In this document: piece by piece, positions 1-64,000 of the stretch
Position numbering within the stretch: the stretch's first letter is position 1
How the letters are laid out: the number at the start of each line of letters is the position of its first letter
Source of the DNA: Daejeonella sp. H1SJ63
GTDB lineage: Bacteria > Bacteroidota > Bacteroidia > Sphingobacteriales > Sphingobacteriaceae
Reading direction: 5' to 3'
DNA: 64,000 nt
Assembly: GCF_029360775.1 (NCBI RefSeq)
Contig: NZ_JARKMZ010000028.1
Coordinates: 1 to 64,000, forward strand
The notes under the pieces: generated by a model
The model's input: only the letters and a program-made list of their open reading frames with translations
The model's database searches: none
What the model was told of the DNA's origin: nothing
Program-made: the position numbers and the translations under genes

Positions 1-189
1 TCAAAACTACTTACTGCAATCTTCTTTATGGCCTTTTTTATGCTTTTTCCCTTAACTTAATGACATTGCCTGAAGGGGTCACATGTTTATAGAAGAATTC
101 ATTTTAGTCTTTCCCCAAGCCCGAATGGGGGAAGTATGTGGGAATAAATACAGTGCCCACAAGTTTATTTTTAGTGCCGCTATGTCAGC
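1..189. other. Left-edge intergenic stretch
   Basis: No coding region can be supported. A short inverted repeat (TTCCCC at 111-116 with GGGGAA at 128-133) lies downstream of the minus-strand transporter and could end its transcript, but no T-run follows it on that strand. Confidence 0.4.
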
Positions 190-1098
190 CTAAACCTTTG
201 TTTGCAAACCCCTGATCAGTCCGCGCACCTGCTTTTCGAGCAAGCCAAAGATCAGTCCCCCCAGGATAAACAGAGAGGCTACAAACTTCCACATCGGGAA
301 TGGTTCACCTAAATAGATCGCTGAACTGACAAATCCTACCACCGGAACCAATAAGGTAAATGGAACGACAACCGATGTGGAATAAGACTTCATCAGAAAA
401 CTCCAGGCACCATATCCAACATGAGTTGACATGTAAACAATATAAAGGACAGCTCCTACGGCGGTCCATGACATATTGTTCAGAGAATTCATGATGACAG
501 CCGGTCCTTCAAAAAACAAGGAAACCGCAACCATAACCGGAAATGCAAACAGATTTCCCCAAACTACAAGAGCCAGGGGCGACTCAGCATGGATCTTCTT
601 TGTGAATATATTCCCTCCAGACCAGGATAGGGCAGCAAGCAACATCAGAATCAGACCCAGAAAGGTACTGTCGCCTTCAACATGAAATGCAACAATTCCA
701 ATTCCAATGAAAGAAATCAATGAGCCGGCGATTTTAAAAGGGCTCGGCCGGTCATGAAAAAATAAGAAAGCCAGACCCATGGAGAAGAAGACCTGAATCT
801 GGAGAACGAGCGAGGCAAGTCCGGGAGATATTCCGAGATGAATTCCCGTGAAGATCAGTCCGAATTGCATGGCGAAGTTAAGCACGCCATAATATACAAC
901 CAGCTTTAAGGGAGCTTTAGGCCTGGGTAAAAAGAAAACCCAGGGCAGGGCTGAAAGACCAAAGCGAAGAGCACTTAACAGAAATGGTGGGAAAGTCCTG
1001 AGACCGATAAATACCGCAACAAAATTAACGCCCCAGATGATCACGATAGAAAGCAGAAGAAGAAAATGCTTAGGAGTTAAGCTTGTGGTATTTCCCAT
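190..1098 (-). CDS. EamA/DMT-family permease
   Basis: This 302-aa polytopic membrane protein has about ten hydrophobic segments arranged as two EamA repeats (roughly residues 10-135 and 145-290). Features typical of the drug/metabolite transporter superfamily are the IIWGVNFV stretch in helix 1, SWSGGNIF at the start of the second repeat, and a basic C-terminal tail. The length is normal for the family. Members export amino acids, cysteine-pathway metabolites or other small molecules across the inner membrane, and the substrate cannot be read from the sequence. It is transcribed towards the left edge and is separated from the tRNA by a terminator and a tRNA 3'-end fragment. The start ATG at 1098 precedes the first helix at a normal distance. 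Confidence 0.85.
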   Translation of the reverse strand: MGNTTSLTPKHFLLLLSIVIIWGVNFVAVFIGLRTFPPFLLSALRFGLSALPWVFFLPRPKAPLKLVVYYGVLNFAMQFGLIFTGIHLGISPGLASLVLQIQVFFSMGLAFLFFHDRPSPFKIAGSLISFIGIGIVAFHVEGDSTFLGLILMLLAALSWSGGNIFTKKIHAESPLALVVWGNLFAFPVMVAVSLFFEGPAVIMNSLNNMSWTAVGAVLYIVYMSTHVGYGAWSFLMKSYSTSVVVPFTLLVPVVGFVSSAIYLGEPFPMWKFVASLFILGGLIFGLLEKQVRGLIRGLQTKV

Positions 1099-1137
1099 TT
1101 TTATAATAAAAAAATAGCAACCCTCTCAGGTTACTCA

Positions 1138-1150
1138 GTGCGCCCACCTG
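1138..1150 (-). repeat. 13-bp copy of the tRNA 3' end
   Basis: GTGCGCCCACCTG here is identical to positions 1225-1237, which are the 3' acceptor end and part of the T arm of the adjacent tRNA. It lies about 75 bp beyond the tRNA 3' end, on the side away from the island. It may be the remnant of an earlier integration or duplication at the same tRNA. An inverted near-copy (AGGTGCGCA) lies around 1185-1193. Confidence 0.45.
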
Positions 1151-1194
1151 TTTTCCCTCCTGACGTCGGGAAAGCTTCTCGCTAAGGTGCGCAT

Positions 1195-1224
1195 AAAAAA
1201 AAGCAACTCATTGAGTTGCTTTTT
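1195..1224 (-). terminator. Intrinsic terminator after the tRNA
   Basis: A perfect hairpin (AGCAACTC / GAGTTGCT, 3-nt loop) is flanked by an A-tract on the left and a T-tract on the right, so it could act in both directions. It lies one base past the tRNA 3' end and is the natural stop for the minus-strand tRNA transcript. Confidence 0.8.
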
Positions 1225-1225
1225 G

Positions 1226-1299
1226 TGCGCCCACCTGGGCTCGAACCAGGGACCAAAAGATTATGAGTCTTCTACTCTAACCAACTGAGCTATGGGCGC
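1226..1299 (-). tRNA. tRNA with CAU anticodon (Met elongator or Ile2)
   Basis: Read on the minus strand, the acceptor stem GCGCCCA pairs with TGGGCGC, the T stem CCTGG/CCAGG encloses TTCGAGC, and the anticodon loop CTCATAA gives anticodon CAU. The G1-C72 pair argues against initiator tRNA. CAU leaves elongator Met or lysidine-modified Ile2, which I cannot separate. CCA is not encoded. The D stem and anticodon stem each contain one G-U pair. The 5' half (1261-1299) is duplicated at 8071-8109, so this gene is the attachment site of the island. Its 3' half is ancestral chromosome and its 5' flank and promoter are island-derived. Confidence 0.93.
1261..1299 (-). repeat. attL: 39-bp direct repeat (tRNA 5' half)
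   Basis: These 39 bp are identical to 8071-8109 and diverge immediately on both sides (bases 1260 and 8070 differ, as do 1300 and 8110). The repeat runs from the tRNA 5' end through the anticodon loop. The crossover therefore lay in the 5' half, and the island sits upstream of the tRNA. Confidence 0.92.
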
Positions 1300-1333
1300 T
1301 CATTCCACCAAAAGGCAGCATGATTTGAGGTTG

Positions 1334-1364
1334 CAATTTTACGGAAATGCTTTGGGATTCTAAA
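1334..1364 (-). promoter_or_regulatory. Island-borne tRNA promoter
   Basis: On the minus strand, TTTA (1364-1361) precedes TAAAATTG (1341-1334) by 19 nt. Each box differs by one base from the Bacteroidota consensus TTTG / TAnnTTTG. The TSS would fall about 27 nt upstream of the tRNA. The surrounding bases 1327-1372 align with 8184-8229 at roughly four in five positions, so the element carries a diverged copy of the host tRNA promoter. Confidence 0.6.
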
Positions 1365-1463
1365 ATAGAATTTAGGAATTATTCGAATTTGATCACTAAT
1401 CGCAATATATAAGGGATTTAATCAGTAGAATTCTGGATACAGCTTTAAAATTTACTGCGATTC

Positions 1464-1661
1464 ATGCTGCCTTCACTATCATCAGTTTTACCTGTAAACA
1501 TCCTTACAGTTTCAATTAGCGAGACAAAAAGTGAGACAAAAGTGAGACAATATGAAATAAAAATAAGCTCTAATGAGAGCTTAAATCAACGAAGCTTTAT
1601 ATCAATTACTATCGACGGAAAGAGACACAAAGTGCAGATTGAGACGTTACAAAGACTATAA
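1464..1661 (+). CDS. Small ORF, possible remnant of integrase arm domain
   Basis: This 65-aa reading frame near the island end is of uncertain reality. Its C-terminal half (SFISITIDGKRHK) resembles the beta-strand/basic pattern of arm DNA-binding domains at the N-terminus of Bacteroidota tyrosine recombinases. It stops where the core-binding domain would begin. The N-terminal third overlaps the GAGACAA repeats. It may be the only trace of the island's integrase, or a chance ORF across arm sites. I favour neither strongly. Confidence 0.25.
   Translation: MLPSLSSVLPVNILTVSISETKSETKVRQYEIKISSNESLNQRSFISITIDGKRHKVQIETLQRL
1521..1549 (+). repeat. Three GAGACAA heptamers, left island end
   Basis: GAGACAA occurs at 1521, 1533 and 1543, a spacing of 12 and 10 bp, in the same orientation. 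The same heptamer occurs twice at the right end (7884 and 7895, spacing 11 bp). Helical-turn spacing near both element ends fits recombinase arm-type sites or excisionase sites; this is inference. Confidence 0.5.
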
Positions 1662-1688
1662 ATCCCTCAGATCCTGTAACTTCATACC

Positions 1689-2591
1689 ATGACGAATAAT
1701 GAGATATCCAAGCTTCAAGCTCTTCTTAAAATAACCTTCGACAGTGAGAGCACAACCAATATACAATATGGGGAAGTTGTACTGCAGAAGGTTAATGTCC
1801 TTTTAGAATTAATCGATTCTCTAGCAACTGAATCTGTTAAAATTGCAGGCTGGAAGACATGGTCTGAACCAATTGTCTTTAAGTTTTGCTACCATACTTG
1901 TTCGTTAATCCATCTTTTTAACGGCACAGAACTACCTGTTAAATTTGAAGGAGCATTTCTTAAAGTGCTTGATGAGCCAAGCATAATAATTATACTACGA
2001 ACAATCCTTGAGAATTATCTAACCTTCCACTACTTATACATAGATAATATATCCGATGAGGAGAAGGTGTTTCGGCTATTGGTTTATCGTTATTCAGGTC
2101 TAAAACAAAGATCGGAATTCGATATAATAAATACATCTAAAGCTAAGGAGAAGCAAATAAAGGAAGGCGAGCAAGTCCAAGACCTTAAGGATCAGATAAC
2201 TCAATCGAACCTATTTAAATCCTATTCTAGTAAACAGAGAACCGAGATACTAGACGGGAAGAAGGCTAGGCTCTTTAATTCATGGGCTGCACTAATTAAG
2301 AAGAGCAATCTTAATACTCATTTCTTTAAAAACCTATACGGATATAAATCTAATTACTCTCATAGTGAGTTCATCAGCATAATGCAAATTAAAGATGGTG
2401 GCTACCGCCACTCAGACGCTAACACTAGAAGTCACCACCTTTTAATGATTGTTCAACTATTGGTTTGCAAAACTATAATCGAATTAAAGGCATTCTTCCC
2501 AACTATGGAAAGTAAATACTCATCGTTTGAACAAACAATGCAAACTGAAATCGAATATTTACATAGCCTTAGCATAAACGACGGCTTCTAA
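1689..2591 (+). CDS. Hypothetical protein, helical, with YSHSEF motif
   Basis: This 300-aa protein has no signal peptide or membrane segment. It is mostly helical. A central RTILENYLTFHYLY segment (about residues 105-118) and a C-terminal YKSNYSHSEF segment (about 223-232) resemble the layout of DUF5677-like proteins that contain an arginine/histidine pair in helical bundles. I cannot assign a function. It is the first gene of the island and is separated from the methyltransferase cluster by a 0.6-kb non-coding stretch, so it is probably transcribed separately. Its codon use is AT-rich like the rest of the island. The start ATG at 1689 is the first in frame after a stop-rich region. Confidence 0.7.
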   Translation: MTNNEISKLQALLKITFDSESTTNIQYGEVVLQKVNVLLELIDSLATESVKIAGWKTWSEPIVFKFCYHTCSLIHLFNGTELPVKFEGAFLKVLDEPSIIIILRTILENYLTFHYLYIDNISDEEKVFRLLVYRYSGLKQRSEFDIINTSKAKEKQIKEGEQVQDLKDQITQSNLFKSYSSKQRTEILDGKKARLFNSWAALIKKSNLNTHFFKNLYGYKSNYSHSEFISIMQIKDGGYRHSDANTRSHHLLMIVQLLVCKTIIELKAFFPTMESKYSSFEQTMQTEIEYLHSLSINDGF

Positions 2592-2878
2592 TCATCCCAA
2601 ATCCATCCCTTCCTCTCTTTGCTGCTTACAGGGAGAAAGTGATGGTTTGGTCTTCAGTTTTAAGGGAAGTCAGTGGTAGTGCTCTCTTTATGGGTTCGTG
2701 CGGACCAGTCGTACTATTAAGAGCCAGTGGAAGCTTTGAATGTCAGACTCAGGAAGATACGCACTCCGCAACGACTAAGCTCGCATCAAGAACGCCAGAT
2801 ATTCCCATCGCACAGATCTTGGTTTAATCAACCAGGATCCAACCTTATAGAATATCTGTCATGCTTAATGCTTTGAGC

Positions 2879-2949
2879 AAGCGGGTTGCTACGTAGAAGC
2901 TCACTTATATTTCCTCCCTTCCATAGCCCTGGCAGAAATATAACCGCTT
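2879..2949. ncRNA. Y-shaped palindrome, possible structured RNA
   Basis: AAGCGG (2879-2884) pairs with CCGCTT (2944-2949). TTATATTTC (2905-2913) pairs with GAAATATAA (2935-2943), and the two 3' arms are contiguous. A self-complementary CTACGTAG lies in the 5' bulge, giving a three-way junction. Fifteen paired positions without mismatch in a non-coding stretch suggest a folded RNA or a protein-binding DNA cruciform. The strand and function are unknown. Confidence 0.35.
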
Positions 2950-3185
2950 CTCACCAGTAGGCGAACCTGCGGCCTCACTCGGCATCGGTCTGTCACAATT
3001 ATTGAGTTTCCAACCCACAAATCCATTAAATCAACAATTCCGCCAAACCTCGTGTTTTCTGAAGGGAAAACATATCACCGGCTCACTCTGCGAGTTTTAC
3101 GCCCGTGACCTCATTCGATTCGCAAAGGCGGTTCGCACATCGTTATAGCTTCATTATTCTCATCAATATGCGACATATTATGAAT

Positions 3186-3216
3186 TTTGTCTCAATAATT
3201 AATATTTATACATTTA
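3186..3216 (+). promoter_or_regulatory. Putative promoter of the methyltransferase cluster
   Basis: TTTTG (TTG ending at 3189) and TACATTTA (3209-3216) are separated by 19 nt, one base off the Bacteroidota -7 consensus TAnnTTTG. The start codon follows at 3223, so the transcript would be nearly leaderless. Confidence 0.5.
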
Positions 3217-3222
3217 CTAACA

Positions 3223-4044
3223 ATGAAGGAGAAGTTAACCGTAGCAAAACCCTTTCTTAGGTGGGCTGGTGGCAAAAGCTGGTTGACCAAGCATATTGCA
3301 AATTTTTTACCGTCTAAGGGTTTTGTGAAGTATCACGAACCTTTCGTGGGTGGAGGTTCAATTTATTTTCATCTTCACCCTAATAAAGCTATAATATCGG
3401 ATCTGAACGAGGAGCTAATCGGAACTTACCTTCAAGTTCAAAACAATATTGACCAAGTAATTAAGGAGTTAAGGCAATACGAAAACACGGAAGAATGCTA
3501 TTATCAGCTCAGAAATACTCAGGTACAAAGTGAAGTTGAGAAAGCGGCTCGTTTTATTTTTCTCAATCAAACTTCATTTAATGGCATCTATCGGGTAAAC
3601 CTCAAAGGTGAATACAATGTCCCTTACGGTTACCGTAACAAAGATTTCTTAGACGAAGCGAACTTAACTGCTGCAAGCCTTGTACTGCAAGGCCGTAAAA
3701 TTGTCCACAACGACTTCCACAGTAGTTTAAAAGCTGTCGGGAAGGGAGACTTGGTTTTTATTGACCCACCTTATACAGTAACTCATAACAACAACGGATT
3801 CATTAAATATAATAAAAAGTTATTCGATTTAGAGTCGCAAATAAGGCTATCAGAATATATCGACGAAATAAAGGATAGAGGTGCATACTACATACTAACC
3901 AACGCTGATCACCATGAAATAGAAAGAATATTTCATAAGGAAGGTGATCAGATCTTTAGAATGAACCGAGCTAGTCTCATCGGAGGCAAGAATGCAATTA
4001 GAGGTCAATACAGTGAATTGATTATAACAAATTCAACATTATGA
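3223..4044 (+). CDS. Dam-like DNA adenine N6-methyltransferase
   Basis: This 273-aa D12-class (alpha group) methyltransferase transfers a methyl group from S-adenosylmethionine to adenine N6 in DNA. Visible motifs are FLRWAGGKSWL near the N-terminus, the SAM-binding FVGGGSIYFHL (about residues 41-51), NQTSFNGIYRVN, and the catalytic DPPY in FIDPPYTVTH (about 184-193). All are intact and the length matches Dam/DpnM enzymes. The target site cannot be read from sequence. It overlaps the next gene by four bases (ATGA), so the two are translationally coupled and probably work together. In that context the enzyme may mark self DNA for the nuclease-like partner, or act as an orphan modifier. Confidence 0.92.
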   Translation: MKEKLTVAKPFLRWAGGKSWLTKHIANFLPSKGFVKYHEPFVGGGSIYFHLHPNKAIISDLNEELIGTYLQVQNNIDQVIKELRQYENTEECYYQLRNTQVQSEVEKAARFIFLNQTSFNGIYRVNLKGEYNVPYGYRNKDFLDEANLTAASLVLQGRKIVHNDFHSSLKAVGKGDLVFIDPPYTVTHNNNGFIKYNKKLFDLESQIRLSEYIDEIKDRGAYYILTNADHHEIERIFHKEGDQIFRMNRASLIGGKNAIRGQYSELIITNSTL

Positions 4045-6425
4045 GCTTTTTACCCCAATACGAAATAGACCAATTCAAAAGTAAGTTAGTAAGTGACTTA
4101 TCAGTTTTGGGGAAAATCTACAAGGCAAAAAAGAGCACTCATTACACATTAAGTGTAGATCATTCAAGGGTAGATGATATGATGGCTGATGGCTGGGAGA
4201 TTGTAGTAGAGCGAAAGAAAATGGCTACGAAAACCAAAGTAAGGAAGCCGAAGTCACACTCTACACAGTTTGAAGATGATATATGGTGTCAGTTATATGA
4301 ATTGGGTTATAGGCACTTGAATTATGATGAACAATGCACGATACCTTACGCAGAAGGTGCTCATAATAAACAGCAAGTCGATGTCGTTGCGATCGACAAT
4401 GAAACTGTTTTATTAATTGAATGCAAGTCTAGTCAGTCATTGCAAAAGGCACCTTCGTTCAAAGAGGTTCTTGAATCTTTGCCTATCAAACTCGATGGAT
4501 TTCGAAAGACCATTGAGCAAGCATTTGGTCGCGGTCGTAAAGTGAAATATATTTTTGCCACAAGGAATCTACGGATAGATCCAACTGACGTAGACTACCT
4601 TAGATTGAGAGTTTCCGGATCGTTTTATTATGGAGATAATACCTTTACCTATATCAATAGCCTCCTGAAAGCTTACAAGGGAGTTGCTACATATCAATTT
4701 TTGGGTTTATTATTCAAAAATGAACTCATAAATCAAGACAGGATAGAAATCCCTGCTGTAGAGGGAGATATGGGGGACAGAAAATATTACATGTTTTCAA
4801 TTGAGCCTAAATTATTACTCAAGATGAGCTTCATCATGCATCGAACTCGTGCTAATGTAGAGGAGCTACCAACATATCAAAGATTATTAGTTTCAAAGCG
4901 ACTTGGCGGCATAACCAAATTTATTGATGAGGGCGGGTATTTCCCTAACTCATTAATTTTAAATTTCAGTCAACAGAAACATGATATACAATTTGAACCC
5001 TCGTCTAAACTATCGCATTCCTCCTCAAGATTTGGGACTTTGAAAATACCAAATGCCTACGCAATAGCTTATATCATCGATGGACAACACCGACTATATG
5101 GCTACGCAAATTCTCGATATAAAGATACTGATACGATACCAGTTGTGGCTTTTAACAAGTTACCCGCAGAAGAGCAGTTAAAGACTTTCATGGATATTAA
5201 TCAGAATCAAAAAGCTGTTAGCCCTAGCCTAAAACACGACTTAGAAGAAGATCTCTACTGGTTGTCACCTAAAGCAGAATTGAGGATGAAGGCATTGAGA
5301 TCTTCAATAGTAAAGGGATTATCTAATACACAGGATAGCCCATTATTTAACAAAATTACAATTGGTGAGGATGGTTCAGTTCTTTCTATGAAAGCCTTCA
5401 TAACAGCCATAAGCCAATCAGGTTTAATCCCTTATGCAAGGGGTAATAAATATTCAAATGGAACGAACGCAGGGCTCCTTTATAATATCGCCAATCAGAA
5501 CCACGAAGTAGAAATGAAGAGGGCTAGAAAAAATGTGGTTCGCTTTTTATTACAATGTTACGAATACGTAGCTGACCATTATCCCGCGATCTTTGAACGA
5601 CCACAATACTTTATAGTCTCAGTAAGAGGAACTTTTGCTTTCGTCAGATTAATAGGGCTAATCAATACTTATATCTCAGAAATCAATAATTTCAGTCCTG
5701 ATACACAGAGCAATGATCGTTTTGAAGCGATTAAACCATTCTTGCATTCACTACTTGAAGGTTTGAATAATATCACACCTGAAGAGGAGAGAAAACAACT
5801 ATCCATATTTGGAACTGGTGCAGAATCTCAATGGTTAAGCTTTTTTCAATCCTTAGTAAATATCAGGCATCCAGAATACAATCCTCCTGAACTTATCTCC
5901 TGGAGAGAGAAAAATGACGTTCAACTTCAGGATGAAGGACGAAAATACATTATCGCTGTTGAGAAGTATATTAAGAAAGCAGTTATCGATAAGCTGAAGT
6001 TACTGTTCAAGGATAATTGGACTTTGGAAATAAATGACATATATCAAGCTTGCATGAAGCGGGCTGGCGATGAGAATACAAAGAACTACAAAGAGCAATT
6101 ATCAAAATCAAACGTTGAGTGGACAGAGATGTTTACTATCGTAGACTATAAGAAAATACTAGAATCATACTGGACTAAAGTTCCTGAAGATGAGTCTGAT
6201 AGACTAGGGTTTAAGACTTTTGAAAAAGAATTCACGATTGATGTCGGACACGGCGTACATGGTCCGAAACAACAACTTAAATGGATAACAATATTCAATT
6301 CACATAGAAATATACTTGCACACGAGGGTTCAAAGGAGACCGGTTTGAATAAAGAAGAGGTTATGTTTCTAAGAAAGATATATGACTACTTTTTTAGTAC
6401 AGCAAGTGTGCAACAAGTTTCCTAA
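4041..6425 (+). CDS. PD-(D/E)XK-like / DGQHR / HEPN-like multidomain protein
   Basis: This 794-aa protein combines three recognisable parts. Near the N-terminus, D114 and the ECK motif at E127-K129 at the end of a VLLIECK strand match the active-site pattern of PD-(D/E)XK nucleases. The DGQHR pentapeptide at residues 347-351 (IIDGQHRLYGY) is the hallmark of the DGQHR family that includes DndB, the regulator of phosphorothioate modification; the ISF-like ligase/ParB-type fold is family knowledge, not visible here. At the C-terminus, SHRNILAHEG (R756 to H761) fits the RNxxxH motif of HEPN RNase domains of the Swt1 type. It is coupled to the methyltransferase by ATGA and followed by two small genes. 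No dndCDE genes are nearby. I infer a defence or genome-modification effector in which two nuclease-like ends flank a sensing or regulatory middle. Confidence 0.85.
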   Translation: MSFLPQYEIDQFKSKLVSDLSVLGKIYKAKKSTHYTLSVDHSRVDDMMADGWEIVVERKKMATKTKVRKPKSHSTQFEDDIWCQLYELGYRHLNYDEQCTIPYAEGAHNKQQVDVVAIDNETVLLIECKSSQSLQKAPSFKEVLESLPIKLDGFRKTIEQAFGRGRKVKYIFATRNLRIDPTDVDYLRLRVSGSFYYGDNTFTYINSLLKAYKGVATYQFLGLLFKNELINQDRIEIPAVEGDMGDRKYYMFSIEPKLLLKMSFIMHRTRANVEELPTYQRLLVSKRLGGITKFIDEGGYFPNSLILNFSQQKHDIQFEPSSKLSHSSSRFGTLKIPNAYAIAYIIDGQHRLYGYANSRYKDTDTIPVVAFNKLPAEEQLKTFMDINQNQKAVSPSLKHDLEEDLYWLSPKAELRMKALRSSIVKGLSNTQDSPLFNKITIGEDGSVLSMKAFITAISQSGLIPYARGNKYSNGTNAGLLYNIANQNHEVEMKRARKNVVRFLLQCYEYVADHYPAIFERPQYFIVSVRGTFAFVRLIGLINTYISEINNFSPDTQSNDRFEAIKPFLHSLLEGLNNITPEEERKQLSIFGTGAESQWLSFFQSLVNIRHPEYNPPELISWREKNDVQLQDEGRKYIIAVEKYIKKAVIDKLKLLFKDNWTLEINDIYQACMKRAGDENTKNYKEQLSKSNVEWTEMFTIVDYKKILESYWTKVPEDESDRLGFKTFEKEFTIDVGHGVHGPKQQLKWITIFNSHRNILAHEGSKETGLNKEEVMFLRKIYDYFFSTASVQQVS

Positions 6426-6459
6426 CCACCATTCATCATACACAACTACTAATCGCATT

Positions 6460-6735
6460 ATGTCAAAAGTTACCGGAGAATACCCAGATGGCTACAGTCA
6501 AATAATTAAGAATGATTTCTACCTTGATGCCGATCAAGCCATGAATCCTTTTACATGGGAACCGCCAATTCATTGGAACGGGATAGTGGGGGGTCTGCAA
6601 GTAAAATTTACGCAGATTCACAGTTCAGGATCTAGCAAACATGATTTTGATTGGAGTGATTTCCCAGAGGATTTAGTCATTGCTATACCTTATATCGTTG
6701 ATGCGATTAATAAGGCAATGAAAGTTATGGATTAG
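6460..6735 (+). CDS. Small hypothetical protein of the island cluster
   Basis: This 91-aa acidic protein, read from the ATG at 6460, follows the DGQHR gene stop by 34 bp. An upstream in-frame ATG at 6382 would overlap that gene by 44 bp and add a low-complexity extension, so I prefer 6460. The sequence has aromatic-rich loops (NPFTWEPPIHWNGI) and ends in a helix (AIPYIVDAINKAMKVM). No family is recognised. Position and spacing place it in the same transcript as the methyltransferase and multidomain protein, so it could be an accessory or immunity component. Confidence 0.6.
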   Translation: MSKVTGEYPDGYSQIIKNDFYLDADQAMNPFTWEPPIHWNGIVGGLQVKFTQIHSSGSSKHDFDWSDFPEDLVIAIPYIVDAINKAMKVMD

Positions 6736-6764
6736 TATTCAGTAAATCGTTCCCTGATAAATAA

Positions 6765-7142
6765 ATGCCCAGTTCAATTGAAATCTCAGCCCTGCTAACA
6801 CTAGCATATGATATTTTAGCAGATTTCTCTGGCAGGAAAGCTGCTAACAAACAGAGTATAGCCAAAGCACATGGATTGATAAATCACGCTTTTATCCAAA
6901 CTTACAATTACTTAAAGAATGAAAAAGGGGAATATCTACCGAGCATAACTTTAGCTGAAGCCTGGAATGAAGCTGCAACTGCGACACTGGTTGTTGATGC
7001 CGGACTAGGTGATATTCTTTATCATAAATCAAGGTTTTGGCTAAATCCTGAATTATACATTAACCTAGCTAGGGGATCTGAAATTATTAAATTAAATGAA
7101 GTTGTTGATGAAATGGAACGATTACGGATGAAAATTAAATAA
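6765..7142 (+). CDS. Hypothetical helical protein of the island cluster
   Basis: This 125-aa protein lies 29 bp after the preceding small gene. It appears mostly alpha-helical, with a segment (AYDILADFSGRK, KAHGLINHAFIQTYNYL) that could form a small bundle and a charged C-terminal helix. It has no signal peptide, membrane segment or known motif. It is the last gene of the four-gene cluster, so a role with the methyltransferase and multidomain protein is likely from context only. Confidence 0.65.
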   Translation: MPSSIEISALLTLAYDILADFSGRKAANKQSIAKAHGLINHAFIQTYNYLKNEKGEYLPSITLAEAWNEAATATLVVDAGLGDILYHKSRFWLNPELYINLARGSEIIKLNEVVDEMERLRMKIK

Positions 7143-7234
7143 TCTGACTATAGTGTTAGACAACCACAAAGGAGCAATAATACGCTTATTTATTTGGCCA
7201 CGACCACAAAGACTTCAACTACTTTATTATTAAT

Positions 7235-7266
7235 AATCTCCACAAATTTATCTTTCAATCTCCACA
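7235..7266 (+). repeat. Direct repeat AATCTCCACA, 22 bp apart
   Basis: AATCTCCACA occurs at 7235-7244 and 7257-7266, two helical turns apart. The second copy forms the left arm of the palindrome at 7252-7351. It may be a regulator or initiator binding site. Confidence 0.4.
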
Positions 7267-7351
7267 CATTAAAAGGAGCTTGGCATAAACCCACTATGCC
7301 ACGCACAAGTCCATTTATTCCACTCCTCCTTTATTTAGTGGAGATAGAAAG
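7252..7351. promoter_or_regulatory. 100-nt nested palindrome before the JAB gene
   Basis: Three nested inverted repeats share one centre: CTTTCAATCTCCAC (7252-7265) with GTGGAGATAGAAAG (7338-7351), one mismatch in 14; AAAGGAG (7272-7278) with CTCCTTT (7326-7332); and TGGCATA (7281-7287) with TATGCCA (7295-7301), 7-nt loop. The structure lies in the intergenic gap and ends 29 bp before the RadC-type gene. It could be a structured RNA, a replication or transfer signal, or a leader. Confidence 0.55.
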
Positions 7352-7380
7352 CTGATTGAGTTCCATATAAATAAAAAAAT

Positions 7381-7839
7381 ATGGAAACTAAACAAAATTT
7401 AAAGGTAGCTGAGGTAAAATTAACCTACAAGACATCAGTAAAGGCATCTGACAGACCGCAGATTAACTCATCGGTTGAAGTTTATACCGTTTTGAAAGAG
7501 AACTGGAACTTTGAAATTATTGAGTTCATTGAGGAATTTAAGATTATACTGCTTAACAGGGCTAACAGGGTTTTAGGGATTGTACCTATCTCTGTAGGTG
7601 GTACAGCAGGGACGATAGCTGATCCAAAGGTGATATTTGTTTCAGCACTTAAATGCAATGCATCATCAGTGATTTTGGTCCATAATCATCCCAGTGGTAA
7701 CCTTAAACCTAGCCAGGCAGATATAGAGCTTACAAGAAAATTAAAAGCAGCAGGACAGTTTTTAGATCTACCAGTACTAGATCATATAATCCTGACAAGA
7801 GATGCATACTTTAGTTTTGCAGATGAAGGATTAATCTAA
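7381..7839 (+). CDS. RadC-family JAB-domain protein
   Basis: This 152-aa protein consists essentially of the RadC-type JAB domain. The metal-site signature HNHPSG followed by SxxD (VHNHPSGNLKPSQADIEL, about residues 101-118) and the downstream LDHIILTRDAYFSFADEG block are intact. The N-terminal helix-hairpin-helix part of full-length RadC is missing. This short form is very common on Bacteroidota mobile elements, usually of unknown function; a metalloprotease or nucleic-acid role has been proposed for the fold. It follows the 100-nt palindrome and is the last gene before the right island end. The start ATG at 7381 follows an A-rich leader with no clear ribosome binding site. Confidence 0.88.
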   Translation: METKQNLKVAEVKLTYKTSVKASDRPQINSSVEVYTVLKENWNFEIIEFIEEFKIILLNRANRVLGIVPISVGGTAGTIADPKVIFVSALKCNASSVILVHNHPSGNLKPSQADIELTRKLKAAGQFLDLPVLDHIILTRDAYFSFADEGLI

Positions 7840-7883
7840 AGGAATTGTAAATTAGAATTTAAACAGAAAGGAGGTTTTTTTAA

Positions 7884-7901
7884 GAGACAAACGCGAGACA
7901 A
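7884..7901 (+). repeat. Two GAGACAA heptamers, right island end
   Basis: GAGACAA at 7884 and 7895 (11 bp apart) has the same orientation as the three copies at the left end. Together they frame the island as expected for recombinase arm sites. Confidence 0.5.
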
Positions 7902-8070
7902 AAAACCAAATTCTTGGTTAAATCAGGGAATTTGGAACAGAGATTATAAATTAATTATTTAACAGGTCTCAATTGAAAACATAAGGAAAATAGGCATTTA
8001 AGCGACAATAACGTCAAATTGATGATAGAATTGAATGGTCTGAAAAACGGTGAGAATTACGAAAATTGCT

Positions 8071-8109
8071 TTATGAGTCTTCTACTCTAACCAACTGAGC
8101 TATGGGCGC
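8071..8109 (-). repeat. attR: 39-bp direct repeat (orphan tRNA 5' half)
   Basis: This is identical to 1261-1299. It has the acceptor 5' strand, D arm and anticodon loop but no 3' half, so it cannot encode a tRNA. Any transcript from the ancestral promoter at 8191-8220 would produce a truncated tRNA-like 5' fragment. Confidence 0.92.
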
Positions 8110-8190
8110 AGGACTCGTCCGCCGTAGCTTTAACTAAGACGACTCGTGTATTTCTCACCTGTATTAAACTCTGGTGGTTAAACGAGGTTG

Positions 8191-8220
8191 CAAATCTATA
8201 TAAATGCATTGGAATTCAAA
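8191..8220 (-). promoter_or_regulatory. Ancestral tRNA promoter, displaced by the island
   Basis: On the minus strand, TTTG (8220-8217), an 18-nt spacer and TAGATTTG (8198-8191) match the Bacteroidota promoter consensus exactly. It points at the orphan tRNA half at 8071-8109. Confidence 0.65.
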
Positions 8221-8329
8221 AATAGAATTCAGAAAACTATTTTTTATGCATTTCTCATCCTGAAATAACTATCTACTTGAATAAACAATTCCTGAATATA
8301 AATTGATTTGTAGAACTAAGGATCTGAGA

Positions 8330-10138
8330 TTAATCCAGTACCTGAGCCTCAGATTCTTCAAATTCGCCTTGATCAACTGATACAAATGGCTGGTTTGGGA
8401 TCTTTATACAGAATTTACTGCCTTTATTCAGTTCGCTTTCTACCCGGATGGTACCGCCGTTTTTCTCAACGAAATCTTTGCATAATAACAGGCCCAGTCC
8501 GGTGCCCTGCTCATTCTCAGTACCCGGGGTAGTAAAGGTTTCCTGCTCAAATAGCTTCTTCTGGTTTGCTTCTGATATTCCAACCCCGGTATCTCTGCAG
8601 CAGATCACTGAATATTCACCTTCAGTTCCTGAGCTCAGAATGATACTTCCGCCACGTTTCGAAAACTTAGCCGCATTCGAGATCAGGTTTCTCATTACCA
8701 GCTGAATCATATCCTTGTCGGCATAAACGATGCAGCTCTCGTCAATATTATTCTCAACCTTCAGCATTTTCTCTGCAATAGCATTCTCAAAAAGATGAAG
8801 TATGTTATCGCAGACTTCCTTTAAATTGAAATGTACCGGGTTGATCATCTCTCCCTGAAGCTGACTCCTCGACCAGAACAGAAGATTTTCTAGTAGTCCG
8901 GTGGTGTATCCGATATTACGTGACAGAACAGGAATAAAGGCATGAAACTCCTCATCAGAGATTGCGCCTTCATTCAGTAGTTTAATGATATCATTCAGGT
9001 TGATTAGTGGTCCGCGCAGATCATGAGAAATGATGGAGAATAGACGATCTTTTAGTTTATTGGTTGCCTGTAGCTGTTCAGACTGAGTTCTGATTTTGTT
9101 TTCGATATAAACCTGATCTGTAATATCTCTAACCAGCAAAATTAAGCCGCTGTAAATAAGTGTATCCTCAAATAGGGGACTCAGATTCACTTCAAGGAAA
9201 ACAGGTTTTCCGTTTTTTTGAATTTCGATCTTGATCCGTCCGGGTTTCTTTTTCTGAATGAATTCCAGAAGCTCTGATTGCCCCTCAAAGATGCTGTCAA
9301 TATTTCTGCCGATCATACTTTCACCCCTCAATGAAAATATTTTTCTGGATTCCCTGTTCAGGTCGATGATTCGTCCCATGCTATCAGCTACGATCAATCC
9401 CTGGTTCATGGCATCAATTACCTTATCCCGGGCAACCGGAATAATGTCCATCAGTTTAAATTTAACTAATCCGACGCTGATAGCAAGTGCTGTAATTATA
9501 AATGCAAATGGCGTACTGTCAACATGCCCCATTGGTCTGAATCCCATCAGGTATGCAATATTTGCAATCCAGGGAATAAAGGCGGCAATCATGACTGATA
9601 AATGCTGTTTTTTGAAAACAGGGTCTGATCTTCTGAACTTATCGATCAGCAGATATACCCCCCATGCCAGGAGCAAATAAAAATATACGGTATGCACCAC
9701 GTACCATGGACCGGTTTGTATACTTAACAGGGGGAAGTCGCCTGAGCGATCAACAGAAACACTTTTATAATGAAGGTGATGCAAATTGTTTGTCCAGACC
9801 AGAAGCAGGGTAATTACCGGAACCTTCATCAGAAGGATGAAATTGGTGGTCGAAAGCCATTTGTCTCTTCCAGTATATCTGGAGATAAACAGAAGCCAGA
9901 ACGCCGGAATAAATGAGATGCCAAGGTATTCAATATTGATCCAGAATAACATCTCATCCAGAGTGGAACTTGAGAGTTCAAATCCATAACTTAGCGCCCA
10001 AATGGCAATGCCAAGCATCATAAATCCAAACCAGCGAACCACAATTTCATATCTGCGAAAGATCCAGTAACACATATAAAATGTGATCAAGCCACAGAGA
10101 ATCAGAATGATGGAGTAGATGTTCGGATTAAAGGTCAT
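8330..10138 (-). CDS. 7TM-PAS sensor histidine kinase
   Basis: This 602-aa inner-membrane sensor kinase has seven hydrophobic segments in the first 225 residues, matching the histidine-kinase N-terminal 7TM region. A PAS domain follows (about 235-345, with GRIIDLNRESRKIFSL), then a HisKA dimerisation helix with the phospho-acceptor H372 in ISHDLRGP, and a HATPase domain with NLISNAAKF, RDTGVGIS and GTGLGLLL boxes. All catalytic boxes look intact. No response regulator is adjacent, so it is an orphan kinase here; the divergent neighbour is a HAD phosphatase. The ligand of the 7TM part is unknown. Confidence 0.9.
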   Translation of the reverse strand: MTFNPNIYSIILILCGLITFYMCYWIFRRYEIVVRWFGFMMLGIAIWALSYGFELSSSTLDEMLFWINIEYLGISFIPAFWLLFISRYTGRDKWLSTTNFILLMKVPVITLLLVWTNNLHHLHYKSVSVDRSGDFPLLSIQTGPWYVVHTVYFYLLLAWGVYLLIDKFRRSDPVFKKQHLSVMIAAFIPWIANIAYLMGFRPMGHVDSTPFAFIITALAISVGLVKFKLMDIIPVARDKVIDAMNQGLIVADSMGRIIDLNRESRKIFSLRGESMIGRNIDSIFEGQSELLEFIQKKKPGRIKIEIQKNGKPVFLEVNLSPLFEDTLIYSGLILLVRDITDQVYIENKIRTQSEQLQATNKLKDRLFSIISHDLRGPLINLNDIIKLLNEGAISDEEFHAFIPVLSRNIGYTTGLLENLLFWSRSQLQGEMINPVHFNLKEVCDNILHLFENAIAEKMLKVENNIDESCIVYADKDMIQLVMRNLISNAAKFSKRGGSIILSSGTEGEYSVICCRDTGVGISEANQKKLFEQETFTTPGTENEQGTGLGLLLCKDFVEKNGGTIRVESELNKGSKFCIKIPNQPFVSVDQGEFEESEAQVLD

Positions 10139-10184
10139 TCAATAATATGTCTGATGAGGTCAGAATTGTTTTTACACTAAAGAT

Positions 10185-10823
10185 ATGAATAAGATTAGCA
10201 ATATAATTTTTGATTATGGCAATGTGATATTCACAATAGATTTTAAGCGTGCACAGCAAAGTTTTACCGATCTGGGTATTAAAGATGTTGAGCATTTTTT
10301 TTCTCATGCAGGGCATGCCCCGATTTTCGATCAGTTTGAACGGGGCTTAATTTCAGCTGAAGAATTCAGGGAGGGCATCCGGAAAATCATCGGAAATCCT
10401 GAACTGACAGACGATCAGATTGATAATGCATGGAATTCTCTGTTGATCGGAGTACCTGAGCCTAATCATGATTTACTGCTCAAAGTCAAAGACCAATACC
10501 GTACTTTTCTGCTGAGTAATAATAATGAGATTCATTACAACTGGATCATCGATTATTTGAGAAGGGAGCACCATCTCGACTCAAATGCGATCTTTTTTGA
10601 AAAGGATTATTACTCTCATCTCATGAAAATGCGCAAGCCCAATCCTGAGATTTTTGAATATGTTTTAAAGGAACATCAGCTTGATCCGGCAGAAACTTTG
10701 TTCATTGATGACAGTCCCCAGCATTTAAAGACAGCAGCAAATCTGGGTCTGCATACACATTTGCTTACAAAGGATGAAAGCCTGGAAAATTTTCTATACT
10801 CTTCAGGAATACTCAAAAAATAA
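10185..10823 (+). CDS. HAD-family phosphatase, YihX-like
   Basis: This 212-aa cytoplasmic HAD hydrolase has motif I IFDYGNVIF near the N-terminus, motif II in FLLSNNNEIH, a lysine in KMRKPNPEIF (motif III) and motif IV in LFIDDSPQHL. The FDxGNV form of motif I, with Gly where many HADs have the second Asp, is normal for the YihX-type subfamily, whose E. coli member removes phosphate from glucose-1-phosphate. The actual substrate is uncertain. It is divergent from the sensor kinase with a 46-bp gap. Length is typical. Confidence 0.85.
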   Translation: MNKISNIIFDYGNVIFTIDFKRAQQSFTDLGIKDVEHFFSHAGHAPIFDQFERGLISAEEFREGIRKIIGNPELTDDQIDNAWNSLLIGVPEPNHDLLLKVKDQYRTFLLSNNNEIHYNWIIDYLRREHHLDSNAIFFEKDYYSHLMKMRKPNPEIFEYVLKEHQLDPAETLFIDDSPQHLKTAANLGLHTHLLTKDESLENFLYSSGILKK

Positions 10824-10908
10824 AATCCGGATTACACTGATTATATGGTCTGCTATCAGATTTACTGCTGTTCAGGGAACTGCTTAACGGCAAGGGAAAA
10901 TTTAGAAA

Positions 10909-12084
10909 TTAATCCAGTTTACGACGTTTTTTTTCAGCATTGATCAGGCGTAATTCCCTGCTCATTTGTCCGGCAACCGATGTGTTTTCCTCAGCTCTTC
11001 TGAACAGATAGGGCATCACCGCTTTTACTGGTCCGTACGGGACATATTTTGCCACATTATAGCCAGAAGCAGCGAGGTTAAAACTTAAATTATCACTCAT
11101 GCCAAGAAGCTGTGAGAAGAACACATGTCCGTGATTGTGAGGAATACCGTCTTTGTCCAGAAGTTCTGCCAATAAGCGACAACTATTTTCATTATGCGTA
11201 CCGGCAATAAATGAAATATTCGCAATATTATCCAGACAGAATTTCAAAGCGTCATTATAATCTCTGTCGGTCGATTCCTTGTCTTTATTTATTGGTGAGG
11301 GATAATTTAATTCTTCAGCCCGTTTACGTTCCTTTTCCATGTATGCCCCACGTACGAGCTTGGCTCCAAGGAAAAAGCCTTCTTTTTTTGCAATTTTATG
11401 ATCAGCTTTCAGTGAATCCAGTTTATCATTTCTATATAACTGATAGGTATTGAATACAATAGCATTTTCCTGATTGTATCTGCGCATCATTTCCAAAGCG
11501 AGAGAATCAATCGTATCCTGTATCCAGCTTTCTTCAGCATCGATCATCACCCTGACGTTCAGGTCATATGCATATCCGCAAATCCGGTCGATCCTGCTTT
11601 TGATCCGCTCAAACTCTGCGTTCTTGCCTGTGTCCAGAGCTTGTTTGGTATCTGTTTTCTCCAGCAAAGCAAATCTTGCCAGTCCGGTACTTTTAAACAC
11701 GGTAAATGGAATCCGTTCATCTCCATCTGCACGCTTAATTGTTTTCATGATCTCCTCACAGGTGGCATCAAAAATTTCTTCATCTTCTTCGCCTTCCACA
11801 GAATAGTCCAGGATCGACCCAACACCGCCTGCATCAAGCTGATTTACCGTTTTTTCACAATCCTGAATGCTCTCTCCGCCGCAAAAATGACGAAAAATGG
11901 TCGATTGGATCAGTGATTGGATGGGTAAACCGATCTTAAGGGCGAAAATGGTTATTGGAGGACCTATCTTCGTAAGGAAATTGACGTTGATCATCCTGAA
12001 CAGCCAGTATGCACGATTCAGATCTGCATTCGTTTTACCACGAAAAGCAATCTCAGTGTCGTCAAAAGAAAGATTTTGGTTCAT
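10909..12084 (-). CDS. putA: Proline dehydrogenase
   Basis: This 391-aa FAD-dependent proline dehydrogenase, in monofunctional form, oxidises L-proline to pyrroline-5-carboxylate and passes electrons to the membrane quinone pool. Visible family features are GAKLVRGAYMEKER (beta-barrel strand with the substrate arginine region), GTHNENS, and the C-terminal YVPYGPVKAVMPYLFRRAEEN block, where the paired arginines bind proline carboxylate. No aldehyde dehydrogenase domain is fused, unlike the PutA of proteobacteria, so the second step must be encoded elsewhere. It is divergent from the S4-aroB pair. The symbol prodh would be equally correct. Confidence 0.92.
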   Translation of the reverse strand: MNQNLSFDDTEIAFRGKTNADLNRAYWLFRMINVNFLTKIGPPITIFALKIGLPIQSLIQSTIFRHFCGGESIQDCEKTVNQLDAGGVGSILDYSVEGEEDEEIFDATCEEIMKTIKRADGDERIPFTVFKSTGLARFALLEKTDTKQALDTGKNAEFERIKSRIDRICGYAYDLNVRVMIDAEESWIQDTIDSLALEMMRRYNQENAIVFNTYQLYRNDKLDSLKADHKIAKKEGFFLGAKLVRGAYMEKERKRAEELNYPSPINKDKESTDRDYNDALKFCLDNIANISFIAGTHNENSCRLLAELLDKDGIPHNHGHVFFSQLLGMSDNLSFNLAASGYNVAKYVPYGPVKAVMPYLFRRAEENTSVAGQMSRELRLINAEKKRRKLD

Positions 12085-12163
12085 AGCCGGGAGGCTTTTT
12101 ATAATTGGTTATGGCTACAAAGTTAGAAATAATGAGAGATTAAGATGCCATTAAAAAAATTGT

Positions 12164-12171
12164 AAATTTGT
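12164..12171 (+). promoter_or_regulatory. -7 element TAAATTTG before the S4 gene
   Basis: TAAATTTG is an exact TAnnTTTG match ending 3 nt before the ATG at 12175. If used, it would give a transcript starting at or near the start codon. No clear -33 TTTG is seen, so the call is modest. Confidence 0.4.
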
Positions 12172-12174
12172 ACT

Positions 12175-12381
12175 ATGCTTGATTTTACATTAGAAGGAGA
12201 ATTCATACCTCTGATTCAGTTGCTGAAAGCCACAAACATTGTTCAAAGTGGTGGCGAAGCGCAAATGCTGGTATCAGATGGAGAAGTAAAATATAATGGA
12301 GAAATTGATTACCGTAAACGTCTGAAAGTAAGACGTGGGGATATCGTTGAGTGCAGGGGCCAAAAAATAAAAGTTAAATGA
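12175..12381 (+). CDS. S4-domain RNA-binding protein
   Basis: This 68-aa protein is nearly all S4 domain: FIPLIQLLKATNIVQSGGEA, LVSDGEVKYNGE, KRLKVRRGDIVE. It is similar to YbcJ-type small S4 proteins, which bind structured RNA, probably ribosomal or tRNA. It overlaps the 3-dehydroquinate synthase gene by four bases (ATGA), so translation is coupled. The pairing with aroB has no obvious functional reason. Confidence 0.88.
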   Translation: MLDFTLEGEFIPLIQLLKATNIVQSGGEAQMLVSDGEVKYNGEIDYRKRLKVRRGDIVECRGQKIKVK

Positions 12382-13433
12382 AACCTATTAAAAGTATAAG
12401 TTATTCGGTTTTTTTCGGGGACAGCCTTCAGGAATTACGAAATTTTTTAAATGAAAAGAACTACAGTAAGGTATTTGTTCTTGTAGACAGTAATACAGAG
12501 ATTCATTGCCTGCCAATTCTTCAGAATGCCCTTGGCGACATTGAATTTGACCTTATAGAAGTAAGTCCCGGAGAGGAAAATAAGAATATAGATTTCTGTA
12601 TCGGTATCTGGAGAATGCTTCTTGATTTCGGAGCAGACCGCAACAGTATCATGATCAATCTGGGAGGAGGGGTGATTACCGATATGGGGGGCTTTGCCGC
12701 TTCAACCTTTAAGCGGGGTATTGATTTTGTGCAGGTTCCAACTACCCTGCTTTCGCAGGTGGATGCTTCTGTTGGTGGTAAGACTGGTATTGATATGGAA
12801 AATGTCAAAAACATCATCGGTACTTTTACTCAGCCTAAAGCAGTGTTCATTTACAGCGGGTTTTTAAAAACACTGAGTGAAAGGGAACTGCGTTCAGGAT
12901 ATGCCGAAGTAATTAAGCATGGAATGATCTATGACCGAAACCTTTTCAATATGCTCAGGGATATAACACCGGCAGATTTGAATGATCAGATCATACACCG
13001 TTCGGTTGAAATTAAGAATGAAGTGGTTATTGAAGATCCGCTGGAGAAGGGACTGCGTAAAATATTGAATTTCGGGCATACCATAGGCCATGCGGTTGAA
13101 AGCTGGTCGCTCAGGCATGATAAGATGCCTCTTCTTCATGGGGAGGCTATTGCCATCGGGTTTATTTGTGAAGCATGGCTGTCTGTCAGGAAAAACGGAC
13201 TGAAACCATCAGAACTGGATGAAATCGTAAAAGCATTGAAGAATATTTATCCTTTCTATAAACTCAACAAAGCCAGTTATACGGATCTGCTTGAGATTAT
13301 GAAAAATGATAAGAAGAACAATGCCGGAAAGATCAGTTTTTCATTGTTAAGTGAAATTGGAAAATGCGGCTATGATATTTTCTGTACCGGGGATGAAATT
13401 TTTGAAAGCCTTGATTATTACCTGACTGTTTGA
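12378..13433 (+). CDS. aroB: 3-dehydroquinate synthase
   Basis: This 351-aa enzyme converts DAHP to 3-dehydroquinate, the second step of the shikimate pathway, using NAD and a divalent metal. Diagnostic stretches are NLGGGVITDMGGFAAS (NAD binding), FVQVPTTLLSQVDASVGGKT, the metal-ligand FGHTIGHAVE and LHGEAIAIG. Length is normal. It is coupled to the preceding S4 gene by an ATGA overlap. The same window carries tyrA (54.2-55.4 kb), so two aromatic amino-acid steps are present but unlinked. Confidence 0.96.
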   Translation: MKPIKSISYSVFFGDSLQELRNFLNEKNYSKVFVLVDSNTEIHCLPILQNALGDIEFDLIEVSPGEENKNIDFCIGIWRMLLDFGADRNSIMINLGGGVITDMGGFAASTFKRGIDFVQVPTTLLSQVDASVGGKTGIDMENVKNIIGTFTQPKAVFIYSGFLKTLSERELRSGYAEVIKHGMIYDRNLFNMLRDITPADLNDQIIHRSVEIKNEVVIEDPLEKGLRKILNFGHTIGHAVESWSLRHDKMPLLHGEAIAIGFICEAWLSVRKNGLKPSELDEIVKALKNIYPFYKLNKASYTDLLEIMKNDKKNNAGKISFSLLSEIGKCGYDIFCTGDEIFESLDYYLTV

Positions 13434-13599
13434 GATTTTTATCATCTTTAAAATACAATCCCGTGCTTTAAAAAACTGAGCCTGGATATTTTTTGATTGC
13501 TATTGCTTTTCATTTTAAACTGATTCTGATGCAGAGCAGTTTCAGTTTTAAAATAAAGCCAGGAACCGTAGAAATAATTGTGATTGATTAAAAAAATGG

Positions 13600-13845
13600 T
13601 CACCAGGCTCTTAGCATTCCAACAATACCTACCATGATCCAGAACAGATTTAATACGGTATAGGCTCTGTCTTTTTTTAAAATTGCACACCAGGATAGCA
13701 GTGCGGCATCGGCAGTATTAAATATCCAGACAAATAGAAAAGGGCTTTCAGGTCCAAGCCAGCTGACCAGTGTAAAGCTTATAATGCGCATGATTACACC
13801 GATCATTTCAAACGTTTTGATATGTCGTAATATGAAATGATTCAT
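13600..13845 (-). CDS. Small membrane protein, three predicted helices
   Basis: An 81-aa protein, starting at the ATG at 13845 (an upstream ATG at 13881 would add a 12-aa hydrophilic extension). Three hydrophobic helices are visible: MIGVIMRIISFTLVSWL, FLFVWIFNTADAALLSW and LFWIMVGIVGMLRAW. The order helix-PF-helix-K-rich loop-helix resembles small inner-membrane proteins of the CBU_0592 type. No function can be assigned. It stands alone between aroB and a RidA-like gene. Confidence 0.55.
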   Translation of the reverse strand: MNHFILRHIKTFEMIGVIMRIISFTLVSWLGPESPFLFVWIFNTADAALLSWCAILKKDRAYTVLNLFWIMVGIVGMLRAW

Positions 13846-13956
13846 TCTGCAATAATGGGAAGTATTTACCGGATTCAGCACTCTGTTCAGATAAATTTTA
13901 GTCTGAATAGTTCAGATAAGCTATTCATTGCACTCCATTGATAAAAGCAGGGAGTT

Positions 13957-14412
13957 TTATTTTAAAGTAAAGGAGCTTGTTATTGCAATGCACGAATTTC
14001 TGGAGAGGGAATGAACCCCAACGATGGTTCTGGTATGTTTTCCGGTATCACCTAATACCTGATTGAAAAGATCGGATGCTCCGTTTGCCACTGCGGGGCC
14101 TTCGTTCCAGTTTTCAGCATTCTGAAAATAAATATCCAGATGATTAAGTCCCTCAATCTTTTCAAAGCCGATATGTTTCTGGATCTGACCAATAATATTC
14201 AGGGCACATATTCCCGCAGCCTCATAGCCCTGAGCAGTACTGATATCCACTCCTAAACGACCAGAATGCTGTAACTGTCCGTTTTTAATTGGGAACTGAA
14301 TGGCAACCCAGACAATTTTACCACGGATATTAACAGCCTGATATGAACCGCCGGGTTTTGGTAAATTGTCGTAATCGATGTTCAGTGCATTGATATTGTT
14401 CAGGATATTCAT
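13957..14412 (-). CDS. RidA/YjgF-like protein (about 150-aa class)
   Basis: This 151-aa cytoplasmic protein has the chorismate-mutase-like fold of the RidA superfamily. Supporting segments are GGSYQAVNIRGKIVWVAIQ at the first strands, GICALNIIGQIQKHIG helix, and HTRTIVGVHSLSRNSCIAI at the C-terminal strand. It belongs to the longer branch of the superfamily rather than the 125-aa imine deaminases. Canonical RidA removes reactive enamine/imine intermediates using an arginine; here the arginine in HTRTIVG is at the expected position, but activity is unproven. Confidence 0.8.
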   Translation of the reverse strand: MNILNNINALNIDYDNLPKPGGSYQAVNIRGKIVWVAIQFPIKNGQLQHSGRLGVDISTAQGYEAAGICALNIIGQIQKHIGFEKIEGLNHLDIYFQNAENWNEGPAVANGASDLFNQVLGDTGKHTRTIVGVHSLSRNSCIAITSSFTLK

Positions 14413-14469
14413 TTGTAGATCAGATTGTAAGGGGTCTTCGCTTATCTGTTTTAAGAAAGTCAGAAAAGC

Positions 14470-15018
14470 TTACAGCTTTTCTGCTGCGGTAATATTTGTT
14501 TTAAACTCAGGATTGTCAAATACATTTTTGGAGAATTTATAACGGCTGTAGCTGTCTATATCAATAAAGCCCTTTTTCTCAATGTAATCTCCGCTGACGA
14601 TTACCTGATCACCTGTTTTTAATGTTTTGATGGTTTTTGATAATGCTGCATCAATCACCGAGCTGCTCAAAACAATTGCTTTTTCTGCACTTTGATTATC
14701 CGGGTCTATAGTCATGCCTAATTTCACATCTGTGGAAGCCGGGTTTTGTGAATTTTGCTTAATCTCGAGAACTTTTGCCTGCCACTTGTTGAATTTTAGG
14801 CTCAGGGTATCTTTTACATAGACTTTTACATCAATAACGCCCTGATCAAGAATTTTTCCCCGCAAAGTTTTATCCTCTCCGGCTGCATTTACCCTGTCTC
14901 TTAGCTCTTTCACATATTTTACAAAATTCATCTGATCTGCCGGACGTTTATCTTCAACAGTTTTTTGTCCGCAGGATGAAAAGCCCAGCATGATTAATGC
15001 AATGATCAAATTCTTCAT
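14470..15018 (-). CDS. Predicted lipoprotein, OB-fold-like
   Basis: This 182-aa protein has a short signal peptide and lipobox (LGFSSCG), so it should be lipid-anchored. The mature part has alternating beta-strand content with VIVSGDYIEKKGF and DIDSYSRYKFS, similar to the one-domain OB-fold lipoproteins often called tRNA_anti-like. No function can be assigned. It lies 61 bp downstream of the penicillin acylase gene on the same strand, so the two may be co-transcribed. Confidence 0.7.
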   Translation of the reverse strand: MKNLIIALIMLGFSSCGQKTVEDKRPADQMNFVKYVKELRDRVNAAGEDKTLRGKILDQGVIDVKVYVKDTLSLKFNKWQAKVLEIKQNSQNPASTDVKLGMTIDPDNQSAEKAIVLSSSVIDAALSKTIKTLKTGDQVIVSGDYIEKKGFIDIDSYSRYKFSKNVFDNPEFKTNITAAEKL

Positions 15019-15079
15019 AGATTTTTTAACTGATTTTAATCTGAAAATATGAATTCAAAATAAGTTAAATAAATAGTTT

Positions 15080-17521
15080 TTATTCAGCAGGCTTTAATAA
15101 TACTTTACTCACACTCGCTTTTTCAATTTTTCCCTTTGAATAATAGATCGGGAAATACTGATCCTTAGCCCATGGTTCAAAAAGATTACGATAGAAAGGG
15201 CTATCAGGATTGCCTGATTGTCCCGGTCCGTTGGTAGCCAGCGCTGCATCCCAGTCGCCGGTATTGACAATCATCCTGAATGAGGCTCCGGTACTTTGGC
15301 GAAGGTTTCCACCGGTTGATCCCGGTGTATCACCGTATCCGCCTCTTGCCAGAGGACCGAGGTCGAGCTTTGCTTTGATACTGTCTCTGACCAGTGATCC
15401 GAGAGGATGCGACATATAAGTATGTTTGTACTTCTCCTGACCGTATTGCCATTTGTTCATGTCTGGTCCCAGTTTGTTTTCCAGGTCTTTAATGCCTTCA
15501 ATAAACGCTTCGGTAATGAAACGGTCACGCCCTGATTTAGGATCCTGACCAAATTTACTGTCGGGGTGCATAATCCAATCGACCAGTTTGCTGGTCTGAA
15601 GACTGATCAGATCCTGAACAGATTCAGGAACAAATTGTTGTTTCCCCATTTCCTTGATCCTGCTTTCCCAGGCTACATAAATAGCCGCTTCTACAGAGTT
15701 TGGATTAAGTTTAAAATCCCAGTTTTTGAGTTTGTTTCGGGCTTCGGCAGTCTTGCCTTCAAGCTTTAATCCGGCAAGCAGCGGACTTATTGTTCTTGCC
15801 GGTATGGAGAGATAATCTACCTGAAGAGACTGCATATCATTCATCGTCAGTTTTTTCCCTGCTCCAAGTACTTCATTGATGCGGTTGCCACGGTAAGGAT
15901 CAGCCCAGACATGTCCGATGGCATCCCAGTGCGTATATTCAGGAGGAGTGACATTCTGGTTTGCGGTGGCCCAGAAGCCTTTTTCAGGATTGTAGGTGTT
16001 CGGTCTTTCTTTGATCGGTAAATAGCCATCCCATTCGAAACGACCATCACCCGGAACAGGTACCAGGCCGCTTGATTTTTTCCGTACAGGAGAAATACCA
16101 ACAACCTGCCAGCCGATATTACCCTTTTTATCTGCCCAGACCATGTTCAAACTTGGAATATGGCTGTATGAACAGGCATCGCGGAATTCTTCCCAGTTCT
16201 TAGCCTGATCCATACGGAGAGAGGCGAGGTAGGGAGCTCCTCCCGGTTCGAGCCAGCCGCAGCGGATAGCATAGGCTTTTTTATGGGCAGAATCAACATA
16301 AGTTACCGGACCATGCACCGTATACAAAAGATCGGTTTTTACATCGGACTTGCCTTTTACTCTAATTGATTCAGTAATTACTTTCATATCTTTCCACTCA
16401 CCTTTGTATTTGTACTGACGAAGGTTTGAAGGGTTCAGATCATAAACGTACATATCCTCACTGTCGGTGCCGAAAATAGTTAGTCCCCATGCACCATACT
16501 CATTATGTCCGATAGAAATACCCGGAATCTCAGGTTCACCACCTCCGATCACATTCCATCCCGGAGCAGAAAGATGAGCCATATAGCGTAGTGATGGAAC
16601 AGAAATGGTTCGGTGCGGATCATTTGCCATATATGCATTCCCGTCTGCCATCAGTTTGCCTTTAACTACCCAGTTATTGCTTCCGATGGATTTTGGATCT
16701 TCCCTGCTTTCATTTGCCGACTGAATATCAATCCGTGCAGACAGTTTTGGATCAGAACGGTATTCAGGTAAAATATCTTCAGGTTCGAAACGTAAAGTTG
16801 CCCTGAAAGCATCGTAAAGTTCAAGGATGTTGTCAAACAGCAGATTCTTATTGATTGCAGGATCCAGATCTATATTTGGATCTTTGGGATGATAGGAGGC
16901 AAGTTTCTTAACTTCTGCAGAACCCAGAAGGGCAACTGCACGTCCGGTTTTTAATTCAAGCCCGATATTGCCTAACAATCCCTGATGCCTTGAAATTACG
17001 ATTTCAGGAGTCCATTTTTCCGGTTTGATGTTCAATAACCTGAATTCTACAGGCAGCTTCTCCGGGTTTTTCAGAGCTTCCTCAATATAAGCATTTACTC
17101 CGTCAGCATAGGCCGTGATGATCTCTTCACCATCTTTATGATAATGATTCATTTCCTGCTTCATATCGCCCCTGAATTTGAAAAGCCGGGTTCCGATATC
17201 ACGCTTAATTTCTCTTTCTCCGAGAATTTCTGCAACTGTGCCGGTAGCCTGCCTTCTCCAGATCTCAAACTGAAACAGTCTGTCTTTGGCTGCGGCATAG
17301 CCCTGAGCAAAGAACAGATCATGCTGGTTTTCAGCGTAAATATGATTTACTCCCCATTCATCCCGTATGATTTCTACAGGCTCACGCAGGCCTTTAACGG
17401 GCAGGTCATCATATCCGGATTGGCGGCAGGAAAAAAGAAATATTCCGGTCAGAATTGTCAATAAAGTTCTCAGCGAATTCCGATTTAAACACTTGAATGA
17501 TTTATTTGTCTGATTGACCAT
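15080..17521 (-). CDS. Penicillin acylase family lipoprotein
   Basis: This 813-aa Ntn hydrolase is secreted: the signal peptide ends in the lipobox LFSC. The alpha-subunit part contains IIRDEWGVNHIYAENQHDLFFAQGY. The autocatalytic Ser nucleophile lies in IGSNNWVVKG (about residues 277-286), where the SNNW motif marks the new beta-chain N-terminus. Downstream ANDPHRTISVPS and WGLTIFGTD are conserved in the family. It cleaves amide bonds of N-acyl compounds; relatives act on penicillins, homoserine lactones or acylated peptides. The substrate is not predictable. The length is typical. Confidence 0.92.
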   Translation of the reverse strand: MVNQTNKSFKCLNRNSLRTLLTILTGIFLFSCRQSGYDDLPVKGLREPVEIIRDEWGVNHIYAENQHDLFFAQGYAAAKDRLFQFEIWRRQATGTVAEILGEREIKRDIGTRLFKFRGDMKQEMNHYHKDGEEIITAYADGVNAYIEEALKNPEKLPVEFRLLNIKPEKWTPEIVISRHQGLLGNIGLELKTGRAVALLGSAEVKKLASYHPKDPNIDLDPAINKNLLFDNILELYDAFRATLRFEPEDILPEYRSDPKLSARIDIQSANESREDPKSIGSNNWVVKGKLMADGNAYMANDPHRTISVPSLRYMAHLSAPGWNVIGGGEPEIPGISIGHNEYGAWGLTIFGTDSEDMYVYDLNPSNLRQYKYKGEWKDMKVITESIRVKGKSDVKTDLLYTVHGPVTYVDSAHKKAYAIRCGWLEPGGAPYLASLRMDQAKNWEEFRDACSYSHIPSLNMVWADKKGNIGWQVVGISPVRKKSSGLVPVPGDGRFEWDGYLPIKERPNTYNPEKGFWATANQNVTPPEYTHWDAIGHVWADPYRGNRINEVLGAGKKLTMNDMQSLQVDYLSIPARTISPLLAGLKLEGKTAEARNKLKNWDFKLNPNSVEAAIYVAWESRIKEMGKQQFVPESVQDLISLQTSKLVDWIMHPDSKFGQDPKSGRDRFITEAFIEGIKDLENKLGPDMNKWQYGQEKYKHTYMSHPLGSLVRDSIKAKLDLGPLARGGYGDTPGSTGGNLRQSTGASFRMIVNTGDWDAALATNGPGQSGNPDSPFYRNLFEPWAKDQYFPIYYSKGKIEKASVSKVLLKPAE

Positions 17522-17680
17522 AGCTATAAATTTATTAATGAATTAACCCGGAATCCACTGAACTCAAATCTTTCTGAATATCCGTATTTTAATGGAAACA
17601 AGCAAGCAGGAATACATGTATCCGGAAAGCAAATGTGCTGTGCTTAATTAAGTTTTTACATAAAATCTGTATATTCATAT

Positions 17681-17884
17681 ATGAATGAATTCGATAAACA
17701 AAATAATGATCTATGGAGGTTTGGGATCATCTATTATAATCCGAATGATCCTTCTGTCTGGGTCGAAAAGCGGGTCGGAATTGGCTGGACATTGAATTTT
17801 GCCCATGTCAGATCTTATTTCATCATGGGATTAATTCTTGCTATCCCGCTTGCGCTTGGGCTTTTTTCAAGTCTGTTTAGCTGA
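17681..17884 (+). CDS. DUF5808-type small membrane protein
   Basis: This 67-aa protein has the family layout: a W-x-GIIYYNPNDPSVWVEKR motif, then GIGWTLNFAH, then one C-terminal transmembrane helix (YFIMGLILAIPLALGLF). Function unknown. It stands alone on the plus strand, divergent from the acylase gene. Confidence 0.8.
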   Translation: MNEFDKQNNDLWRFGIIYYNPNDPSVWVEKRVGIGWTLNFAHVRSYFIMGLILAIPLALGLFSSLFS

Positions 17885-18396
17885 AAGAGTTTCAGTTTCT
17901 TCATATCCCGGATTGATCAAAGATCAGGAGGCATTCTGATCCTTTTTACTAAAATGTTCTCCGATCTGTTGATGCTTTGAATGGGGCATACGGTGGAATC
18001 AAAAGATCATAGCAGTTTATGAATACCCTGCGATTGCCTGATAACAGGGTTCTGCTCATTTATGGTCATACGGTATACCTGCATGTATTTTGAAGGCTGA
18101 ATGTACTGATTTTGCGATTGCTCCTGAGTTTATATTACATGAAGATGGAGGCAACAGCGATATTGGCTATGCCTGGCCAGTGCTGTTGGATAAAAACAGG
18201 GTGATGATAGTGCATTATTTTAATTCAGATAATGGGGCCAGATCCATTGAAGGTACAATTTTGAAGATTACTGATCTTAAATTGATTTATCTTTATTGCT
18301 TGTTTGGATTTGATTATCCTTAAATTTAAGAAACGAATCTGAAGACTTCTTTTCCTGCTGTAATTGAGGAGCACGGAAAATAGCAAATCCTGATAC
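17885..18396. other. Intergenic stretch holding a decayed gene
   Basis: Apart from the sialidase-like remnant (18034-18270) no gene is visible here. The stretch is a likely scar of gene loss between the DUF5808 gene and the hydrolase. Confidence 0.5.
18034..18270 (+). pseudogene. Remnant of BNR-repeat sialidase-like protein
   Basis: Two frames together give the C-terminal end of a BNR/exo-sialidase-type protein. Frame 1 at 18034-18069 reads LPDNRVLLIYGH. After a frame change near 18069, the other frame reads YGIPAC, then FILHEDGGNSDIGYAWP, VLLDKNRVMIVHYFNS and DNGARSIEGTILKI. In intact relatives, the blocks L-DGRVL-YG, YGI-A, DDGG-DIGYP and YYFN-NG-R-I-GT occur in this order. The gene start is missing and the frame is broken, so it cannot make a functional enzyme. 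Confidence 0.65.
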
Positions 18397-19035
18397 ATGA
18401 ATAAGTTCTTTAAAAAAGAATGTATTATATCCCTGAAAGATGTCAGCTTAAAGGGCGACCTCACACTCCCGCATGAAAGTAAAGCAGTTGTCATTTTCTC
18501 TCATGGGAGTGGCAGCAGCAGATTAAGCAGTCGCAATCAGTACGTGGCTTCTTACCTCAATGAAAATGGATTTGGAACCTTGCTGTTTGATTTACTAACT
18601 GTTGAGGAAGACCGTGATTACGATAAACGTTTTGATATTGAACTGCTGACCGACAGGCTCATTGCAACAAGTAACTGGCTGAGTAAGATTCCTGAAGTAA
18701 ATAATCTGCCTATTGGTTATTTTGGGGCAAGTACCGGGGCTGCTTCAGCTTTAAAAGCCGCCGCAAAGCTGAAGCATATTTTTGCGGTAGTGAGCAGGGG
18801 GGGCAGGCCCGATCTGGCAATGGGTGAATTACCGCATGTACAAGCGCCAACTTTGCTGATCGTGGGAAGTCTGGATCAGGAGGTTCATGAGCTTAATTTG
18901 ATTGCACTGCAGAGCTTAAGCTGTGAAAAGCAACTTGAGCTTGTGGAGGGTGCAACACATCTGTTTGAAGAAGAAGGCAAACTTGCAGAGGTGGCAAAGC
19001 TGGCAGTTTCCTGGTTTAGTAATCATTTATCATGA
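18397..19035 (+). CDS. Alpha/beta hydrolase, dienelactone hydrolase-like
   Basis: This 212-aa hydrolase has an oxyanion region HGSGSS and the nucleophile elbow GASTGA (Ser at about residue 112), an Asp in VGSLDQEVHELN and His in GATHLFEEEG, giving a complete Ser-Asp-His triad. The substrate is unknown. It lies 15 bp upstream of a phosphoribosyltransferase gene; the same two domains are found fused or adjacent in other bacteria, suggesting a shared but uncharacterised pathway. Confidence 0.85.
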   Translation: MNKFFKKECIISLKDVSLKGDLTLPHESKAVVIFSHGSGSSRLSSRNQYVASYLNENGFGTLLFDLLTVEEDRDYDKRFDIELLTDRLIATSNWLSKIPEVNNLPIGYFGASTGAASALKAAAKLKHIFAVVSRGGRPDLAMGELPHVQAPTLLIVGSLDQEVHELNLIALQSLSCEKQLELVEGATHLFEEEGKLAEVAKLAVSWFSNHLS

Positions 19036-19050
19036 TGTAATAATTCAGCA

Positions 19051-19677
19051 ATGATATTTAAAGACCGAATTGAAGCAGCGAAATTGCTCGCCAATAAACT
19101 AAGCAAATACAAAGATGAACCTGGCGTGGTAATGGCTGTGCCAAAAGGAGGAGTGCCACTTGCTTACATTGTTGCAAAGGAACTTGACTTTCCAATGCAG
19201 ATTATTTTTACCAAAAAGATTGGTCATCCAACAAATAAGGAATATGCCATTGGTGCTGCAAGCCTTACTGATTATTTTGTAGAGCCACATCATGAAGTAA
19301 GCCGTGAATACATTGAGCAGGAGTTGAAACTGGTCAGAGCGAAACTGCAGGGGATGGCAGATAAGTTCAGTGGTAAATATGATACTGTAGATCTTAAGGA
19401 AAAGACTGTATTAATTATAGACGATGGAATGGCAACAGGAAATACCCTGTTAAGCACTGTGCAATTGCTCAGGAAAAGTTATCCTGCTAAAATTGTGATT
19501 GCTGTTCCTGTAGCGTCTATTGAGGCAGTTGACAAGCTTAAAAATAAAGTTGATGAATTGCTTGTTCTGCATATCCCACCATACTTTGAGAGTGTAGGCT
19601 CCTTTTATGAAAACTTTGACAATGTAAGTGAGGATGATGTGCTCTCTTATCTTGAAAAAATGAAGGGCCGGATTTAA
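19051..19677 (+). CDS. Phosphoribosyltransferase-fold protein
   Basis: This 208-aa type I PRTase has the PRPP-binding motif VLIIDDGMATGNTL (about residues 118-131) and an N-terminal AVPKGGVPLAYIVAKEL segment. The base-specific hood is short, so it cannot be assigned to purine or pyrimidine salvage. It is downstream of and probably co-transcribed with the hydrolase. The stop codon lies inside the terminator hairpin. Confidence 0.88.
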   Translation: MIFKDRIEAAKLLANKLSKYKDEPGVVMAVPKGGVPLAYIVAKELDFPMQIIFTKKIGHPTNKEYAIGAASLTDYFVEPHHEVSREYIEQELKLVRAKLQGMADKFSGKYDTVDLKEKTVLIIDDGMATGNTLLSTVQLLRKSYPAKIVIAVPVASIEAVDKLKNKVDELLVLHIPPYFESVGSFYENFDNVSEDDVLSYLEKMKGRI

Positions 19678-19695
19678 GCCCGGCCCTTCATTTTT
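19661..19695. terminator. Bidirectional terminator overlapping a stop codon
   Basis: TGAAGGGCCGG (19661-19671) pairs with CCGGCCCTTCA (19680-19690), followed by TTTTT and preceded by a run of A. The stem includes the last codons of the PRTase gene, and the stop TAA (19675-19677) sits in the loop. It also faces the end of the minus-strand gene at 19718, so it serves both convergent genes. Confidence 0.85.
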
Positions 19696-19717
19696 ATAAT
19701 TTCCTGTTCAGGAGACT

Positions 19718-20635
19718 TTATTTAAACATATCTGCCTCGCGATAAGCTTTGATCAATGCAAGTTCGCCTTCTTTTCCAGGTTTTGCATTTCCATGTTCCA
19801 TACCAAGAACTCCTTTGTAGCCTTTCCCGTCAATGTATTTAAATATATTTCTGTAATTGATCTCTCCGGTTCCGGGTTCTTTTCTTCCCGGATTATCTCC
19901 TATCTGAATATAAGCAATCTCATCCCAGCATTTTTCCATGGTAGTGATCAGGTTACCCTCATTACGCTGCATATGGTAAATGTCGTAAAGTATTTTGCAG
20001 GATGGGCTCTTAACTCCTTTGCAGATCAGGTGTGTCTGATCGGCATGACGAAGGAACAAGTCAGGGGTATCGCTGAGTGGCTCAAGCACCATGATCAGTC
20101 CATGCGGCTCCAGAATTTCGGCTCCGCGCCTTAATGCTTCAATCACATTTCCGGTTTGAATACCGATAGGAAGAGAGCGTTCAAAATCTCCCGGGACAAC
20201 AGTTGCCCATTTGGCATTTACACGTTTTGCCACATCCACTGCCTTACGGCAGCCATCCAGAAAGATATCAATATATTCTTTCTTGCCTGCAGCAAGCGTA
20301 TTTGCACCGTTCCCGCCTTTATCGACCACAAAAACCCCCATTGTCATCCCTGATTTTTCGAGGGCGCTTCCAATCTGCTCCTGCATCTGAACTGTGCGCT
20401 TCATCAATCCATTATCTTCAATACTGCGGAAGCCCTGATCGTGCATGAATTTGATCTGGTCAATAAAATCTGCTCCTGCATGTGCAGCAAACATGCCGGC
20501 ATGAGGAGCATAATTCAGGTTGAAGGTTTTTTCTGCGGCCGGTTTTGTTTCGGTACCGGCAGCTGTTGCAGATGTTCCTGCCGCAGCAGAAAGCCCCAGC
20601 ATGATACTGCTTTTTATGAATTCGCTTCGTTTCAT
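19718..20635 (-). CDS. Exported TIM-barrel sugar isomerase-like protein
   Basis: This 305-aa protein belongs to the xylose isomerase-like TIM barrel family and is closest in pattern to hydroxypyruvate isomerase (LEPLSD, YDIYHMQRNEG, IQIGDNPGRKEPGTGEINY, GMEHGN). The metal-ligand Glu, Asp, His and second Glu appear in these blocks. Unlike cytoplasmic Hyi it begins with a signal sequence (KRSEFIKSSIMLGLSAAAG), so it acts outside the cytoplasm, probably on a sugar derivative in the neighbouring carbohydrate locus. Confidence 0.85.
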   Translation of the reverse strand: MKRSEFIKSSIMLGLSAAAGTSATAAGTETKPAAEKTFNLNYAPHAGMFAAHAGADFIDQIKFMHDQGFRSIEDNGLMKRTVQMQEQIGSALEKSGMTMGVFVVDKGGNGANTLAAGKKEYIDIFLDGCRKAVDVAKRVNAKWATVVPGDFERSLPIGIQTGNVIEALRRGAEILEPHGLIMVLEPLSDTPDLFLRHADQTHLICKGVKSPSCKILYDIYHMQRNEGNLITTMEKCWDEIAYIQIGDNPGRKEPGTGEINYRNIFKYIDGKGYKGVLGMEHGNAKPGKEGELALIKAYREADMFK

Positions 20636-20655
20636 TTTTCTTAAGTTTAAGCAGC

Positions 20656-21981
20656 CTAGATCACTTTAGTTACACCCGGAATAGCGTATGGATATGTTCC
20701 ATCAAAATTTGGTAATATCTTTGGCAATGCATCCCATGCCAGTTTGTCGGGCATCAGGTTAATGTTTGAATTTAAGGCGTCATCCCACTTAATGACATCG
20801 CCTGAATAACTTGCATAACGTCCCATAATTGCGGTCATGGTACTTTTAGCAGCATTTTCAGCATCAGCGAATTTATACTGATTTGCGGTAATGGCAGCAA
20901 ATAGTTCATCGTGTTCCGTCTGATATGGATTAGCATCAGTCTTCCCTTCATAATTTACCAGAACCTTGCCTTTATGATCCCAGATTTTTCCTCTGTTGTT
21001 TGAATCCAGGAATATCTTACCCTTAGTACCCTGGAATGTTTCATCAACACGGTTAGCTCCGCCTGTAAAATGACGACACTGGCTGGAGATCACACTTCCG
21101 TCATCATAAACAAATTCGATAGAGTGATTGTCAAAAATTTCTCCGTAATCTTTACCGGTACGTAAGAATCGACCACCTGCACCATAGGCAGAAACAGGAT
21201 ATTTATTTTTTACCCAGTTGGCAACATCGATATTATGAACATGCTGCTCTACAATATGATCACCGCAAAGCCAGTTAAAATAGTACCAGTTTCTCATCTG
21301 ATACTCCATTTCGGTTTGGTTAGGCTGACGAGGGTTTACCCATACGCCACCGCTGTTCCAGTATACTTGCCCGGAAACAATATCCCCAAGTTCACCCTGA
21401 TGTACTCTTTTGATCAGCTCCCTGTAATTTTTTTGGTAATGACGCTGTAAGCCTACAACCACATTTAGTTTCTTGCGTTTGGCTTCTTCAGCGGTTGCAA
21501 GAACACTGCGGATTCCCGGAGAGTCGGTAGCCACCGGTTTTTCCATAAAGATTTGCTTGTTTTGCTTTACAGCCTCTGCAAAATGGGCGGGTCTGAATCC
21601 CGGAGGAGTACACAGAAGTACAACATCTGCATCTTCCATTGCCTGTTTATAACCCTCAAACCCTGTAAATTTTTTATCTTCAGGAACACTGATCTTTTCT
21701 GCGCCAAATTTTGCCAGTAATGATTTATGACTCTTCTCCAGTTTGTCGGGGAAAGCATCGACCATAGCAACCAGTTTCAGATTGAATTTGGTGCTTAAAG
21801 CCTGAAATGCCGCACCTGTACCGCGGCTGCCGCAGCCAATCAGTGCAATTTTGATCGTGTCAGATCCTGAAGCATAAGCTCCGGCAAGTGGAATACTGCT
21901 CAAGAGAGCGCCTCCGGTAAGAATTGCAGAGGTTTTGATGAAATCCCTTCTTTCGTTTAGTTCGTTGTTTTTGTTGTTCAT
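20656..21981 (-). CDS. Tat-exported Gfo/Idh/MocA oxidoreductase
   Basis: This 441-aa protein has a twin-arginine signal (NERRDFIKTSA), a Rossmann NAD(P) site (IALIGCGSRGTG), the EKP catalytic motif (MEKPVATDSPG) and the substrate-domain histidine region HIVEQHVHNID. Tat export of a folded dinucleotide enzyme is typical of Bacteroidota sugar loci, where the bound NAD may be recycled internally. It lies 20 bp upstream of the TIM barrel gene on the same strand and probably forms an operon with it and with the SUMF1-fold gene. Confidence 0.88.
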   Translation of the reverse strand: MNNKNNELNERRDFIKTSAILTGGALLSSIPLAGAYASGSDTIKIALIGCGSRGTGAAFQALSTKFNLKLVAMVDAFPDKLEKSHKSLLAKFGAEKISVPEDKKFTGFEGYKQAMEDADVVLLCTPPGFRPAHFAEAVKQNKQIFMEKPVATDSPGIRSVLATAEEAKRKKLNVVVGLQRHYQKNYRELIKRVHQGELGDIVSGQVYWNSGGVWVNPRQPNQTEMEYQMRNWYYFNWLCGDHIVEQHVHNIDVANWVKNKYPVSAYGAGGRFLRTGKDYGEIFDNHSIEFVYDDGSVISSQCRHFTGGANRVDETFQGTKGKIFLDSNNRGKIWDHKGKVLVNYEGKTDANPYQTEHDELFAAITANQYKFADAENAAKSTMTAIMGRYASYSGDVIKWDDALNSNINLMPDKLAWDALPKILPNFDGTYPYAIPGVTKVI

Positions 21982-21992
21982 TGGAATATTTT

Positions 21993-22982
21993 TTAGAAAT
22001 CAGCTATAGGTTCACGATTAAAATAGGCCTCAATTTCTTCTTTTGAGGGTTTGATGAGTGGTCTGACGAGGCGAATCCCCACAAAGGTGCCGCCAGTTAA
22101 CCACCAGTTACTTTTAGGTATTTGGGGGTCAATAACTTTCCATTGCGGGTCTGACCCGCGACGGCTTGCTGAGCGAAGGTCTTTTACTTCATCTTCATAT
22201 GATCCGCCACGAACACTATGAGGGTATAAAGTTTCTGTCGGAACTACAGGGTCTTTAACCACTGTATTAGTCCGCTTAGTATATAGTTTGGCTACATACT
22301 GGTCAATTGTCCATTCGGTTACATTTCCATGCATATCATGTAATCCCCATGAATTGGGTTTTTTACCTCCAACCGGATGTGTTTTATTATCACTGTTTGA
22401 TTTGTGCCAGGCATATTCATTAATATCTCCCGCCTTGTCAAAAGAATAGGGGCTATTGGTGCCGGCGCGGCATGCATATTCCCATTCAGCCTCGGTTGGG
22501 AGTCTGTAAAACTCACCTGTTCGGGTATATAACCATTTGCAGAATTGTATTGCTGAGTATTGCGTCATGCCGATTGCAGGGAATCCCTCTTTACCCATTC
22601 CCCAGGTCATATCAACATAGGGTTTGGTTGGACGGGTCAGCGCATCAACTTCCTGGCTGAGGGCAGTTTTACTGATCCTTGTTTCCTGATTTTTGTAAAC
22701 AAATGGTTCATAAAGATCCCAGGTAACTTCAAATTTGCTCATCCAGAAGGGGCTGAGCTGAACTTTATGCTGCGGACCTTCATCTTCACGACGTCCTGCT
22801 TCAGAGGCCGGGCTACCCATCATAAACTCACCACCGGGAATAGCGATCATGTCAAATTTAAGATCTGTTCCCTGCAGCTCCTGAGTATAATTCCTGAAAT
22901 TGTTTTCCTGAGAAAAAATGGCGGAAGGGATTAATATTAAACCTATGCAGACAGTTTTAATTATTAGGGTAATTGATCTCAT
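21993..22982 (-). CDS. Secreted SUMF1/FGE-fold protein
   Basis: This 329-aa protein has a cleavable signal peptide (IPSAIFSQ) and the formylglycine-generating-enzyme fold: IPGGEFMMGSP, FEVTWDLYEPF, LPTEAEWEYACRAG, GNVTEWTIDQY, VRGGSYEDE. The catalytic cysteine pair of true sulfatase-activating FGE is not clearly present, and no sulfatase is in the window, so a binding or structural role is more likely. It is the first gene of the three-gene operon (22982 to 19718) and ends 11 bp before the oxidoreductase gene. Confidence 0.85.
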   Translation of the reverse strand: MRSITLIIKTVCIGLILIPSAIFSQENNFRNYTQELQGTDLKFDMIAIPGGEFMMGSPASEAGRREDEGPQHKVQLSPFWMSKFEVTWDLYEPFVYKNQETRISKTALSQEVDALTRPTKPYVDMTWGMGKEGFPAIGMTQYSAIQFCKWLYTRTGEFYRLPTEAEWEYACRAGTNSPYSFDKAGDINEYAWHKSNSDNKTHPVGGKKPNSWGLHDMHGNVTEWTIDQYVAKLYTKRTNTVVKDPVVPTETLYPHSVRGGSYEDEVKDLRSASRRGSDPQWKVIDPQIPKSNWWLTGGTFVGIRLVRPLIKPSKEEIEAYFNREPIADF

Positions 22983-23071
22983 GTATCTGGTATGCTCCTG
23001 AATATTATTGTAAAATAAATATGATGAATTTTAATGATAAAATATATCCTTATTCATACCCAAAAACAAAA

Positions 23072-23098
23072 AAACCGGAACATTGTCCGGTTTTTTTT
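23072..23098. terminator. Intrinsic terminator, hairpin with T-tract
   Basis: ACCGGA / TCCGGT with a 6-nt loop is flanked by an A-run and a T-run. It separates the sugar dehydrogenase gene (minus strand, stop at 23118) from the next operon. On the minus strand the T-run comes from the A-run, so it can stop that gene's transcript. Confidence 0.8.
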
Positions 23099-23117
23099 GT
23101 TTAAAAATGATGATTAC

Positions 23118-24353
23118 TTATTTTTTAGCTATTCTGTAAAGTCTTCCTTCATCAGTAATTGCATAAAGTGCTCCGTCTTTACCCTGCATTGTTGATCTGA
23201 AACGTTGGTTCTGATCAGCAAGTAATCTTTCTTCGCCAACAACCTTATTGTTTTTGATCACCAATCTTAGTATATGTTTACCACTGAGTGCACCTATGAA
23301 CAGATTATTTTTCCATTCAGGGATCATATTGCCTGAGTAGAAAGACATTCCGCTTGGAGAAATGGATGGATTCCAGTAGTAAACCGGCTGCTCCATACCT
23401 TCTTTTTGCTGAATTCCATCACCTACTTTAGCCCCGCTGTATTCCAGTCCATAAGTGATCGTTGGCCAGCCATAGTTTTTGCCCGGCTTTACCAGGTTTA
23501 ACTCATCGCCGCCCATCGGACCAAATTCAGCGGTCCAGATATCGCCTGTTACAGGGTGGAATGCAAGATTTTGAACGTTTCTGTGACCGTATGAATAGAT
23601 CTCCGGTCTTGCTTCAGCATTTTTAAGAAACGGATTGCCCGGTGCAGGTTTTCCATCTTTAGTAATGCGCAATACTTTACCATTTGCTGATGTCAGGAAC
23701 TGAGCCTGTGGTCTGGTTTCCAATGAAGAGCGCTCTCCTGTTGTAACCAATAAATTTCCGGTCTTGTCAACCAGGATACGGCCGCCATAATGTCCCATAC
23801 TCGGATGTGCAGGAGTTGCTCTGTAAATTACGTTTACATTTTCAATTTTTTTCTCATCAGCAGAAAGTGTTCCTTTTGCTACGGCTGTTAAGTTTCCTTC
23901 AGCTGATTTTTCTGAGAAAGTCCAGTAAACAATTCTGTTTTTTGCGAATGCCGGATCAATGGTAAGGCCGAGCAAACCTCCCTGACCACCTGAATTTACT
24001 TCAGGGAATCCTGTGATTGGCTCACTTACTGTTCCCGTTGTAGTAATGATTCTCATTGTTCCGATTTTTTCAGTAATCAGAAGCCGTCCATCAGGCAGTA
24101 CAGTAATGCCCCATGGTCTTTTAAGACCTTCTGCAAGTACTTTTATATCCAATGCGGTTTGGGTCTTTATTCCTGCAATTCTGGTTTGACCTATGAAGGC
24201 AGGAGAATAGCTATTGTTTGGCGGTAATTTTTCAACTGGTGCATTGGTAGTGTCCTGCGCTGATATCAAGCCGGTGGAGGCATTGGCCTCAAGGCTGATG
24301 GCGGAGAATATTACTGCAGCAGCACTTAAAAAGAATGGAATTTTCTTGTTCAT
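23118..24353 (-). CDS. PQQ-type sugar dehydrogenase (glucose/sorbosone family)
   Basis: A 411-aa secreted protein from ATG 24353, which starts a clear signal peptide (MNKKIPFFLSAAAVIFSA). An upstream ATG at 24413 would put 20 charged residues in front of it. Family blocks of the six-bladed beta-propeller are RPWGITVLPDGRLLITEK, GHYGGRILVDKTGNLLVTTG, SYGHRNVQNLAFHP and EFGPMGGDELN. Members oxidise aldose sugars in the periplasm with PQQ. Whether PQQ is made by this organism is not visible here. Confidence 0.88.
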   Translation of the reverse strand: MNKKIPFFLSAAAVIFSAISLEANASTGLISAQDTTNAPVEKLPPNNSYSPAFIGQTRIAGIKTQTALDIKVLAEGLKRPWGITVLPDGRLLITEKIGTMRIITTTGTVSEPITGFPEVNSGGQGGLLGLTIDPAFAKNRIVYWTFSEKSAEGNLTAVAKGTLSADEKKIENVNVIYRATPAHPSMGHYGGRILVDKTGNLLVTTGERSSLETRPQAQFLTSANGKVLRITKDGKPAPGNPFLKNAEARPEIYSYGHRNVQNLAFHPVTGDIWTAEFGPMGGDELNLVKPGKNYGWPTITYGLEYSGAKVGDGIQQKEGMEQPVYYWNPSISPSGMSFYSGNMIPEWKNNLFIGALSGKHILRLVIKNNKVVGEERLLADQNQRFRSTMQGKDGALYAITDEGRLYRIAKK

Positions 24354-24416
24354 TTTATCTGTGTTTTTTGAAGGTTTAAGATGCAAATTAATTATTATAT
24401 CAGGTTTAAGCAATGC

Positions 24417-25463
24417 TTATTTTAATGACTTCATGTCGATTACAAATCGATATTTAACGTCTCCCGCCAAAGTGCGCTCATAAGCTTCATTGATCTGATC
24501 CATAGATATTAGTTCAATATCTGAAGAAATATTATGTTCTGCACAATAGTTGAGCATTTCCTGAGTTTCTTTGATGCCTCCAACTAATGAGCCAACCAGA
24601 CTGCGGCGTCCGCCAATCAATTGGAAAGCGGAAACATCTGCAGGGTTTGGCGGAGCTCCAAGCAATATCATCACGCCATTGGTACGTAGTAAAGCAAGAT
24701 ATTCATTATAATCGTGGTCTGCAGAAACAGTATCAATGATGTAATTAAAACTGCCTGCCATTGATTTCATGTTTTCAGGGTCTGTTGTAAGTTGAAAGTA
24801 CTTCGCACCAAGCCGCTGTGCATCTGCTTCTTTACCTTTTGAACGGCTTAGAACAGTTACCTCTGCACCCATGGAAGAAGCCAGTTTAACAGCCATATGT
24901 CCCAGACCACCTAAACCCAGAACTGCCAGCTTATCTCCTTTTTTTACATTCCAGTGCTTTAATGGGGAGTAAGTAGTGATACCCGCACAAAGCAGGGGAG
25001 CTACATTGGCTAAAGGTAATTTATCTGAAACGTTCAATACAAAATGTTCGGTAACAACGATATGGGTTGAATATCCACCGTATGTAATTGTTTTACGATC
25101 CTGAGATAAAGAGTTATAGGTTTGTGTATGACCGTTTTCGCAATATTGTTCCAGATCATCATTGCAGTTTCTGCAATGTCTGCAGGAGTCAACAAAACAA
25201 CCTACACCTACGGTATCGCCAGCTTTAAATCGTGTTACAGACTCTCCAACACGGGTTACCTTACCCACAATTTCATGACCCGGCACTGCAGGATAAACAG
25301 TACCTTTCCATTCATTTCTTGCTGTGTGAATATCTGAATGACATACTCCTGAATAAAGAATTTCTATCTCAACATCAGTTGGACCAGGTTCACGGCGATC
25401 TAACTGCCAGGGCTCAAGAGGAGTATCCGCACTCTTTGCGGCGTATGCTTTAACTGCTTTCAT
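24417..25463 (-). CDS. Zinc-dependent alcohol/aldehyde reductase, YahK/CAD-like
   Basis: This 348-aa medium-chain dehydrogenase has the catalytic zinc ligands in GVCHSDIH and PGHEIVGKV, the structural zinc loop with four close cysteines (SCRHCRNCNDDLEQYC), and a Rossmann site VLGLGGLGHMAV. The sequence matches the cinnamyl-alcohol-dehydrogenase-like NADPH aldehyde reductases. It is cytoplasmic. It lies 63 bp upstream of the sugar dehydrogenase gene on the same strand. Confidence 0.92.
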   Translation of the reverse strand: MKAVKAYAAKSADTPLEPWQLDRREPGPTDVEIEILYSGVCHSDIHTARNEWKGTVYPAVPGHEIVGKVTRVGESVTRFKAGDTVGVGCFVDSCRHCRNCNDDLEQYCENGHTQTYNSLSQDRKTITYGGYSTHIVVTEHFVLNVSDKLPLANVAPLLCAGITTYSPLKHWNVKKGDKLAVLGLGGLGHMAVKLASSMGAEVTVLSRSKGKEADAQRLGAKYFQLTTDPENMKSMAGSFNYIIDTVSADHDYNEYLALLRTNGVMILLGAPPNPADVSAFQLIGGRRSLVGSLVGGIKETQEMLNYCAEHNISSDIELISMDQINEAYERTLAGDVKYRFVIDMKSLK

Positions 25464-25757
25464 ATTATTAACTAAATTTTAAATCAAATTTATACAAGAT
25501 TTTAACATAATAAATGGGGTAACAAAGATATCGCATGCTATTCTTGTTCATGCGATTCAGGATAGTCTTATACGGATAGACCATTTATTAGTTTTTCGGA
25601 TAAAAATGACCGTGATCAGGTGTTTTCGACCACTTCAATACTATAAAATACTGTTGATGATAATTATAATAAACAACAGGATATATTTTTCAGGTACTTA
25701 ATGCCATGAAGCAAAATATGAAATTCTGCCATAGGATTTATTAATATTCATTTGTAA
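25464..25757. other. Intergenic stretch between divergent genes
   Basis: No gene. It separates the alcohol dehydrogenase (minus) from the amidohydrolase (plus) and should hold both promoters. The only motif I can name is ATTGTGTACGTA just at its right end. Confidence 0.4.
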
Positions 25758-25769
25758 ATTGTGTACGTA
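25758..25769 (+). promoter_or_regulatory. Possible operator ATTGTGTACGTA, copy 1
   Basis: This 12-mer lies 9 bp before the preferred ATG of the amidohydrolase. The same 12-mer occurs at 33732-33743, just before the start of the beta-propeller gene. The partially palindromic GTGTA-CG-TAAAC core with a central CG is the style of LacI-family operators. Confidence 0.35.
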
Positions 25770-25778
25770 AACGTTGCT

Positions 25779-26732
25779 ATGAAAACAAAAAATACAATCA
25801 ATCGTCGTCATTTCATTGCCGGAACAGGTATTTTACTTACCGGATATGCTTTAAATCTTCAGGGAGCAATTTCAGAGCCCTCAGAACCAATAATTGATAT
25901 TCATCAGCATACAGACTATGCCGGAAGAAGCCAGGATAAGATGCTGGCACATCAGCGTATGATGGGTGTAACCACCACGATTCTTCTTCCTGCAGGCCGC
26001 CCTTTGAATTATGGCTCAACACATTACGGAGTGAGTAATGGCTTGCAGGTAAGGGCAGGAGGAAATGAGGTTTGCTATCAGTACGCTAAAGACCGTGCAC
26101 CTGAAATGCTTTTCGGAGCATGTGAAGTTCCTGATTTTCCGGGAGCAATTCCTGAACTTGAGAAGTATCTGAAGTTGGGAGCAAAGATGATTGGTGAATT
26201 AAAGTTTAACGTGGATTGCGATTCTGCTGAAATGCAGAAGATCTATCAGCTTGCTCAGGAATATGATGTCCCGGTTTTAATGCACTGGCAGTATAATATG
26301 TATAACCGCGGCTTTGAACGTTTCCATAAAATGCTTGAGAAATATCCTAAAGTAACCTTCCTTGGACATTCACAGACTTTCTGGGCTAATATTGACAAGA
26401 ATCACCCGGACCAGAATATTTTATATCCAAGAGGTAAAGTTACGCCGGGTGGTTTAACTGATCGCCTGATGAGTGATTATCCAAATATGTACGGGGATAT
26501 TTCAGGAGGTTCAGGTTTAAGTTCTATGACAAGGGATGAAGATCATGCACGGGCTTTCCTGAGCAAACATCAGGATAAATTGCTTTATGGCAGTGATTGT
26601 GATGATTATGCGGGTCATGGACCGGCTTGTCAGGGTGCAGGTACAATCGCAGCTGTCAGAAAACTCTCAGCAAATAAAGCAATAGAGCGAAAGATCTTAT
26701 ACGATAACGCGAAGAAGATGTTTAAGCTCTGA
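25779..26732 (+). CDS. Exported amidohydrolase-2 family protein
   Basis: A 317-aa TIM-barrel amidohydrolase. ATG 25779 is preferred over the GTG at 25761. The Tat-type signal NRRHFIAGTGI is followed by a lipid-free mature part. The metal-binding HQH motif (IDIHQHTDYAG), a lysine in ELKFNVDCD, HWQYN, LGHSQTFW and YGSDCDDY are as expected for metal-dependent hydrolases or decarboxylases. The substrate may be a lactone or uronate derivative of the neighbouring locus. Its stop is 2 bp from the stop of the convergent GDSL gene. Confidence 0.85.
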   Translation: MKTKNTINRRHFIAGTGILLTGYALNLQGAISEPSEPIIDIHQHTDYAGRSQDKMLAHQRMMGVTTTILLPAGRPLNYGSTHYGVSNGLQVRAGGNEVCYQYAKDRAPEMLFGACEVPDFPGAIPELEKYLKLGAKMIGELKFNVDCDSAEMQKIYQLAQEYDVPVLMHWQYNMYNRGFERFHKMLEKYPKVTFLGHSQTFWANIDKNHPDQNILYPRGKVTPGGLTDRLMSDYPNMYGDISGGSGLSSMTRDEDHARAFLSKHQDKLLYGSDCDDYAGHGPACQGAGTIAAVRKLSANKAIERKILYDNAKKMFKL

Positions 26733-26734
26733 GT

Positions 26735-27460
26735 TTAGCGCTCATGTTTTTTGATGATCTTCACGATCTCGTCTGCAATCAGTTTATGACCAGTATCCAT
26801 AGGGTGAGTACCATCAGGTAAGAGGCCTTCCATTCCTTCGGGACTCTTTTTTGCATAGCGCTGAAACAATTTCCATGAATTGATGAGTTCGGTATTTTCG
26901 GATTTGGCCAGTTTAATGATTGCATCTTTATAGAGTCTTAATCTTTCATGGCGGAAAGGAGGTAGTTTTGAACTCAGGGGATTGGGGGTGAGGAGAATGA
27001 TCCGGCCATTTATCTTTTTAATTTCAGTAATGAAATGGCTCAGATTGGCGATATACGTCTCCAATGGAATACGCGAAGAAGTACCTTCTCCCTGATCCTG
27101 ATAAGCATCATTCAGACCAAAGTTCAGGGTAACCCAATCAGGATGGTGAGCCAATACCGCTTTTTCAAAGCGATCCATTCCATGTTCAATGTTTGCTTTG
27201 TTATTGTCTTTAACTGAACCTGTGTGGCTTCCTCCAATTCCTGAATTAATTACTTTATTTGTAATTCCGGCTTCGCTTAATGCTTCGTGTATCCTGATTG
27301 CATATACTTTTTCAATCCCTTTTCTGGGAGCAGTGGTAGAGTTACCAAAGGTTACAATCACAAGTTCCTTTTTATCCTGGGCGAAGCTGTTGAAACTCAG
27401 CAGAGTCAACAGAAGGATAAAAACAGGGTGGGAGCGAATAATTGTTGTGGACTTTTTCAT
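26735..27460 (-). CDS. Secreted SGNH/GDSL hydrolase
   Basis: A 241-aa lipase/esterase-fold protein with a signal peptide (LLTLLSFNSFAQ). The four SGNH blocks are present: FGNSTTA (Ser; GNS in place of GDS), GIGGSHTGS (Gly), NFGLNDAY (Asn) and DGTHPMDTGH (Asp and His). Secreted SGNH enzymes in polysaccharide loci often remove acetyl or other ester groups from the glycan; that role is inferred. It is on the minus strand, downstream of the beta-helix gene and its terminator. Confidence 0.85.
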   Translation of the reverse strand: MKKSTTIIRSHPVFILLLTLLSFNSFAQDKKELVIVTFGNSTTAPRKGIEKVYAIRIHEALSEAGITNKVINSGIGGSHTGSVKDNNKANIEHGMDRFEKAVLAHHPDWVTLNFGLNDAYQDQGEGTSSRIPLETYIANLSHFITEIKKINGRIILLTPNPLSSKLPPFRHERLRLYKDAIIKLAKSENTELINSWKLFQRYAKKSPEGMEGLLPDGTHPMDTGHKLIADEIVKIIKKHER

Positions 27461-27508
27461 GCCTCAGAATTTAGTAATTGAATTCAGCGAATGTAATTAT
27501 CTGATTTT

Positions 27509-27541
27509 AAAAAGCCCTTCCTGCCAAAGGAAGAGCTTTTC
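27509..27541 (-). terminator. Terminator after the beta-helix gene
   Basis: AAAAGCCCTTCC and GGAAGAGCTTTT form an imperfect hairpin, with a T-rich run on the minus-strand side. It sits 16 bp past the stop of the beta-helix gene at 27557. Confidence 0.7.
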
Positions 27542-27556
27542 ATATTTGGATTAATA

Positions 27557-28699
27557 TCAGGCAACTTTGCCATCTGCATACAGGTTGTTGTTTACATGTG
27601 TTTTTTCCTCAGCTCTTACCGCTGCTTCTGCATCTTTATGCATTGGCATCCAGTTATGGTGCACATCACATTTATCCTGAGGTACTCCGCGAATCACAAC
27701 TGATCTTTGGGATGCATAGAATGTATTGTTATAGATTTCCATTGTCGTTCCGGCGATATTGGTATTATCCTTACGATCGCGCCCGCCGTGCATATCGAAG
27801 TTATGGCTCAGCGAAATGCCCATTTCCACATTATTGCGGGCAATATATCCGCAGGATGGTCTTCCGGTACCGGCCAGAGAGTGGCGGTTCTCATTTAAAA
27901 GGTTGAATTCTATCAGAGATGACGCCTGATCATGACTAACTCCATAACCCAATCCGTTATACTGGCATTGATGAATATAGTTATGATGGATATGATGTCC
28001 TGTCCCTGCCTGCAGGCTTATACCGGCTCCTGAAAATGCAGAAATCTCGCAGTTATCTACCTGCAGGTTAGGAAATTTGCACTGGATACCTCTTGATGTA
28101 GGAAATTTATAATAATAGGTATGGCCGGGTCCGCCTTTACTGAATGCACGTTTGTGGTGGTCGAGGTATCTTTTTGGATTTGGTCCCTGAAGACGGATAC
28201 CGCTGATCCTTACATTTGGACCCATAATATCAATCATCCCCGGTGTATCAATTCCATCACTGGTAATCTGAGCGCCTTCAGAACCATTATGACCTCTGTC
28301 GCTTGCCAGAGTTACACCTTCAGGAATATTCAGTTTGATTTTATCGATGTAGATAAAAGTCGTCATATCGATGATCAGATCGCCGGGAATAAAAACGACC
28401 TGACCCGATTTGGCTTTTCCCAAAGCTTCGATCAGAGATTCAAGTGTATCAACGGTATAATCACCTGAAGTAATTACATTTTTATATCCTTTACCCCCGC
28501 CGATTGGCCCGGTTTCATCAGCTTTTGCTCCATAAATAGTATTACCTACTTTTTTCCAGGTAGGTTTTTCCTTTTTATCAGCATCGTTTTCTGAGCTCAT
28601 TTCAGCACCCAGTACCGGGGTACCCATGCTTAAGGCAGCAAGAGAGCTTAATGATGCTGCCCGTACAAATTGTCTTCTGTTAAAATTTTCTGCTGACAT
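27557..28699 (-). CDS. Exported right-handed beta-helix protein, lyase-like
   Basis: A 380-aa protein from the ATG at 28699; the ATG at 28762 would overlap the upstream gene and precede the signal with 21 unlikely residues. The Tat-type signal NFNRRQFVRAASL is followed by repeated short-strand coils typical of parallel beta-helices (GIRLQGP, NCEISAFSGAG, HHNYIHQ, NNTFYAS, VHHNWMPM). The blocks resemble polysaccharide lyases of the pectate-lyase fold, with GIQCKF and HHIHHNYIHQCQYNGLGY. The glycan is unknown. It starts 7 bp after the stop of the heparinase-like gene. Confidence 0.82.
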   Translation of the reverse strand: MSAENFNRRQFVRAASLSSLAALSMGTPVLGAEMSSENDADKKEKPTWKKVGNTIYGAKADETGPIGGGKGYKNVITSGDYTVDTLESLIEALGKAKSGQVVFIPGDLIIDMTTFIYIDKIKLNIPEGVTLASDRGHNGSEGAQITSDGIDTPGMIDIMGPNVRISGIRLQGPNPKRYLDHHKRAFSKGGPGHTYYYKFPTSRGIQCKFPNLQVDNCEISAFSGAGISLQAGTGHHIHHNYIHQCQYNGLGYGVSHDQASSLIEFNLLNENRHSLAGTGRPSCGYIARNNVEMGISLSHNFDMHGGRDRKDNTNIAGTTMEIYNNTFYASQRSVVIRGVPQDKCDVHHNWMPMHKDAEAAVRAEEKTHVNNNLYADGKVA

Positions 28700-28706
28700 G
28701 TTTTTT

Positions 28707-31700
28707 CTATTTAGATGGCCATTCTGTATGTGAGGTGATGCTGAATGCAGCACCTTCCTCAAATTCGTAGATATAGTTAGCGTAAGGGTCTTTAGGGTTA
28801 TTTACTTCAGGATCTTTGAACCCCATCGCAAATGTAATTGGTCCGCATTCGATGCGGCTGTATTTGCCCTCGCGCTTAATGCTTTTGATGGTATAGGTAG
28901 CGTCTCTTTCTCCATTGGTAGAGATAATCAACTGCTCACCGTTCAGGCTGCCGTTTTCAGGAAGGATCTGATCTACCAATACCCATCCGCTGCCTGATGG
29001 ATTTTTATTCATTTTTACAATTTTACCCTTGATCTGTCCGCCAGATTTAAGGTTAAGGCTTCCATGATTCAATGTAGTTCCGTTCACAAGTATTGCCTTG
29101 TTAACCTGATTGTTCTGTTTTCTGATGAATCCAATATTTCCCGACATGGAGGTGTTGTCAGGAAGCTTCATCAGTTTGTCTGACTCCGGATTGTAAAGAA
29201 CATAATCGATAGCACCATTCGTATGCTCAATTTCGAGTGCGATCTGTGCTTCATGACCATTGTCAATACGTTTTACCGATTTGATGAAAGGATTCTTACG
29301 ATAAGGCTCAAATACTGAAACGAATGTGCTGCTCAGGTTTTCGCCTTTGCGGTGCATCAGCACATAGCCCAGTTTTTTAGGATTGCCTGCTTTATTTTGC
29401 GGAGGGTCGCCATCAGCGAGTGCAATATCATTTGAAGCTGAAAGCGCATACATTCTAAGGTGTACATTTTCATCTGCGTTTAATCCGCGGTATCCGGTTT
29501 CCGCTTTCCAGTCGAGCATGAATTGAGACGGGGGATTCAGATCTCTTTGTACCTTATAAAAGAATGAATAACCCTGAGGAAAGCCATTGGCTGCAATACC
29601 TTTTTCAATATGCTCACCGGCATAAGTCCCTTTCTGTTGGGCAGTAAGTTTAAGTCCATTGCTTGTGATTTCTCCCGGAGGACCATGGAAGCTGTAAAGA
29701 TGATCCTGACCTCCTTCAACCTTGAACAAATCAATTATATATGCATTACTGTCTGCACCGGCATCTACCAGGAACATAGTTCTCTGATAGGTCTTTGTTT
29801 CAGGATATGCTTTTTTACCGTCGATTTCGAATACTCCGAAACCTTTCATTTGTTTAAATAATTTGGTATAACCACCCCATACTTCTTTTTGAGGCTTTTC
29901 ATTCACAAATACCAGATTATGTGAAACGGTACTTCCTGTCCAGTCGCGGTTACTCGGAATATTAGTTGCAAACTCCGGGTATCCATGATCAGGAGCAAGC
30001 CATTTACCAAATGCAAGCAGGTCGAAGTTCATCAGGTCAGGATGAGCGTGCATGATGGTTCTTCCATAGTTATTGGCAATTGCCACTCCACTGTTTCCAC
30101 GTCCGTTTTCAAGCAGAGCCAAACCAAAGCCGCTCATCAGATATCCACCTTCAGCTCTTTTTCCGGTACTTTCTGCAATCTTTTTTATTTCCTTGCTGAT
30201 GGCGTCAGGGTCAACTGAAAAAATATTCCTTCCAAGCTTTTCTGCCGAGTTTTTATTGGAAATATAGGCTGCTTTGGCAAATTCCGGATCGCGGGTCAGA
30301 ATAAAGCCTTTGGTAATGAAATTAGGGTCTGCGTATCCATTGCTGACAAGGCCGGTAGATCCGCTGTCGCCCATATTCGGGATTGCTATTCCCAGTGCAG
30401 CCATCCGGTATGCAACAAGGAATGTTGTATTGAATTGAGGGAATTCTTTAATAATGTTATGTTTGGTATAGGCAGGATATTCCTGAAGTCTTTCTGCAAC
30501 CTGTGAAATCAGCCGCCCCCACATTAGTGCATAACCTGGTGCACCTTCGTTTGATGTTCCGTCCCTGTCAAAAGTTGAGATCATTAACGATGGAATATTT
30601 CCGCCATCTGAAGCAAAGATCCAGTCGATCCATTCATTACTTTCAGGCTGTGAATCCAAAGCCATCGCACAAACAACCGCAGTAAGCTGATGCATCCCCT
30701 GATTTCCGCTGATTTGCTGGGATAATATCGATTTAAACGATGTTCTCAACAAACCATCATCAACATTTTGAACAAATAAAGCACGGCTGCCTTTTGTTCC
30801 GATTTTGTATTTTTCCGATTGCCTTTTAAGGAAGCTGTATAACTCAGGATTATCTGTGGTTCCACTTAGAATTTTATCATAGGAATCAGCAAATGATTGT
30901 ATGATGCCTGTTTCCCAAATACGGCCATGTATTTTCCCCATGTTACGGCCACCGTCAGAATGGTACCAGCCTTTGTCTGCGTATGGTTTCCAGTCCATTT
31001 CAGGATAAACATCAGCAATACGGTCTAAAAGAATTGCAGCTTTGCGGGCATACATTTTGTTTCCGGTATAAATATAAGCTTCTGCCAATGCTGCAAGTCC
31101 ATCGCTGATATAATCCCATTTCTTCCATACATAATATCCGATAAATCGGTGAGCACGTCCATTTTGGTCAATGAAACCATAGCCATCATCTACACCATAT
31201 TTATGCATCGGATCAGAAGGATCAGGATGTGCTGTATTGAAAAGCAGGCTTTTATCGCCTTTTGAAGCATCAAACTGTCCGCGTTCATCAAGGGCACTTT
31301 CATAAAATTTACCAAAATCGTTGGTAGGGAAAACACTCTTACATGAAGGGCAGGTTAATTTCCAGGGCTTGTCTTCAAATTCAGGGTTGTATGGATAATT
31401 GCCATATTTAAGTACATCCAGTCCACATTTTAAGCAACCTAAAACTTTAGGACCTTTTGCAATACGATCCAGTGTAACATCGATACAGCGCGGTGTATTT
31501 TGTCCGGGTACCAGGAACCAGAGATCTTCATCGCTTTTGTTTGCGAATACTGATGCTCTTTTAAGTACTGAGTTTTTTAATTCTTTAGCCCAGTCGTATT
31601 TTTCGCAGTTATTTCTGAGATTTTGAATTTTTTCCCTGGTGTAAAATCCGCCGTACTGACGCTGTGAATAAGCACTGCCCGTAAGAACTGACAGTAATAA

Positions 31701-31733
31701 TATGGTTAAACAACGATATAGAATCTGCTTCAT
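28707..31733 (-). CDS. Heparinase II/III-like polysaccharide lyase
   Basis: A 1008-aa secreted protein with a cleavable signal (LTGSAYSQ). An N-terminal zinc-ribbon-like segment carries two CxxC pairs (CLKCGLD, CPSCKS). The central (alpha/alpha) toroid (about 220-500) contains NQGMHQL and GDSGSTG, and a C-terminal beta-sandwich follows with HAHPDLMNFDL, HNLVF and YSFHGPPG. The asparagine, histidine and tyrosine used by this lyase fold are plausible in these blocks. The family degrades uronic-acid polysaccharides such as heparin, heparan or alginate. It leads a four-gene minus-strand set with the beta-helix protein and the beta-propeller protein. Confidence 0.88.
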   Translation of the reverse strand: MKQILYRCLTILLLSVLTGSAYSQRQYGGFYTREKIQNLRNNCEKYDWAKELKNSVLKRASVFANKSDEDLWFLVPGQNTPRCIDVTLDRIAKGPKVLGCLKCGLDVLKYGNYPYNPEFEDKPWKLTCPSCKSVFPTNDFGKFYESALDERGQFDASKGDKSLLFNTAHPDPSDPMHKYGVDDGYGFIDQNGRAHRFIGYYVWKKWDYISDGLAALAEAYIYTGNKMYARKAAILLDRIADVYPEMDWKPYADKGWYHSDGGRNMGKIHGRIWETGIIQSFADSYDKILSGTTDNPELYSFLKRQSEKYKIGTKGSRALFVQNVDDGLLRTSFKSILSQQISGNQGMHQLTAVVCAMALDSQPESNEWIDWIFASDGGNIPSLMISTFDRDGTSNEGAPGYALMWGRLISQVAERLQEYPAYTKHNIIKEFPQFNTTFLVAYRMAALGIAIPNMGDSGSTGLVSNGYADPNFITKGFILTRDPEFAKAAYISNKNSAEKLGRNIFSVDPDAISKEIKKIAESTGKRAEGGYLMSGFGLALLENGRGNSGVAIANNYGRTIMHAHPDLMNFDLLAFGKWLAPDHGYPEFATNIPSNRDWTGSTVSHNLVFVNEKPQKEVWGGYTKLFKQMKGFGVFEIDGKKAYPETKTYQRTMFLVDAGADSNAYIIDLFKVEGGQDHLYSFHGPPGEITSNGLKLTAQQKGTYAGEHIEKGIAANGFPQGYSFFYKVQRDLNPPSQFMLDWKAETGYRGLNADENVHLRMYALSASNDIALADGDPPQNKAGNPKKLGYVLMHRKGENLSSTFVSVFEPYRKNPFIKSVKRIDNGHEAQIALEIEHTNGAIDYVLYNPESDKLMKLPDNTSMSGNIGFIRKQNNQVNKAILVNGTTLNHGSLNLKSGGQIKGKIVKMNKNPSGSGWVLVDQILPENGSLNGEQLIISTNGERDATYTIKSIKREGKYSRIECGPITFAMGFKDPEVNNPKDPYANYIYEFEEGAAFSITSHTEWPSK

Positions 31734-31757
31734 AAATTGATTGATAATGATTGATGT

Positions 31758-33725
31758 TTATTTTAGTTTATAGCTCATTAAATGCGAACCGCTGACAAAG
31801 AAAATCCGGCCATGAGCATAATCACCACCGGCTTTTATTGGCCCGGGTGCTGTAGCAATCAGTTTCGTATCATAAGTTTCAGGCATAACCTGAACAATAG
31901 CTCCTTTGGCAAACAGGATAAATAGTTCGCCTTTCGGACCGTCAACAAATATTCTGGGACTTTGTTCGGCTGTGGTTGGACCAAATTCGGCAAAGATGTC
32001 TTTGGTATATACTACTTTCTTTGCTGCAGGATCGAATACAAAAAACTTTCTTTTGTCGGTAATTCCATAAACCAATCCGCCCGGCATCATGCGCATTTCA
32101 CTGTATTCCTGAACACCGGGGAATACAACTTCCTGCCATTCAATTTTCTTGCTGTCCATGTCCATGATGTAAAGGAGCGCCTCCTTTGCCCTCTTTTCTC
32201 CGCCGGTTCCCGGAGAAGTAGTTGTACCTCCAAGAAGTTTTCCCTTCGGAAGAGGAACCAGACTCATACTGGTTTGATCTTTTACTACCTCATAATCTTT
32301 CAGCATGACTCTTGATTTGGCTTTATTGTCATAAAACAATAAACCACCGCCTGTAGCACCATATTGCGGGGTGCCGCCCATAACGATTGTTTTGCCATCG
32401 GGATGTGCAATAATGCGGTATGGACGGATCAGATCGGGAGAAACTGTGGTCAGGTGAACCGGGTTTGATTCAGGATTATCCAGTTTTGTAGGAACCCATG
32501 GTTTGTAAGGATCCCATTCGATCAGATGTCCTCCGGCATACACCCCGAAATAAACCTTTTTATTCTGATTAATTAATGCATTGAACTGACCAAGAGCCTC
32601 ACGGTTTACCCATTTATCTTTCTTTAGGTCGTAATTAAAAAATCGCATCGGGAAAGCCGTTCCACCCACGATTGTACCATCAGGTGCAGTACCAATACCC
32701 ATAACGATAGCCCCGTCGCTGGTATAATCGAACGATACTTCTTTTGTTGCTTTGGTCTTTGGATTTTCAGTAATCAATATTCTGTTTACCAGATCAAGAT
32801 TCCTGAGTATGCTGCCATCCGGGAAGTTTCGGTGAAACAGACTTTGTGAGCCCGTAATCTGATTGACCGGTTTACGGTCCTTATATTCACCTATTTTTTT
32901 GTATTCACCTTTATAAAGTTCATACCATTCATTATCAACTGATTCCAATGCACGACCATAAACTCTTCCATTTTGATCGCGGTAAACCGCGGCAGTACCT
33001 AATTTTCGTTCATTTGCCGGCAAAATAGCCTTTGCCTGACCGGTATTCGGGTCGAAAGAAACGATCTGGCTTGAGGCATTTCCCATTCCGAAATAAATCC
33101 ATCCGGCATCATCAGAAACAATTGTGCGCTGATATTGCCTCCAGTTTTCTTTATTAACATAACCATAGTCTTTCAGTTCCCGTTTTTTAGGATCGAAAGC
33201 AACCAGTCCGCTGTTTGGATAGGTTACCGACCATATTCTGCCTTTATCATCTTCAGTCATAGACATAGCCATCTGAGGCATAGTTTTTTGTGTGAAAGTG
33301 AAGGCCCTTTTTACCGGATCAAATTCAGTAAAATGATCGCTGAAATGAGTGTAAAACTTATTATCACCCGATAGAATTGAAGAATATGGCGTATCCTGTC
33401 TTGGATCAAATTTTACAGGGAATTCCTCACTTTTTCCTGTCTCTGCATCAATCATGAGCAATGAATAGCCACCTCTGTGATCGAAAAGCCAAACCAGGAC
33501 CACATTTCTGCCATTCCCGTCAACGGTTGATACTACACCGCGGTGATTACTGATAGGAGAGGCAACCCCATGATCAAAGAATCCATTTCCGAGATTTTGC
33601 GTTGATGTTTCGACGGTAAAGCCGGTTTTGTCGGGAAGCGGATTAACTCTTACCTGTTTTTGTGAATAAGCTTTATACGACAGTGCGGTACAAAGGAAAA
33701 GCAGCAATATAGATTTTGTTCTCAT
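31758..33725 (-). CDS. Secreted beta-propeller protein, unknown function
   Basis: A 655-aa protein with a signal peptide (TALSYKAYSQ). Repeated strands containing Asp-Gly turns and DxxGxIW blocks (DDKGRIWSV, DDAGWIYFG, RDQNGRVYG, PDGTIVGG, PDGKTIVMGG) indicate one or two beta-propellers of SMP-30/lyase-associated type. No catalytic site can be named. It lies 24 bp upstream of the heparinase-like gene, probably its operon leader, so a role in binding or processing the same glycan is likely from context. Confidence 0.7.
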   Translation of the reverse strand: MRTKSILLLFLCTALSYKAYSQKQVRVNPLPDKTGFTVETSTQNLGNGFFDHGVASPISNHRGVVSTVDGNGRNVVLVWLFDHRGGYSLLMIDAETGKSEEFPVKFDPRQDTPYSSILSGDNKFYTHFSDHFTEFDPVKRAFTFTQKTMPQMAMSMTEDDKGRIWSVTYPNSGLVAFDPKKRELKDYGYVNKENWRQYQRTIVSDDAGWIYFGMGNASSQIVSFDPNTGQAKAILPANERKLGTAAVYRDQNGRVYGRALESVDNEWYELYKGEYKKIGEYKDRKPVNQITGSQSLFHRNFPDGSILRNLDLVNRILITENPKTKATKEVSFDYTSDGAIVMGIGTAPDGTIVGGTAFPMRFFNYDLKKDKWVNREALGQFNALINQNKKVYFGVYAGGHLIEWDPYKPWVPTKLDNPESNPVHLTTVSPDLIRPYRIIAHPDGKTIVMGGTPQYGATGGGLLFYDNKAKSRVMLKDYEVVKDQTSMSLVPLPKGKLLGGTTTSPGTGGEKRAKEALLYIMDMDSKKIEWQEVVFPGVQEYSEMRMMPGGLVYGITDKRKFFVFDPAAKKVVYTKDIFAEFGPTTAEQSPRIFVDGPKGELFILFAKGAIVQVMPETYDTKLIATAPGPIKAGGDYAHGRIFFVSGSHLMSYKLK

Positions 33726-33731
33726 AGATTG

Positions 33732-33743
33732 ATTGTGTACGTA
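33732..33743. promoter_or_regulatory. Possible operator ATTGTGTACGTA, copy 2
   Basis: The same 12-mer as at 25758-25769 lies 6 bp before the start of the minus-strand beta-propeller gene. Here the core is GTGTA-CG-TACCC. Confidence 0.35.
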
Positions 33744-33984
33744 CCCATAAATATAAAATAAATTAATTCATATCTGAAAGAGGGAAGATCAATTAGCAAT
33801 TGAATTGATGCATTATGTATGCTGATTCAAATAATTTTAAGTAAGATCCGGCAGAATTTTGCTCTGTTTAATAAATTGAAGATCCCCTGTTGACCATCAG
33901 TCCTGCCGGAATAATCATAATGCGCAGAATGAGTGCTCTTCTGAATCGTATTTTTTATACATTTAGTTCCTTAAATTGTATAAC

Positions 33985-35106
33985 ATGAACTATAGAAAAG
34001 TCTTTTCATTTATAGCTTGCCTTATTCTAAGTGCTACCTTATTTGCTCAGGGTACAAAGTATCATTTACTCATCGGCACTTATACCTCTCCCGGTAAAAG
34101 TGAAGGTATTTATATTTATGAGTTCGATTCTGGAAATGGATCTTTGACTTATAAATCAAAGGTGATCGCCGATAACCCTTCTTATTTTGCACTTTCAACT
34201 GATCGGAAATTTCTTTATTCAGTTTCAGAAGGACAGGGCAGCAAGATCAATTCTTATTCTTTTGAGCCAAAAACAGGCGAGTTGAAGTTTATCAATAGCC
34301 AGCCTTCAGGTAGCGATGGCCCAACACATATTTCAGTTGACAAAAACAGGAAGTATGTATTTGCAGCTAATTATGGTGGTGGATCGATCACTGCATTACC
34401 TGTTGAAAAAGATGGAAGTCTCGGTGCCGATATTCAGGATATTAAGCATGAGGGAAAAAGCATTGCAAGGAAAAAACCATTTGTGCATTCAGCCGTTGTA
34501 TCGCCTGATAATAAATATGTGATGGCAGCTGATCTGGGGACTGATAAGGTTAATATTTACAAATTCGATCCATTGAATAGGCCTAAAGCTTTAAGTCCGG
34601 CAGCGCAGCCTTTTGTGCTGCTTGATCCGGGAGCTGGCCCCCGACACAGTACCTTCCATCCGAATGGACGTTTTTTTTATGTAGTCACTGAGATCAATTC
34701 AAACGTTTATGCCTTTGGATATAAAAATGGCAATTTAACTAAGATTCAATCAGTTTCCCTGGTTCCTGAGGGTCATACAGGTCCGAGCCATGGTGCTGAT
34801 ATTCAGGTGTCTGCAGATGGTAAATTTTTGTATGCAAGTACGCGAAGTACTTTAAATGAGATTTCCATTTTCTCGATTGATCAGAAAAGCGGAATGCTTC
34901 ATCCGGTGGGTAAACAGGCTTCTCAGGGTAAAAGCTCACGGACTTTTGCAATCGATCCTACCGGAAACTGGTTATTATCTACCGGTCAGGTAACGAATGA
35001 AATTGTAGTATTTAAAAGAGATAAAGAAACCGGATTAATTACGCCAAACGGACAGAAGTTGCAGATTGATAAACCGTCTTTTGTAAAGTTTGTCAGTATG
35101 GATTAA
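33985..35106 (+). CDS. 6-phosphogluconolactonase-like lactonase (Pgl type)
   Basis: A 373-aa seven-bladed beta-propeller of the lactonase family (PF10282). ATG 33985 is preferred over the TTG at 33976. A signal peptide (LILSATLFAQ) shows export, unlike cytoplasmic Pgl. Family blocks are LLIGTYTSPGKSEGIYIY, NYGGGSITALPVEKDG, HSAVVSPDNKYVMAADLG and GAGPRHSTFHPNGRFFYVVTE, the last with the conserved HSTFHP region. Exported lactonases in such loci probably open sugar lactones made by the PQQ-type dehydrogenase. Confidence 0.88.
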   Translation: MNYRKVFSFIACLILSATLFAQGTKYHLLIGTYTSPGKSEGIYIYEFDSGNGSLTYKSKVIADNPSYFALSTDRKFLYSVSEGQGSKINSYSFEPKTGELKFINSQPSGSDGPTHISVDKNRKYVFAANYGGGSITALPVEKDGSLGADIQDIKHEGKSIARKKPFVHSAVVSPDNKYVMAADLGTDKVNIYKFDPLNRPKALSPAAQPFVLLDPGAGPRHSTFHPNGRFFYVVTEINSNVYAFGYKNGNLTKIQSVSLVPEGHTGPSHGADIQVSADGKFLYASTRSTLNEISIFSIDQKSGMLHPVGKQASQGKSSRTFAIDPTGNWLLSTGQVTNEIVVFKRDKETGLITPNGQKLQIDKPSFVKFVSMD

Positions 35107-35191
35107 TCCCATTCATTAAATTGATTAAGATTCAGACAAGGTTTTTCTGTATTTTTTTGAACCTGACATTCCTTGTCTTTACGTAGATTTA

Positions 35192-38100
35192 ATGTCGGAT
35201 TCAAATCCGGAGTGCATTTTATTTAATAATTGCTTGTTAATTGCTTTGAAACACAAAATTTCCGGATTAATCTGTTTGTTATTTCTCATATTCGGCCTGA
35301 TTCTCCCTGTTTCAGCACAAAATACATCGAATAAAGGGACTGATTTCTGGTTAGCCTATGGAAACCATGTGGCAGGGTACGGTAACACTATTGGCCAGGA
35401 AATGGTTGTTTATGTGACCTCAGATGTTAATACATCCGGTGTTATGGAGGTAGGGGGAACCAGCATACCTTTTCAGGTTACAGCTAATGCGATAACCAAT
35501 GTTACCGTGCCTCAAACTGCCTATATTGGTAATACAGAGGGTAAAATTAGTAACAAGGGTATTCATATTACTTCACTTTTACCTATCGTTGTATATGCTC
35601 ATATTTATGATCAGGCAGTTTCCGGAGCAACTTTAGTATTGCCCACAAATACGCTTGGTAAAGATTATTATTCGCTGAATTACCAGCAAATATCCAACAG
35701 TCCCAACTCACATTCTTTCTTTTTTGTGGTAGCAACTGAAGACAATACAGAGATTGAAATTACTCCCTCTGTTGATACACAGGGTGGACTAAAAGCAGGG
35801 GTTAAATCAGCACCTATAAAATTGAACAAGGGAGAAATTTATCAGGTTTTAGGTATTCAGGCCTCTTTAATCTCAAAAATTGTCCGTAATAATCTTGGCC
35901 AAAATGTAACGCAGTATACAACGCAAGGAGGGGATCTTACAGGTACCAGAATTCAGTCCATTTCAACTGGATCTGAGCCATGCAAGAAGATAGCTGTATT
36001 CTCAGGAAGTGGAAAGATTGCGGTAGGATGTCTTGATGCGACCGGATATGCGGGATCTTCTGATAATTTATTTCAGCAGGCATACCCTACTGCTTCATGG
36101 GGAAAAACCTTTATTACCGTACCCTCAAAAGATAGAAATTACGATGTTTACCGTATTTTTAAAAGTGACCCCAATGCGGTTGTAAAACTGAATGGGACTG
36201 TAATCCCAGCCACAAGCTTTATCAATAACTTTTATTATGAGTTTCCGAGTCAGGCTGTAAACTATATTGAATCTAATAAACCTATACAGGTGGCATTATA
36301 TGCGGTTACTCAGGGCAAATCCATTACCTGTACGAATGTGCCGGGAGATGTAGGCGATCCGGAAATGATTTTTTTAAATCCATTGGAACAAACACTTTCG
36401 CAGATTACCATGTACTCTACCAAACTGTATGAGATTACCAAGCACTTTATTAATGTGGTAATTCCGGGTACTGCCGTTTCAGGTTTCAAGTTAGATGGTG
36501 TTTCACAATCTGCCTTGTTTAAATCTGTGCCTGATAAGCCCGGATATTCATATGCACAGATACCTGTAAATGCCGGAACTCATAATCTGCAAGCCAGCGA
36601 AGGATTTAATGCAATTGCTTATGGATTTGGTAATGCAGAGTCTTATGGTTATGCAGCGGGGGCTAATGTTAAGGGGCTTGGCGTTGAAATCAGAAAAGCC
36701 AGTACTAAAAAACAAGTTTCTACAGTTTGTGTAAAAGAAGAGCTGAATTTAAGTGTTAAACTAAATTCAACAACTAACAGGATACTTTGGGATTTAGGAG
36801 ACGGATCTGCTCCCCTGGAGGTTTTGAATCCGGTTCCGGTTGATGCGAATCCACTTGATGGTTTATATGAATATTTGTTCCCTAATAAAGTAATTTATAG
36901 TGAACTTAAAGATTATAAGATTATTGTAACTGCTAATAAAACCTCAACTGATGGTTGCGGCAGTACAGAAGTTACTGAACTGCAATTTTCTTCAGTCAAC
37001 CCTCCGAGTGCAGCTATTAACTCTCTGAGTCAGGCATGTTTGAATGTTCCGGTAACATTCAGAGATACCAGTGCAGCTAATGGCAGAAAAATCGTTAAAT
37101 GGTTATGGGATTTTGGAGATAATACAGTATCAACAGATCAGAACCCAACGCATACCTATACAAAGGGTGGTAATTTTGTGGTAAAGCTAATGGTAGAAGG
37201 AGAAACCGGCTGTGAATCTGAAGTAATTAGTCAGAATATTCATGTTAATATTAATCCGGTAGCTAATTTCAGCTTCAGTACACCAGACTGCGTTCAGCAA
37301 ACCATCACATTTAAGGATAATTCTACATCGGCTGAAGGGAAAATTATTAAGTGGATATGGGATCCAGGTGATGGTACAACTCCGGTGGAATATCCGGCGG
37401 TAGATAATTTTACTCATTCCTATGCATCTACCGGTACTTATAATGCATCCCTGAAGGTTCTGACTGATAAAGGTTGCGAAAATATACTTAGCCGTCAGGT
37501 TATTGTAAATCCTGTGCCTCTTGTAAATTTTGGAGTTCCTGAAGTATGTATTAAAGATGCATTTGCGGCATTCACAGATTCAAGCTCAATAGCCGATGGA
37601 TCAGGCAGTTTTACTTATTTATGGAATTTTGGTGATGCTGCCCTTTCAACTACATCTAATCCGAATACTTCAATATTAAAAAACCCTCAGCATAGATATA
37701 CACGTGCAGGTGTTTATAATGTAAGTCTGACAGTAACATCAAAAGATGGCTGTGCCACAACATTGATTAAATCTTTTACAGTGAATGGTGCTATTCCAAC
37801 CGCTTCATTTGATGTTCTGAATGCCACCCAACTCTGCAGTAATAAGGAAGTTGTATTCAGAAATACTTCAACTGTAGATTTCGGCGATATCGGGAAGATT
37901 GAATGGTATTTCGATTTTGATGGTGATCAGAGCTTTAAACTGGTTGATGAAAATCCGGTCCCGGGAAAGGAATACAGAATTCAGTACCCGCTGTTCAGCT
38001 CGCCTGCAAGTAAGTTGTTTAAGGTTAGGATGCTGGCTTATTCCGGTGGTACATGTGCTGATGAAGAAATAAAAATAATTTCTTTGCTTTCGGCACCAGA

Positions 38101-38842
38101 AGTTGTTTTTTCTGCCCTTTCTGATGTTTGTCAGGAGCTTTCTCCTTTCAAGATTACCCAGGCGGCAGAAAAGAACTCACAGGCAGGTGTCGGTCAGTTT
38201 TATGGCAAAGGCGTTTCTCTGGCAGGAATTTTTGATCCGGCAGCTGCCGGTGTTGGTATTCATACTATCAAATATGTATTTACTGCTATTAACGGCTGTG
38301 CTGATTCTCTTTCCAGAGATATAAAGGTGATGCCAACACCCCTGGTTAATGCCGGCAGGGATACTGTTATTTTGCAGGGCGGAGAAACCAGACTGAAAGG
38401 AGTTGCTTCAGGAAGTAATCTGATCTATAAATGGACACCATCAATCGGTTTAAGCCGGGATGATGTTCCTGATCCGATTGCAAGTCCGGCAGAGGATATT
38501 ACCTATACGCTGACCGTAACTTCTGATCAGGGCTGTGTTTCGATGGACAATATCCTTATCAAAGTACTCAAGGTACCTGAAGTACCGACTGCTTTTACCC
38601 CTAACGGAGATGGAGTAAATGACCTCTGGAATATTAAGTACCTCGACAGCTATGTTAATGCCAGTGTAAAAGTCTTTAGCAGGTATGGAGCAATTGTTTA
38701 TTATAGCGATAAGGGCTATTCCCAGCCATGGAATGGTCAGATGAATGGAGTTGACCTCCCTCTCGGGACCTATTATTATATTGTTGATCCGCGAACCAGG
38801 GGGCGTAAACCTATTTCAGGAGCGGTGACGATTCTGAGGTAA
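35192..38842 (+). CDS. T9SS-exported PKD-repeat adhesin-like protein
   Basis: A 1216-aa secreted protein. After the signal peptide (GLILPVSAQ) comes an IgGFc-binding-like N-terminal domain (NKGTDFWLAYGNH, about 45-480). PKD-type repeats follow with the WDFGDGS/T signature (LWDLGDGSAP, LWDFGDNTVS, IWDPGDGTTP, LWNFGDA). The last 90 residues form the gliding-motility-associated C-terminal domain (TAFTPNGDGVNDLWNI, VFSRYGAIVYY, WNGQMNGVDLPLGTYYY), the type B sorting signal of the Bacteroidota type IX secretion system. It should be surface-exposed or released. Binding to host or glycan ligands is inferred. Confidence 0.92.
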   Translation: MSDSNPECILFNNCLLIALKHKISGLICLLFLIFGLILPVSAQNTSNKGTDFWLAYGNHVAGYGNTIGQEMVVYVTSDVNTSGVMEVGGTSIPFQVTANAITNVTVPQTAYIGNTEGKISNKGIHITSLLPIVVYAHIYDQAVSGATLVLPTNTLGKDYYSLNYQQISNSPNSHSFFFVVATEDNTEIEITPSVDTQGGLKAGVKSAPIKLNKGEIYQVLGIQASLISKIVRNNLGQNVTQYTTQGGDLTGTRIQSISTGSEPCKKIAVFSGSGKIAVGCLDATGYAGSSDNLFQQAYPTASWGKTFITVPSKDRNYDVYRIFKSDPNAVVKLNGTVIPATSFINNFYYEFPSQAVNYIESNKPIQVALYAVTQGKSITCTNVPGDVGDPEMIFLNPLEQTLSQITMYSTKLYEITKHFINVVIPGTAVSGFKLDGVSQSALFKSVPDKPGYSYAQIPVNAGTHNLQASEGFNAIAYGFGNAESYGYAAGANVKGLGVEIRKASTKKQVSTVCVKEELNLSVKLNSTTNRILWDLGDGSAPLEVLNPVPVDANPLDGLYEYLFPNKVIYSELKDYKIIVTANKTSTDGCGSTEVTELQFSSVNPPSAAINSLSQACLNVPVTFRDTSAANGRKIVKWLWDFGDNTVSTDQNPTHTYTKGGNFVVKLMVEGETGCESEVISQNIHVNINPVANFSFSTPDCVQQTITFKDNSTSAEGKIIKWIWDPGDGTTPVEYPAVDNFTHSYASTGTYNASLKVLTDKGCENILSRQVIVNPVPLVNFGVPEVCIKDAFAAFTDSSSIADGSGSFTYLWNFGDAALSTTSNPNTSILKNPQHRYTRAGVYNVSLTVTSKDGCATTLIKSFTVNGAIPTASFDVLNATQLCSNKEVVFRNTSTVDFGDIGKIEWYFDFDGDQSFKLVDENPVPGKEYRIQYPLFSSPASKLFKVRMLAYSGGTCADEEIKIISLLSAPEVVFSALSDVCQELSPFKITQAAEKNSQAGVGQFYGKGVSLAGIFDPAAAGVGIHTIKYVFTAINGCADSLSRDIKVMPTPLVNAGRDTVILQGGETRLKGVASGSNLIYKWTPSIGLSRDDVPDPIASPAEDITYTLTVTSDQGCVSMDNILIKVLKVPEVPTAFTPNGDGVNDLWNIKYLDSYVNASVKVFSRYGAIVYYSDKGYSQPWNGQMNGVDLPLGTYYYIVDPRTRGRKPISGAVTILR

Positions 38843-38880
38843 GGTATGGGTTTTGGCGATGGGCCTTCATAATAAACAGA

Positions 38881-38905
38881 TCTAATGCTTAAGGTAAGCA
38901 TTAGA
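38881..38905. repeat. Perfect 25-nt palindrome after the T9SS gene
   Basis: TCTAATGCTTA and TAAGCATTAGA pair perfectly around AGG. There is no T-run, so it may be a rho-type stop, an mRNA-end structure or a regulator site for the next gene. Confidence 0.5.
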
Positions 38906-39022
38906 AATCGGATCCTGTTATTTGTCAATCTGTCTATCACTGTTTCCGGTTAAAATAATTCACCGATCAAAAAATGGATTGACTATTTTGCTATATCCTG
39001 ATTTATTAAATTTACACATATA

Positions 39023-40087
39023 ATGGAAACACCTAAATATAAATCCGGGAATCAGTTATCCTCTAAATCTGTTTTGATCTGGAGAATTATCCAAAGCGTT
39101 TTATGGCTTATTGGAGCAGTTATTCTTTTCTTTTTAATATTTTATCCGCTTATTGGAATCAATCTGTTCTGGAATATACTGATCCCGATTACACCTGCAC
39201 TTTTAGTGGTGGCAACCGGAATTTGGCGAAACATTTGCCCCCTGGCCACTATTAGTTTATTTCCAAAACGTATTATAAACCGGAAAAGGCGGAAGCTATC
39301 AATAAGCGCCCAGGGAAAATTGAATTTGATTGGCATACTGGCTTTATATTTAATTGTTCCGTTGCGTCATGCTTTATTTAATACAAGTGGTCTTTCAACA
39401 GCCATCCTGCTTATTTCTGTAAGTACATTTGCAGTGATTACAGGAACAATTTTTGAATGGAAGAGTGCTTGGTGCTCAGGATTATGCCCTATCCATCCGG
39501 TAGAGAAATTGTATGGAACGAAGGTACTGTTATCTGTTCCTAATGCCCATTGTCATCAATGTATGAACTGTGTTGTTCCCTGTCCGGATTCAACACCGGG
39601 TATCCATCCAAGCTCGGCCAAAAAAACTATATATCATAAAATAGGAGGATTCCTGATTATTGGTGGGTTTCCTGGTTTGGTATGGGGATGGTTTCATGTG
39701 CCTGATCATAACAGTTTAACCAGTTTTACACAGCTTTCAGAGATTTACAAATTACCCCTTGCAGGTAGTTTAGCTACTATGGTATTGTATTGGCTTTTAT
39801 CGCAGGTTTTTGATAAAAAGCAGGAAACAAAATTAGTTGGCATTTTTGCTGCCACAGCTGTTTCCTGTTATTATTGGTATAGATTGCCTGTGTTATTTGG
39901 TTTCGGTGTCTTTAAAAATGATGGTATGTTGCTGGACTTAAGTCTTATGATACCCGCCTGGACAATGAGTATCACTGTAGTGATTACCAGTATTTTCTTT
40001 TTTTGGTGGATCATTTTTCGTAAACAGGAGAAGAAAAGCTGGTTAATACGTCCTCAATATGCGCCAGAGGTCAAAAGGCAATTGTAA
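39023..40087 (+). CDS. NapH/NosR-like membrane Fe-S protein
   Basis: A 354-aa polytopic membrane protein with about eight helices. A cysteine cluster CHQCMNCVVPCP (about residues 175-186) is a 4Fe-4S ferredoxin-type site. The WCSGLCPIHPVEKLYG segment before it is characteristic of the NapH/NosR/CcoG electron-transfer family. In this position, next to nosZ genes, it likely carries electrons from the quinone pool to the nitrous oxide reductase pathway. The second cysteine group is short, so only one cluster can be supported. Start at 39023 follows a TAAATTTA box. Confidence 0.82.
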   Translation: METPKYKSGNQLSSKSVLIWRIIQSVLWLIGAVILFFLIFYPLIGINLFWNILIPITPALLVVATGIWRNICPLATISLFPKRIINRKRRKLSISAQGKLNLIGILALYLIVPLRHALFNTSGLSTAILLISVSTFAVITGTIFEWKSAWCSGLCPIHPVEKLYGTKVLLSVPNAHCHQCMNCVVPCPDSTPGIHPSSAKKTIYHKIGGFLIIGGFPGLVWGWFHVPDHNSLTSFTQLSEIYKLPLAGSLATMVLYWLLSQVFDKKQETKLVGIFAATAVSCYYWYRLPVLFGFGVFKNDGMLLDLSLMIPAWTMSITVVITSIFFFWWIIFRKQEKKSWLIRPQYAPEVKRQL

Positions 40088-40416
40088 AAAATGCTTCAAC
40101 AATAAAATCAGATTAACACTATATATTCAATCCCATTCTTTTTTTCAAAAGTTTGTCTGAAGTGTTTCCATCGTTACATGAAGATTTCCGACCCCGGAGA
40201 GGTGAAGAAACTGATGGATAGTATCGGGGTTCGGATAAAGGAAACCTGCATTTGGGGTAATATTTGACCCCCTTACCAGAATCGATTGAAAACAACAATA
40301 TTTTATCTCTTTTTCCTGTATACTGCTCTAATAAATAATGATAAATGTGACCATGATCATAGTTCCTAAACCTTGGAATCGTTTTTTTTGTCCCATATTT
40401 TTTTTTGTTCTATTAA
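40088..40416. other. Intergenic stretch with a short ORF
   Basis: No normal-size gene. It contains the short ORF at 40178-40267, and an inverted repeat (CCGACCCCG at 40188-40196 with CGGGGTTCGG around 40225-40234). Confidence 0.4.
40178..40267 (+). CDS. 29-aa ORF of uncertain reality
   Basis: The frame opens far upstream (with CLKCFHRY before the ATG) and then reads MKISDPGEVKKLMDSIGVRI and ends after KETCIWGNI. Codon use is protein-like, and the piece looks like the C-terminal end of a longer protein or a tiny gene. No family is recognised. Confidence 0.25.
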   Translation: MKISDPGEVKKLMDSIGVRIKETCIWGNI

Positions 40417-41661
40417 ATGAAAAGACCACGAATTTTAGCACCGGCAGGCTCTTTTGAATGCTTATACGCTGCCATTCAAGCCAACGCAGATGCTGTTTAT
40501 TTTGGTGTGGAACAGTTGAATATGAGAGCAAAATCGGTAAATGGCTTTCAAACAGAACATATTGCAGAAATCAGTCAGATATGTAAAGAGAATAATATTA
40601 AAAGTTATCTGACGCTTAATACGATAATTTATAATCACGACATAAGATTTGCTTATCAAATAATAAAAGAAGCCAGAGAAAGTGGAATTGATGCAGTAAT
40701 TGCCTCAGATTATGCTATAATACAACTTTGTCGGAAGGAAAATATCCCGGTTCACATCTCCACCCAGGCTAATATTACCAATATTGAATCGGTAGTTTTT
40801 CATTCACAATTTGCCGATTTGATTGTCCTGTCAAGAGAGCTTACCTTAAAGCAGATTGCAGATATCACAAAAGAAATTGAAAGAAAGGATATTACTGGTC
40901 CCTCAGGGAAAAGGCTGGAAATTGAAGTCTTTGTTCATGGAGCACTTTGTATGGCAGTGTCGGGAAAATGTTATATCAGCCTGCATACCCGGAATGCTTC
41001 TGCAAACAGGGGAGCATGTGCCCAAAACTGCCGGAGGCCTTATAAAGTGATTGATACTGAAAATAATCTGGAACTTCTTGTAGATAACGAATTCATTATG
41101 TCGGCTAAAGATCTTTGTACTATAGATATTCTTGATCAAATTGTAAAGTCGGAGGTCAGCGTGTTGAAGATTGAAGGAAGATCAAAATCTGCCGACTACG
41201 TCTATACAACAACTAAATGTTACCGGGAAGCCATTGAAGCGATCAATAATGGAAGTTATAATCAGGAAAGGGTTGAGCACTGGAAAAAAGAGTTACAGTC
41301 GGTTTATAACAGGGGATTTTGGGAAGGTTATTATTTGGGCAGGAAACTCGGAGAATGGACAACTAATCCCGGCAACAATGCAACTCAAAAGAAAATATAC
41401 ATCGGCAAGGCGAATAAATATTATCCGGCAATAAATGTTGCTGAATTTATACTTGAAGCCGGAGTGCTTAAAGTTGGAGATAAATTTATGATAACAGGCC
41501 CTAAAACCGGGATATTGCAAGACCAAATGGATCAGTTTCGGGTAAATGGGATTGATAAAAATGAGGCTCAAAAAGGGGATTTGCTAACCTTTAAAATTGC
41601 AGATCATAAAGTGTGTCAGGGGGATAAATTATATAAAGTTCTTTCAGAAGAAAATGTATAA
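40417..41661 (+). CDS. trhP: U32-family protein, TrhP-like tRNA hydroxylation factor
   Basis: A 414-aa U32-family protein. The family signature VHGALCMAVSGKCYIS and the next cysteines (GACAQNCRRPY) supply ligands for an iron-sulfur cluster. The closest functional model is TrhP (YegQ), which makes 5-hydroxyuridine at tRNA position 34 using prephenate. UbiU/UbiV of oxygen-independent ubiquinone synthesis are less likely because they are shorter and Bacteroidota use menaquinone. The next gene, a small ferredoxin, overlaps its end by 8 bp, so an electron-transfer partner is likely. It lies between nos-related genes, suggesting expression at low oxygen. Confidence 0.8.
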   Translation: MKRPRILAPAGSFECLYAAIQANADAVYFGVEQLNMRAKSVNGFQTEHIAEISQICKENNIKSYLTLNTIIYNHDIRFAYQIIKEARESGIDAVIASDYAIIQLCRKENIPVHISTQANITNIESVVFHSQFADLIVLSRELTLKQIADITKEIERKDITGPSGKRLEIEVFVHGALCMAVSGKCYISLHTRNASANRGACAQNCRRPYKVIDTENNLELLVDNEFIMSAKDLCTIDILDQIVKSEVSVLKIEGRSKSADYVYTTTKCYREAIEAINNGSYNQERVEHWKKELQSVYNRGFWEGYYLGRKLGEWTTNPGNNATQKKIYIGKANKYYPAINVAEFILEAGVLKVGDKFMITGPKTGILQDQMDQFRVNGIDKNEAQKGDLLTFKIADHKVCQGDKLYKVLSEENV

Positions 41662-41875
41662 AATTAGTTACTACCGTAATAAATGTATAGGATGCGGATT
41701 ATGCCGTGAAAATCAGCCGGAGTATTGGGCCATGTCTGGGAAGGATGGCAAAGCGACCCTCTTAAATTCTTCCTCCAAAAAGGATATTTATACCTTATCA
41801 GTTAGCAATGAAGCAGCAGCTTTATGTCAGTTTCTTGTAAAGGCATGTCCAGTAAATATAATTAAGATAAGATAG
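41654..41875 (+). CDS. Small ferredoxin coupled to the U32 gene
   Basis: A 73-aa ferredoxin starting at ATG 41654, inside the last 8 bp of the U32 gene. The CIGCGLC motif near the N-terminus and the distal CP in KACPVNIIKI provide four cysteines for one 4Fe-4S cluster. The overlap indicates translational coupling, so this protein probably supplies electrons to the U32 enzyme. An ATG at 41597 would give a longer but implausible form. Confidence 0.85.
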   Translation: MYKISYYRNKCIGCGLCRENQPEYWAMSGKDGKATLLNSSSKKDIYTLSVSNEAAALCQFLVKACPVNIIKIR

Positions 41876-42103
41876 ACTGTTTCCACTGTTTTTATGCTTT
41901 CGAAGGAAAATTACCTGTTGTTTTTTTAATCTTCGCCACAAACGTTTCACGCGAGATTGCTTTTAGACAATCCGTATATAGCCGGCATTATCTTGCCGGG
42001 TAAAACTGAGCCTCTGGCATTAAAGGGAACAACAGCTATCCGGAACCGTTCTGTATAATGAAATTCCTGATCAACGTTCATCCGTTTTCTTCCGTGGTCA
42101 TTA

Positions 42104-43321
42104 TTATTCTGTTGTGCTGAGACGACTAATCAGCATGATAAGAGTGCCAGAGAACAGAATGATCGCAGCAGCCAGCAGCATTTCATTGATATAGGGTATA
42201 CCGGTATAACTCAATGCAGCTATTCCCTGAATCATCAGGAACAGTTCATTGATAATCACACCGGCTACAAATACAAATATTCCCCGGATAAGCAGTTTAT
42301 TGACAGGGATCAGTTTAAATGAAATGATGTATCCGAGAATGAAAATGCTCGTCACGCCCAGAAGTACAAGATGCAGGTACCCGATAATGATCGGTCTGAA
42401 ACCATAAGAGAGCTGACTTAAAGCAGGGTGTAATGATCCGGTTTGCAGAATTAGTTTAATACTGAAAGCTATTGCTGAAAGAATCAGTAGAATTTTTCCG
42501 TATTTATTCAGTTGAATTGACAGAATCTCTTTATTTCTGAATATTATTTTTAATAACATTAGCCATCCGGCAAGCTGAGCAAGAACTGCAATTACCAGAA
42601 TTAAATAGATATTATCGATAAAGGGAGCCCATAGGACTGATAAGAAATATCCCGGAACACAAGCCATACAGAATAATATAAAAATAGTCTTCTGATTTTT
42701 TCGTTCCCCGGTAAGCTTTTCAAGTTTTCCGCTCAGCAGACCTAATCCGGAAAACATAAACCAGCCATTGTACTGGAAATGCAGGAATAAATAAACAGAT
42801 GCCAGATACAGATTCTGATCAACGATTTTTGCCGACATCATATAGGCCAGACAGAAAGTTCCGGCGGATGATATCAGACTAAATATTAAAGCAGCTTTGA
42901 ACCAGAGCCGGCTCACTTCTTTTTCTTTAATGCGGTTCAGATCTGACCAGTAAAGCCTGACGAACTGATAAGATACAAGTATAGACAGGGTAGAAAAGCT
43001 GATGGAGAATAAAGCATATCCCTGGAGAATGAAACTGATTAGCATGCCATAAGCTGCAAACAAATTGGCATAAAGAACCGACCTGTATCTGTTAATTATA
43101 TCATCACCAAGTTTTCTGCTCAGATGCCAGATCATCAATACCATTAGGGTTTGGCTAAGCCATCCTGTAAAGGCAAAATGCGAATGACTGTGAAGGATGA
43201 ACTTCTGATCAGAAAAGGGGAGATAAAAGGCAATTTTATAGCGCAGAATAAATCCCAGAACAGCAACCAGAAGTAAATTGAAAAAAGAGATGCTAAGCCA
43301 TTTTCTTAAAAAATCTTTCAT
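42104..43321 (-). CDS. Polytopic membrane protein, oxidase-subunit-I-like
   Basis: A 405-aa protein with about twelve hydrophobic helices. The HSHSHFAFTGW segment near residue 45 and later YLFLHFQYNGWF and IGYLHLVLLG recall the histidine pairs that bind haem in NorB/cytochrome oxidase subunit I, and related proteins accompany nos or nor genes in Bacteroidota. The full set of copper ligands is not evident, so an oxygen or NO reductase activity cannot be claimed. It follows the Crp/Fnr gene on the same strand, with a TGAC-N4-ATCA site 42 bp before the start. Confidence 0.6.
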   Translation of the reverse strand: MKDFLRKWLSISFFNLLLVAVLGFILRYKIAFYLPFSDQKFILHSHSHFAFTGWLSQTLMVLMIWHLSRKLGDDIINRYRSVLYANLFAAYGMLISFILQGYALFSISFSTLSILVSYQFVRLYWSDLNRIKEKEVSRLWFKAALIFSLISSAGTFCLAYMMSAKIVDQNLYLASVYLFLHFQYNGWFMFSGLGLLSGKLEKLTGERKNQKTIFILFCMACVPGYFLSVLWAPFIDNIYLILVIAVLAQLAGWLMLLKIIFRNKEILSIQLNKYGKILLILSAIAFSIKLILQTGSLHPALSQLSYGFRPIIIGYLHLVLLGVTSIFILGYIISFKLIPVNKLLIRGIFVFVAGVIINELFLMIQGIAALSYTGIPYINEMLLAAAIILFSGTLIMLISRLSTTE

Positions 43322-43351
43322 GCTTTTTTTTCAAAAATAACTTCAGAAAAA

Positions 43352-43972
43352 TTAAGTCATTATGACCTCAATCATATCCTTGCAATATACTTTCCCACGG
43401 CTTATCACAAGGTCTCCTTTCTCATGCATTTGGCGCATAGTTCGTATCACAGTCTCAACCCGAAGACCAGTCATATCAGCAATTTGCTGCCTTGTAAGTT
43501 TGAGCTGATCGCATTCAGGGCAGAAGTTTTTATTCTCTGATTTAAGGTGATTGATCAGATTAATGATCCTTGTTTCAGGGCAATGTGATGCAAAGGATTT
43601 AATCAGTGAATATTTAAATCTTAATCTCTTTGTCAGCAATCGGGTAAAACCAAAAAGAAGATCCGGATTTTCTTTTAAAAGCTCAAGAAATGTTGGTTTA
43701 TATAGCCTGATGAGCATACAGTCATTGTCTGCAATAGCCGAAGCTGCGTATGGCCCATCGTCAAACAGTGGAAATTCTCCAAAAGATTCTCCGGGTTCAA
43801 TAATGCTATGGATACACTCACGTCCATCTGAATCAATATTAATCCATCTGACATTTCCGCTTACCAGCTGATAGTAGTAATTACAGAATTGTCCTTCTCT
43901 GAAAATGGTTTCACCGGCACTAACTTTCTTATAAGTAGCACCCCAGGCTAATAGCAGATTGATGTTAAGCAT
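43352..43972 (-). CDS. Crp/Fnr-family transcription regulator
   Basis: A 206-aa protein with an N-terminal cyclic-nucleotide-binding-type beta-barrel (FREGQF, PGESFGEFPLFDDGPY) and C-terminal winged helix-turn-helix (LTRQQIADMTGLRVETVIRTM). The recognition helix reads ExxIR, not the ExxSR of FNR, so its half-site may differ from TTGAT. Several cysteines are present (FCPECDQ) but not the N-terminal FNR cluster. It is divergent from the cytochrome c/nosZ genes and is the probable local regulator of them. Confidence 0.85.
   Translation of the reverse strand: MLNINLLLAWGATYKKVSAGETIFREGQFCNYYYQLVSGNVRWINIDSDGRECIHSIIEPGESFGEFPLFDDGPYAASAIADNDCMLIRLYKPTFLELLKENPDLLFGFTRLLTKRLRFKYSLIKSFASHCPETRIINLINHLKSENKNFCPECDQLKLTRQQIADMTGLRVETVIRTMRQMHEKGDLVISRGKVYCKDMIEVIMT
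43363..43374. promoter_or_regulatory. FNR-like site TGACCTCAATCA
   Basis: TGAC-N4-ATCA lies inside the end of the Crp/Fnr gene, 42 bp before the start of the downstream membrane-protein gene. An overlapping palindrome GTCATTATGAC occupies 43356-43366. Confidence 0.4.
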
Positions 43973-44048
43973 ATTTATAAGATTAAGATGTTAAACAAAT
44001 TTAGATTGTGGAGATTCTCTGATTGGTGACTCTGCTTACCTAAATATA

Positions 44049-44060
44049 TGACTTTAATCA
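44049..44060. promoter_or_regulatory. FNR-like site TGACTTTAATCA
   Basis: TGAC-N4-ATCA is in the divergent gap between the Crp/Fnr gene and the cytochrome c gene, about 58 bp upstream of the TSS expected from the -7 box TAAAATTG (44100-44107). Confidence 0.45.
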
Positions 44061-44099
44061 CTTATGATTGAACGCATAAAATACTTTTTTTTACTTGTC

Positions 44100-44107
44100 T
44101 AAAATTG
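44100..44107 (+). promoter_or_regulatory. -7 element before the cytochrome c gene
   Basis: TAAAATTG is one base off TAnnTTTG and lies 37 bp before the ATG, consistent with a normal leader. Confidence 0.4.
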
Positions 44108-44144
44108 TACAAGCAAATCAAATCTTTATCTAAATCAATATGTT

Positions 44145-44636
44145 ATGAAAAAACTTCTTGTTCTGAGTATGGTGATCCTCTTTATCGGTGTTGTGGCATC
44201 CTGCGGATCGAATACTAATTCTGAAAGTTCAACAGAAGCAGGTTCTGAAAGTACTGCGGCAACTACCACAGAGAGCGGAAACCCTTCTTATGATCCGCAT
44301 CGCGGTGAAGGAAAATTTACCAGTGTTGATCTTGGAGCTTCACTGGATGCGGCAAAAGCTGATCTTGGTGATCAGGTATTTCAGGTTAAATGCAGCAGTT
44401 GTCATAAACTGACTGACGAAAAACTTGTTGGTCCGGGATGGAAGGGTGTAACTGCACGTCGTAAGCCTGAGTGGATCATGAACTTCATTACCAATACTGA
44501 TGTAATGATTGATAAGGATCCGGAGCTGCAGGCACAGCTTGAGCTTTGTCTGGTTCGTATGCCAAATCAGAATCTTTCTGACGAGGATGCGAGGAATCTG
44601 CTGGAGATGATGAGAAAGAATGATGGAGTTAAATAG
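44145..44636 (+). CDS. Cytochrome c lipoprotein of the nos cluster
   Basis: A 163-aa protein with a lipobox (VVASCGS), a Ser/Thr-rich linker (24-60) and a single class I cytochrome c domain. CSSCH (about residues 85-89) is the haem-binding motif and the Met in VRMPNQNLSDED is the likely axial ligand. It is 123 bp upstream of nosZ and on the same strand, so it is the probable electron donor to NosZ, anchored in the membrane. Confidence 0.9.
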   Translation: MKKLLVLSMVILFIGVVASCGSNTNSESSTEAGSESTAATTTESGNPSYDPHRGEGKFTSVDLGASLDAAKADLGDQVFQVKCSSCHKLTDEKLVGPGWKGVTARRKPEWIMNFITNTDVMIDKDPELQAQLELCLVRMPNQNLSDEDARNLLEMMRKNDGVK

Positions 44637-44759
44637 GCTTGATCCCTGGCAAACATTATCTGATGCCTTTAAAGCAATGGGAAATATGAATGCTTGGTTT
44701 AACCTGATGTTATTGAAACCAATAAACTGTAACCAATAATAAATCATATCTAAATAAAA

Positions 44760-46772
44760 ATGAAGATAAATACAAAATATGCACAGGGAATGGCTGCTCT
44801 GGCATTATTAGTGAGCGTAAATGCTTGCAAGCCAAAAGATGCAGGATCCGTGGTAAGCGGTGATGCTGCTGCAAAGGTGTATGTTGCCCCCGGAAAATAT
44901 GATGAATTCTACAATTTTGTGTCAGGAGGTTTTAGTGGTCAGATGGCAGTATACGGACTTCCGAGCGGGAGGCTGCTTCGCGTGATTCCTGTATTTTCAG
45001 TAGATCCCGAGAAAGGCTGGGGTTATTCAGAAGAAACAAAACCCATGCTGAACACTTCACATGGTGAGGTGCCATGGGATGATCTGCACCATATTTCCAT
45101 GTCGCAAACCAATGGTGAAAGTGACGGACGCTGGGCTTTTGCGAATGCAAATAACACTCCCCGTGTTGCCCGGATAGATCTTAAAACTTTCCGTACGGCA
45201 GAGATACTTGAACTTCCAAACAGTGGAGGTAATCACTCTTCTCCGTTCATTACTGAGAACTCAGAGTATATCGTTGCAGGAACAAGATTTAGTGTTCCAC
45301 CTGATGATAAGAACGGCGATGTTCCGATCAATACTTACAAGCAGAACTTTAAAGGAACAATCAGCTTTATTAGTGTGAACAAGGATAATGGTAATTTGGA
45401 TATTGCATTCCAGTTACAGGGGCCGGGCGTTAACTTTGACTTGAGTCGCGCAGGAAAAGGTAATTCTCATGGATGGTTCTTCTTTAGCACCTATAATACA
45501 GAGCAGGCTAATACTCTTCTTGAAGTAAATGCTTCCAAGCGTGATAAAGACTTTATCATGGCGGTAAACTGGAAAAAGGCAGAAGAATTGATTAAAGCAG
45601 GGAAAGGCCGTAAACAGGCTGCTAAATATGCCAGTAACCGTTTTGATGAAAGTACTCATACTGCAAAATCTACAATTAAAAATGAAGTCACTGTCTTGGA
45701 TATCAGGGAGCATCCCGGATTGGTTTACATGATTCCATGTCCTAAGTCTCCGCACGGTTGCGACGTGGATCCTACCGGCGAGTATATAGTAGGTAGTGGT
45801 AAACTGGCGGCATTAATTCCGGTATTCAGCTTTACTAAATTGCAGAAAGCCATTGCCGACAAAGCTTTTGACGGTGAATATGATGGAATTCCGGTAGTTA
45901 AGTATGAAGCTGCATTATACGGAGAAGTTAAAAAGCCGGGTTTAGGTCCATTGCACACAGAATTTGATGGTAAAGGAAACGCATACACTTCCATGTTTGT
46001 ATCCAGTGAGGTGGTTAAATGGAATATCAAGGATCTTAAAGTTCTCGACAGAGTTGCAACATACTATTCTGTTGGTCACCTGATGATCCCTGGTGGCGAT
46101 ACTAAAAAACCAAATCCCAAATATCTGGTTGCGTACAACAAGATTACTAAAGACCGTTATTTACCCACCGGTCCGGAATTATCACAAAGCGCACAACTTT
46201 ATGATATCAGCGGAGAAAAGATGCAATTACTGCTCGATTTCCCAACAATTGGTGAGCCTCACTATGCACAGGCTGTTTCTGCCGATCTGATTAAAAATAA
46301 TTCCACCAAATTCTTTAAGATTGAGGAGAATAAACACCCTTATGTAGCCAAAGGGGAGGCCGCAACCAAAGTGGTTCGTGAAGGTAAGAAAGTACATGTT
46401 TACATGACCCTGATGCGTTCTCACCTGACTCCTGATAATATTGAAGGAATTAAGATAGGAGATGAGGTTTACTTCCATACCACAAACCTTGAGCAGGATT
46501 GGGATGTGCCACATGGTTTTGCAATCAAAGGGGCATTAAATGCAGAATTGCTGGTAATGCCCGGAGAAACTACCACTCTGAAGTGGATTCCTGACAGAGT
46601 AGGAATGTTCCCGATGTATTGTACAGACTTTTGTAGTGCATTGCACCAGGAAATGTCAGGATATGTTAGGGTATCTCCTGCCGGAAGTAATGTTCCGATC
46701 AGTTTCAGTACCGGTACAAACCTACCAAAAGATGATGCTGCAGGTGCTCAGGCAGGTGCAGTGAAGAAATAA
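44760..46772 (+). CDS. nosZ: Nitrous oxide reductase, clade II
   Basis: A 670-aa enzyme that reduces N2O to N2. It has a Sec/SPII signal with lipobox VNAC, so it is lipid-anchored; this fits clade II (Sec) NosZ, not the Tat form. The N-terminal propeller supplies histidines for the CuZ cluster (DDLHHISMSQ, GGNHSSPF, SPHGCDVDPTGEY, GPLHTEF, GEPHYAQ). The C-terminal cupredoxin domain carries the CuA ligands in YCTDFCSALHQEM. All visible copper-site residues are intact, so the gene is likely functional. It is followed by nosL, nosD, nosF and nosY. Confidence 0.97.
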   Translation: MKINTKYAQGMAALALLVSVNACKPKDAGSVVSGDAAAKVYVAPGKYDEFYNFVSGGFSGQMAVYGLPSGRLLRVIPVFSVDPEKGWGYSEETKPMLNTSHGEVPWDDLHHISMSQTNGESDGRWAFANANNTPRVARIDLKTFRTAEILELPNSGGNHSSPFITENSEYIVAGTRFSVPPDDKNGDVPINTYKQNFKGTISFISVNKDNGNLDIAFQLQGPGVNFDLSRAGKGNSHGWFFFSTYNTEQANTLLEVNASKRDKDFIMAVNWKKAEELIKAGKGRKQAAKYASNRFDESTHTAKSTIKNEVTVLDIREHPGLVYMIPCPKSPHGCDVDPTGEYIVGSGKLAALIPVFSFTKLQKAIADKAFDGEYDGIPVVKYEAALYGEVKKPGLGPLHTEFDGKGNAYTSMFVSSEVVKWNIKDLKVLDRVATYYSVGHLMIPGGDTKKPNPKYLVAYNKITKDRYLPTGPELSQSAQLYDISGEKMQLLLDFPTIGEPHYAQAVSADLIKNNSTKFFKIEENKHPYVAKGEAATKVVREGKKVHVYMTLMRSHLTPDNIEGIKIGDEVYFHTTNLEQDWDVPHGFAIKGALNAELLVMPGETTTLKWIPDRVGMFPMYCTDFCSALHQEMSGYVRVSPAGSNVPISFSTGTNLPKDDAAGAQAGAVKK

Positions 46773-46831
46773 TTCTCACAAAGGAGAGGTATGTAATATG
46801 CTCAGGCTATTTCATATCTCTCTTTTTTTAT

Positions 46832-47860
46832 ATGTCTATTATGAGTAATAATAAAGTTTCCAACCAGGCCAGAATCATCCTTTTAATTTGTGGATTAGCA
46901 TTGATTGTTGTTCTTTTTACTCCTATCTGGCGAATTGATCTTACAGCTCCTCAATATCCCGAAGGTTTATTTCTTTTGATTTATGCCAATAAGCTTGCAG
47001 GAAATGTTGACATTATTAATGGCTTGAATCATTATATCGGGATGAAAACACTTCATACAGAAGATTTTATTGAGTTTAGGGCACTTCCGATTATTATTTC
47101 AGTTTTTGCGGCTCTTTTTGTTCTGGTGGCTGCACTGGCAAACAGGATGATGATGAGAACACTGCTTTTCCTTTTTATCAGTTTCGGGGTACTGGCTATG
47201 GTTGATTTCTGGAAATGGGAGTATGACTACGGACATAATCTTGATCCCAATGCAGCGATTATTGTTCCCGGGATGGCATATCAGCCTCCATTGATTGGAT
47301 TTAAACAATTACTGAATTTTGGAGCCTATTCTTTTCCTGATATAGGCGGATGGATATTTATTGGTGTTGGAATTGCTTTGCTTACTGTGGTTGTGCTCGA
47401 CTGGAAGAAAGAAAAAAGATTTAAGCAGCGAACAGCACTAAAATTGCTGCTGCCCGGTTTAATCTCTATTGGCTTAAGTTCATGCAATACAGACCCCGAA
47501 CCTATCCGTTTAGGGAAGGATAATTGTCAATTCTGTAAAATGACAATCAGCGATAAGCGCTTTGGTGCCGAGATTGTTACCAAAAAGAGTAAAATTTTTA
47601 AGTTTGACGATCAGCACTGCCTTGTTTCTTACATGAAGGCTGATGAACTTGAGAGAGAAAATATTGCAGGAGTCTATTTTACTGATTTTAATGAACCGCA
47701 TAACCTGATTCCTGCAGAAAAAGCATTTTTCCTTCAAAGTCCTGACTTAAAAAGCCCGATGAATGGAAATATTGCTGCTTTTAGTCACGAAGATAGTTTA
47801 GGAAAAGCATTGCCAAAGTATTATGGTAATGGAATTACCTGGGAGGAAATGTTGAAGTGA
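46832..47860 (+). CDS. nosL: Membrane protein fused to NosL
   Basis: A 342-aa protein in two parts. Residues 1-200 form a membrane region with about four helices and several loops. Residues 215-342 form a NosL domain (DNCQFCKMTISDKRFGAEIV, FDDQHCLVSYM), which delivers copper to NosZ. A sequence like a lipobox, ISIGLSSCNTD, sits at the joint (about 210), as if a free NosL lipoprotein had been joined to a membrane protein. The NosD gene overlaps its end by four bases. Confidence 0.88.
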   Translation: MSIMSNNKVSNQARIILLICGLALIVVLFTPIWRIDLTAPQYPEGLFLLIYANKLAGNVDIINGLNHYIGMKTLHTEDFIEFRALPIIISVFAALFVLVAALANRMMMRTLLFLFISFGVLAMVDFWKWEYDYGHNLDPNAAIIVPGMAYQPPLIGFKQLLNFGAYSFPDIGGWIFIGVGIALLTVVVLDWKKEKRFKQRTALKLLLPGLISIGLSSCNTDPEPIRLGKDNCQFCKMTISDKRFGAEIVTKKSKIFKFDDQHCLVSYMKADELERENIAGVYFTDFNEPHNLIPAEKAFFLQSPDLKSPMNGNIAAFSHEDSLGKALPKYYGNGITWEEMLK

Positions 47861-49089
47861 AATACACCCTGTTAATTATATTTTTCTTTTTCTATGCAGG
47901 TCTTTCAGCTTCAACTATCAGGGTTGGGGCGAAGAGAGCTCATAAAAGCATTCGTTCAGCCATTGAAAAGGCTGTTGATGGCGATACAATTCTGGTTGAT
48001 GCGGGGCATTATAAAGAGAAAAACATTGTCATCAATAAACATGGGCTTGTTCTGAAAGGGATAGACCATCCTGTTCTCGATGGAGAAAAGAAGTATGAGA
48101 TCATTACAATCAAAGCTAACAGAGTTGTAATAGACGGGTTTAAATTAATTAACAGCGGCGTTTCGTCGCTTGAAGATCTTAGTGGTATAAAAATTTATGA
48201 CAGCCGTTCAGTTAATATCAGGAATAATATTCTGGAGAACACCTTCTTCGGAATATACCTGTCAAATACAATCCATATTACTGTTGAAAATAACCGCTTA
48301 ACGGCATCCAGTGTGGAAGAGCAGCAAAGTGGTAATGGAATTCATTGCTGGAAAAGCGACAGTCTGAAGGTGATTGGAAATGTCATTTCAGGTCATCGTG
48401 ACGGGATTTATTTTGAATTTGTTAAGAATTCTGTGATCTGGAGGAATATTTCCAAGGCAAATCTTCGTTACGGACTCCATTTTATGTTTTCAAACGATGA
48501 TATGTATGTGAACAATGTGTTCAGAAATAACGGTTCCGGAGTTTCAGTGATGTACTCAAACCGCATTAAAATGTTTAGTAACTATTTTGAAGAGAACTGG
48601 GGTGATGCTGCCCATGGGATTTTGCTGAAAGAAATATCCGATGGTTTTATGGAGGGAAACTATTTTATGAAAAATACCAGTGCAGTGTATATGGAAGGGG
48701 CAAACAGAATATACATGAAGCGTAATGTGTTTGAGAATAACGGATGGGCTCTGAAAATTCAGGCGAGCTGCAGTGACGTGGTACTGGAGATGAATAATTT
48801 TATCGGGAACACCTTTGATGTCGGAACCAATGGTTCCCTTGTTCTCAATTATTTTAAGAATAACTACTGGGATAAATATGAAGGATATGATCTGAATAAA
48901 GATAAGGTAGGGGATATTCCATACCGGCCTGTAAGTATGTATTCCATGATCGTAGAGAAATATCCTCCGGCCATGATTCTGTTCAGGAGTTTTATAACAA
49001 CCTTGTTGGATAAAACTGAAAAAATACTTCCCAGTCTTACCCCGGAAAATCTGAAAGACAGTGCCCCTATGATGAATAAAGCATTTTGA
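47857..49089 (+). CDS. nosD: NosD, nitrous oxide reductase maturation
   Basis: A 410-aa secreted parallel beta-helix protein. Start GTG at 47857 overlaps the nosL stop (GTGA). A signal peptide (FFFFYAGLSAS) is followed by right-handed helical coils with N-rich ladder turns (FGIYLSNTIHIT, NGIHCWKS, GDAAHGILL, GSGVSVMYSN). NosD works with NosF and NosY at the membrane in assembling the CuZ cluster of NosZ. Confidence 0.93.
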   Translation: MKYTLLIIFFFFYAGLSASTIRVGAKRAHKSIRSAIEKAVDGDTILVDAGHYKEKNIVINKHGLVLKGIDHPVLDGEKKYEIITIKANRVVIDGFKLINSGVSSLEDLSGIKIYDSRSVNIRNNILENTFFGIYLSNTIHITVENNRLTASSVEEQQSGNGIHCWKSDSLKVIGNVISGHRDGIYFEFVKNSVIWRNISKANLRYGLHFMFSNDDMYVNNVFRNNGSGVSVMYSNRIKMFSNYFEENWGDAAHGILLKEISDGFMEGNYFMKNTSAVYMEGANRIYMKRNVFENNGWALKIQASCSDVVLEMNNFIGNTFDVGTNGSLVLNYFKNNYWDKYEGYDLNKDKVGDIPYRPVSMYSMIVEKYPPAMILFRSFITTLLDKTEKILPSLTPENLKDSAPMMNKAF

Positions 49090-49115
49090 TAAGAAAATGC
49101 AGAGACTACAGGAAT

Positions 49116-49838
49116 ATGAAAGATACAATGATTACCGTAGAAAATATTAGTAAGCAGTTTGGCAAATTAAAGGCTCTGGATAATATCAGCACATTCTGTG
49201 ATAAATCTGAATGTATTGCACTGATCGGTCCAAATGGTTGCGGTAAAACTACACTGATTAAAGCGATCCTCGGAATGGTTATCCCGGATAGCGGATCCAT
49301 AAAATTTCAGGGTACTGATATTGCCAACAACTGGCAATATCGTGAAATGATAGGCTATATGCCACAGATCGGAAGATACCCTGATAATATGACCATTGGC
49401 CAGGTTTTGGGAATGATGAAAGACATCAGGAATTCCTCAGATGCTCTGGATGAAGATTTGATTAAGGCATTTTCTATTCAGAATCTGATGAATAAGCGTA
49501 TGGGAACTCTTTCCGGTGGTACCATACAAAAAGTGAGTGCTGCCCTGGCATTTTTATTTAATCCTTCAGTGCTGATACTTGATGAACCTACTGCCGGCCT
49601 CGATCCGGTAGCATCTGAGTTATTCAAAGAGAAAATTATCGCCGAAAAGGATAAAGGAAAACTGGTGTTGATCACTTCCCATATTCTGAGTGACCTGGAT
49701 GATCTGGTAACCCGAATTATTTATATGCAGGAAGGGAAACTGATATTCCATAAAAGTATTGAAGAGTTAAGACTGGATACCGGAGAAGAGAAACTGGTAA
49801 AGTCAATAGCACAGGTAATGATCAGCAATTATGAATAA
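49116..49838 (+). CDS. nosF: NosF, ABC ATPase for NosZ maturation
   Basis: A 240-aa ABC ATPase. ATG 49116 is preferred over the TTG at 49086. Walker A GPNGCGKTT, signature LSGGTIQKVSAAL, Walker B LILDEPTAGLDP and the H-loop (ITSHILSDL) are intact. NosF drives the NosDFY complex. It overlaps nosY by 8 bp. Confidence 0.95.
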   Translation: MKDTMITVENISKQFGKLKALDNISTFCDKSECIALIGPNGCGKTTLIKAILGMVIPDSGSIKFQGTDIANNWQYREMIGYMPQIGRYPDNMTIGQVLGMMKDIRNSSDALDEDLIKAFSIQNLMNKRMGTLSGGTIQKVSAALAFLFNPSVLILDEPTAGLDPVASELFKEKIIAEKDKGKLVLITSHILSDLDDLVTRIIYMQEGKLIFHKSIEELRLDTGEEKLVKSIAQVMISNYE

Positions 49839-50598
49839 GATTATCAAATACGTTATCACAGATATACTGAGGAACAGGATCGTTCTCGTTTACACCATAT
49901 TTCTGCTTGCAGCATCTTTCAGTGTATTCAGTCTGGAGGATAATAGCAGCAAAGGATTGCTGAGCCTGCTGAATATTATACTGATTGTGGTTCCATTGGT
50001 CAGCATTATTTTTTCGACCATTTATATGTATAATTCAGCAGAGTTTATTGAATTACTGCTGAGTCAGCCTTTAAAGCGCAGATCAATCTGGCTGAGTTTG
50101 TTTGCCGGACTGGCATCGTCACTATCCATCGCGTTTTTTATCGGTGCCGGTATACCTGTGCTCATTTATCAGGCTAATATGATTGGCTTTACAATGATTA
50201 TGACAGGTATAATTTTAAGTGTAATTTTTGCTGCCATAGCATTTCTTGCTACAGTAAAAACCAGGGATAAGGCAAAAGGTATCGGGGCATCCATTATGCT
50301 TTGGTTATATTTTTCTTTGCTTTTCGACGGACTTGTATTATTCATACTGTTTCAGTTTGCAGATTATCCGATGGAGAAGGCAATGATTGGATTGAGTGCT
50401 TTGAATCCGATTGATCTGAGCCGTATCCTGATTCTTCTTCAGCTCGATGTTTCTGCAATGATGGGTTATACAGGCGCGGTATTCAAAGAGTTTTTCGGAG
50501 CTACAAATGGCCTGATATTTTCGTTTTTAATTTTACTGTTTTGGATTGTAATTCCGGTTTGGTATTCAACCCGAAAGTTCAACACCAAAGATCTCTGA
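49831..50598 (+). CDS. nosY: NosY, ABC permease for NosZ maturation
   Basis: A 255-aa membrane protein with about six helices, in the order expected for the permease partner of NosF. Its start is inside the last 8 bp of nosF, indicating coupling. The conserved NosY segment QPLKRRSIWLSLF and the NPIDLSRI motif are present. Confidence 0.92.
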   Translation: MNKIIKYVITDILRNRIVLVYTIFLLAASFSVFSLEDNSSKGLLSLLNIILIVVPLVSIIFSTIYMYNSAEFIELLLSQPLKRRSIWLSLFAGLASSLSIAFFIGAGIPVLIYQANMIGFTMIMTGIILSVIFAAIAFLATVKTRDKAKGIGASIMLWLYFSLLFDGLVLFILFQFADYPMEKAMIGLSALNPIDLSRILILLQLDVSAMMGYTGAVFKEFFGATNGLIFSFLILLFWIVIPVWYSTRKFNTKDL

Positions 50599-50599
50599 C

Positions 50600-51040
50600 A
50601 TGAAAAGACATCCTGCGCTTATTCCATTATCAAGAGAGCATCATGAAACCCTCATTCTGGCAAGATTGCTTCAAAAAGGTGCTCCCGAATACAAAGGATT
50701 GCCGGCTGATGATAGGGGAAAGGCAGATTATGCCAATGATCATTATAAGAATGAACTTATTCAGCATTTCAGAAATGAAGAAAGCATATTGCTTTTGATT
50801 AAAGGGTTAAATTCTGATATGGATATCCTGATTCAGGATATTATGGATGAGCATCAGCAGCTTCATCAATATTTTCAGACTATATCTGATCAGGATGAAC
50901 TTTCCAATCATCTTGATCGTTTAGGTAAAGTTCTGGAGGCACATGTTCGTAAAGAAGAGAGACAATTATTCCCATTAATACAAGATCATTGCGGGGAAGA
51001 AACCTTGAAACTCATAAAAAGGACCTTAAGTTATCATTAA
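50600..51040 (+). CDS. Hemerythrin-like HHE protein
   Basis: A 146-aa protein with the hemerythrin diiron ligand pattern: REHHETL, FRNEES, DEHQQLH, HVRKEER. These fit the H-HxxxE-H type metal site. It starts 1 bp after the nosY stop, so it belongs to the nos operon. A role in NO or iron-sulfur stress response is likely. Confidence 0.88.
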   Translation: MKRHPALIPLSREHHETLILARLLQKGAPEYKGLPADDRGKADYANDHYKNELIQHFRNEESILLLIKGLNSDMDILIQDIMDEHQQLHQYFQTISDQDELSNHLDRLGKVLEAHVRKEERQLFPLIQDHCGEETLKLIKRTLSYH

Positions 51041-51469
51041 TTGAAAAAGGATATTTTAAACCGGGCAGATATTGAAATTATGGTTAATACTTTTTACAGA
51101 AAGGTATTGGCGGATAAATTGCTTGGATTTATTTTTCAGGATGTGGCAAGGGTAAACTGGGTTACACATCTTCCTGTGATGTATAATTTTTGGGAAAATG
51201 TGATTTTCTATACTGGTTCATACGAAGGAAATCCTCTTAATCTGCATAAACATCTGCATCATATTACCCCTCTTGGAAGACCTCATTTCGATCGCTGGAA
51301 TAAACTTTTTGTATCAACCGTGGACGAACTTTTTGAAGGTCCGAATGCCGGGCTGGTTAAAGAACGGGCTTTGAGTATTTCAGAAATCATGAGAGTACAG
51401 CTGATGGATTATAAAAGCAGTGCACGGAATAATGGTGAATCAGGGAAAATGAAAAAACAACATAAATAA
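51041..51469 (+). CDS. Group III truncated haemoglobin
   Basis: A 142-aa globin with start codon TTG immediately after the hemerythrin stop. The proximal histidine is in HHITPLGRPHFDRW and the short helical layout (VNTFYRKVLAD, LPVMYNFWENVIF) fits the group III (trHbP) class. It is the last nos-operon gene. Its place suggests NO detoxification. Confidence 0.85.
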   Translation: MKKDILNRADIEIMVNTFYRKVLADKLLGFIFQDVARVNWVTHLPVMYNFWENVIFYTGSYEGNPLNLHKHLHHITPLGRPHFDRWNKLFVSTVDELFEGPNAGLVKERALSISEIMRVQLMDYKSSARNNGESGKMKKQHK

Positions 51470-51470
51470 A

Positions 51471-51505
51471 AAAGGACCTCCCGGTTCCGGAAGATCCCTC
51501 TCTTT
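51471..51505 (-). terminator. Terminator after the fasciclin gene
   Basis: On the minus strand GGATCTTCCGG and CCGGGAGGTCC pair with two G-U pairs, followed by a T-rich run (51466-51470). It sits 21 bp past the stop of the fasciclin gene at 51526. It is weaker on the plus strand. Confidence 0.65.
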
Positions 51506-51525
51506 CAAATTCAGGTTATTATTTT

Positions 51526-52080
51526 TTATTTAGGCGGCAGTAGTACGCCGTCAATAACATGTATAATTCCGTTTGAAGCAGGAACCGATGCAACAATGTT
51601 TGCAGCACCTCCGTTAATTGACACTTTCCCGTCTTTAACATTGACCGTAATGTCATTCCCGTTTACCTGTCCGATTGTCTGACCATCGGTAAAACTCTCT
51701 GACTTAAATACTCCAACAGAGACATGGTATTGCAGGATGTTTGCAAGATCATCTTTACTTTCAGGTTTTAATAAATTATCTACAGTTCCTGCAGGTAATT
51801 TGTCAAAGGCAGCATTGGTTGGTGCAAATACCGTAAATGGTCCGGCATTGCTCAGTGCATCTACAAGTTCGGCTGCTTTAATTGCTGTAACTAAAGTTGA
51901 ATGGTCTTTACTGCCAATGGCAACCTGCACTACATTTTTTTGTGATTGGTCATCCTGAACACCTGATTGTCCTACAGTTTCGGTTTCAGTTTGTGATTCG
52001 CCGGCTTGCTTTTGCTGGTTGCCACAACTCATGAACAAGCCCATGCAAATCATTGATGAAGCTATTAAGATCTTTCTCAT
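51526..52080 (-). CDS. Fasciclin-domain lipoprotein
   Basis: A 184-aa lipoprotein from ATG 52080 (52107 would put 9 extra residues before the signal), with lipobox LFMSC. A single fasciclin/beta-Ig-H3 domain is seen: STLVTAIKAAELVDALSN, GPFTVFAPTNAAFDKLPAG, LQYHV, GNDITVNVKDGKV and NGIIHVIDGVLLPP. Function is unknown; the domain often mediates adhesion. A TGATTGAAATCA site lies 55 bp before the start. Confidence 0.9.
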   Translation of the reverse strand: MRKILIASSMICMGLFMSCGNQQKQAGESQTETETVGQSGVQDDQSQKNVVQVAIGSKDHSTLVTAIKAAELVDALSNAGPFTVFAPTNAAFDKLPAGTVDNLLKPESKDDLANILQYHVSVGVFKSESFTDGQTIGQVNGNDITVNVKDGKVSINGGAANIVASVPASNGIIHVIDGVLLPPK

Positions 52081-52134
52081 AATTTTGTTGGTTTTAATAC
52101 TATACAATTTACCAACAAAATCACTTTTGAACTA

Positions 52135-52146
52135 TGATTGAAATCA
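52135..52146. promoter_or_regulatory. FNR-like site TGATTGAAATCA
   Basis: TGAT-N4-ATCA is a perfect core of the TTGAT-N4-ATCAA consensus bound by FNR, FixK and DNR-type proteins. It lies 55 bp upstream of the fasciclin start. Confidence 0.5.
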
Positions 52147-52225
52147 CATTTTGAAAATATTTTTTTAATGTTTTGTTCTGTATATCAGTTGTTTATATTC
52201 GTGTGCTTGATATTTGAAGCAAAAA

Positions 52226-52259
52226 ATAAGCCGGTCCTTTTTTGATAAGACCGGCTTAT
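52226..52259 (-). terminator. Terminator after the TIM-barrel-like gene
   Basis: ATAAGCCGGTC (52226-52236) pairs perfectly with GACCGGCTTAT (52249-52259), with a T-run on the minus-strand side (52221-52226 complement). It is 18 bp past the stop at 52277. Confidence 0.85.
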
Positions 52260-52276
52260 ATCCGAAACTGTTTTTA

Positions 52277-54064
52277 TCAGATTTCCTGGCTTACAACAGG
52301 GTTTAAATTGTTCAGTGTTTCTTCAATTTCCTGAAGCTCATTCAGCATTTTTTTTCTGTAAACTTCGGTTTGATCAGTAATTTTTGGTACCAGCTGCTTG
52401 TAGTATTCAATACCGTTTTGCAGTTGCTCCTTAAATTTACTGATGTATTTCACTTTTTTATCATTCATTTCCTGAATCTGTTTACTTATATCTTTTTTCA
52501 GATAATCAACATAAAGATTCAGTTCGTTTACAAATAAATTTGGTCGATTAGGATCATTAAGCAGATTCAGTTTACCGTAAATATGACTTACCATTTCATC
52601 CAGCGAGAATTTGCCGCTGAAATAGGCAAGGTTTGGCCCCGGACATATTGCAACGGCCTTACTTTCTTTTGGCTTTATGATATTGTTTTTCAGCAATGCA
52701 GGTGCAGCTAATCCTTCACAAAGACATAATTTTTCGGTAATCTCTTCAAATTTTGTCTGATATTCTTCAGGGGAAAGACCCTCAGCTTCCAGTTGTTTTA
52801 GTTTGAGGTTCTGGTACTCTCTGGAAGCGGTACAGATTGGCTGATCGGTAAATTCGGTATTCGATGAAAGGAACTTCTTTACGCATGGACTTCCGGGTCT
52901 TCCTTTTTCTATACGTTCAATACGTTGCCGCTCAGCTGTACTTTTCCTGAAATTATTGAACGGTATTCCCAATGGAGATGACCCGCTGATATAAAAATCG
53001 TCTTTAGTTGCAGTAGATATCAGTTCGAGGGTTTCCTCGTCTACATTCGTAGCTTCCGGTACCAGCAGGAAAGGACTTCCCCAGCCGGTAGCATCCAGGT
53101 TATAATGATTCATCAGAAAATTATTCTCATCGGCAGTACCAATGCCACCCTGTACGCTTATTTTAAGTTCAGGAATCAGATTGAGCCGGATGCCCTTTTC
53201 CTCCAGGGCTTTAGCATAAATGCCATATAATTCCTGGATCATTTCCTGTCTCTTTTCCTTAAATTCCTCAAGTATAGGACCCAGTAAATATCCTTCTGTT
53301 GCAAAAGCATGTCCTCCGCAATTTAATCCTGATTCAATCCGGAATTCTGATACCCAGAGCCCTTTTTTTGCCAGGAACTTTGCCTGTATTAATGCAGAAC
53401 GGAAGTCGCTGACTTTCAGTATGATAGTTTTGTTGAAATGGCTGAACTGATTTGGCAGAAAATCAGGGAAATTCTCCAGATAACTGTAAAGTCTGGGATT
53501 CATTCCCGCTGAAAGCACTACTGCTGAATTAAGACTGCTTTCTGCAAATCCTTTCAAAGCACCAAGAGCGTCAGAAATTTGTTCTCCCTTCAAGTCCGGA
53601 TTCATTCTGTCAACTTTTGCCATGATATTAACCTGGATTTCTCCTTTTACCATTTCTTCCCGGAGTTCTTCCTGTAAACGGTGTTGTTTATCAGGATCTG
53701 TTTCAAGGAGCATTGTCCGGTATTTGATTTTAAGGGGAGAGGTTTCGGGCAAAAGCTCAAAATAACGTGTAATATCTGTTCCCGGCCCGAAAGGTTCTGC
53801 TTTCAGTTTTCTGAACTGACTGTCCACAATTTTATTGATCAGATTCAGGTAGCCAGTAATTCTTTTACTTCTGAAATCTTCTTCTTTTGCATCAATAGGA
53901 ATAAAAGGCTCATTATTCTTTTCAGTATAAAATTGCCTCATCTTTTCGATCAGGATATCATCGACAATAGAAACAACCGAACTGATGCCATAACGGGCAA
54001 CTTTTACCGGAGTATCAACCGAATAGGCCAGTCCAAGAACCGGAATATGAAATGTATGACTCAT
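52277..54064 (-). CDS. Uncharacterised TIM-barrel-like protein, NMO-like
   Basis: A 595-aa cytoplasmic protein. The central part (about 190-420) has glycine-rich strands and turns (GLNCGGHAFATEG, KISVQGGIGTADEN, DATGWGSPFLLVPEATNVD) in the style of the FMN-binding nitronate monooxygenase/enoyl-reductase barrel. The C-terminal 150 residues are charged and coiled-coil-like. Cysteine residues in SPCVKKF and LCLCEG are scattered. I cannot state the substrate. A TGAC-N4-GTCA palindrome lies 62 bp before its start. Confidence 0.55.
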   Translation of the reverse strand: MSHTFHIPVLGLAYSVDTPVKVARYGISSVVSIVDDILIEKMRQFYTEKNNEPFIPIDAKEEDFRSKRITGYLNLINKIVDSQFRKLKAEPFGPGTDITRYFELLPETSPLKIKYRTMLLETDPDKQHRLQEELREEMVKGEIQVNIMAKVDRMNPDLKGEQISDALGALKGFAESSLNSAVVLSAGMNPRLYSYLENFPDFLPNQFSHFNKTIILKVSDFRSALIQAKFLAKKGLWVSEFRIESGLNCGGHAFATEGYLLGPILEEFKEKRQEMIQELYGIYAKALEEKGIRLNLIPELKISVQGGIGTADENNFLMNHYNLDATGWGSPFLLVPEATNVDEETLELISTATKDDFYISGSSPLGIPFNNFRKSTAERQRIERIEKGRPGSPCVKKFLSSNTEFTDQPICTASREYQNLKLKQLEAEGLSPEEYQTKFEEITEKLCLCEGLAAPALLKNNIIKPKESKAVAICPGPNLAYFSGKFSLDEMVSHIYGKLNLLNDPNRPNLFVNELNLYVDYLKKDISKQIQEMNDKKVKYISKFKEQLQNGIEYYKQLVPKITDQTEVYRKKMLNELQEIEETLNNLNPVVSQEI

Positions 54065-54125
54065 GAATGTTATTAATAAATTAACTCACAAGTACAAATA
54101 AGGACAATTAAACCGTCTTAAAATA

Positions 54126-54137
54126 TGACAGACGTCA
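54126..54137. promoter_or_regulatory. Palindrome TGACAGACGTCA
   Basis: TGAC-N4-GTCA lies between the prephenate dehydrogenase stop and the start of the TIM-barrel-like gene. It is similar to, but not the same as, the TGAY-N4-ATCA sites and might be bound by a Crp/Fnr relative. Confidence 0.3.
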
Positions 54138-54163
54138 CTTATTAAAAGAAAATCTCAAAACTC

Positions 54164-55423
54164 CTATTCAATTTCAAGTTTACGGATCAATTCTGCACTT
54201 TGTTCCCTTCCCTGATCCAGCCGGCCTGCAAAGAAATTCTTAACCTGTTCAAAATGCTGTTTATAGCCTTCCATATCACCATATCCGATAATGGACGACC
54301 ATTCCCGAACTGCCGAGTGAAATTCAAGATCATCGCCTCTGATCGTTTTGTCGAACAGTGCAGTTTCTATAGATTCTTCGAGCAGTTCTTCATTTTTAAA
54401 CAAATATTCAGCAATACCCAGCCTTAGTCTGAACGGAGGTGTCTGGCAAATCAGATTATCATAAGGATTGATTCCCAGATGATACCATGCATCTACCATA
54501 CTCAGCAAACTCAGATGGGAATTCGGTTTGCGGCTTTCAGATCCCGCAGAAAGTGAAAATTCCTGCATAATCTTTTCGTTAAGCATTACAGGCGTATGAT
54601 TCTGTCCGAATATAAAATCCCTTGCTTTATAAAGCCTTTTTCTGAAGGTATCGGCATCCTCACGAATCATGAGTTTGAATAATTCAGATTCAGAGATTGC
54701 ATAACGCTTGATCTGATGTCTTGCGTATGGGTTCAGAATGGCCAGACCTCCATAAATATGTGCTTTATAACTGAATATTCTTAGAGTAATCAGAATTTTC
54801 ACATTGTCTATCCCGCCAAGGTAGGAGGCATTTTCCCAGGGGAAAAATCCTGCTTCTTTCCATGCTGTACCCATACTTTCAAATCCCATATGAGTAACTG
54901 CCTGGGTGTCGGCCACGATTTTATCATGTTCATGATAGTCGGGAATCTCATTTAGGATTGAACCGAGCGCTGATAGCACATCTGTCATTCGCTGATAGGC
55001 TTCCTTACTTGTGCGATGGGGGATGACGATCATTTTCTGACCATGAGGGTCAAATCCCGGTCCATGTAATGAATGACAGGTGATAATATGCGCATCTTTG
55101 GGAAGATACTTCTCAAAGGCTTCAATTTCAGGATGCTTAACAGACGTTTGTCCGGCTACAATCGCACCGTACTTGGTATAAGAACCATACAGGCTAAGAA
55201 CTTCAGCAATACGTTCAGCTTCAACTGAATAGAAGATAATGTCTGAAATGCGGGATACAGCTCTGCCATCATCCATTACTTCAATTCCAAATGGAGCAAG
55301 CTCTGTTTCCAGCAGCTCTCTGCGATGCGGCAGGTCACAACCGTAAACCTTATATCCCGCTTTAGCAAAAGATTTAGCATAGATACAGCCCATGTCGCCC
55401 AGGCCAATGATTCCGATATTCAT
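54164..55423 (-). CDS. tyrA: Prephenate dehydrogenase, Tyr1-like
   Basis: A 419-aa NAD(P)-dependent prephenate dehydrogenase that makes 4-hydroxyphenylpyruvate for tyrosine. The Rossmann motif GLGDMG and the histidine of CHSLHGPG match the active site. Length and the C-terminal extension fit the eukaryotic-type Tyr1 branch rather than the 280-aa bacterial TyrA. No ACT or chorismate mutase domain is fused. It may also use the prephenate pool drawn by the TrhP-like protein. Confidence 0.82.
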   Translation of the reverse strand: MNIGIIGLGDMGCIYAKSFAKAGYKVYGCDLPHRRELLETELAPFGIEVMDDGRAVSRISDIIFYSVEAERIAEVLSLYGSYTKYGAIVAGQTSVKHPEIEAFEKYLPKDAHIITCHSLHGPGFDPHGQKMIVIPHRTSKEAYQRMTDVLSALGSILNEIPDYHEHDKIVADTQAVTHMGFESMGTAWKEAGFFPWENASYLGGIDNVKILITLRIFSYKAHIYGGLAILNPYARHQIKRYAISESELFKLMIREDADTFRKRLYKARDFIFGQNHTPVMLNEKIMQEFSLSAGSESRKPNSHLSLLSMVDAWYHLGINPYDNLICQTPPFRLRLGIAEYLFKNEELLEESIETALFDKTIRGDDLEFHSAVREWSSIIGYGDMEGYKQHFEQVKNFFAGRLDQGREQSAELIRKLEIE

Positions 55424-55574
55424 GCTTTGTAGCGGTGTTTTTTATTGATTTAAATTCAAATATTCTTCCCGGAAATTTGCCGGAGTCTTCATAAATCTTA
55501 TGAATGGAACTATACCTCCAATATTACATATTTTTCTGATATTTAGAGAGACCCTTTAAACCTGAGTATCAATT

Positions 55575-57062
55575 ATGGCAGATTACATATTATCTCTTGA
55601 TCAGGGAACGACCAGTTCCAGAGCGATTATTTTTAACCGTAAGGGAAGTATTGTTGCCATTGCACAAAAGGAGTTTGAGCAGATTTATCCCAAACCGGGA
55701 TGGGTTGAACATGATCCGCTTGAGATATGGTCAACTCAGGTTGCTGTTGCTGCTGAAGCAATTGTCAGGGCCGGAATCCACTCAAAAGATATTCATGCCA
55801 TTGGAATTACCAATCAGAGGGAAACAACAGTAGTTTGGGACAGAGAAACGGGCTTGCCGGTCTATAATGCAATTGTCTGGCAGGATCGCCGTACATCAGA
55901 TTTTTGTGATTCCATCAGAAAGGAATACGCTGAATTAATTCAGCAGAAAACAGGATTAATTATTGACTCCTATTTTTCAGCAACAAAAGTCAGATGGATA
56001 CTTGAGCATGTTCCGGGTGCAAGGCAGCGTGCAGCGGAGGGCAAATTGCTTTTCGGGACTGTCGACAGCTGGCTGATATGGAAGCTTTCGGGAGGCACAA
56101 GTCATGTTACAGATATGAGTAATGCTTCCAGAACGATGCTTTTTGATATTAATACCCTGGAATGGGATAAGGAACTCCTCAGGATATTTAGTATTCCTGA
56201 AAAGATGCTTCCGGAAGTAAGGTCTTCAAGTGAAATATTTTGTGAAACTGCCGGAAATATTCTGGCAACCAAAATTCCGATTGGGGGTATAGCCGGTGAT
56301 CAGCAGGCTGCATTGTTCGGTCAGATGTGCACTGAGGTAGGAATGGTAAAGAACACCTATGGCACAGGTTGTTTTATGCTGATGAATATTGGCAAAAAAG
56401 TAAGAATTTCTAAAAATAACCTCCTCACTACTGTTGCATGGAAGATCAACGGGGAAGTAACTTATGCTCTGGAAGGAGGGATTTTTATTGGCGGTGCAGT
56501 TGTTCAATGGCTCAGAGATGAGCTTGGACTGATCAAAACCTCAGGAGAAGTGGAGGAACTTGCTGCCAAAGTGAGTGATACCGGAGGGGTTTATATGGTT
56601 CCGGCTTTTGCCGGATTAGGAGCGCCGCACTGGGATCAGCATGCCCGGGGTACGATTACAGGGATTACAAGAGGCACTAATTCGGCTCATTTCGCCCGTG
56701 CAGCACTTGAAAGTATTGCTTACCAAACTATGGATGTTTTGAAGGCGATGGAGGCCGATGCCGGCACCTCAATCAGCGAGTTGCGCGTTGATGGCGGGGC
56801 TACTGCAAATAATATTTTAATGCAGTTTCAGGCAGATATAATGAAATGCCGGGTAATCAGGCCAAAAGTTACAGAAGTGACGGCTATGGGAGCTGCATAT
56901 CTTGCCGGACTTGCCACCGGATTCTGGAGCAGTATTTCGGATATTGCGGAGCAATGGCAGGTTGAACGGATTTTTGAACCGGCAGAACTTGATAACTATG
57001 ATGAATTGATATCCGGATGGAACCGTGCGGTTAAAGCGGCAAAAGCCAATACTGAATCCTGA
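55575..57062 (+). CDS. glpK: Glycerol kinase
   Basis: A 495-aa FGGY-family kinase that phosphorylates glycerol with ATP. Diagnostic stretches are [10 protein letters not shown] at the N-terminus, [36 protein letters not shown] and [15 protein letters not shown]. It lies 16 bp upstream of the glycerol channel gene and forms an operon with it. No glpD is in the window. Confidence 0.97.
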
Positions 57063-57078
57063 AATTTAATAAGCAGAT

Positions 57079-57810
57079 ATGACACCTTTTTTAGCAGAAT
57101 TTATTGGAACAGCATTATTGATCCTTCTGGGTAATGGAGTAGTGGCCAATGTGGTACTTAACGGAACCAAGGGGAATGGTGGAGGCTGGATCGTGATTAC
57201 CACTGCATGGGCCCTTGCAGTATTTGTAGGGGTAGTTGTAGCTGGTCCGTACAGTGGAGCGCATTTGAATCCTGCTGTTTCTGTAGGGTTGGCTATAGCC
57301 GGAAAGTTTGAATGGTCGCAGGTTGCTCCGTATGCTCTGGCTCAATTGCTCGGGGCAATGCTTGGCTCAGCTCTGGTCTGGTTGAAATATAAAGATCACT
57401 TTGATGCTACAGAAAACCCTGACCTGAAAATGGCTTGTTTTTGTACCAGTCCGGCCATCAGAAATCCTTTTCTGAATTTTATGAGTGAGTTTATTGGCTC
57501 AATTGTGCTCATATTCGTCATATTTCATTTTACTAATGCTGAAATTGCAGATACCAAAACCCCGGTGGGGCTGGGATCAATCGGCGCCATGCCTGTGATG
57601 CTTCTGGTTTGGGCAATTGGATTATCGCTGGGCGGTACAACCGGATATGCTATTAACCCGGTACGCGATCTGGGTCCCAGGATCATACATGCCATATTGC
57701 CAATTGCAGGAAAGAGAGGATCTGACTGGTCATATTCCTGGATACCTGTTATCGGTCCGTTGCTGGGAGCGGGCTTTGCGGCCTTACTTTATCTGTTCAT
57801 AGGCAGCTGA
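57079..57810 (+). CDS. glpF: Glycerol uptake channel, MIP family
   Basis: A 243-aa aquaglyceroporin with six helices. The first NPA box is intact (GAHLNPAVS). The second reads NPVRDLGPR, with Val in place of Ala, so the pore differs from the family norm at that position. The downstream Asp and Gly of the RDLG filter are present. It is in an operon with glpK, which supports glycerol as the substrate. Confidence 0.93.
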   Translation: MTPFLAEFIGTALLILLGNGVVANVVLNGTKGNGGGWIVITTAWALAVFVGVVVAGPYSGAHLNPAVSVGLAIAGKFEWSQVAPYALAQLLGAMLGSALVWLKYKDHFDATENPDLKMACFCTSPAIRNPFLNFMSEFIGSIVLIFVIFHFTNAEIADTKTPVGLGSIGAMPVMLLVWAIGLSLGGTTGYAINPVRDLGPRIIHAILPIAGKRGSDWSYSWIPVIGPLLGAGFAALLYLFIGS

Positions 57811-58008
57811 TTTTTGTTTACCGGATCTATTTGTATTTGGTTTTTTGAATTGAATCTTTTCAAATTCAGTTTGCAACAGGTAGTTTCCGGTTTTTAAGGT
57901 AATTTCCAAAAGTCTAAATGACTTATGGTGATCATAAATTTTATCAAAATGTTTGCTTTTAGAGCCTGACACTACGTAGAATTAACACTGTTTTTCTTTC
58001 TAAAAGAC

Positions 58009-58016
58009 TATTTTTG
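58009..58016 (+). promoter_or_regulatory. -7 element TATTTTTG before the PAS kinase
   Basis: TATTTTTG matches TAnnTTTG exactly and ends 4 bp before the ATG, so the transcript would be nearly leaderless. Confidence 0.4.
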
Positions 58017-58020
58017 CCAT

Positions 58021-59208
58021 ATGACTGAAAAGGGTGCATTATTGCATGCAATTATTGAAAATGCTATTGATGGTATTATTACCATTGATGACAGGGGATT
58101 AATCGAGTCGATAAATCCGGCCGCTTGTGCTCTGTTTGGTTACACCATTGATGAAGTGATTGGTAAAAATATTTCAGTATTGGTGCCACATCCTGACAAG
58201 GATAAACATGATGAATATATAGCCAGGTATCAGCGTACCGGCGAACCCCATATCATTGGTAAGGGCAGAGATGTCAAAGGTCTGCGTAAGGATGGTACAA
58301 TGTTTCCATTTCGGCTTGGTGTAAATGAAGTAAAATCTGCAGGCAGAACTATTTATGCCGGATTTATACACGACCTGAGTAAAGAGAAGGAGGCTGAGGC
58401 CCAGATCCTGCATTATGCATCCCAACTGGAAAAACTGGTTGAGGAACGTACCAACTCTCTGCAGCAATCTGTTGTTGAATTACAGACAGCAAAGGAAACG
58501 GTCAGTAAATCGCTTGAAAAGGAAAAGGAACTGAATCAGCTGAAAAGCCGCTTTGTATCTATGGCTTCGCACGAGTTTAGAACTCCCCTAAGCTCTATTC
58601 AGCTTTCAGCCTCGCTCATTGAAAAGTACATGCAGCAGGGGGATGGTACTAACGTTTCAAAGCATGTAAGTAAAATCAAAAATTCTGTAGGTAACCTGAC
58701 TACAATTTTGGATGATTTCTTGTCGCTGGAACGTCTGGAGGCTGGAAAGATCGAAACAAATTTTACAAAATTCGATATCGTGAAGCTTTCAGAAGAAATT
58801 ACAGAAGAAATGCAGCTGATGGCGAAAAGAGATCAGAATATTATTTATCAGCACACCGGTTTGCATAGCACCGTATTGCTGGATCAGAATTTACTCCGTA
58901 ACTGTATCGTTAATTTAATTTCGAATGCAATAAAATATTCAGGTGAAAATACATTTATTGAATTCAACACAGAACTAACTGATAGTGAATGTATTGTAAC
59001 TGTTAAAGATAATGGTATTGGAATTCCTCAAGCAGATCATAAACACCTGTTTGAGCCATTTTTCAGAGCCAATAATACTGGTACTATTCCAGGTACCGGA
59101 CTTGGGCTGAATATTATTTTGCGTTATGCTACTTTAATGGGCGGGCATGTAGACTTCAGCAGTCACGTAAACCAAAAAACAGTTTTTACCTTAAATTTTC
59201 CACAATAA
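58021..59208 (+). CDS. FixL-like PAS sensor histidine kinase
   Basis: A 395-aa soluble kinase (no membrane segment). The single PAS domain (about 6-125) reads PHPDKDKHDEYIARY then GEPHIIGKGRDVKG and DGTMFPFRLG, a close match to the FixL haem pocket. H77 is at the position of the proximal haem histidine (His200 of Bradyrhizobium FixL), and R83 and R98 are at positions typical of haem contacts. A coiled segment follows, then HisKA with ASHEFRTPLSS and HATPase with NLISNAIKYS, VKDNGIGIP and GTGLGLN. It likely senses O2 (or NO). The fused regulator follows 6 bp later. Confidence 0.88.
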   Translation: MTEKGALLHAIIENAIDGIITIDDRGLIESINPAACALFGYTIDEVIGKNISVLVPHPDKDKHDEYIARYQRTGEPHIIGKGRDVKGLRKDGTMFPFRLGVNEVKSAGRTIYAGFIHDLSKEKEAEAQILHYASQLEKLVEERTNSLQQSVVELQTAKETVSKSLEKEKELNQLKSRFVSMASHEFRTPLSSIQLSASLIEKYMQQGDGTNVSKHVSKIKNSVGNLTTILDDFLSLERLEAGKIETNFTKFDIVKLSEEITEEMQLMAKRDQNIIYQHTGLHSTVLLDQNLLRNCIVNLISNAIKYSGENTFIEFNTELTDSECIVTVKDNGIGIPQADHKHLFEPFFRANNTGTIPGTGLGLNIILRYATLMGGHVDFSSHVNQKTVFTLNFPQ

Positions 59209-59214
59209 ACTCCA

Positions 59215-60276
59215 ATGAAGAAGAAGATCCTAATTATAGAAGATAATGAAGATATCAGGGAAAGCTCAATAGAAATTCTGGAACTTGCAGGCTATGATGT
59301 GCTGCAGGCCGAGAATGGTAAAATTGGTGTTGAAATTGCGCAGCAGCAATTGCCTGATATGATCCTTTGTGATATTATGATGCCTGAACTGGATGGCTAC
59401 GGAGTTTTGTATCTTCTATCAAAAAATCAGCAAACAGCCAATATTCCATTTATATTCTTAACTGCAAAAGCTGAAAGAACTGATATGCGAAAGGGTATGG
59501 AAATGGGTGCCGATGATTATCTCACCAAGCCTTTTGATGATATGGAGTTATTGAATACCATAGAATCAAGATTTCAGAAAAAGGAAAAGCAGGAGGCTTT
59601 TTATAGTAAGTCATTCGAGGGTTTGAAGTTACTTGCCAACCAGAATCAGGGTATGGAGGAGTTGCAAAAGATTATATCAGACCGTAAGGTAAAACAGGTA
59701 AGAAAAAAGCAGATTATCTATTATGAAGGTGATGTAATTTCAGGAATTTATCTGATCCTTAGCGGTAGGGTGAAAGCCATTAAACTAAATGAGGACGGCA
59801 GGGAACTGGTAACAGGAATGTACGGCCCCGACGATTATTTAGGTATTCAGGCTATGCTTTCAGGTGAGCACTACAATGAAACGGCAGAAGCGGTTGAAGA
59901 TACCACCATCTGTTTACTCCCAAAAGATACTGTTAAACAGTTACTGGATAATTATACTGATATAGGCCAGAAATTTATTAAGGTGCTTTCAAGTAATCTG
60001 ATCGAGAAAGAGGAGCAATTACTGCAGCTGGCTTACCATTCTGTAAGAAAACGCATGGCTGAAATTCTGGTCAGGCTTTCCAAACAACAAAATTCGCTGG
60101 GGGATGCTGAATCTCAGATAAAAATTTCACGTGAAGATCTGGCTTCTATGGCCGGTATGGCAACTGAAACAGTGAGTCGTACGCTAAGTGATTTTAAGGA
60201 TGAGGGGATCATCGAAAAGAAGGGTAGTGTGATCCAGATTCTTGCGATGAACAAGCTTCTGAAAATGAAAAACTGA
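59215..60276 (+). CDS. Receiver domain fused to Crp/Fnr regulator
   Basis: A 353-aa protein with an N-terminal response-regulator receiver (1-120: IIEDNEDIRESS, phospho-acceptor D53 in LCDIMMPE, LTKPFDD) joined to a full Crp/Fnr protein (about 150-353). The Crp part has a beta-barrel (YYEGDVISGIYLILSG) and a winged helix-turn-helix (ISREDLASMAGMATETVSR). The recognition helix reads ETVSR, the ExxSR pattern that FNR and FixK use to bind TTGAT-N4-ATCAA. It is a fused counterpart of FixJ plus FixK. Its gene is 6 bp after the FixL-like kinase. Confidence 0.9.
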   Translation: MKKKILIIEDNEDIRESSIEILELAGYDVLQAENGKIGVEIAQQQLPDMILCDIMMPELDGYGVLYLLSKNQQTANIPFIFLTAKAERTDMRKGMEMGADDYLTKPFDDMELLNTIESRFQKKEKQEAFYSKSFEGLKLLANQNQGMEELQKIISDRKVKQVRKKQIIYYEGDVISGIYLILSGRVKAIKLNEDGRELVTGMYGPDDYLGIQAMLSGEHYNETAEAVEDTTICLLPKDTVKQLLDNYTDIGQKFIKVLSSNLIEKEEQLLQLAYHSVRKRMAEILVRLSKQQNSLGDAESQIKISREDLASMAGMATETVSRTLSDFKDEGIIEKKGSVIQILAMNKLLKMKN

Positions 60277-60297
60277 TAAAGATCATTTTTCTTTATG

Positions 60298-60346
60298 ATA
60301 TGACTCATTACCTATAGCTTACCCTAAAGCTATTTTTGGGTCATAT
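60298..60346. promoter_or_regulatory. Nested inverted repeats between regulator and ldhA
   Basis: ATATGAC (60298-60304) pairs with GTCATAT (60340-60346), and inside them ATAGCTT (60314-60320) with AAGCTAT (60327-60333), followed by TTTTT. The inner hairpin may terminate the regulator transcript. The outer arms may form an operator for the lactate dehydrogenase gene. Confidence 0.4.
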
Positions 60347-60355
60347 TATGAAGTA

Positions 60356-61375
60356 ATGAAGGTTGTTGCGTACAATATAAAAGAATTTGAAAAGGAGTTT
60401 CTGGTTCGTGCGAATCAAAAGCAACACGACATTACGCTGATTTCCAATCCGTTAAGTCTGGAGACGGCATTGTATGCCGAAGGTAAAGATGCGGTTGTGG
60501 TTAGTATCAATGATGACGTTTCTGCTGAAGTGATTGAAAAACTCGCTGATTTGGGAATCAGGTATATTACTACCCGTTCAGTGGCGGTTGACCATATTAA
60601 CAGGGAGGCAGCGGGTTTAAGAAATATTAAACTGGCCAATGTTCCTTCTTTTTCTGCTGAGGCAGTTGCTGAATATTCGGTTTTGCTTGCACTTTCTTTG
60701 AACCGTAAAATTGTCCCGACTGTAAACAGCAGCCGGGAATTTGATTTTAGGGTTGACCAGCATGTGGGTTTCAATTTTTTTGGTAAGACAGTTGGTATCA
60801 TAGGACTTGGAAATATAGGGCAGTCAGTTGCAGCTATTTATAAAGCAATGGGTTGCAGAGTGCTTGGGAACGATCTTAAATTCCCGGCTCATCTTCATGG
60901 TGTTGAAGAGAAAAGCCTGGATGGAATATTTGAAGAGTCTGATCTAATTTCTTTGCATATTCCACTTAATAATGAGAGCAGGAATATTATTAATCAGCAA
61001 AGTCTTTCAAAAATGAAGCGGGGTGTTATGCTGATCAATACCTGCAGCGGTAAACTGATCAATACAGTTGATTTGCTCAGATCCCTGAGGAATGGAAAAA
61101 TTGGCTATCTCGCTTTAGATGGCTATGAATTTGAAAGAGGCTTATTTTTTGAGGATCGAAGGAAAGATGGAGTTAAAGATCATCCGATGATGGAAGAATT
61201 ATTGTCTTTCCCGAATGTAATCATTTCTCCTCATCAGGCCTTTCTGACAAAGGAAGGTTTGCAGGAAGTAGCTAATCTGACTATTAAAAATCTGGATAAC
61301 TGGCAAGCCGGAAAATGCTCCGGTAAGGCCTGTGCATGTGCAGATGGCTGCCAGAAGAGTTCTCTGAAAGCCTGA
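60356..61375 (+). CDS. ldhA: D-lactate dehydrogenase-like, Cys-rich tail
   Basis: A 339-aa NAD-dependent D-2-hydroxyacid dehydrogenase that reduces pyruvate to D-lactate. The NAD site GLGNIGQSV, the catalytic Arg in NTCSGKLI region, Glu and His (SPHQAFLT) are in place. The last 18 residues contain four cysteines in CSGKACACADGCQKS, which is not typical of the family and looks like a metal-binding or redox tag. Position next to the low-oxygen regulator supports a fermentative role. Confidence 0.88.
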   Translation: MKVVAYNIKEFEKEFLVRANQKQHDITLISNPLSLETALYAEGKDAVVVSINDDVSAEVIEKLADLGIRYITTRSVAVDHINREAAGLRNIKLANVPSFSAEAVAEYSVLLALSLNRKIVPTVNSSREFDFRVDQHVGFNFFGKTVGIIGLGNIGQSVAAIYKAMGCRVLGNDLKFPAHLHGVEEKSLDGIFEESDLISLHIPLNNESRNIINQQSLSKMKRGVMLINTCSGKLINTVDLLRSLRNGKIGYLALDGYEFERGLFFEDRRKDGVKDHPMMEELLSFPNVIISPHQAFLTKEGLQEVANLTIKNLDNWQAGKCSGKACACADGCQKSSLKA

Positions 61376-61391
61376 TATAGAATATGTTATT

Positions 61392-62756
61392 ATGAAAATA
61401 CAGCAGCTAATAGATAAATACCATGTTGCAGCTCCCCGTTACACCAGTTATCCTACTGTTCCTTACTGGGATGCAGCTGCTCCGGATATAGAAAAGTGGA
61501 AAGAATCAGTTGCGTTTTCCTTCAAACAAAGTAATGCCGGTAATGGGATAAGTTTATATGTTCATTTACCTTTTTGCGAAAGTCTTTGCACTTATTGTGG
61601 CTGCAATACCAGAATAACCAGGAATCATCAGGTTGAAGATCCATATATTCATGCCGTTCTTAAAGAGTGGAAATTATATCTTCAGGTATTTGCTGAGAAG
61701 CCAATTATCAGGGAAATTCATCTTGGGGGAGGAACTCCGACATTTTTCGCCCCTCATAATCTTAAGCTTCTTATAAATGGTTTAATGGCAGATTCAGTGC
61801 TTCATCCTGATGCCGAATTTAGCTTTGAAGCTCATCCCAATAATACAAGTGATGATCATCTGCAAACTCTTTTTGATCTTGGTTTCAGGCGTTTAAGTTT
61901 GGGCATACAGGATTTTGATCTTAAAGTACAGAAGATCATTAACCGTATTCAAAGTTTTGAACAGGTAAAACATGTTACCGAAAAGGCACGTGAAATTGGC
62001 TATAGCTCGATTAATTTTGATCTGATTTATGGTTTGCCTTTACAAACTTATGAGGGCCTGAGTGAGACTATTCTACAGGTTGGGAAACTAATGCCTGACC
62101 GCATTGCATTTTACAGTTATGCGCATGTTCCATGGATAAAACCAGGGCAGAGAAGTTTTACAGAGGATGATCTTCCTTCAGTAGCAGAAAAGCAGAGATT
62201 ATATGAACTTGGTCGTGAAATGTTTACCTCCATGGGTTATGAAGAAATCGGGATGGATCATTTTGCTCTGAATACTGATAGTCTTTATCTGGCCGAGCAA
62301 TCAGGAAAGCTACATCGTAATTTCATGGGATATACCCATCAGTATACTCAACTGATGATCGGTTTGGGAGTATCTTCGATCAGTGACAGCTGGTTTGCAT
62401 TTGCTCAGAATGTGAAGAAAGTAGAAGAATATCTCGATTTGGTGGGTAAAGGTCAGATACCGGTTTTTAAAGGCCATCAGCTTACCGGGGAAGATTTATT
62501 GATCCGCAAACATATTCTGAATCTGATGTGTAAAGGCAAAACGGAGTGGGATGCTTCAGAACCATTAAATGAGTCGCTGCAAGCAGGAATTGAACGGGCA
62601 AGGACTCTGGAAGAAGATGGACTTTGCGAAATTGGATTAAACAGCCTGACTGTAACACCTCTCGGTAAACGTTTTCTGAGAAATATCTGTATGGCTCTTG
62701 ATGCCCGTCTGTGGGCTGAACAACCTGAAACACAGTTATTCAGTATGGCCGGATAG
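61392..62756 (+). CDS. hemN: Oxygen-independent coproporphyrinogen III oxidase
   Basis: A 454-aa radical-SAM enzyme that makes protoporphyrinogen without O2. The cluster motif is CESLCTYCGC, with the further conserved HLGGGTPTF and SFEAHPNNT blocks. Length fits HemN, not the shorter HemW. It is 16 bp after ldhA, on the same strand, so the two are probably one operon. Haem supply at low oxygen would serve the cbb3 oxidase. Confidence 0.95.
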   Translation: MKIQQLIDKYHVAAPRYTSYPTVPYWDAAAPDIEKWKESVAFSFKQSNAGNGISLYVHLPFCESLCTYCGCNTRITRNHQVEDPYIHAVLKEWKLYLQVFAEKPIIREIHLGGGTPTFFAPHNLKLLINGLMADSVLHPDAEFSFEAHPNNTSDDHLQTLFDLGFRRLSLGIQDFDLKVQKIINRIQSFEQVKHVTEKAREIGYSSINFDLIYGLPLQTYEGLSETILQVGKLMPDRIAFYSYAHVPWIKPGQRSFTEDDLPSVAEKQRLYELGREMFTSMGYEEIGMDHFALNTDSLYLAEQSGKLHRNFMGYTHQYTQLMIGLGVSSISDSWFAFAQNVKKVEEYLDLVGKGQIPVFKGHQLTGEDLLIRKHILNLMCKGKTEWDASEPLNESLQAGIERARTLEEDGLCEIGLNSLTVTPLGKRFLRNICMALDARLWAEQPETQLFSMAG

Positions 62757-62788
62757 CCGGCCGGTTCAAGCTGAGCCTGATTGTTAAT

Positions 62789-63508
62789 TTAGCAAAATCT
62801 TGTATTTTTTGATTGGATGAGGGAACAAACTTCGACCCCATTATCCATTTTGGGCGGACTCAAATAAGGAATATCCAGATTCATGCCTCTCAGGATGAAC
62901 CAGGCTCCAAGGCAAAGCATAGCATAAGGAATAAGCTTGTTAATGCGTCTTCGAACTACCGGTCCGGCGAAGCCTGTACTTACCATCGCAATCATCATCA
63001 GCGGAAGTGTTCCAATTCCAAACCAGAACATATATTGTGCTGAGGATAGTACGTTGCCAGTATTTAAAGCACCTGCCAGAGCAAGATATACAAATCCACA
63101 GGGTAAAAATCCGTTCAGAATACCTGTAATTAAATGACCCGCCTTATGCTGAAGTGCGTAGGTAAGTACTTTGTTAAATGGTTGTACAAGTCCCGACAGC
63201 CAGTCGCGTTTACCAATGGATAATTTTAAAATTCTGGAACTTGCTGCTAAAACTATAAATACACCGGTTAAAATGCTGATACTTTGCTGCATTCCTGCAA
63301 GCCATAACTGTCTGCCGGCCAAACCAATGATCAGCCCAAGCAGGGTATAGGTCATAGTCCTGCCAAGGTTATAGATCAGTTTGTCAAAAACGATCATCCA
63401 GGCCTGTTTGTGAAAGCTGGGAACGGCAAATGCTAAGGGGCCGCACATGCCTATGCAATGGATGCTTCCGAATAATCCGGTGAAGAATGCCAGCTCGTTA
63501 TAACTCAT
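62789..63508 (-). CDS. TauE/SafE-type membrane protein, cbb3 assembly
   Basis: A 239-aa membrane protein with six helices. GSIHCIGMCGPLAF and NGFLPCGFVYLALAG are the typical CxxxC-containing helices of the sulfite-exporter/urease-accessory family, in the version found with cbb3 oxidase genes (CcoI/CcoS-linked, sometimes called heavy-metal transporter). The cysteine pair suggests copper handling. It follows the FixH gene by 31 bp. Confidence 0.85.
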   Translation of the reverse strand: MSYNELAFFTGLFGSIHCIGMCGPLAFAVPSFHKQAWMIVFDKLIYNLGRTMTYTLLGLIIGLAGRQLWLAGMQQSISILTGVFIVLAASSRILKLSIGKRDWLSGLVQPFNKVLTYALQHKAGHLITGILNGFLPCGFVYLALAGALNTGNVLSSAQYMFWFGIGTLPLMMIAMVSTGFAGPVVRRRINKLIPYAMLCLGAWFILRGMNLDIPYLSPPKMDNGVEVCSLIQSKNTRFC

Positions 63509-63539
63509 TACTTTAAATAATACCCTTCTGATACAAAAT

Positions 63540-63962
63540 CTACCGGATTATAATATCCTTTTCAAACATGTAACCTTTGCCTGAACTTTCCCATTCCAGC
63601 ATTACTTTCCAATGACCTCCTGTAAATTCGTTCAATGGAATGTCTGCTGTATTTCCCATTCCCGAATCCATACTAACGACTCTGTCTTTAGTTTGATCTG
63701 AAGGATGTAAAAAGCGGATATTTCCCTTCGCCGGATTTTTGAATGTTATTTTCAGGCTTTGACCAACACTGATTTCCGGTTCGGCTTTATCCACATTGAC
63801 CCTGCTTTTCCGGATATAATCTTTATCGTATTCAATTCCTTTCTGATAATAATTCTGGTCTACAAGATCATCCGAATCGCTTCGCATCATTAGTACTACA
63901 AGAGTAATGATGAAAGTCATGAAAGTGACCATTCCCAGTACAAGTTTTGTTCCCCAGTTCAT
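63540..63962 (-). CDS. fixH: FixH/CcoH-like protein
   Basis: A 140-aa protein with one N-terminal helix (LVLGMVTFMTFIITLVVLM) and a periplasmic beta-sandwich. DLVDQNYYQKGIEYDKDY and GGHWKVMLEWESSGKGY are typical FixH segments. FixH helps assemble the cbb3 oxidase. The preceding gene on the same strand is cut by the window edge. Confidence 0.88.
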   Translation of the reverse strand: MNWGTKLVLGMVTFMTFIITLVVLMMRSDSDDLVDQNYYQKGIEYDKDYIRKSRVNVDKAEPEISVGQSLKITFKNPAKGNIRFLHPSDQTKDRVVSMDSGMGNTADIPLNEFTGGHWKVMLEWESSGKGYMFEKDIIIR

Positions 63963-63963
63963 T

Positions 63964-63999
63964 TTATAAGTTTGGTGGTGCTATAAAATTGGTATTAAT
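63964..63999 (-). CDS. Partial upstream gene, C-terminal end
   Basis: Only the last 11 codons are visible on the minus strand, ending in the stop TAA 1 bp before the FixH start. The reading (INTNFIAPPNL) cannot be identified. In related genomes ccoG is often at this place; this is only a guess. Confidence 0.3.
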   Translation of the reverse strand: MNTNFIAPPNL

Positions 64000-64000
64000 C

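Follow-up and report, generated by a model that had tools for sequence, protein, structure and literature searches.

Introduction

The closest described counterparts of the locus studied here are the Frpo and ssi sites of F, ColIb-P9 and their relatives. Frpo folds from single-stranded DNA and restores its −10 and −35 boxes in doing so, and its expression in recipients is early and transient, ending once the DNA becomes double-stranded (PMC9849209). The leading regions that carry Frpo promoters include genes of the SSB, methyltransferase and umuDC types (PMC11541004). By means of single-stranded promoters, a conjugating element can disarm its host before its DNA is double-stranded. In the portions of the literature that we draw on, the single-stranded promoters described so far belong to F-like and other proteobacterial plasmids, and no report of such promoters in Bacteroidota was found in the literature searched, part of which was judged by titles.

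Several other elements bear on the comparison. A radC-associated RNA motif (Rfam RF01754) is listed for Proteobacteria (PMC2864571, Table 1). STAXI (Rfam RF01728), an arrangement of tandem pseudoknots in Enterobacteriales, lies near SSB, anti-restriction and integrase genes, and its authors already raised a role for single-stranded DNA (PMC2864571). As for promoters of the Bacteroidota, that of B. fragilis reads TAnnTTTG, with TTTG near −33 (PMC7366714), and the −7 box of a flavobacterium occupies positions −12 to −5, with the variant TAnnTTGY (PMC9723704).

Here we analysed a stretch of 64,000 nucleotides from Daejeonella sp. H1SJ63 (hereafter the window), in which a structured site precedes a small radC gene. 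Judged from sequence, the site is best accounted for as Frpo-like, and would work as the known Frpo kind does with a phylum-specific design. The likeness is one of anatomy and gene setting, known Frpo being compared by description only. In both, a long imperfect single-strand hairpin with reconstituted promoter boxes (here by sequence pattern) stands in template-strand orientation upstream of ssb, anti-restriction, methyltransferase and umuDC-type genes, in several copies per element. Unlike Frpo, which has TTGACA/TATAAT boxes, the sites described here have Bacteroidota −33/−7 boxes, a GCGNAGC mini-hairpin in one subtype and a start-codon dyad, and they are found mainly with small RadC genes and in tRNA-integrated elements. 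With RF01754 they share the position of a structured element upstream of radC, but the strand evidence here points to the template strand; with STAXI they share the proximity to SSB, anti-restriction and integrase genes, but not the tandem pseudoknots. An Rfam cmscan gave only tRNA and weak chance matches (first 14 kb of the window to E 1; 7140–7400 to E 10; eight relatives at gathering score), and neither RF01754 nor STAXI was matched at the window site or in the eight relatives.

Results

A nested palindrome precedes radC near the end of a tRNA-bounded island

The small RadC/JAB protein gene (152 residues, PF04002) lies at 7381–7839 on the + strand, and a 100-nt nested palindrome (7252–7351) ends 29 bp before it, both being close to the right-hand end of an island of 6,810 bp. 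As in a tRNA-gene integrative element, the island has a direct repeat of part of a tRNA gene at both ends: one copy (1261–1299, − strand) is the 5′ part of an intact tRNA-Met gene (1225–1299), and an exact 39-bp copy of it lies at the other end (8071–8109, − strand). The island also encodes a D12 DNA methyltransferase, a DndB-domain protein and a DUF5677 protein; no integrase or relaxase was recognised by Pfam scan among its seven proteins, three of which have no family assignment.

The palindrome, which an earlier note had picked out by inspecting the letters, is present as described there and folds well on both strands (RNA folding z = −7.0 for the + strand and −5.9 for the − strand, with 0 of 200 shuffles equally stable). 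Arm pairing, folds and relatives together define its two arms, of which the right one (7314–7351) is arm 1 of the − strand, the template side adjoining radC, and the left one (7252–7289) is arm 2, the 3′ arm of the − strand. They pair at 74% across 38 nt, through a 14-bp helix with one mismatch (CTTTCAATCTCCAC/GTGGAGATAGAAAG), a 7-bp helix (AAAGGAG/CTCCTTT, 7272–7278/7326–7332) and a further inner helix (TGGcATAAA/TTTATtCCA) that closes the palindrome; the innermost local palindrome, GGCATA/TATGCC, is not conserved in relatives. The conserved unit exceeds the 100 nt of the palindrome, running from about 7225 to the radC start codon at 7381. This start codon is spanned by a dyad, TTCCATAT/ATATGGAA (7361–7386), which is kept in relatives as CCATAAT...ATTATGG with a loop of variable length. 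A direct repeat at two-turn spacing, claimed alongside the palindrome, is real, with 14-nt copies of AATCTCCACA(A/C)ATT at 7235–7248 and 7257–7270 on the + strand (93%, 22-nt step), but among relatives only the two closest (L009 and L010) retain it, and it does not belong to the conserved part.

A family of related structures lies upstream of small radC genes

DNA similar to 7150–7380 was found in 9 of 60 genomes, the window's own genome being one of the 60, and a RadC protein search, in which chromosomal radC is included, gave matches in 146 of the 151 genomes of the window's family. We retrieved 60 small-radC loci and inspected their upstream regions. A structure of subtype A or subtype B is present upstream in 48 of them, and the window is a further case, giving totals of 27 subtype-A and 22 subtype-B sites; the 12 loci with neither subtype include one pseudogene, one contig end and other sequences.

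Covariance models were built from unique sites, R2 from the 27 of subtype A and R1 from 21 of subtype B. Across the 151 family genomes, R2 matches in 59 and R1 in 29, and merging the matches of both yields 123 places. Many places are matched by both R1 and R2, and we therefore regard the subtypes as variants of a single structure. Sixty-six of the 123 places are directly upstream of a small radC, all on the template strand of that gene and none reversed. Seen from the genes, 98 of the RadC matches listed were classed as small (one with a 246-residue frame), and 66 of these have a model match upstream. All these family counts are of sequences related by descent and are not independent. No constant gene partner of radC emerged from the neighbour counts.

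Run on 20 chromosomal radC genes from the same family, R2 gave no match. Across 395 genomes of the phylum R1 has matches in 2 only, and a strong upstream fold (z < −3) was seen in only 2 of 30 small-radC loci of more distant Bacteroidota. The structure family hardly extends beyond one Sphingobacteriaceae-like lineage, and a universal Bacteroidota feature is rejected for now on the R1 count. A dispersed repeat or MITE was likewise rejected: the palindrome site occurs once in the genome that carries it, and most of the copies found elsewhere accompany genes or element ends. Fold energy was dropped as a test of such sites, since the upstream regions of chromosomal radC controls fold equally well, probably owing to terminators: with DNA parameters and 200-nt windows, the median z is −1.34 for subtype A vs −2.6 for the 20 same-family controls. 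As fold energy does not set the sites apart, we rely on conservation, covariation and placement instead.

A covarying structure whose wobble pairs favour the template strand

In the subtype-B alignment, 93.1% of cells are paired and changes on both sides occur in 17 of 34 pairs. None of 500 shuffles matched this pairing, and sliding the partner by 1–3 columns reduced it to 35–52%. To ask which strand folds, only pairs predicted from both strands were counted and the start-codon hairpin was left out. G·T pairs on the radC template strand outnumber A·C pairs, which correspond to G·U in the mRNA, by 18:6 in subtype A and 32:14 in subtype B, a pooled bias of 50:20 towards the template strand (binomial p = 4e-4, relatedness ignored). 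The evidence on the acting strand favours radC's template strand, and this wobble bias argues against an mRNA leader.

Promoter-like boxes are conserved at the hairpin base

At the hairpin base, the template strand carries a Bacteroidota-type promoter pattern, TT(G/T)-N~22-TAAnTTTG. In the window, the −7 box TAAATTTG (7243–7250, − strand) is an exact match to TAnnTTTG, and in the DNA fold all eight of its nucleotides, at the base of the hairpin, are unpaired. A −33-like TTTT (7271–7274, − strand) lies 20–21 nt upstream of this box, the position being taken in most relatives by TTG or TTT at 22 nt; the 22-nt spacer is nearly constant among subtype-A sites. When TT(G/T)-N19-23-TAnnTTTG was searched for, it was found on the template strand of 18 of the 27 subtype-A sites, vs 0.9 in shuffles (maximum 4) and 4 of 20 chromosomal radC controls (Fisher p 0.003), and on the opposite strand of none of the 27. 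Upstream of the structure, no promoter-like enrichment was detected on the radC strand, and neither inside the structure nor upstream of it does the + strand carry the full pattern in any of the 27 subtype-A or 21 subtype-B sites. In duplex DNA the boxes point away from radC, whereas in the folded single strand they point into it. The upstream neighbour runs in the same direction as radC in 31 of 48 loci and is divergent in 17.

Subtype B has a different layout, in which the TTG lies too far from the −7 box and GCGNAGC stands between them. This motif is present in 17 of the 21 subtype-B sites, with three further variants, and lies 21–24 nt (mode 23) from the −7 box in the 15 of 21 sites where the box was found, a distance that fits, so that the spacing would be right only if the strand is single and a mini-hairpin is extruded. 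Any middle base generally serves in the GCGNAGC mini-hairpin. Mini-hairpins of the GCGAAGC type in DNA are extraordinarily stable (PMC10527192).

Outside the training alignments, an exact TAnnTTTG is found in 15 of 19 copies, a figure partly built in because the covariance model spans the −7 region. Each of the eight copies at tRNA ends described below has TTG or TTT at a fitting spacing. No exact −7 box was present in the examined interval of either copy upstream of SSB, and several subtype-B sites read GA where the −7 box has TA.

Copies precede entry-type genes and mark element ends

For 54 further model matches we examined the gene downstream. It encodes SSB in two cases, ArdC in one, an N6_N4 methylase in one, an N6 methylase in two and a DUF6876 protein in two; two more copies precede radC genes beyond the listed small-RadC set, 20 have no ORF starting close downstream, and the rest are unremarkable. 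Four core-only partial copies precede mutually similar genes, of which the one scanned belongs to DUF6943. The core-only partial copies (L184–L191 and L210) cover model positions 27 to ~100 and keep only the stem tip.

The element at L182 has three copies within 2.3 kb (locus 5001–11028), preceding DUF6876, a short ORF then radC, and a short ORF then UmuD (S24)-UmuC-SRAP; the interval 5001–11028 is a candidate for a compact set of single-strand entry genes. The earlier note had tied the structured site to element-borne radC, and the link is strongly supported (48 of 60 loci; 66 of the 98 small RadC matches); within the window's family, homologous genes mostly do not lack the structure upstream, the outcome by which the note had proposed to refute itself. 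What does not hold is a link specific to the gene of the JAB protein, for copies also precede SSB, ArdC, DNA methyltransferases, DUF6876 and UmuDC-SRAP or stand alone at element ends; nor do conservation of the direct repeat and a general fold in distant Bacteroidota.

Plasmid loci differ. Neither R1 nor R2 matches at the six plasmid radC loci L046–L051 despite the expected neighbours, small radC being followed there by ArdC (L046 and L049 by Pfam, L047 by annotation) or ArdA (L051). The radC genes of Pontibacter and Pedobacter plasmids have different dyads upstream, as judged solely from inspection and folding. On the Pontibacter plasmids (L046, ~2260–2410, and L047), pairing is possible between GTTCCATACACA, located far upstream, and TGTGTATGGAAC, in the region of the radC start codon; this is a long dyad of another kind and stands before radC-ArdC-MobC-relaxase. 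A relaxase-like gene lies on radC's strand in 11 of 11 loci, downstream in seven and upstream in four, so the leading-region position of the sites is not uniform.

Eight solitary copies stand 226–308 bp (about 250 bp) from a tRNA gene, on the side towards which they would fire. Six tRNA-end elements were viewed more widely, and three of them have a second copy of the tRNA, in part or whole, at the far end (18.4, 19.1 and 9.2 kb). In two of these three, a tyrosine integrase (PF00589) is the first gene past the far repeat, on the same strand; none was seen in the third. With the element ends joined, the solitary site would face the integrase gene. At L201, L206, L172 and other tRNA-end loci lie tRNA-integrated elements of 9–19 kb that combine a solitary structure at one end with an integrase at the opposite end, the latter in two of the three that were checked.

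Discussion

On balance, we lean towards the view that conjugative or mobilisable elements use the site as a Frpo-like promoter, working on single-stranded DNA, for their entry genes. Such a start signal, read from single-stranded DNA, would probably switch on radC, SSB and anti-restriction genes at entry. The conserved and covarying structure, its fixed orientation and distance, the boxes and their spacing, the wobble bias and the entry-type genes all favour this reading. Taking the features of a Frpo-type site in turn, covariation and folds provide the stem-loop; the boxes are present as a sequence pattern (in full at 18 of 27 subtype-A sites, and as an exact −7 box in 15 of the 19 copies that were not used for training); and entry genes are represented downstream of copies by SSB, ArdC, methyltransferases and UmuDC-SRAP, the window itself offering radC only. 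We count against it the mixed relaxase position, the lack of matches at plasmid loci, the near absence outside the lineage, the 20 of 54 copies with no ORF, the window island with no recognised relaxase or integrase, the SSB copies with no exact −7 box and the GA variants.

In the proposed mechanism, the window island would enter by conjugation, and the mobile element would arrive in the recipient as a single strand, presumably radC's template strand, and fold at the site into a long hairpin. The 3′ arm of this hairpin would serve as the non-template strand carrying −33 (TTG/TTT) and −7 (TAAnTTTG), the arm adjoining radC would serve as template, and the −7 box, lying in a bubble at the base of the hairpin, would already be open. 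RNA polymerase would then start just outside this base, near the start codon, and read into radC or another establishment gene; in the window the predicted start is near 7365, directly before an A-rich leader and the ATG. Once the second strand is made, the boxes would point away from the gene and the promoter would be off. The start-codon dyad, in turn, could keep read-through RNA untranslated.

Other explanations deserve weighing. If the structure were a cis-acting RNA leader, placed in the 5′ UTR of the radC mRNA and controlling its translation like the proteobacterial radC RNA motif (PMC2864571, Table 1), its position directly upstream of the start codon, the inclusion of this codon in a conserved dyad and the stable fold of the + strand would be in keeping with that precedent; we nevertheless think a leader unlikely, as the wobble pairs favour the other strand, the + strand promoter pattern is found in 0 of 27 subtype-A and 0 of 21 subtype-B sites, no Rfam family matches, and the conserved opposite-strand promoter would be left unexplained. 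That promoter might instead be an ordinary duplex promoter firing away from radC, the palindrome being a protein-binding or terminator-like element between divergent units. The subtype-A boxes do read as a plain − strand promoter, and the upstream neighbour is divergent in 17 of the 48 loci; but with 31 of 48 neighbours co-directional with radC there is no conserved divergent gene, and the spacing in subtype B is right only with the mini-hairpin extruded, which makes a duplex promoter improbable in our judgement.

The same anatomy would also serve a single-strand initiation or origin site (ssi/sso), where the sole task of the folded DNA would be to attract RNA polymerase or primase for priming of the second strand. 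Frpo itself was reportedly titled a promoter for both transcription and primer synthesis by Masai and Arai in 1997, and the solitary element-end copies have no gene between copy and tRNA. Priming as the sole role would not fit well with how closely, and in one direction only, the copies are coupled to the start codons of establishment genes, nor with the integrase as next gene across the joined ends in two elements, and we assign it a small probability. We give very little credence to a recombination or transfer site, an oriT- or attC-like folded strand only incidentally beside radC: the eight loci with copies about 250 bp from tRNA genes and the closeness of the window's radC to an attachment repeat would suit it, but several copies per element before different genes (three within 2.3 kb at L182) and conserved promoter boxes would not.

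The Frpo-like promoter remains our preferred reading, and a bolder version of it can be put forward tentatively, as a possibility we would not bet on. Bacteroidota mobile elements may have their own class of single-stranded-DNA promoter, read by the phylum's unusual sigma factor only after folding and, in subtype B, only after the mini-hairpin sets the −33/−7 spacing. Transcription from element-end copies might cross the joined attachment site and enter the integrase gene, so that the template for integrase would be the circular single strand that has just entered. The start-codon dyad might keep radC untranslated from long read-through RNAs, since an RNA lacks the 5′ half of the dyad only when it starts within it. 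More generally, a phylum-specific version of single-stranded promoters, with boxes of its own, would explain the presence of RadC, whose role is unsettled, beside SSB, ArdC and methyltransferases, would place RadC among establishment genes and would offer a sequence-based route to unknown entry genes in Bacteroidota.

Further features of the window island

The stretch at 2592–3222 (~630 bp), between the DUF5677 and methyltransferase genes, is without a convincing gene. Within the island (1225–8109), the D12 methyltransferase gene adjoins that of the DndB-domain protein, and together with the DUF5677 protein these possibly form a defence or modification cassette moved in trans. GAGACAAA-like words are repeated near both island ends (1518–1550 and 7883–7905) and are perhaps integrase arm sites.
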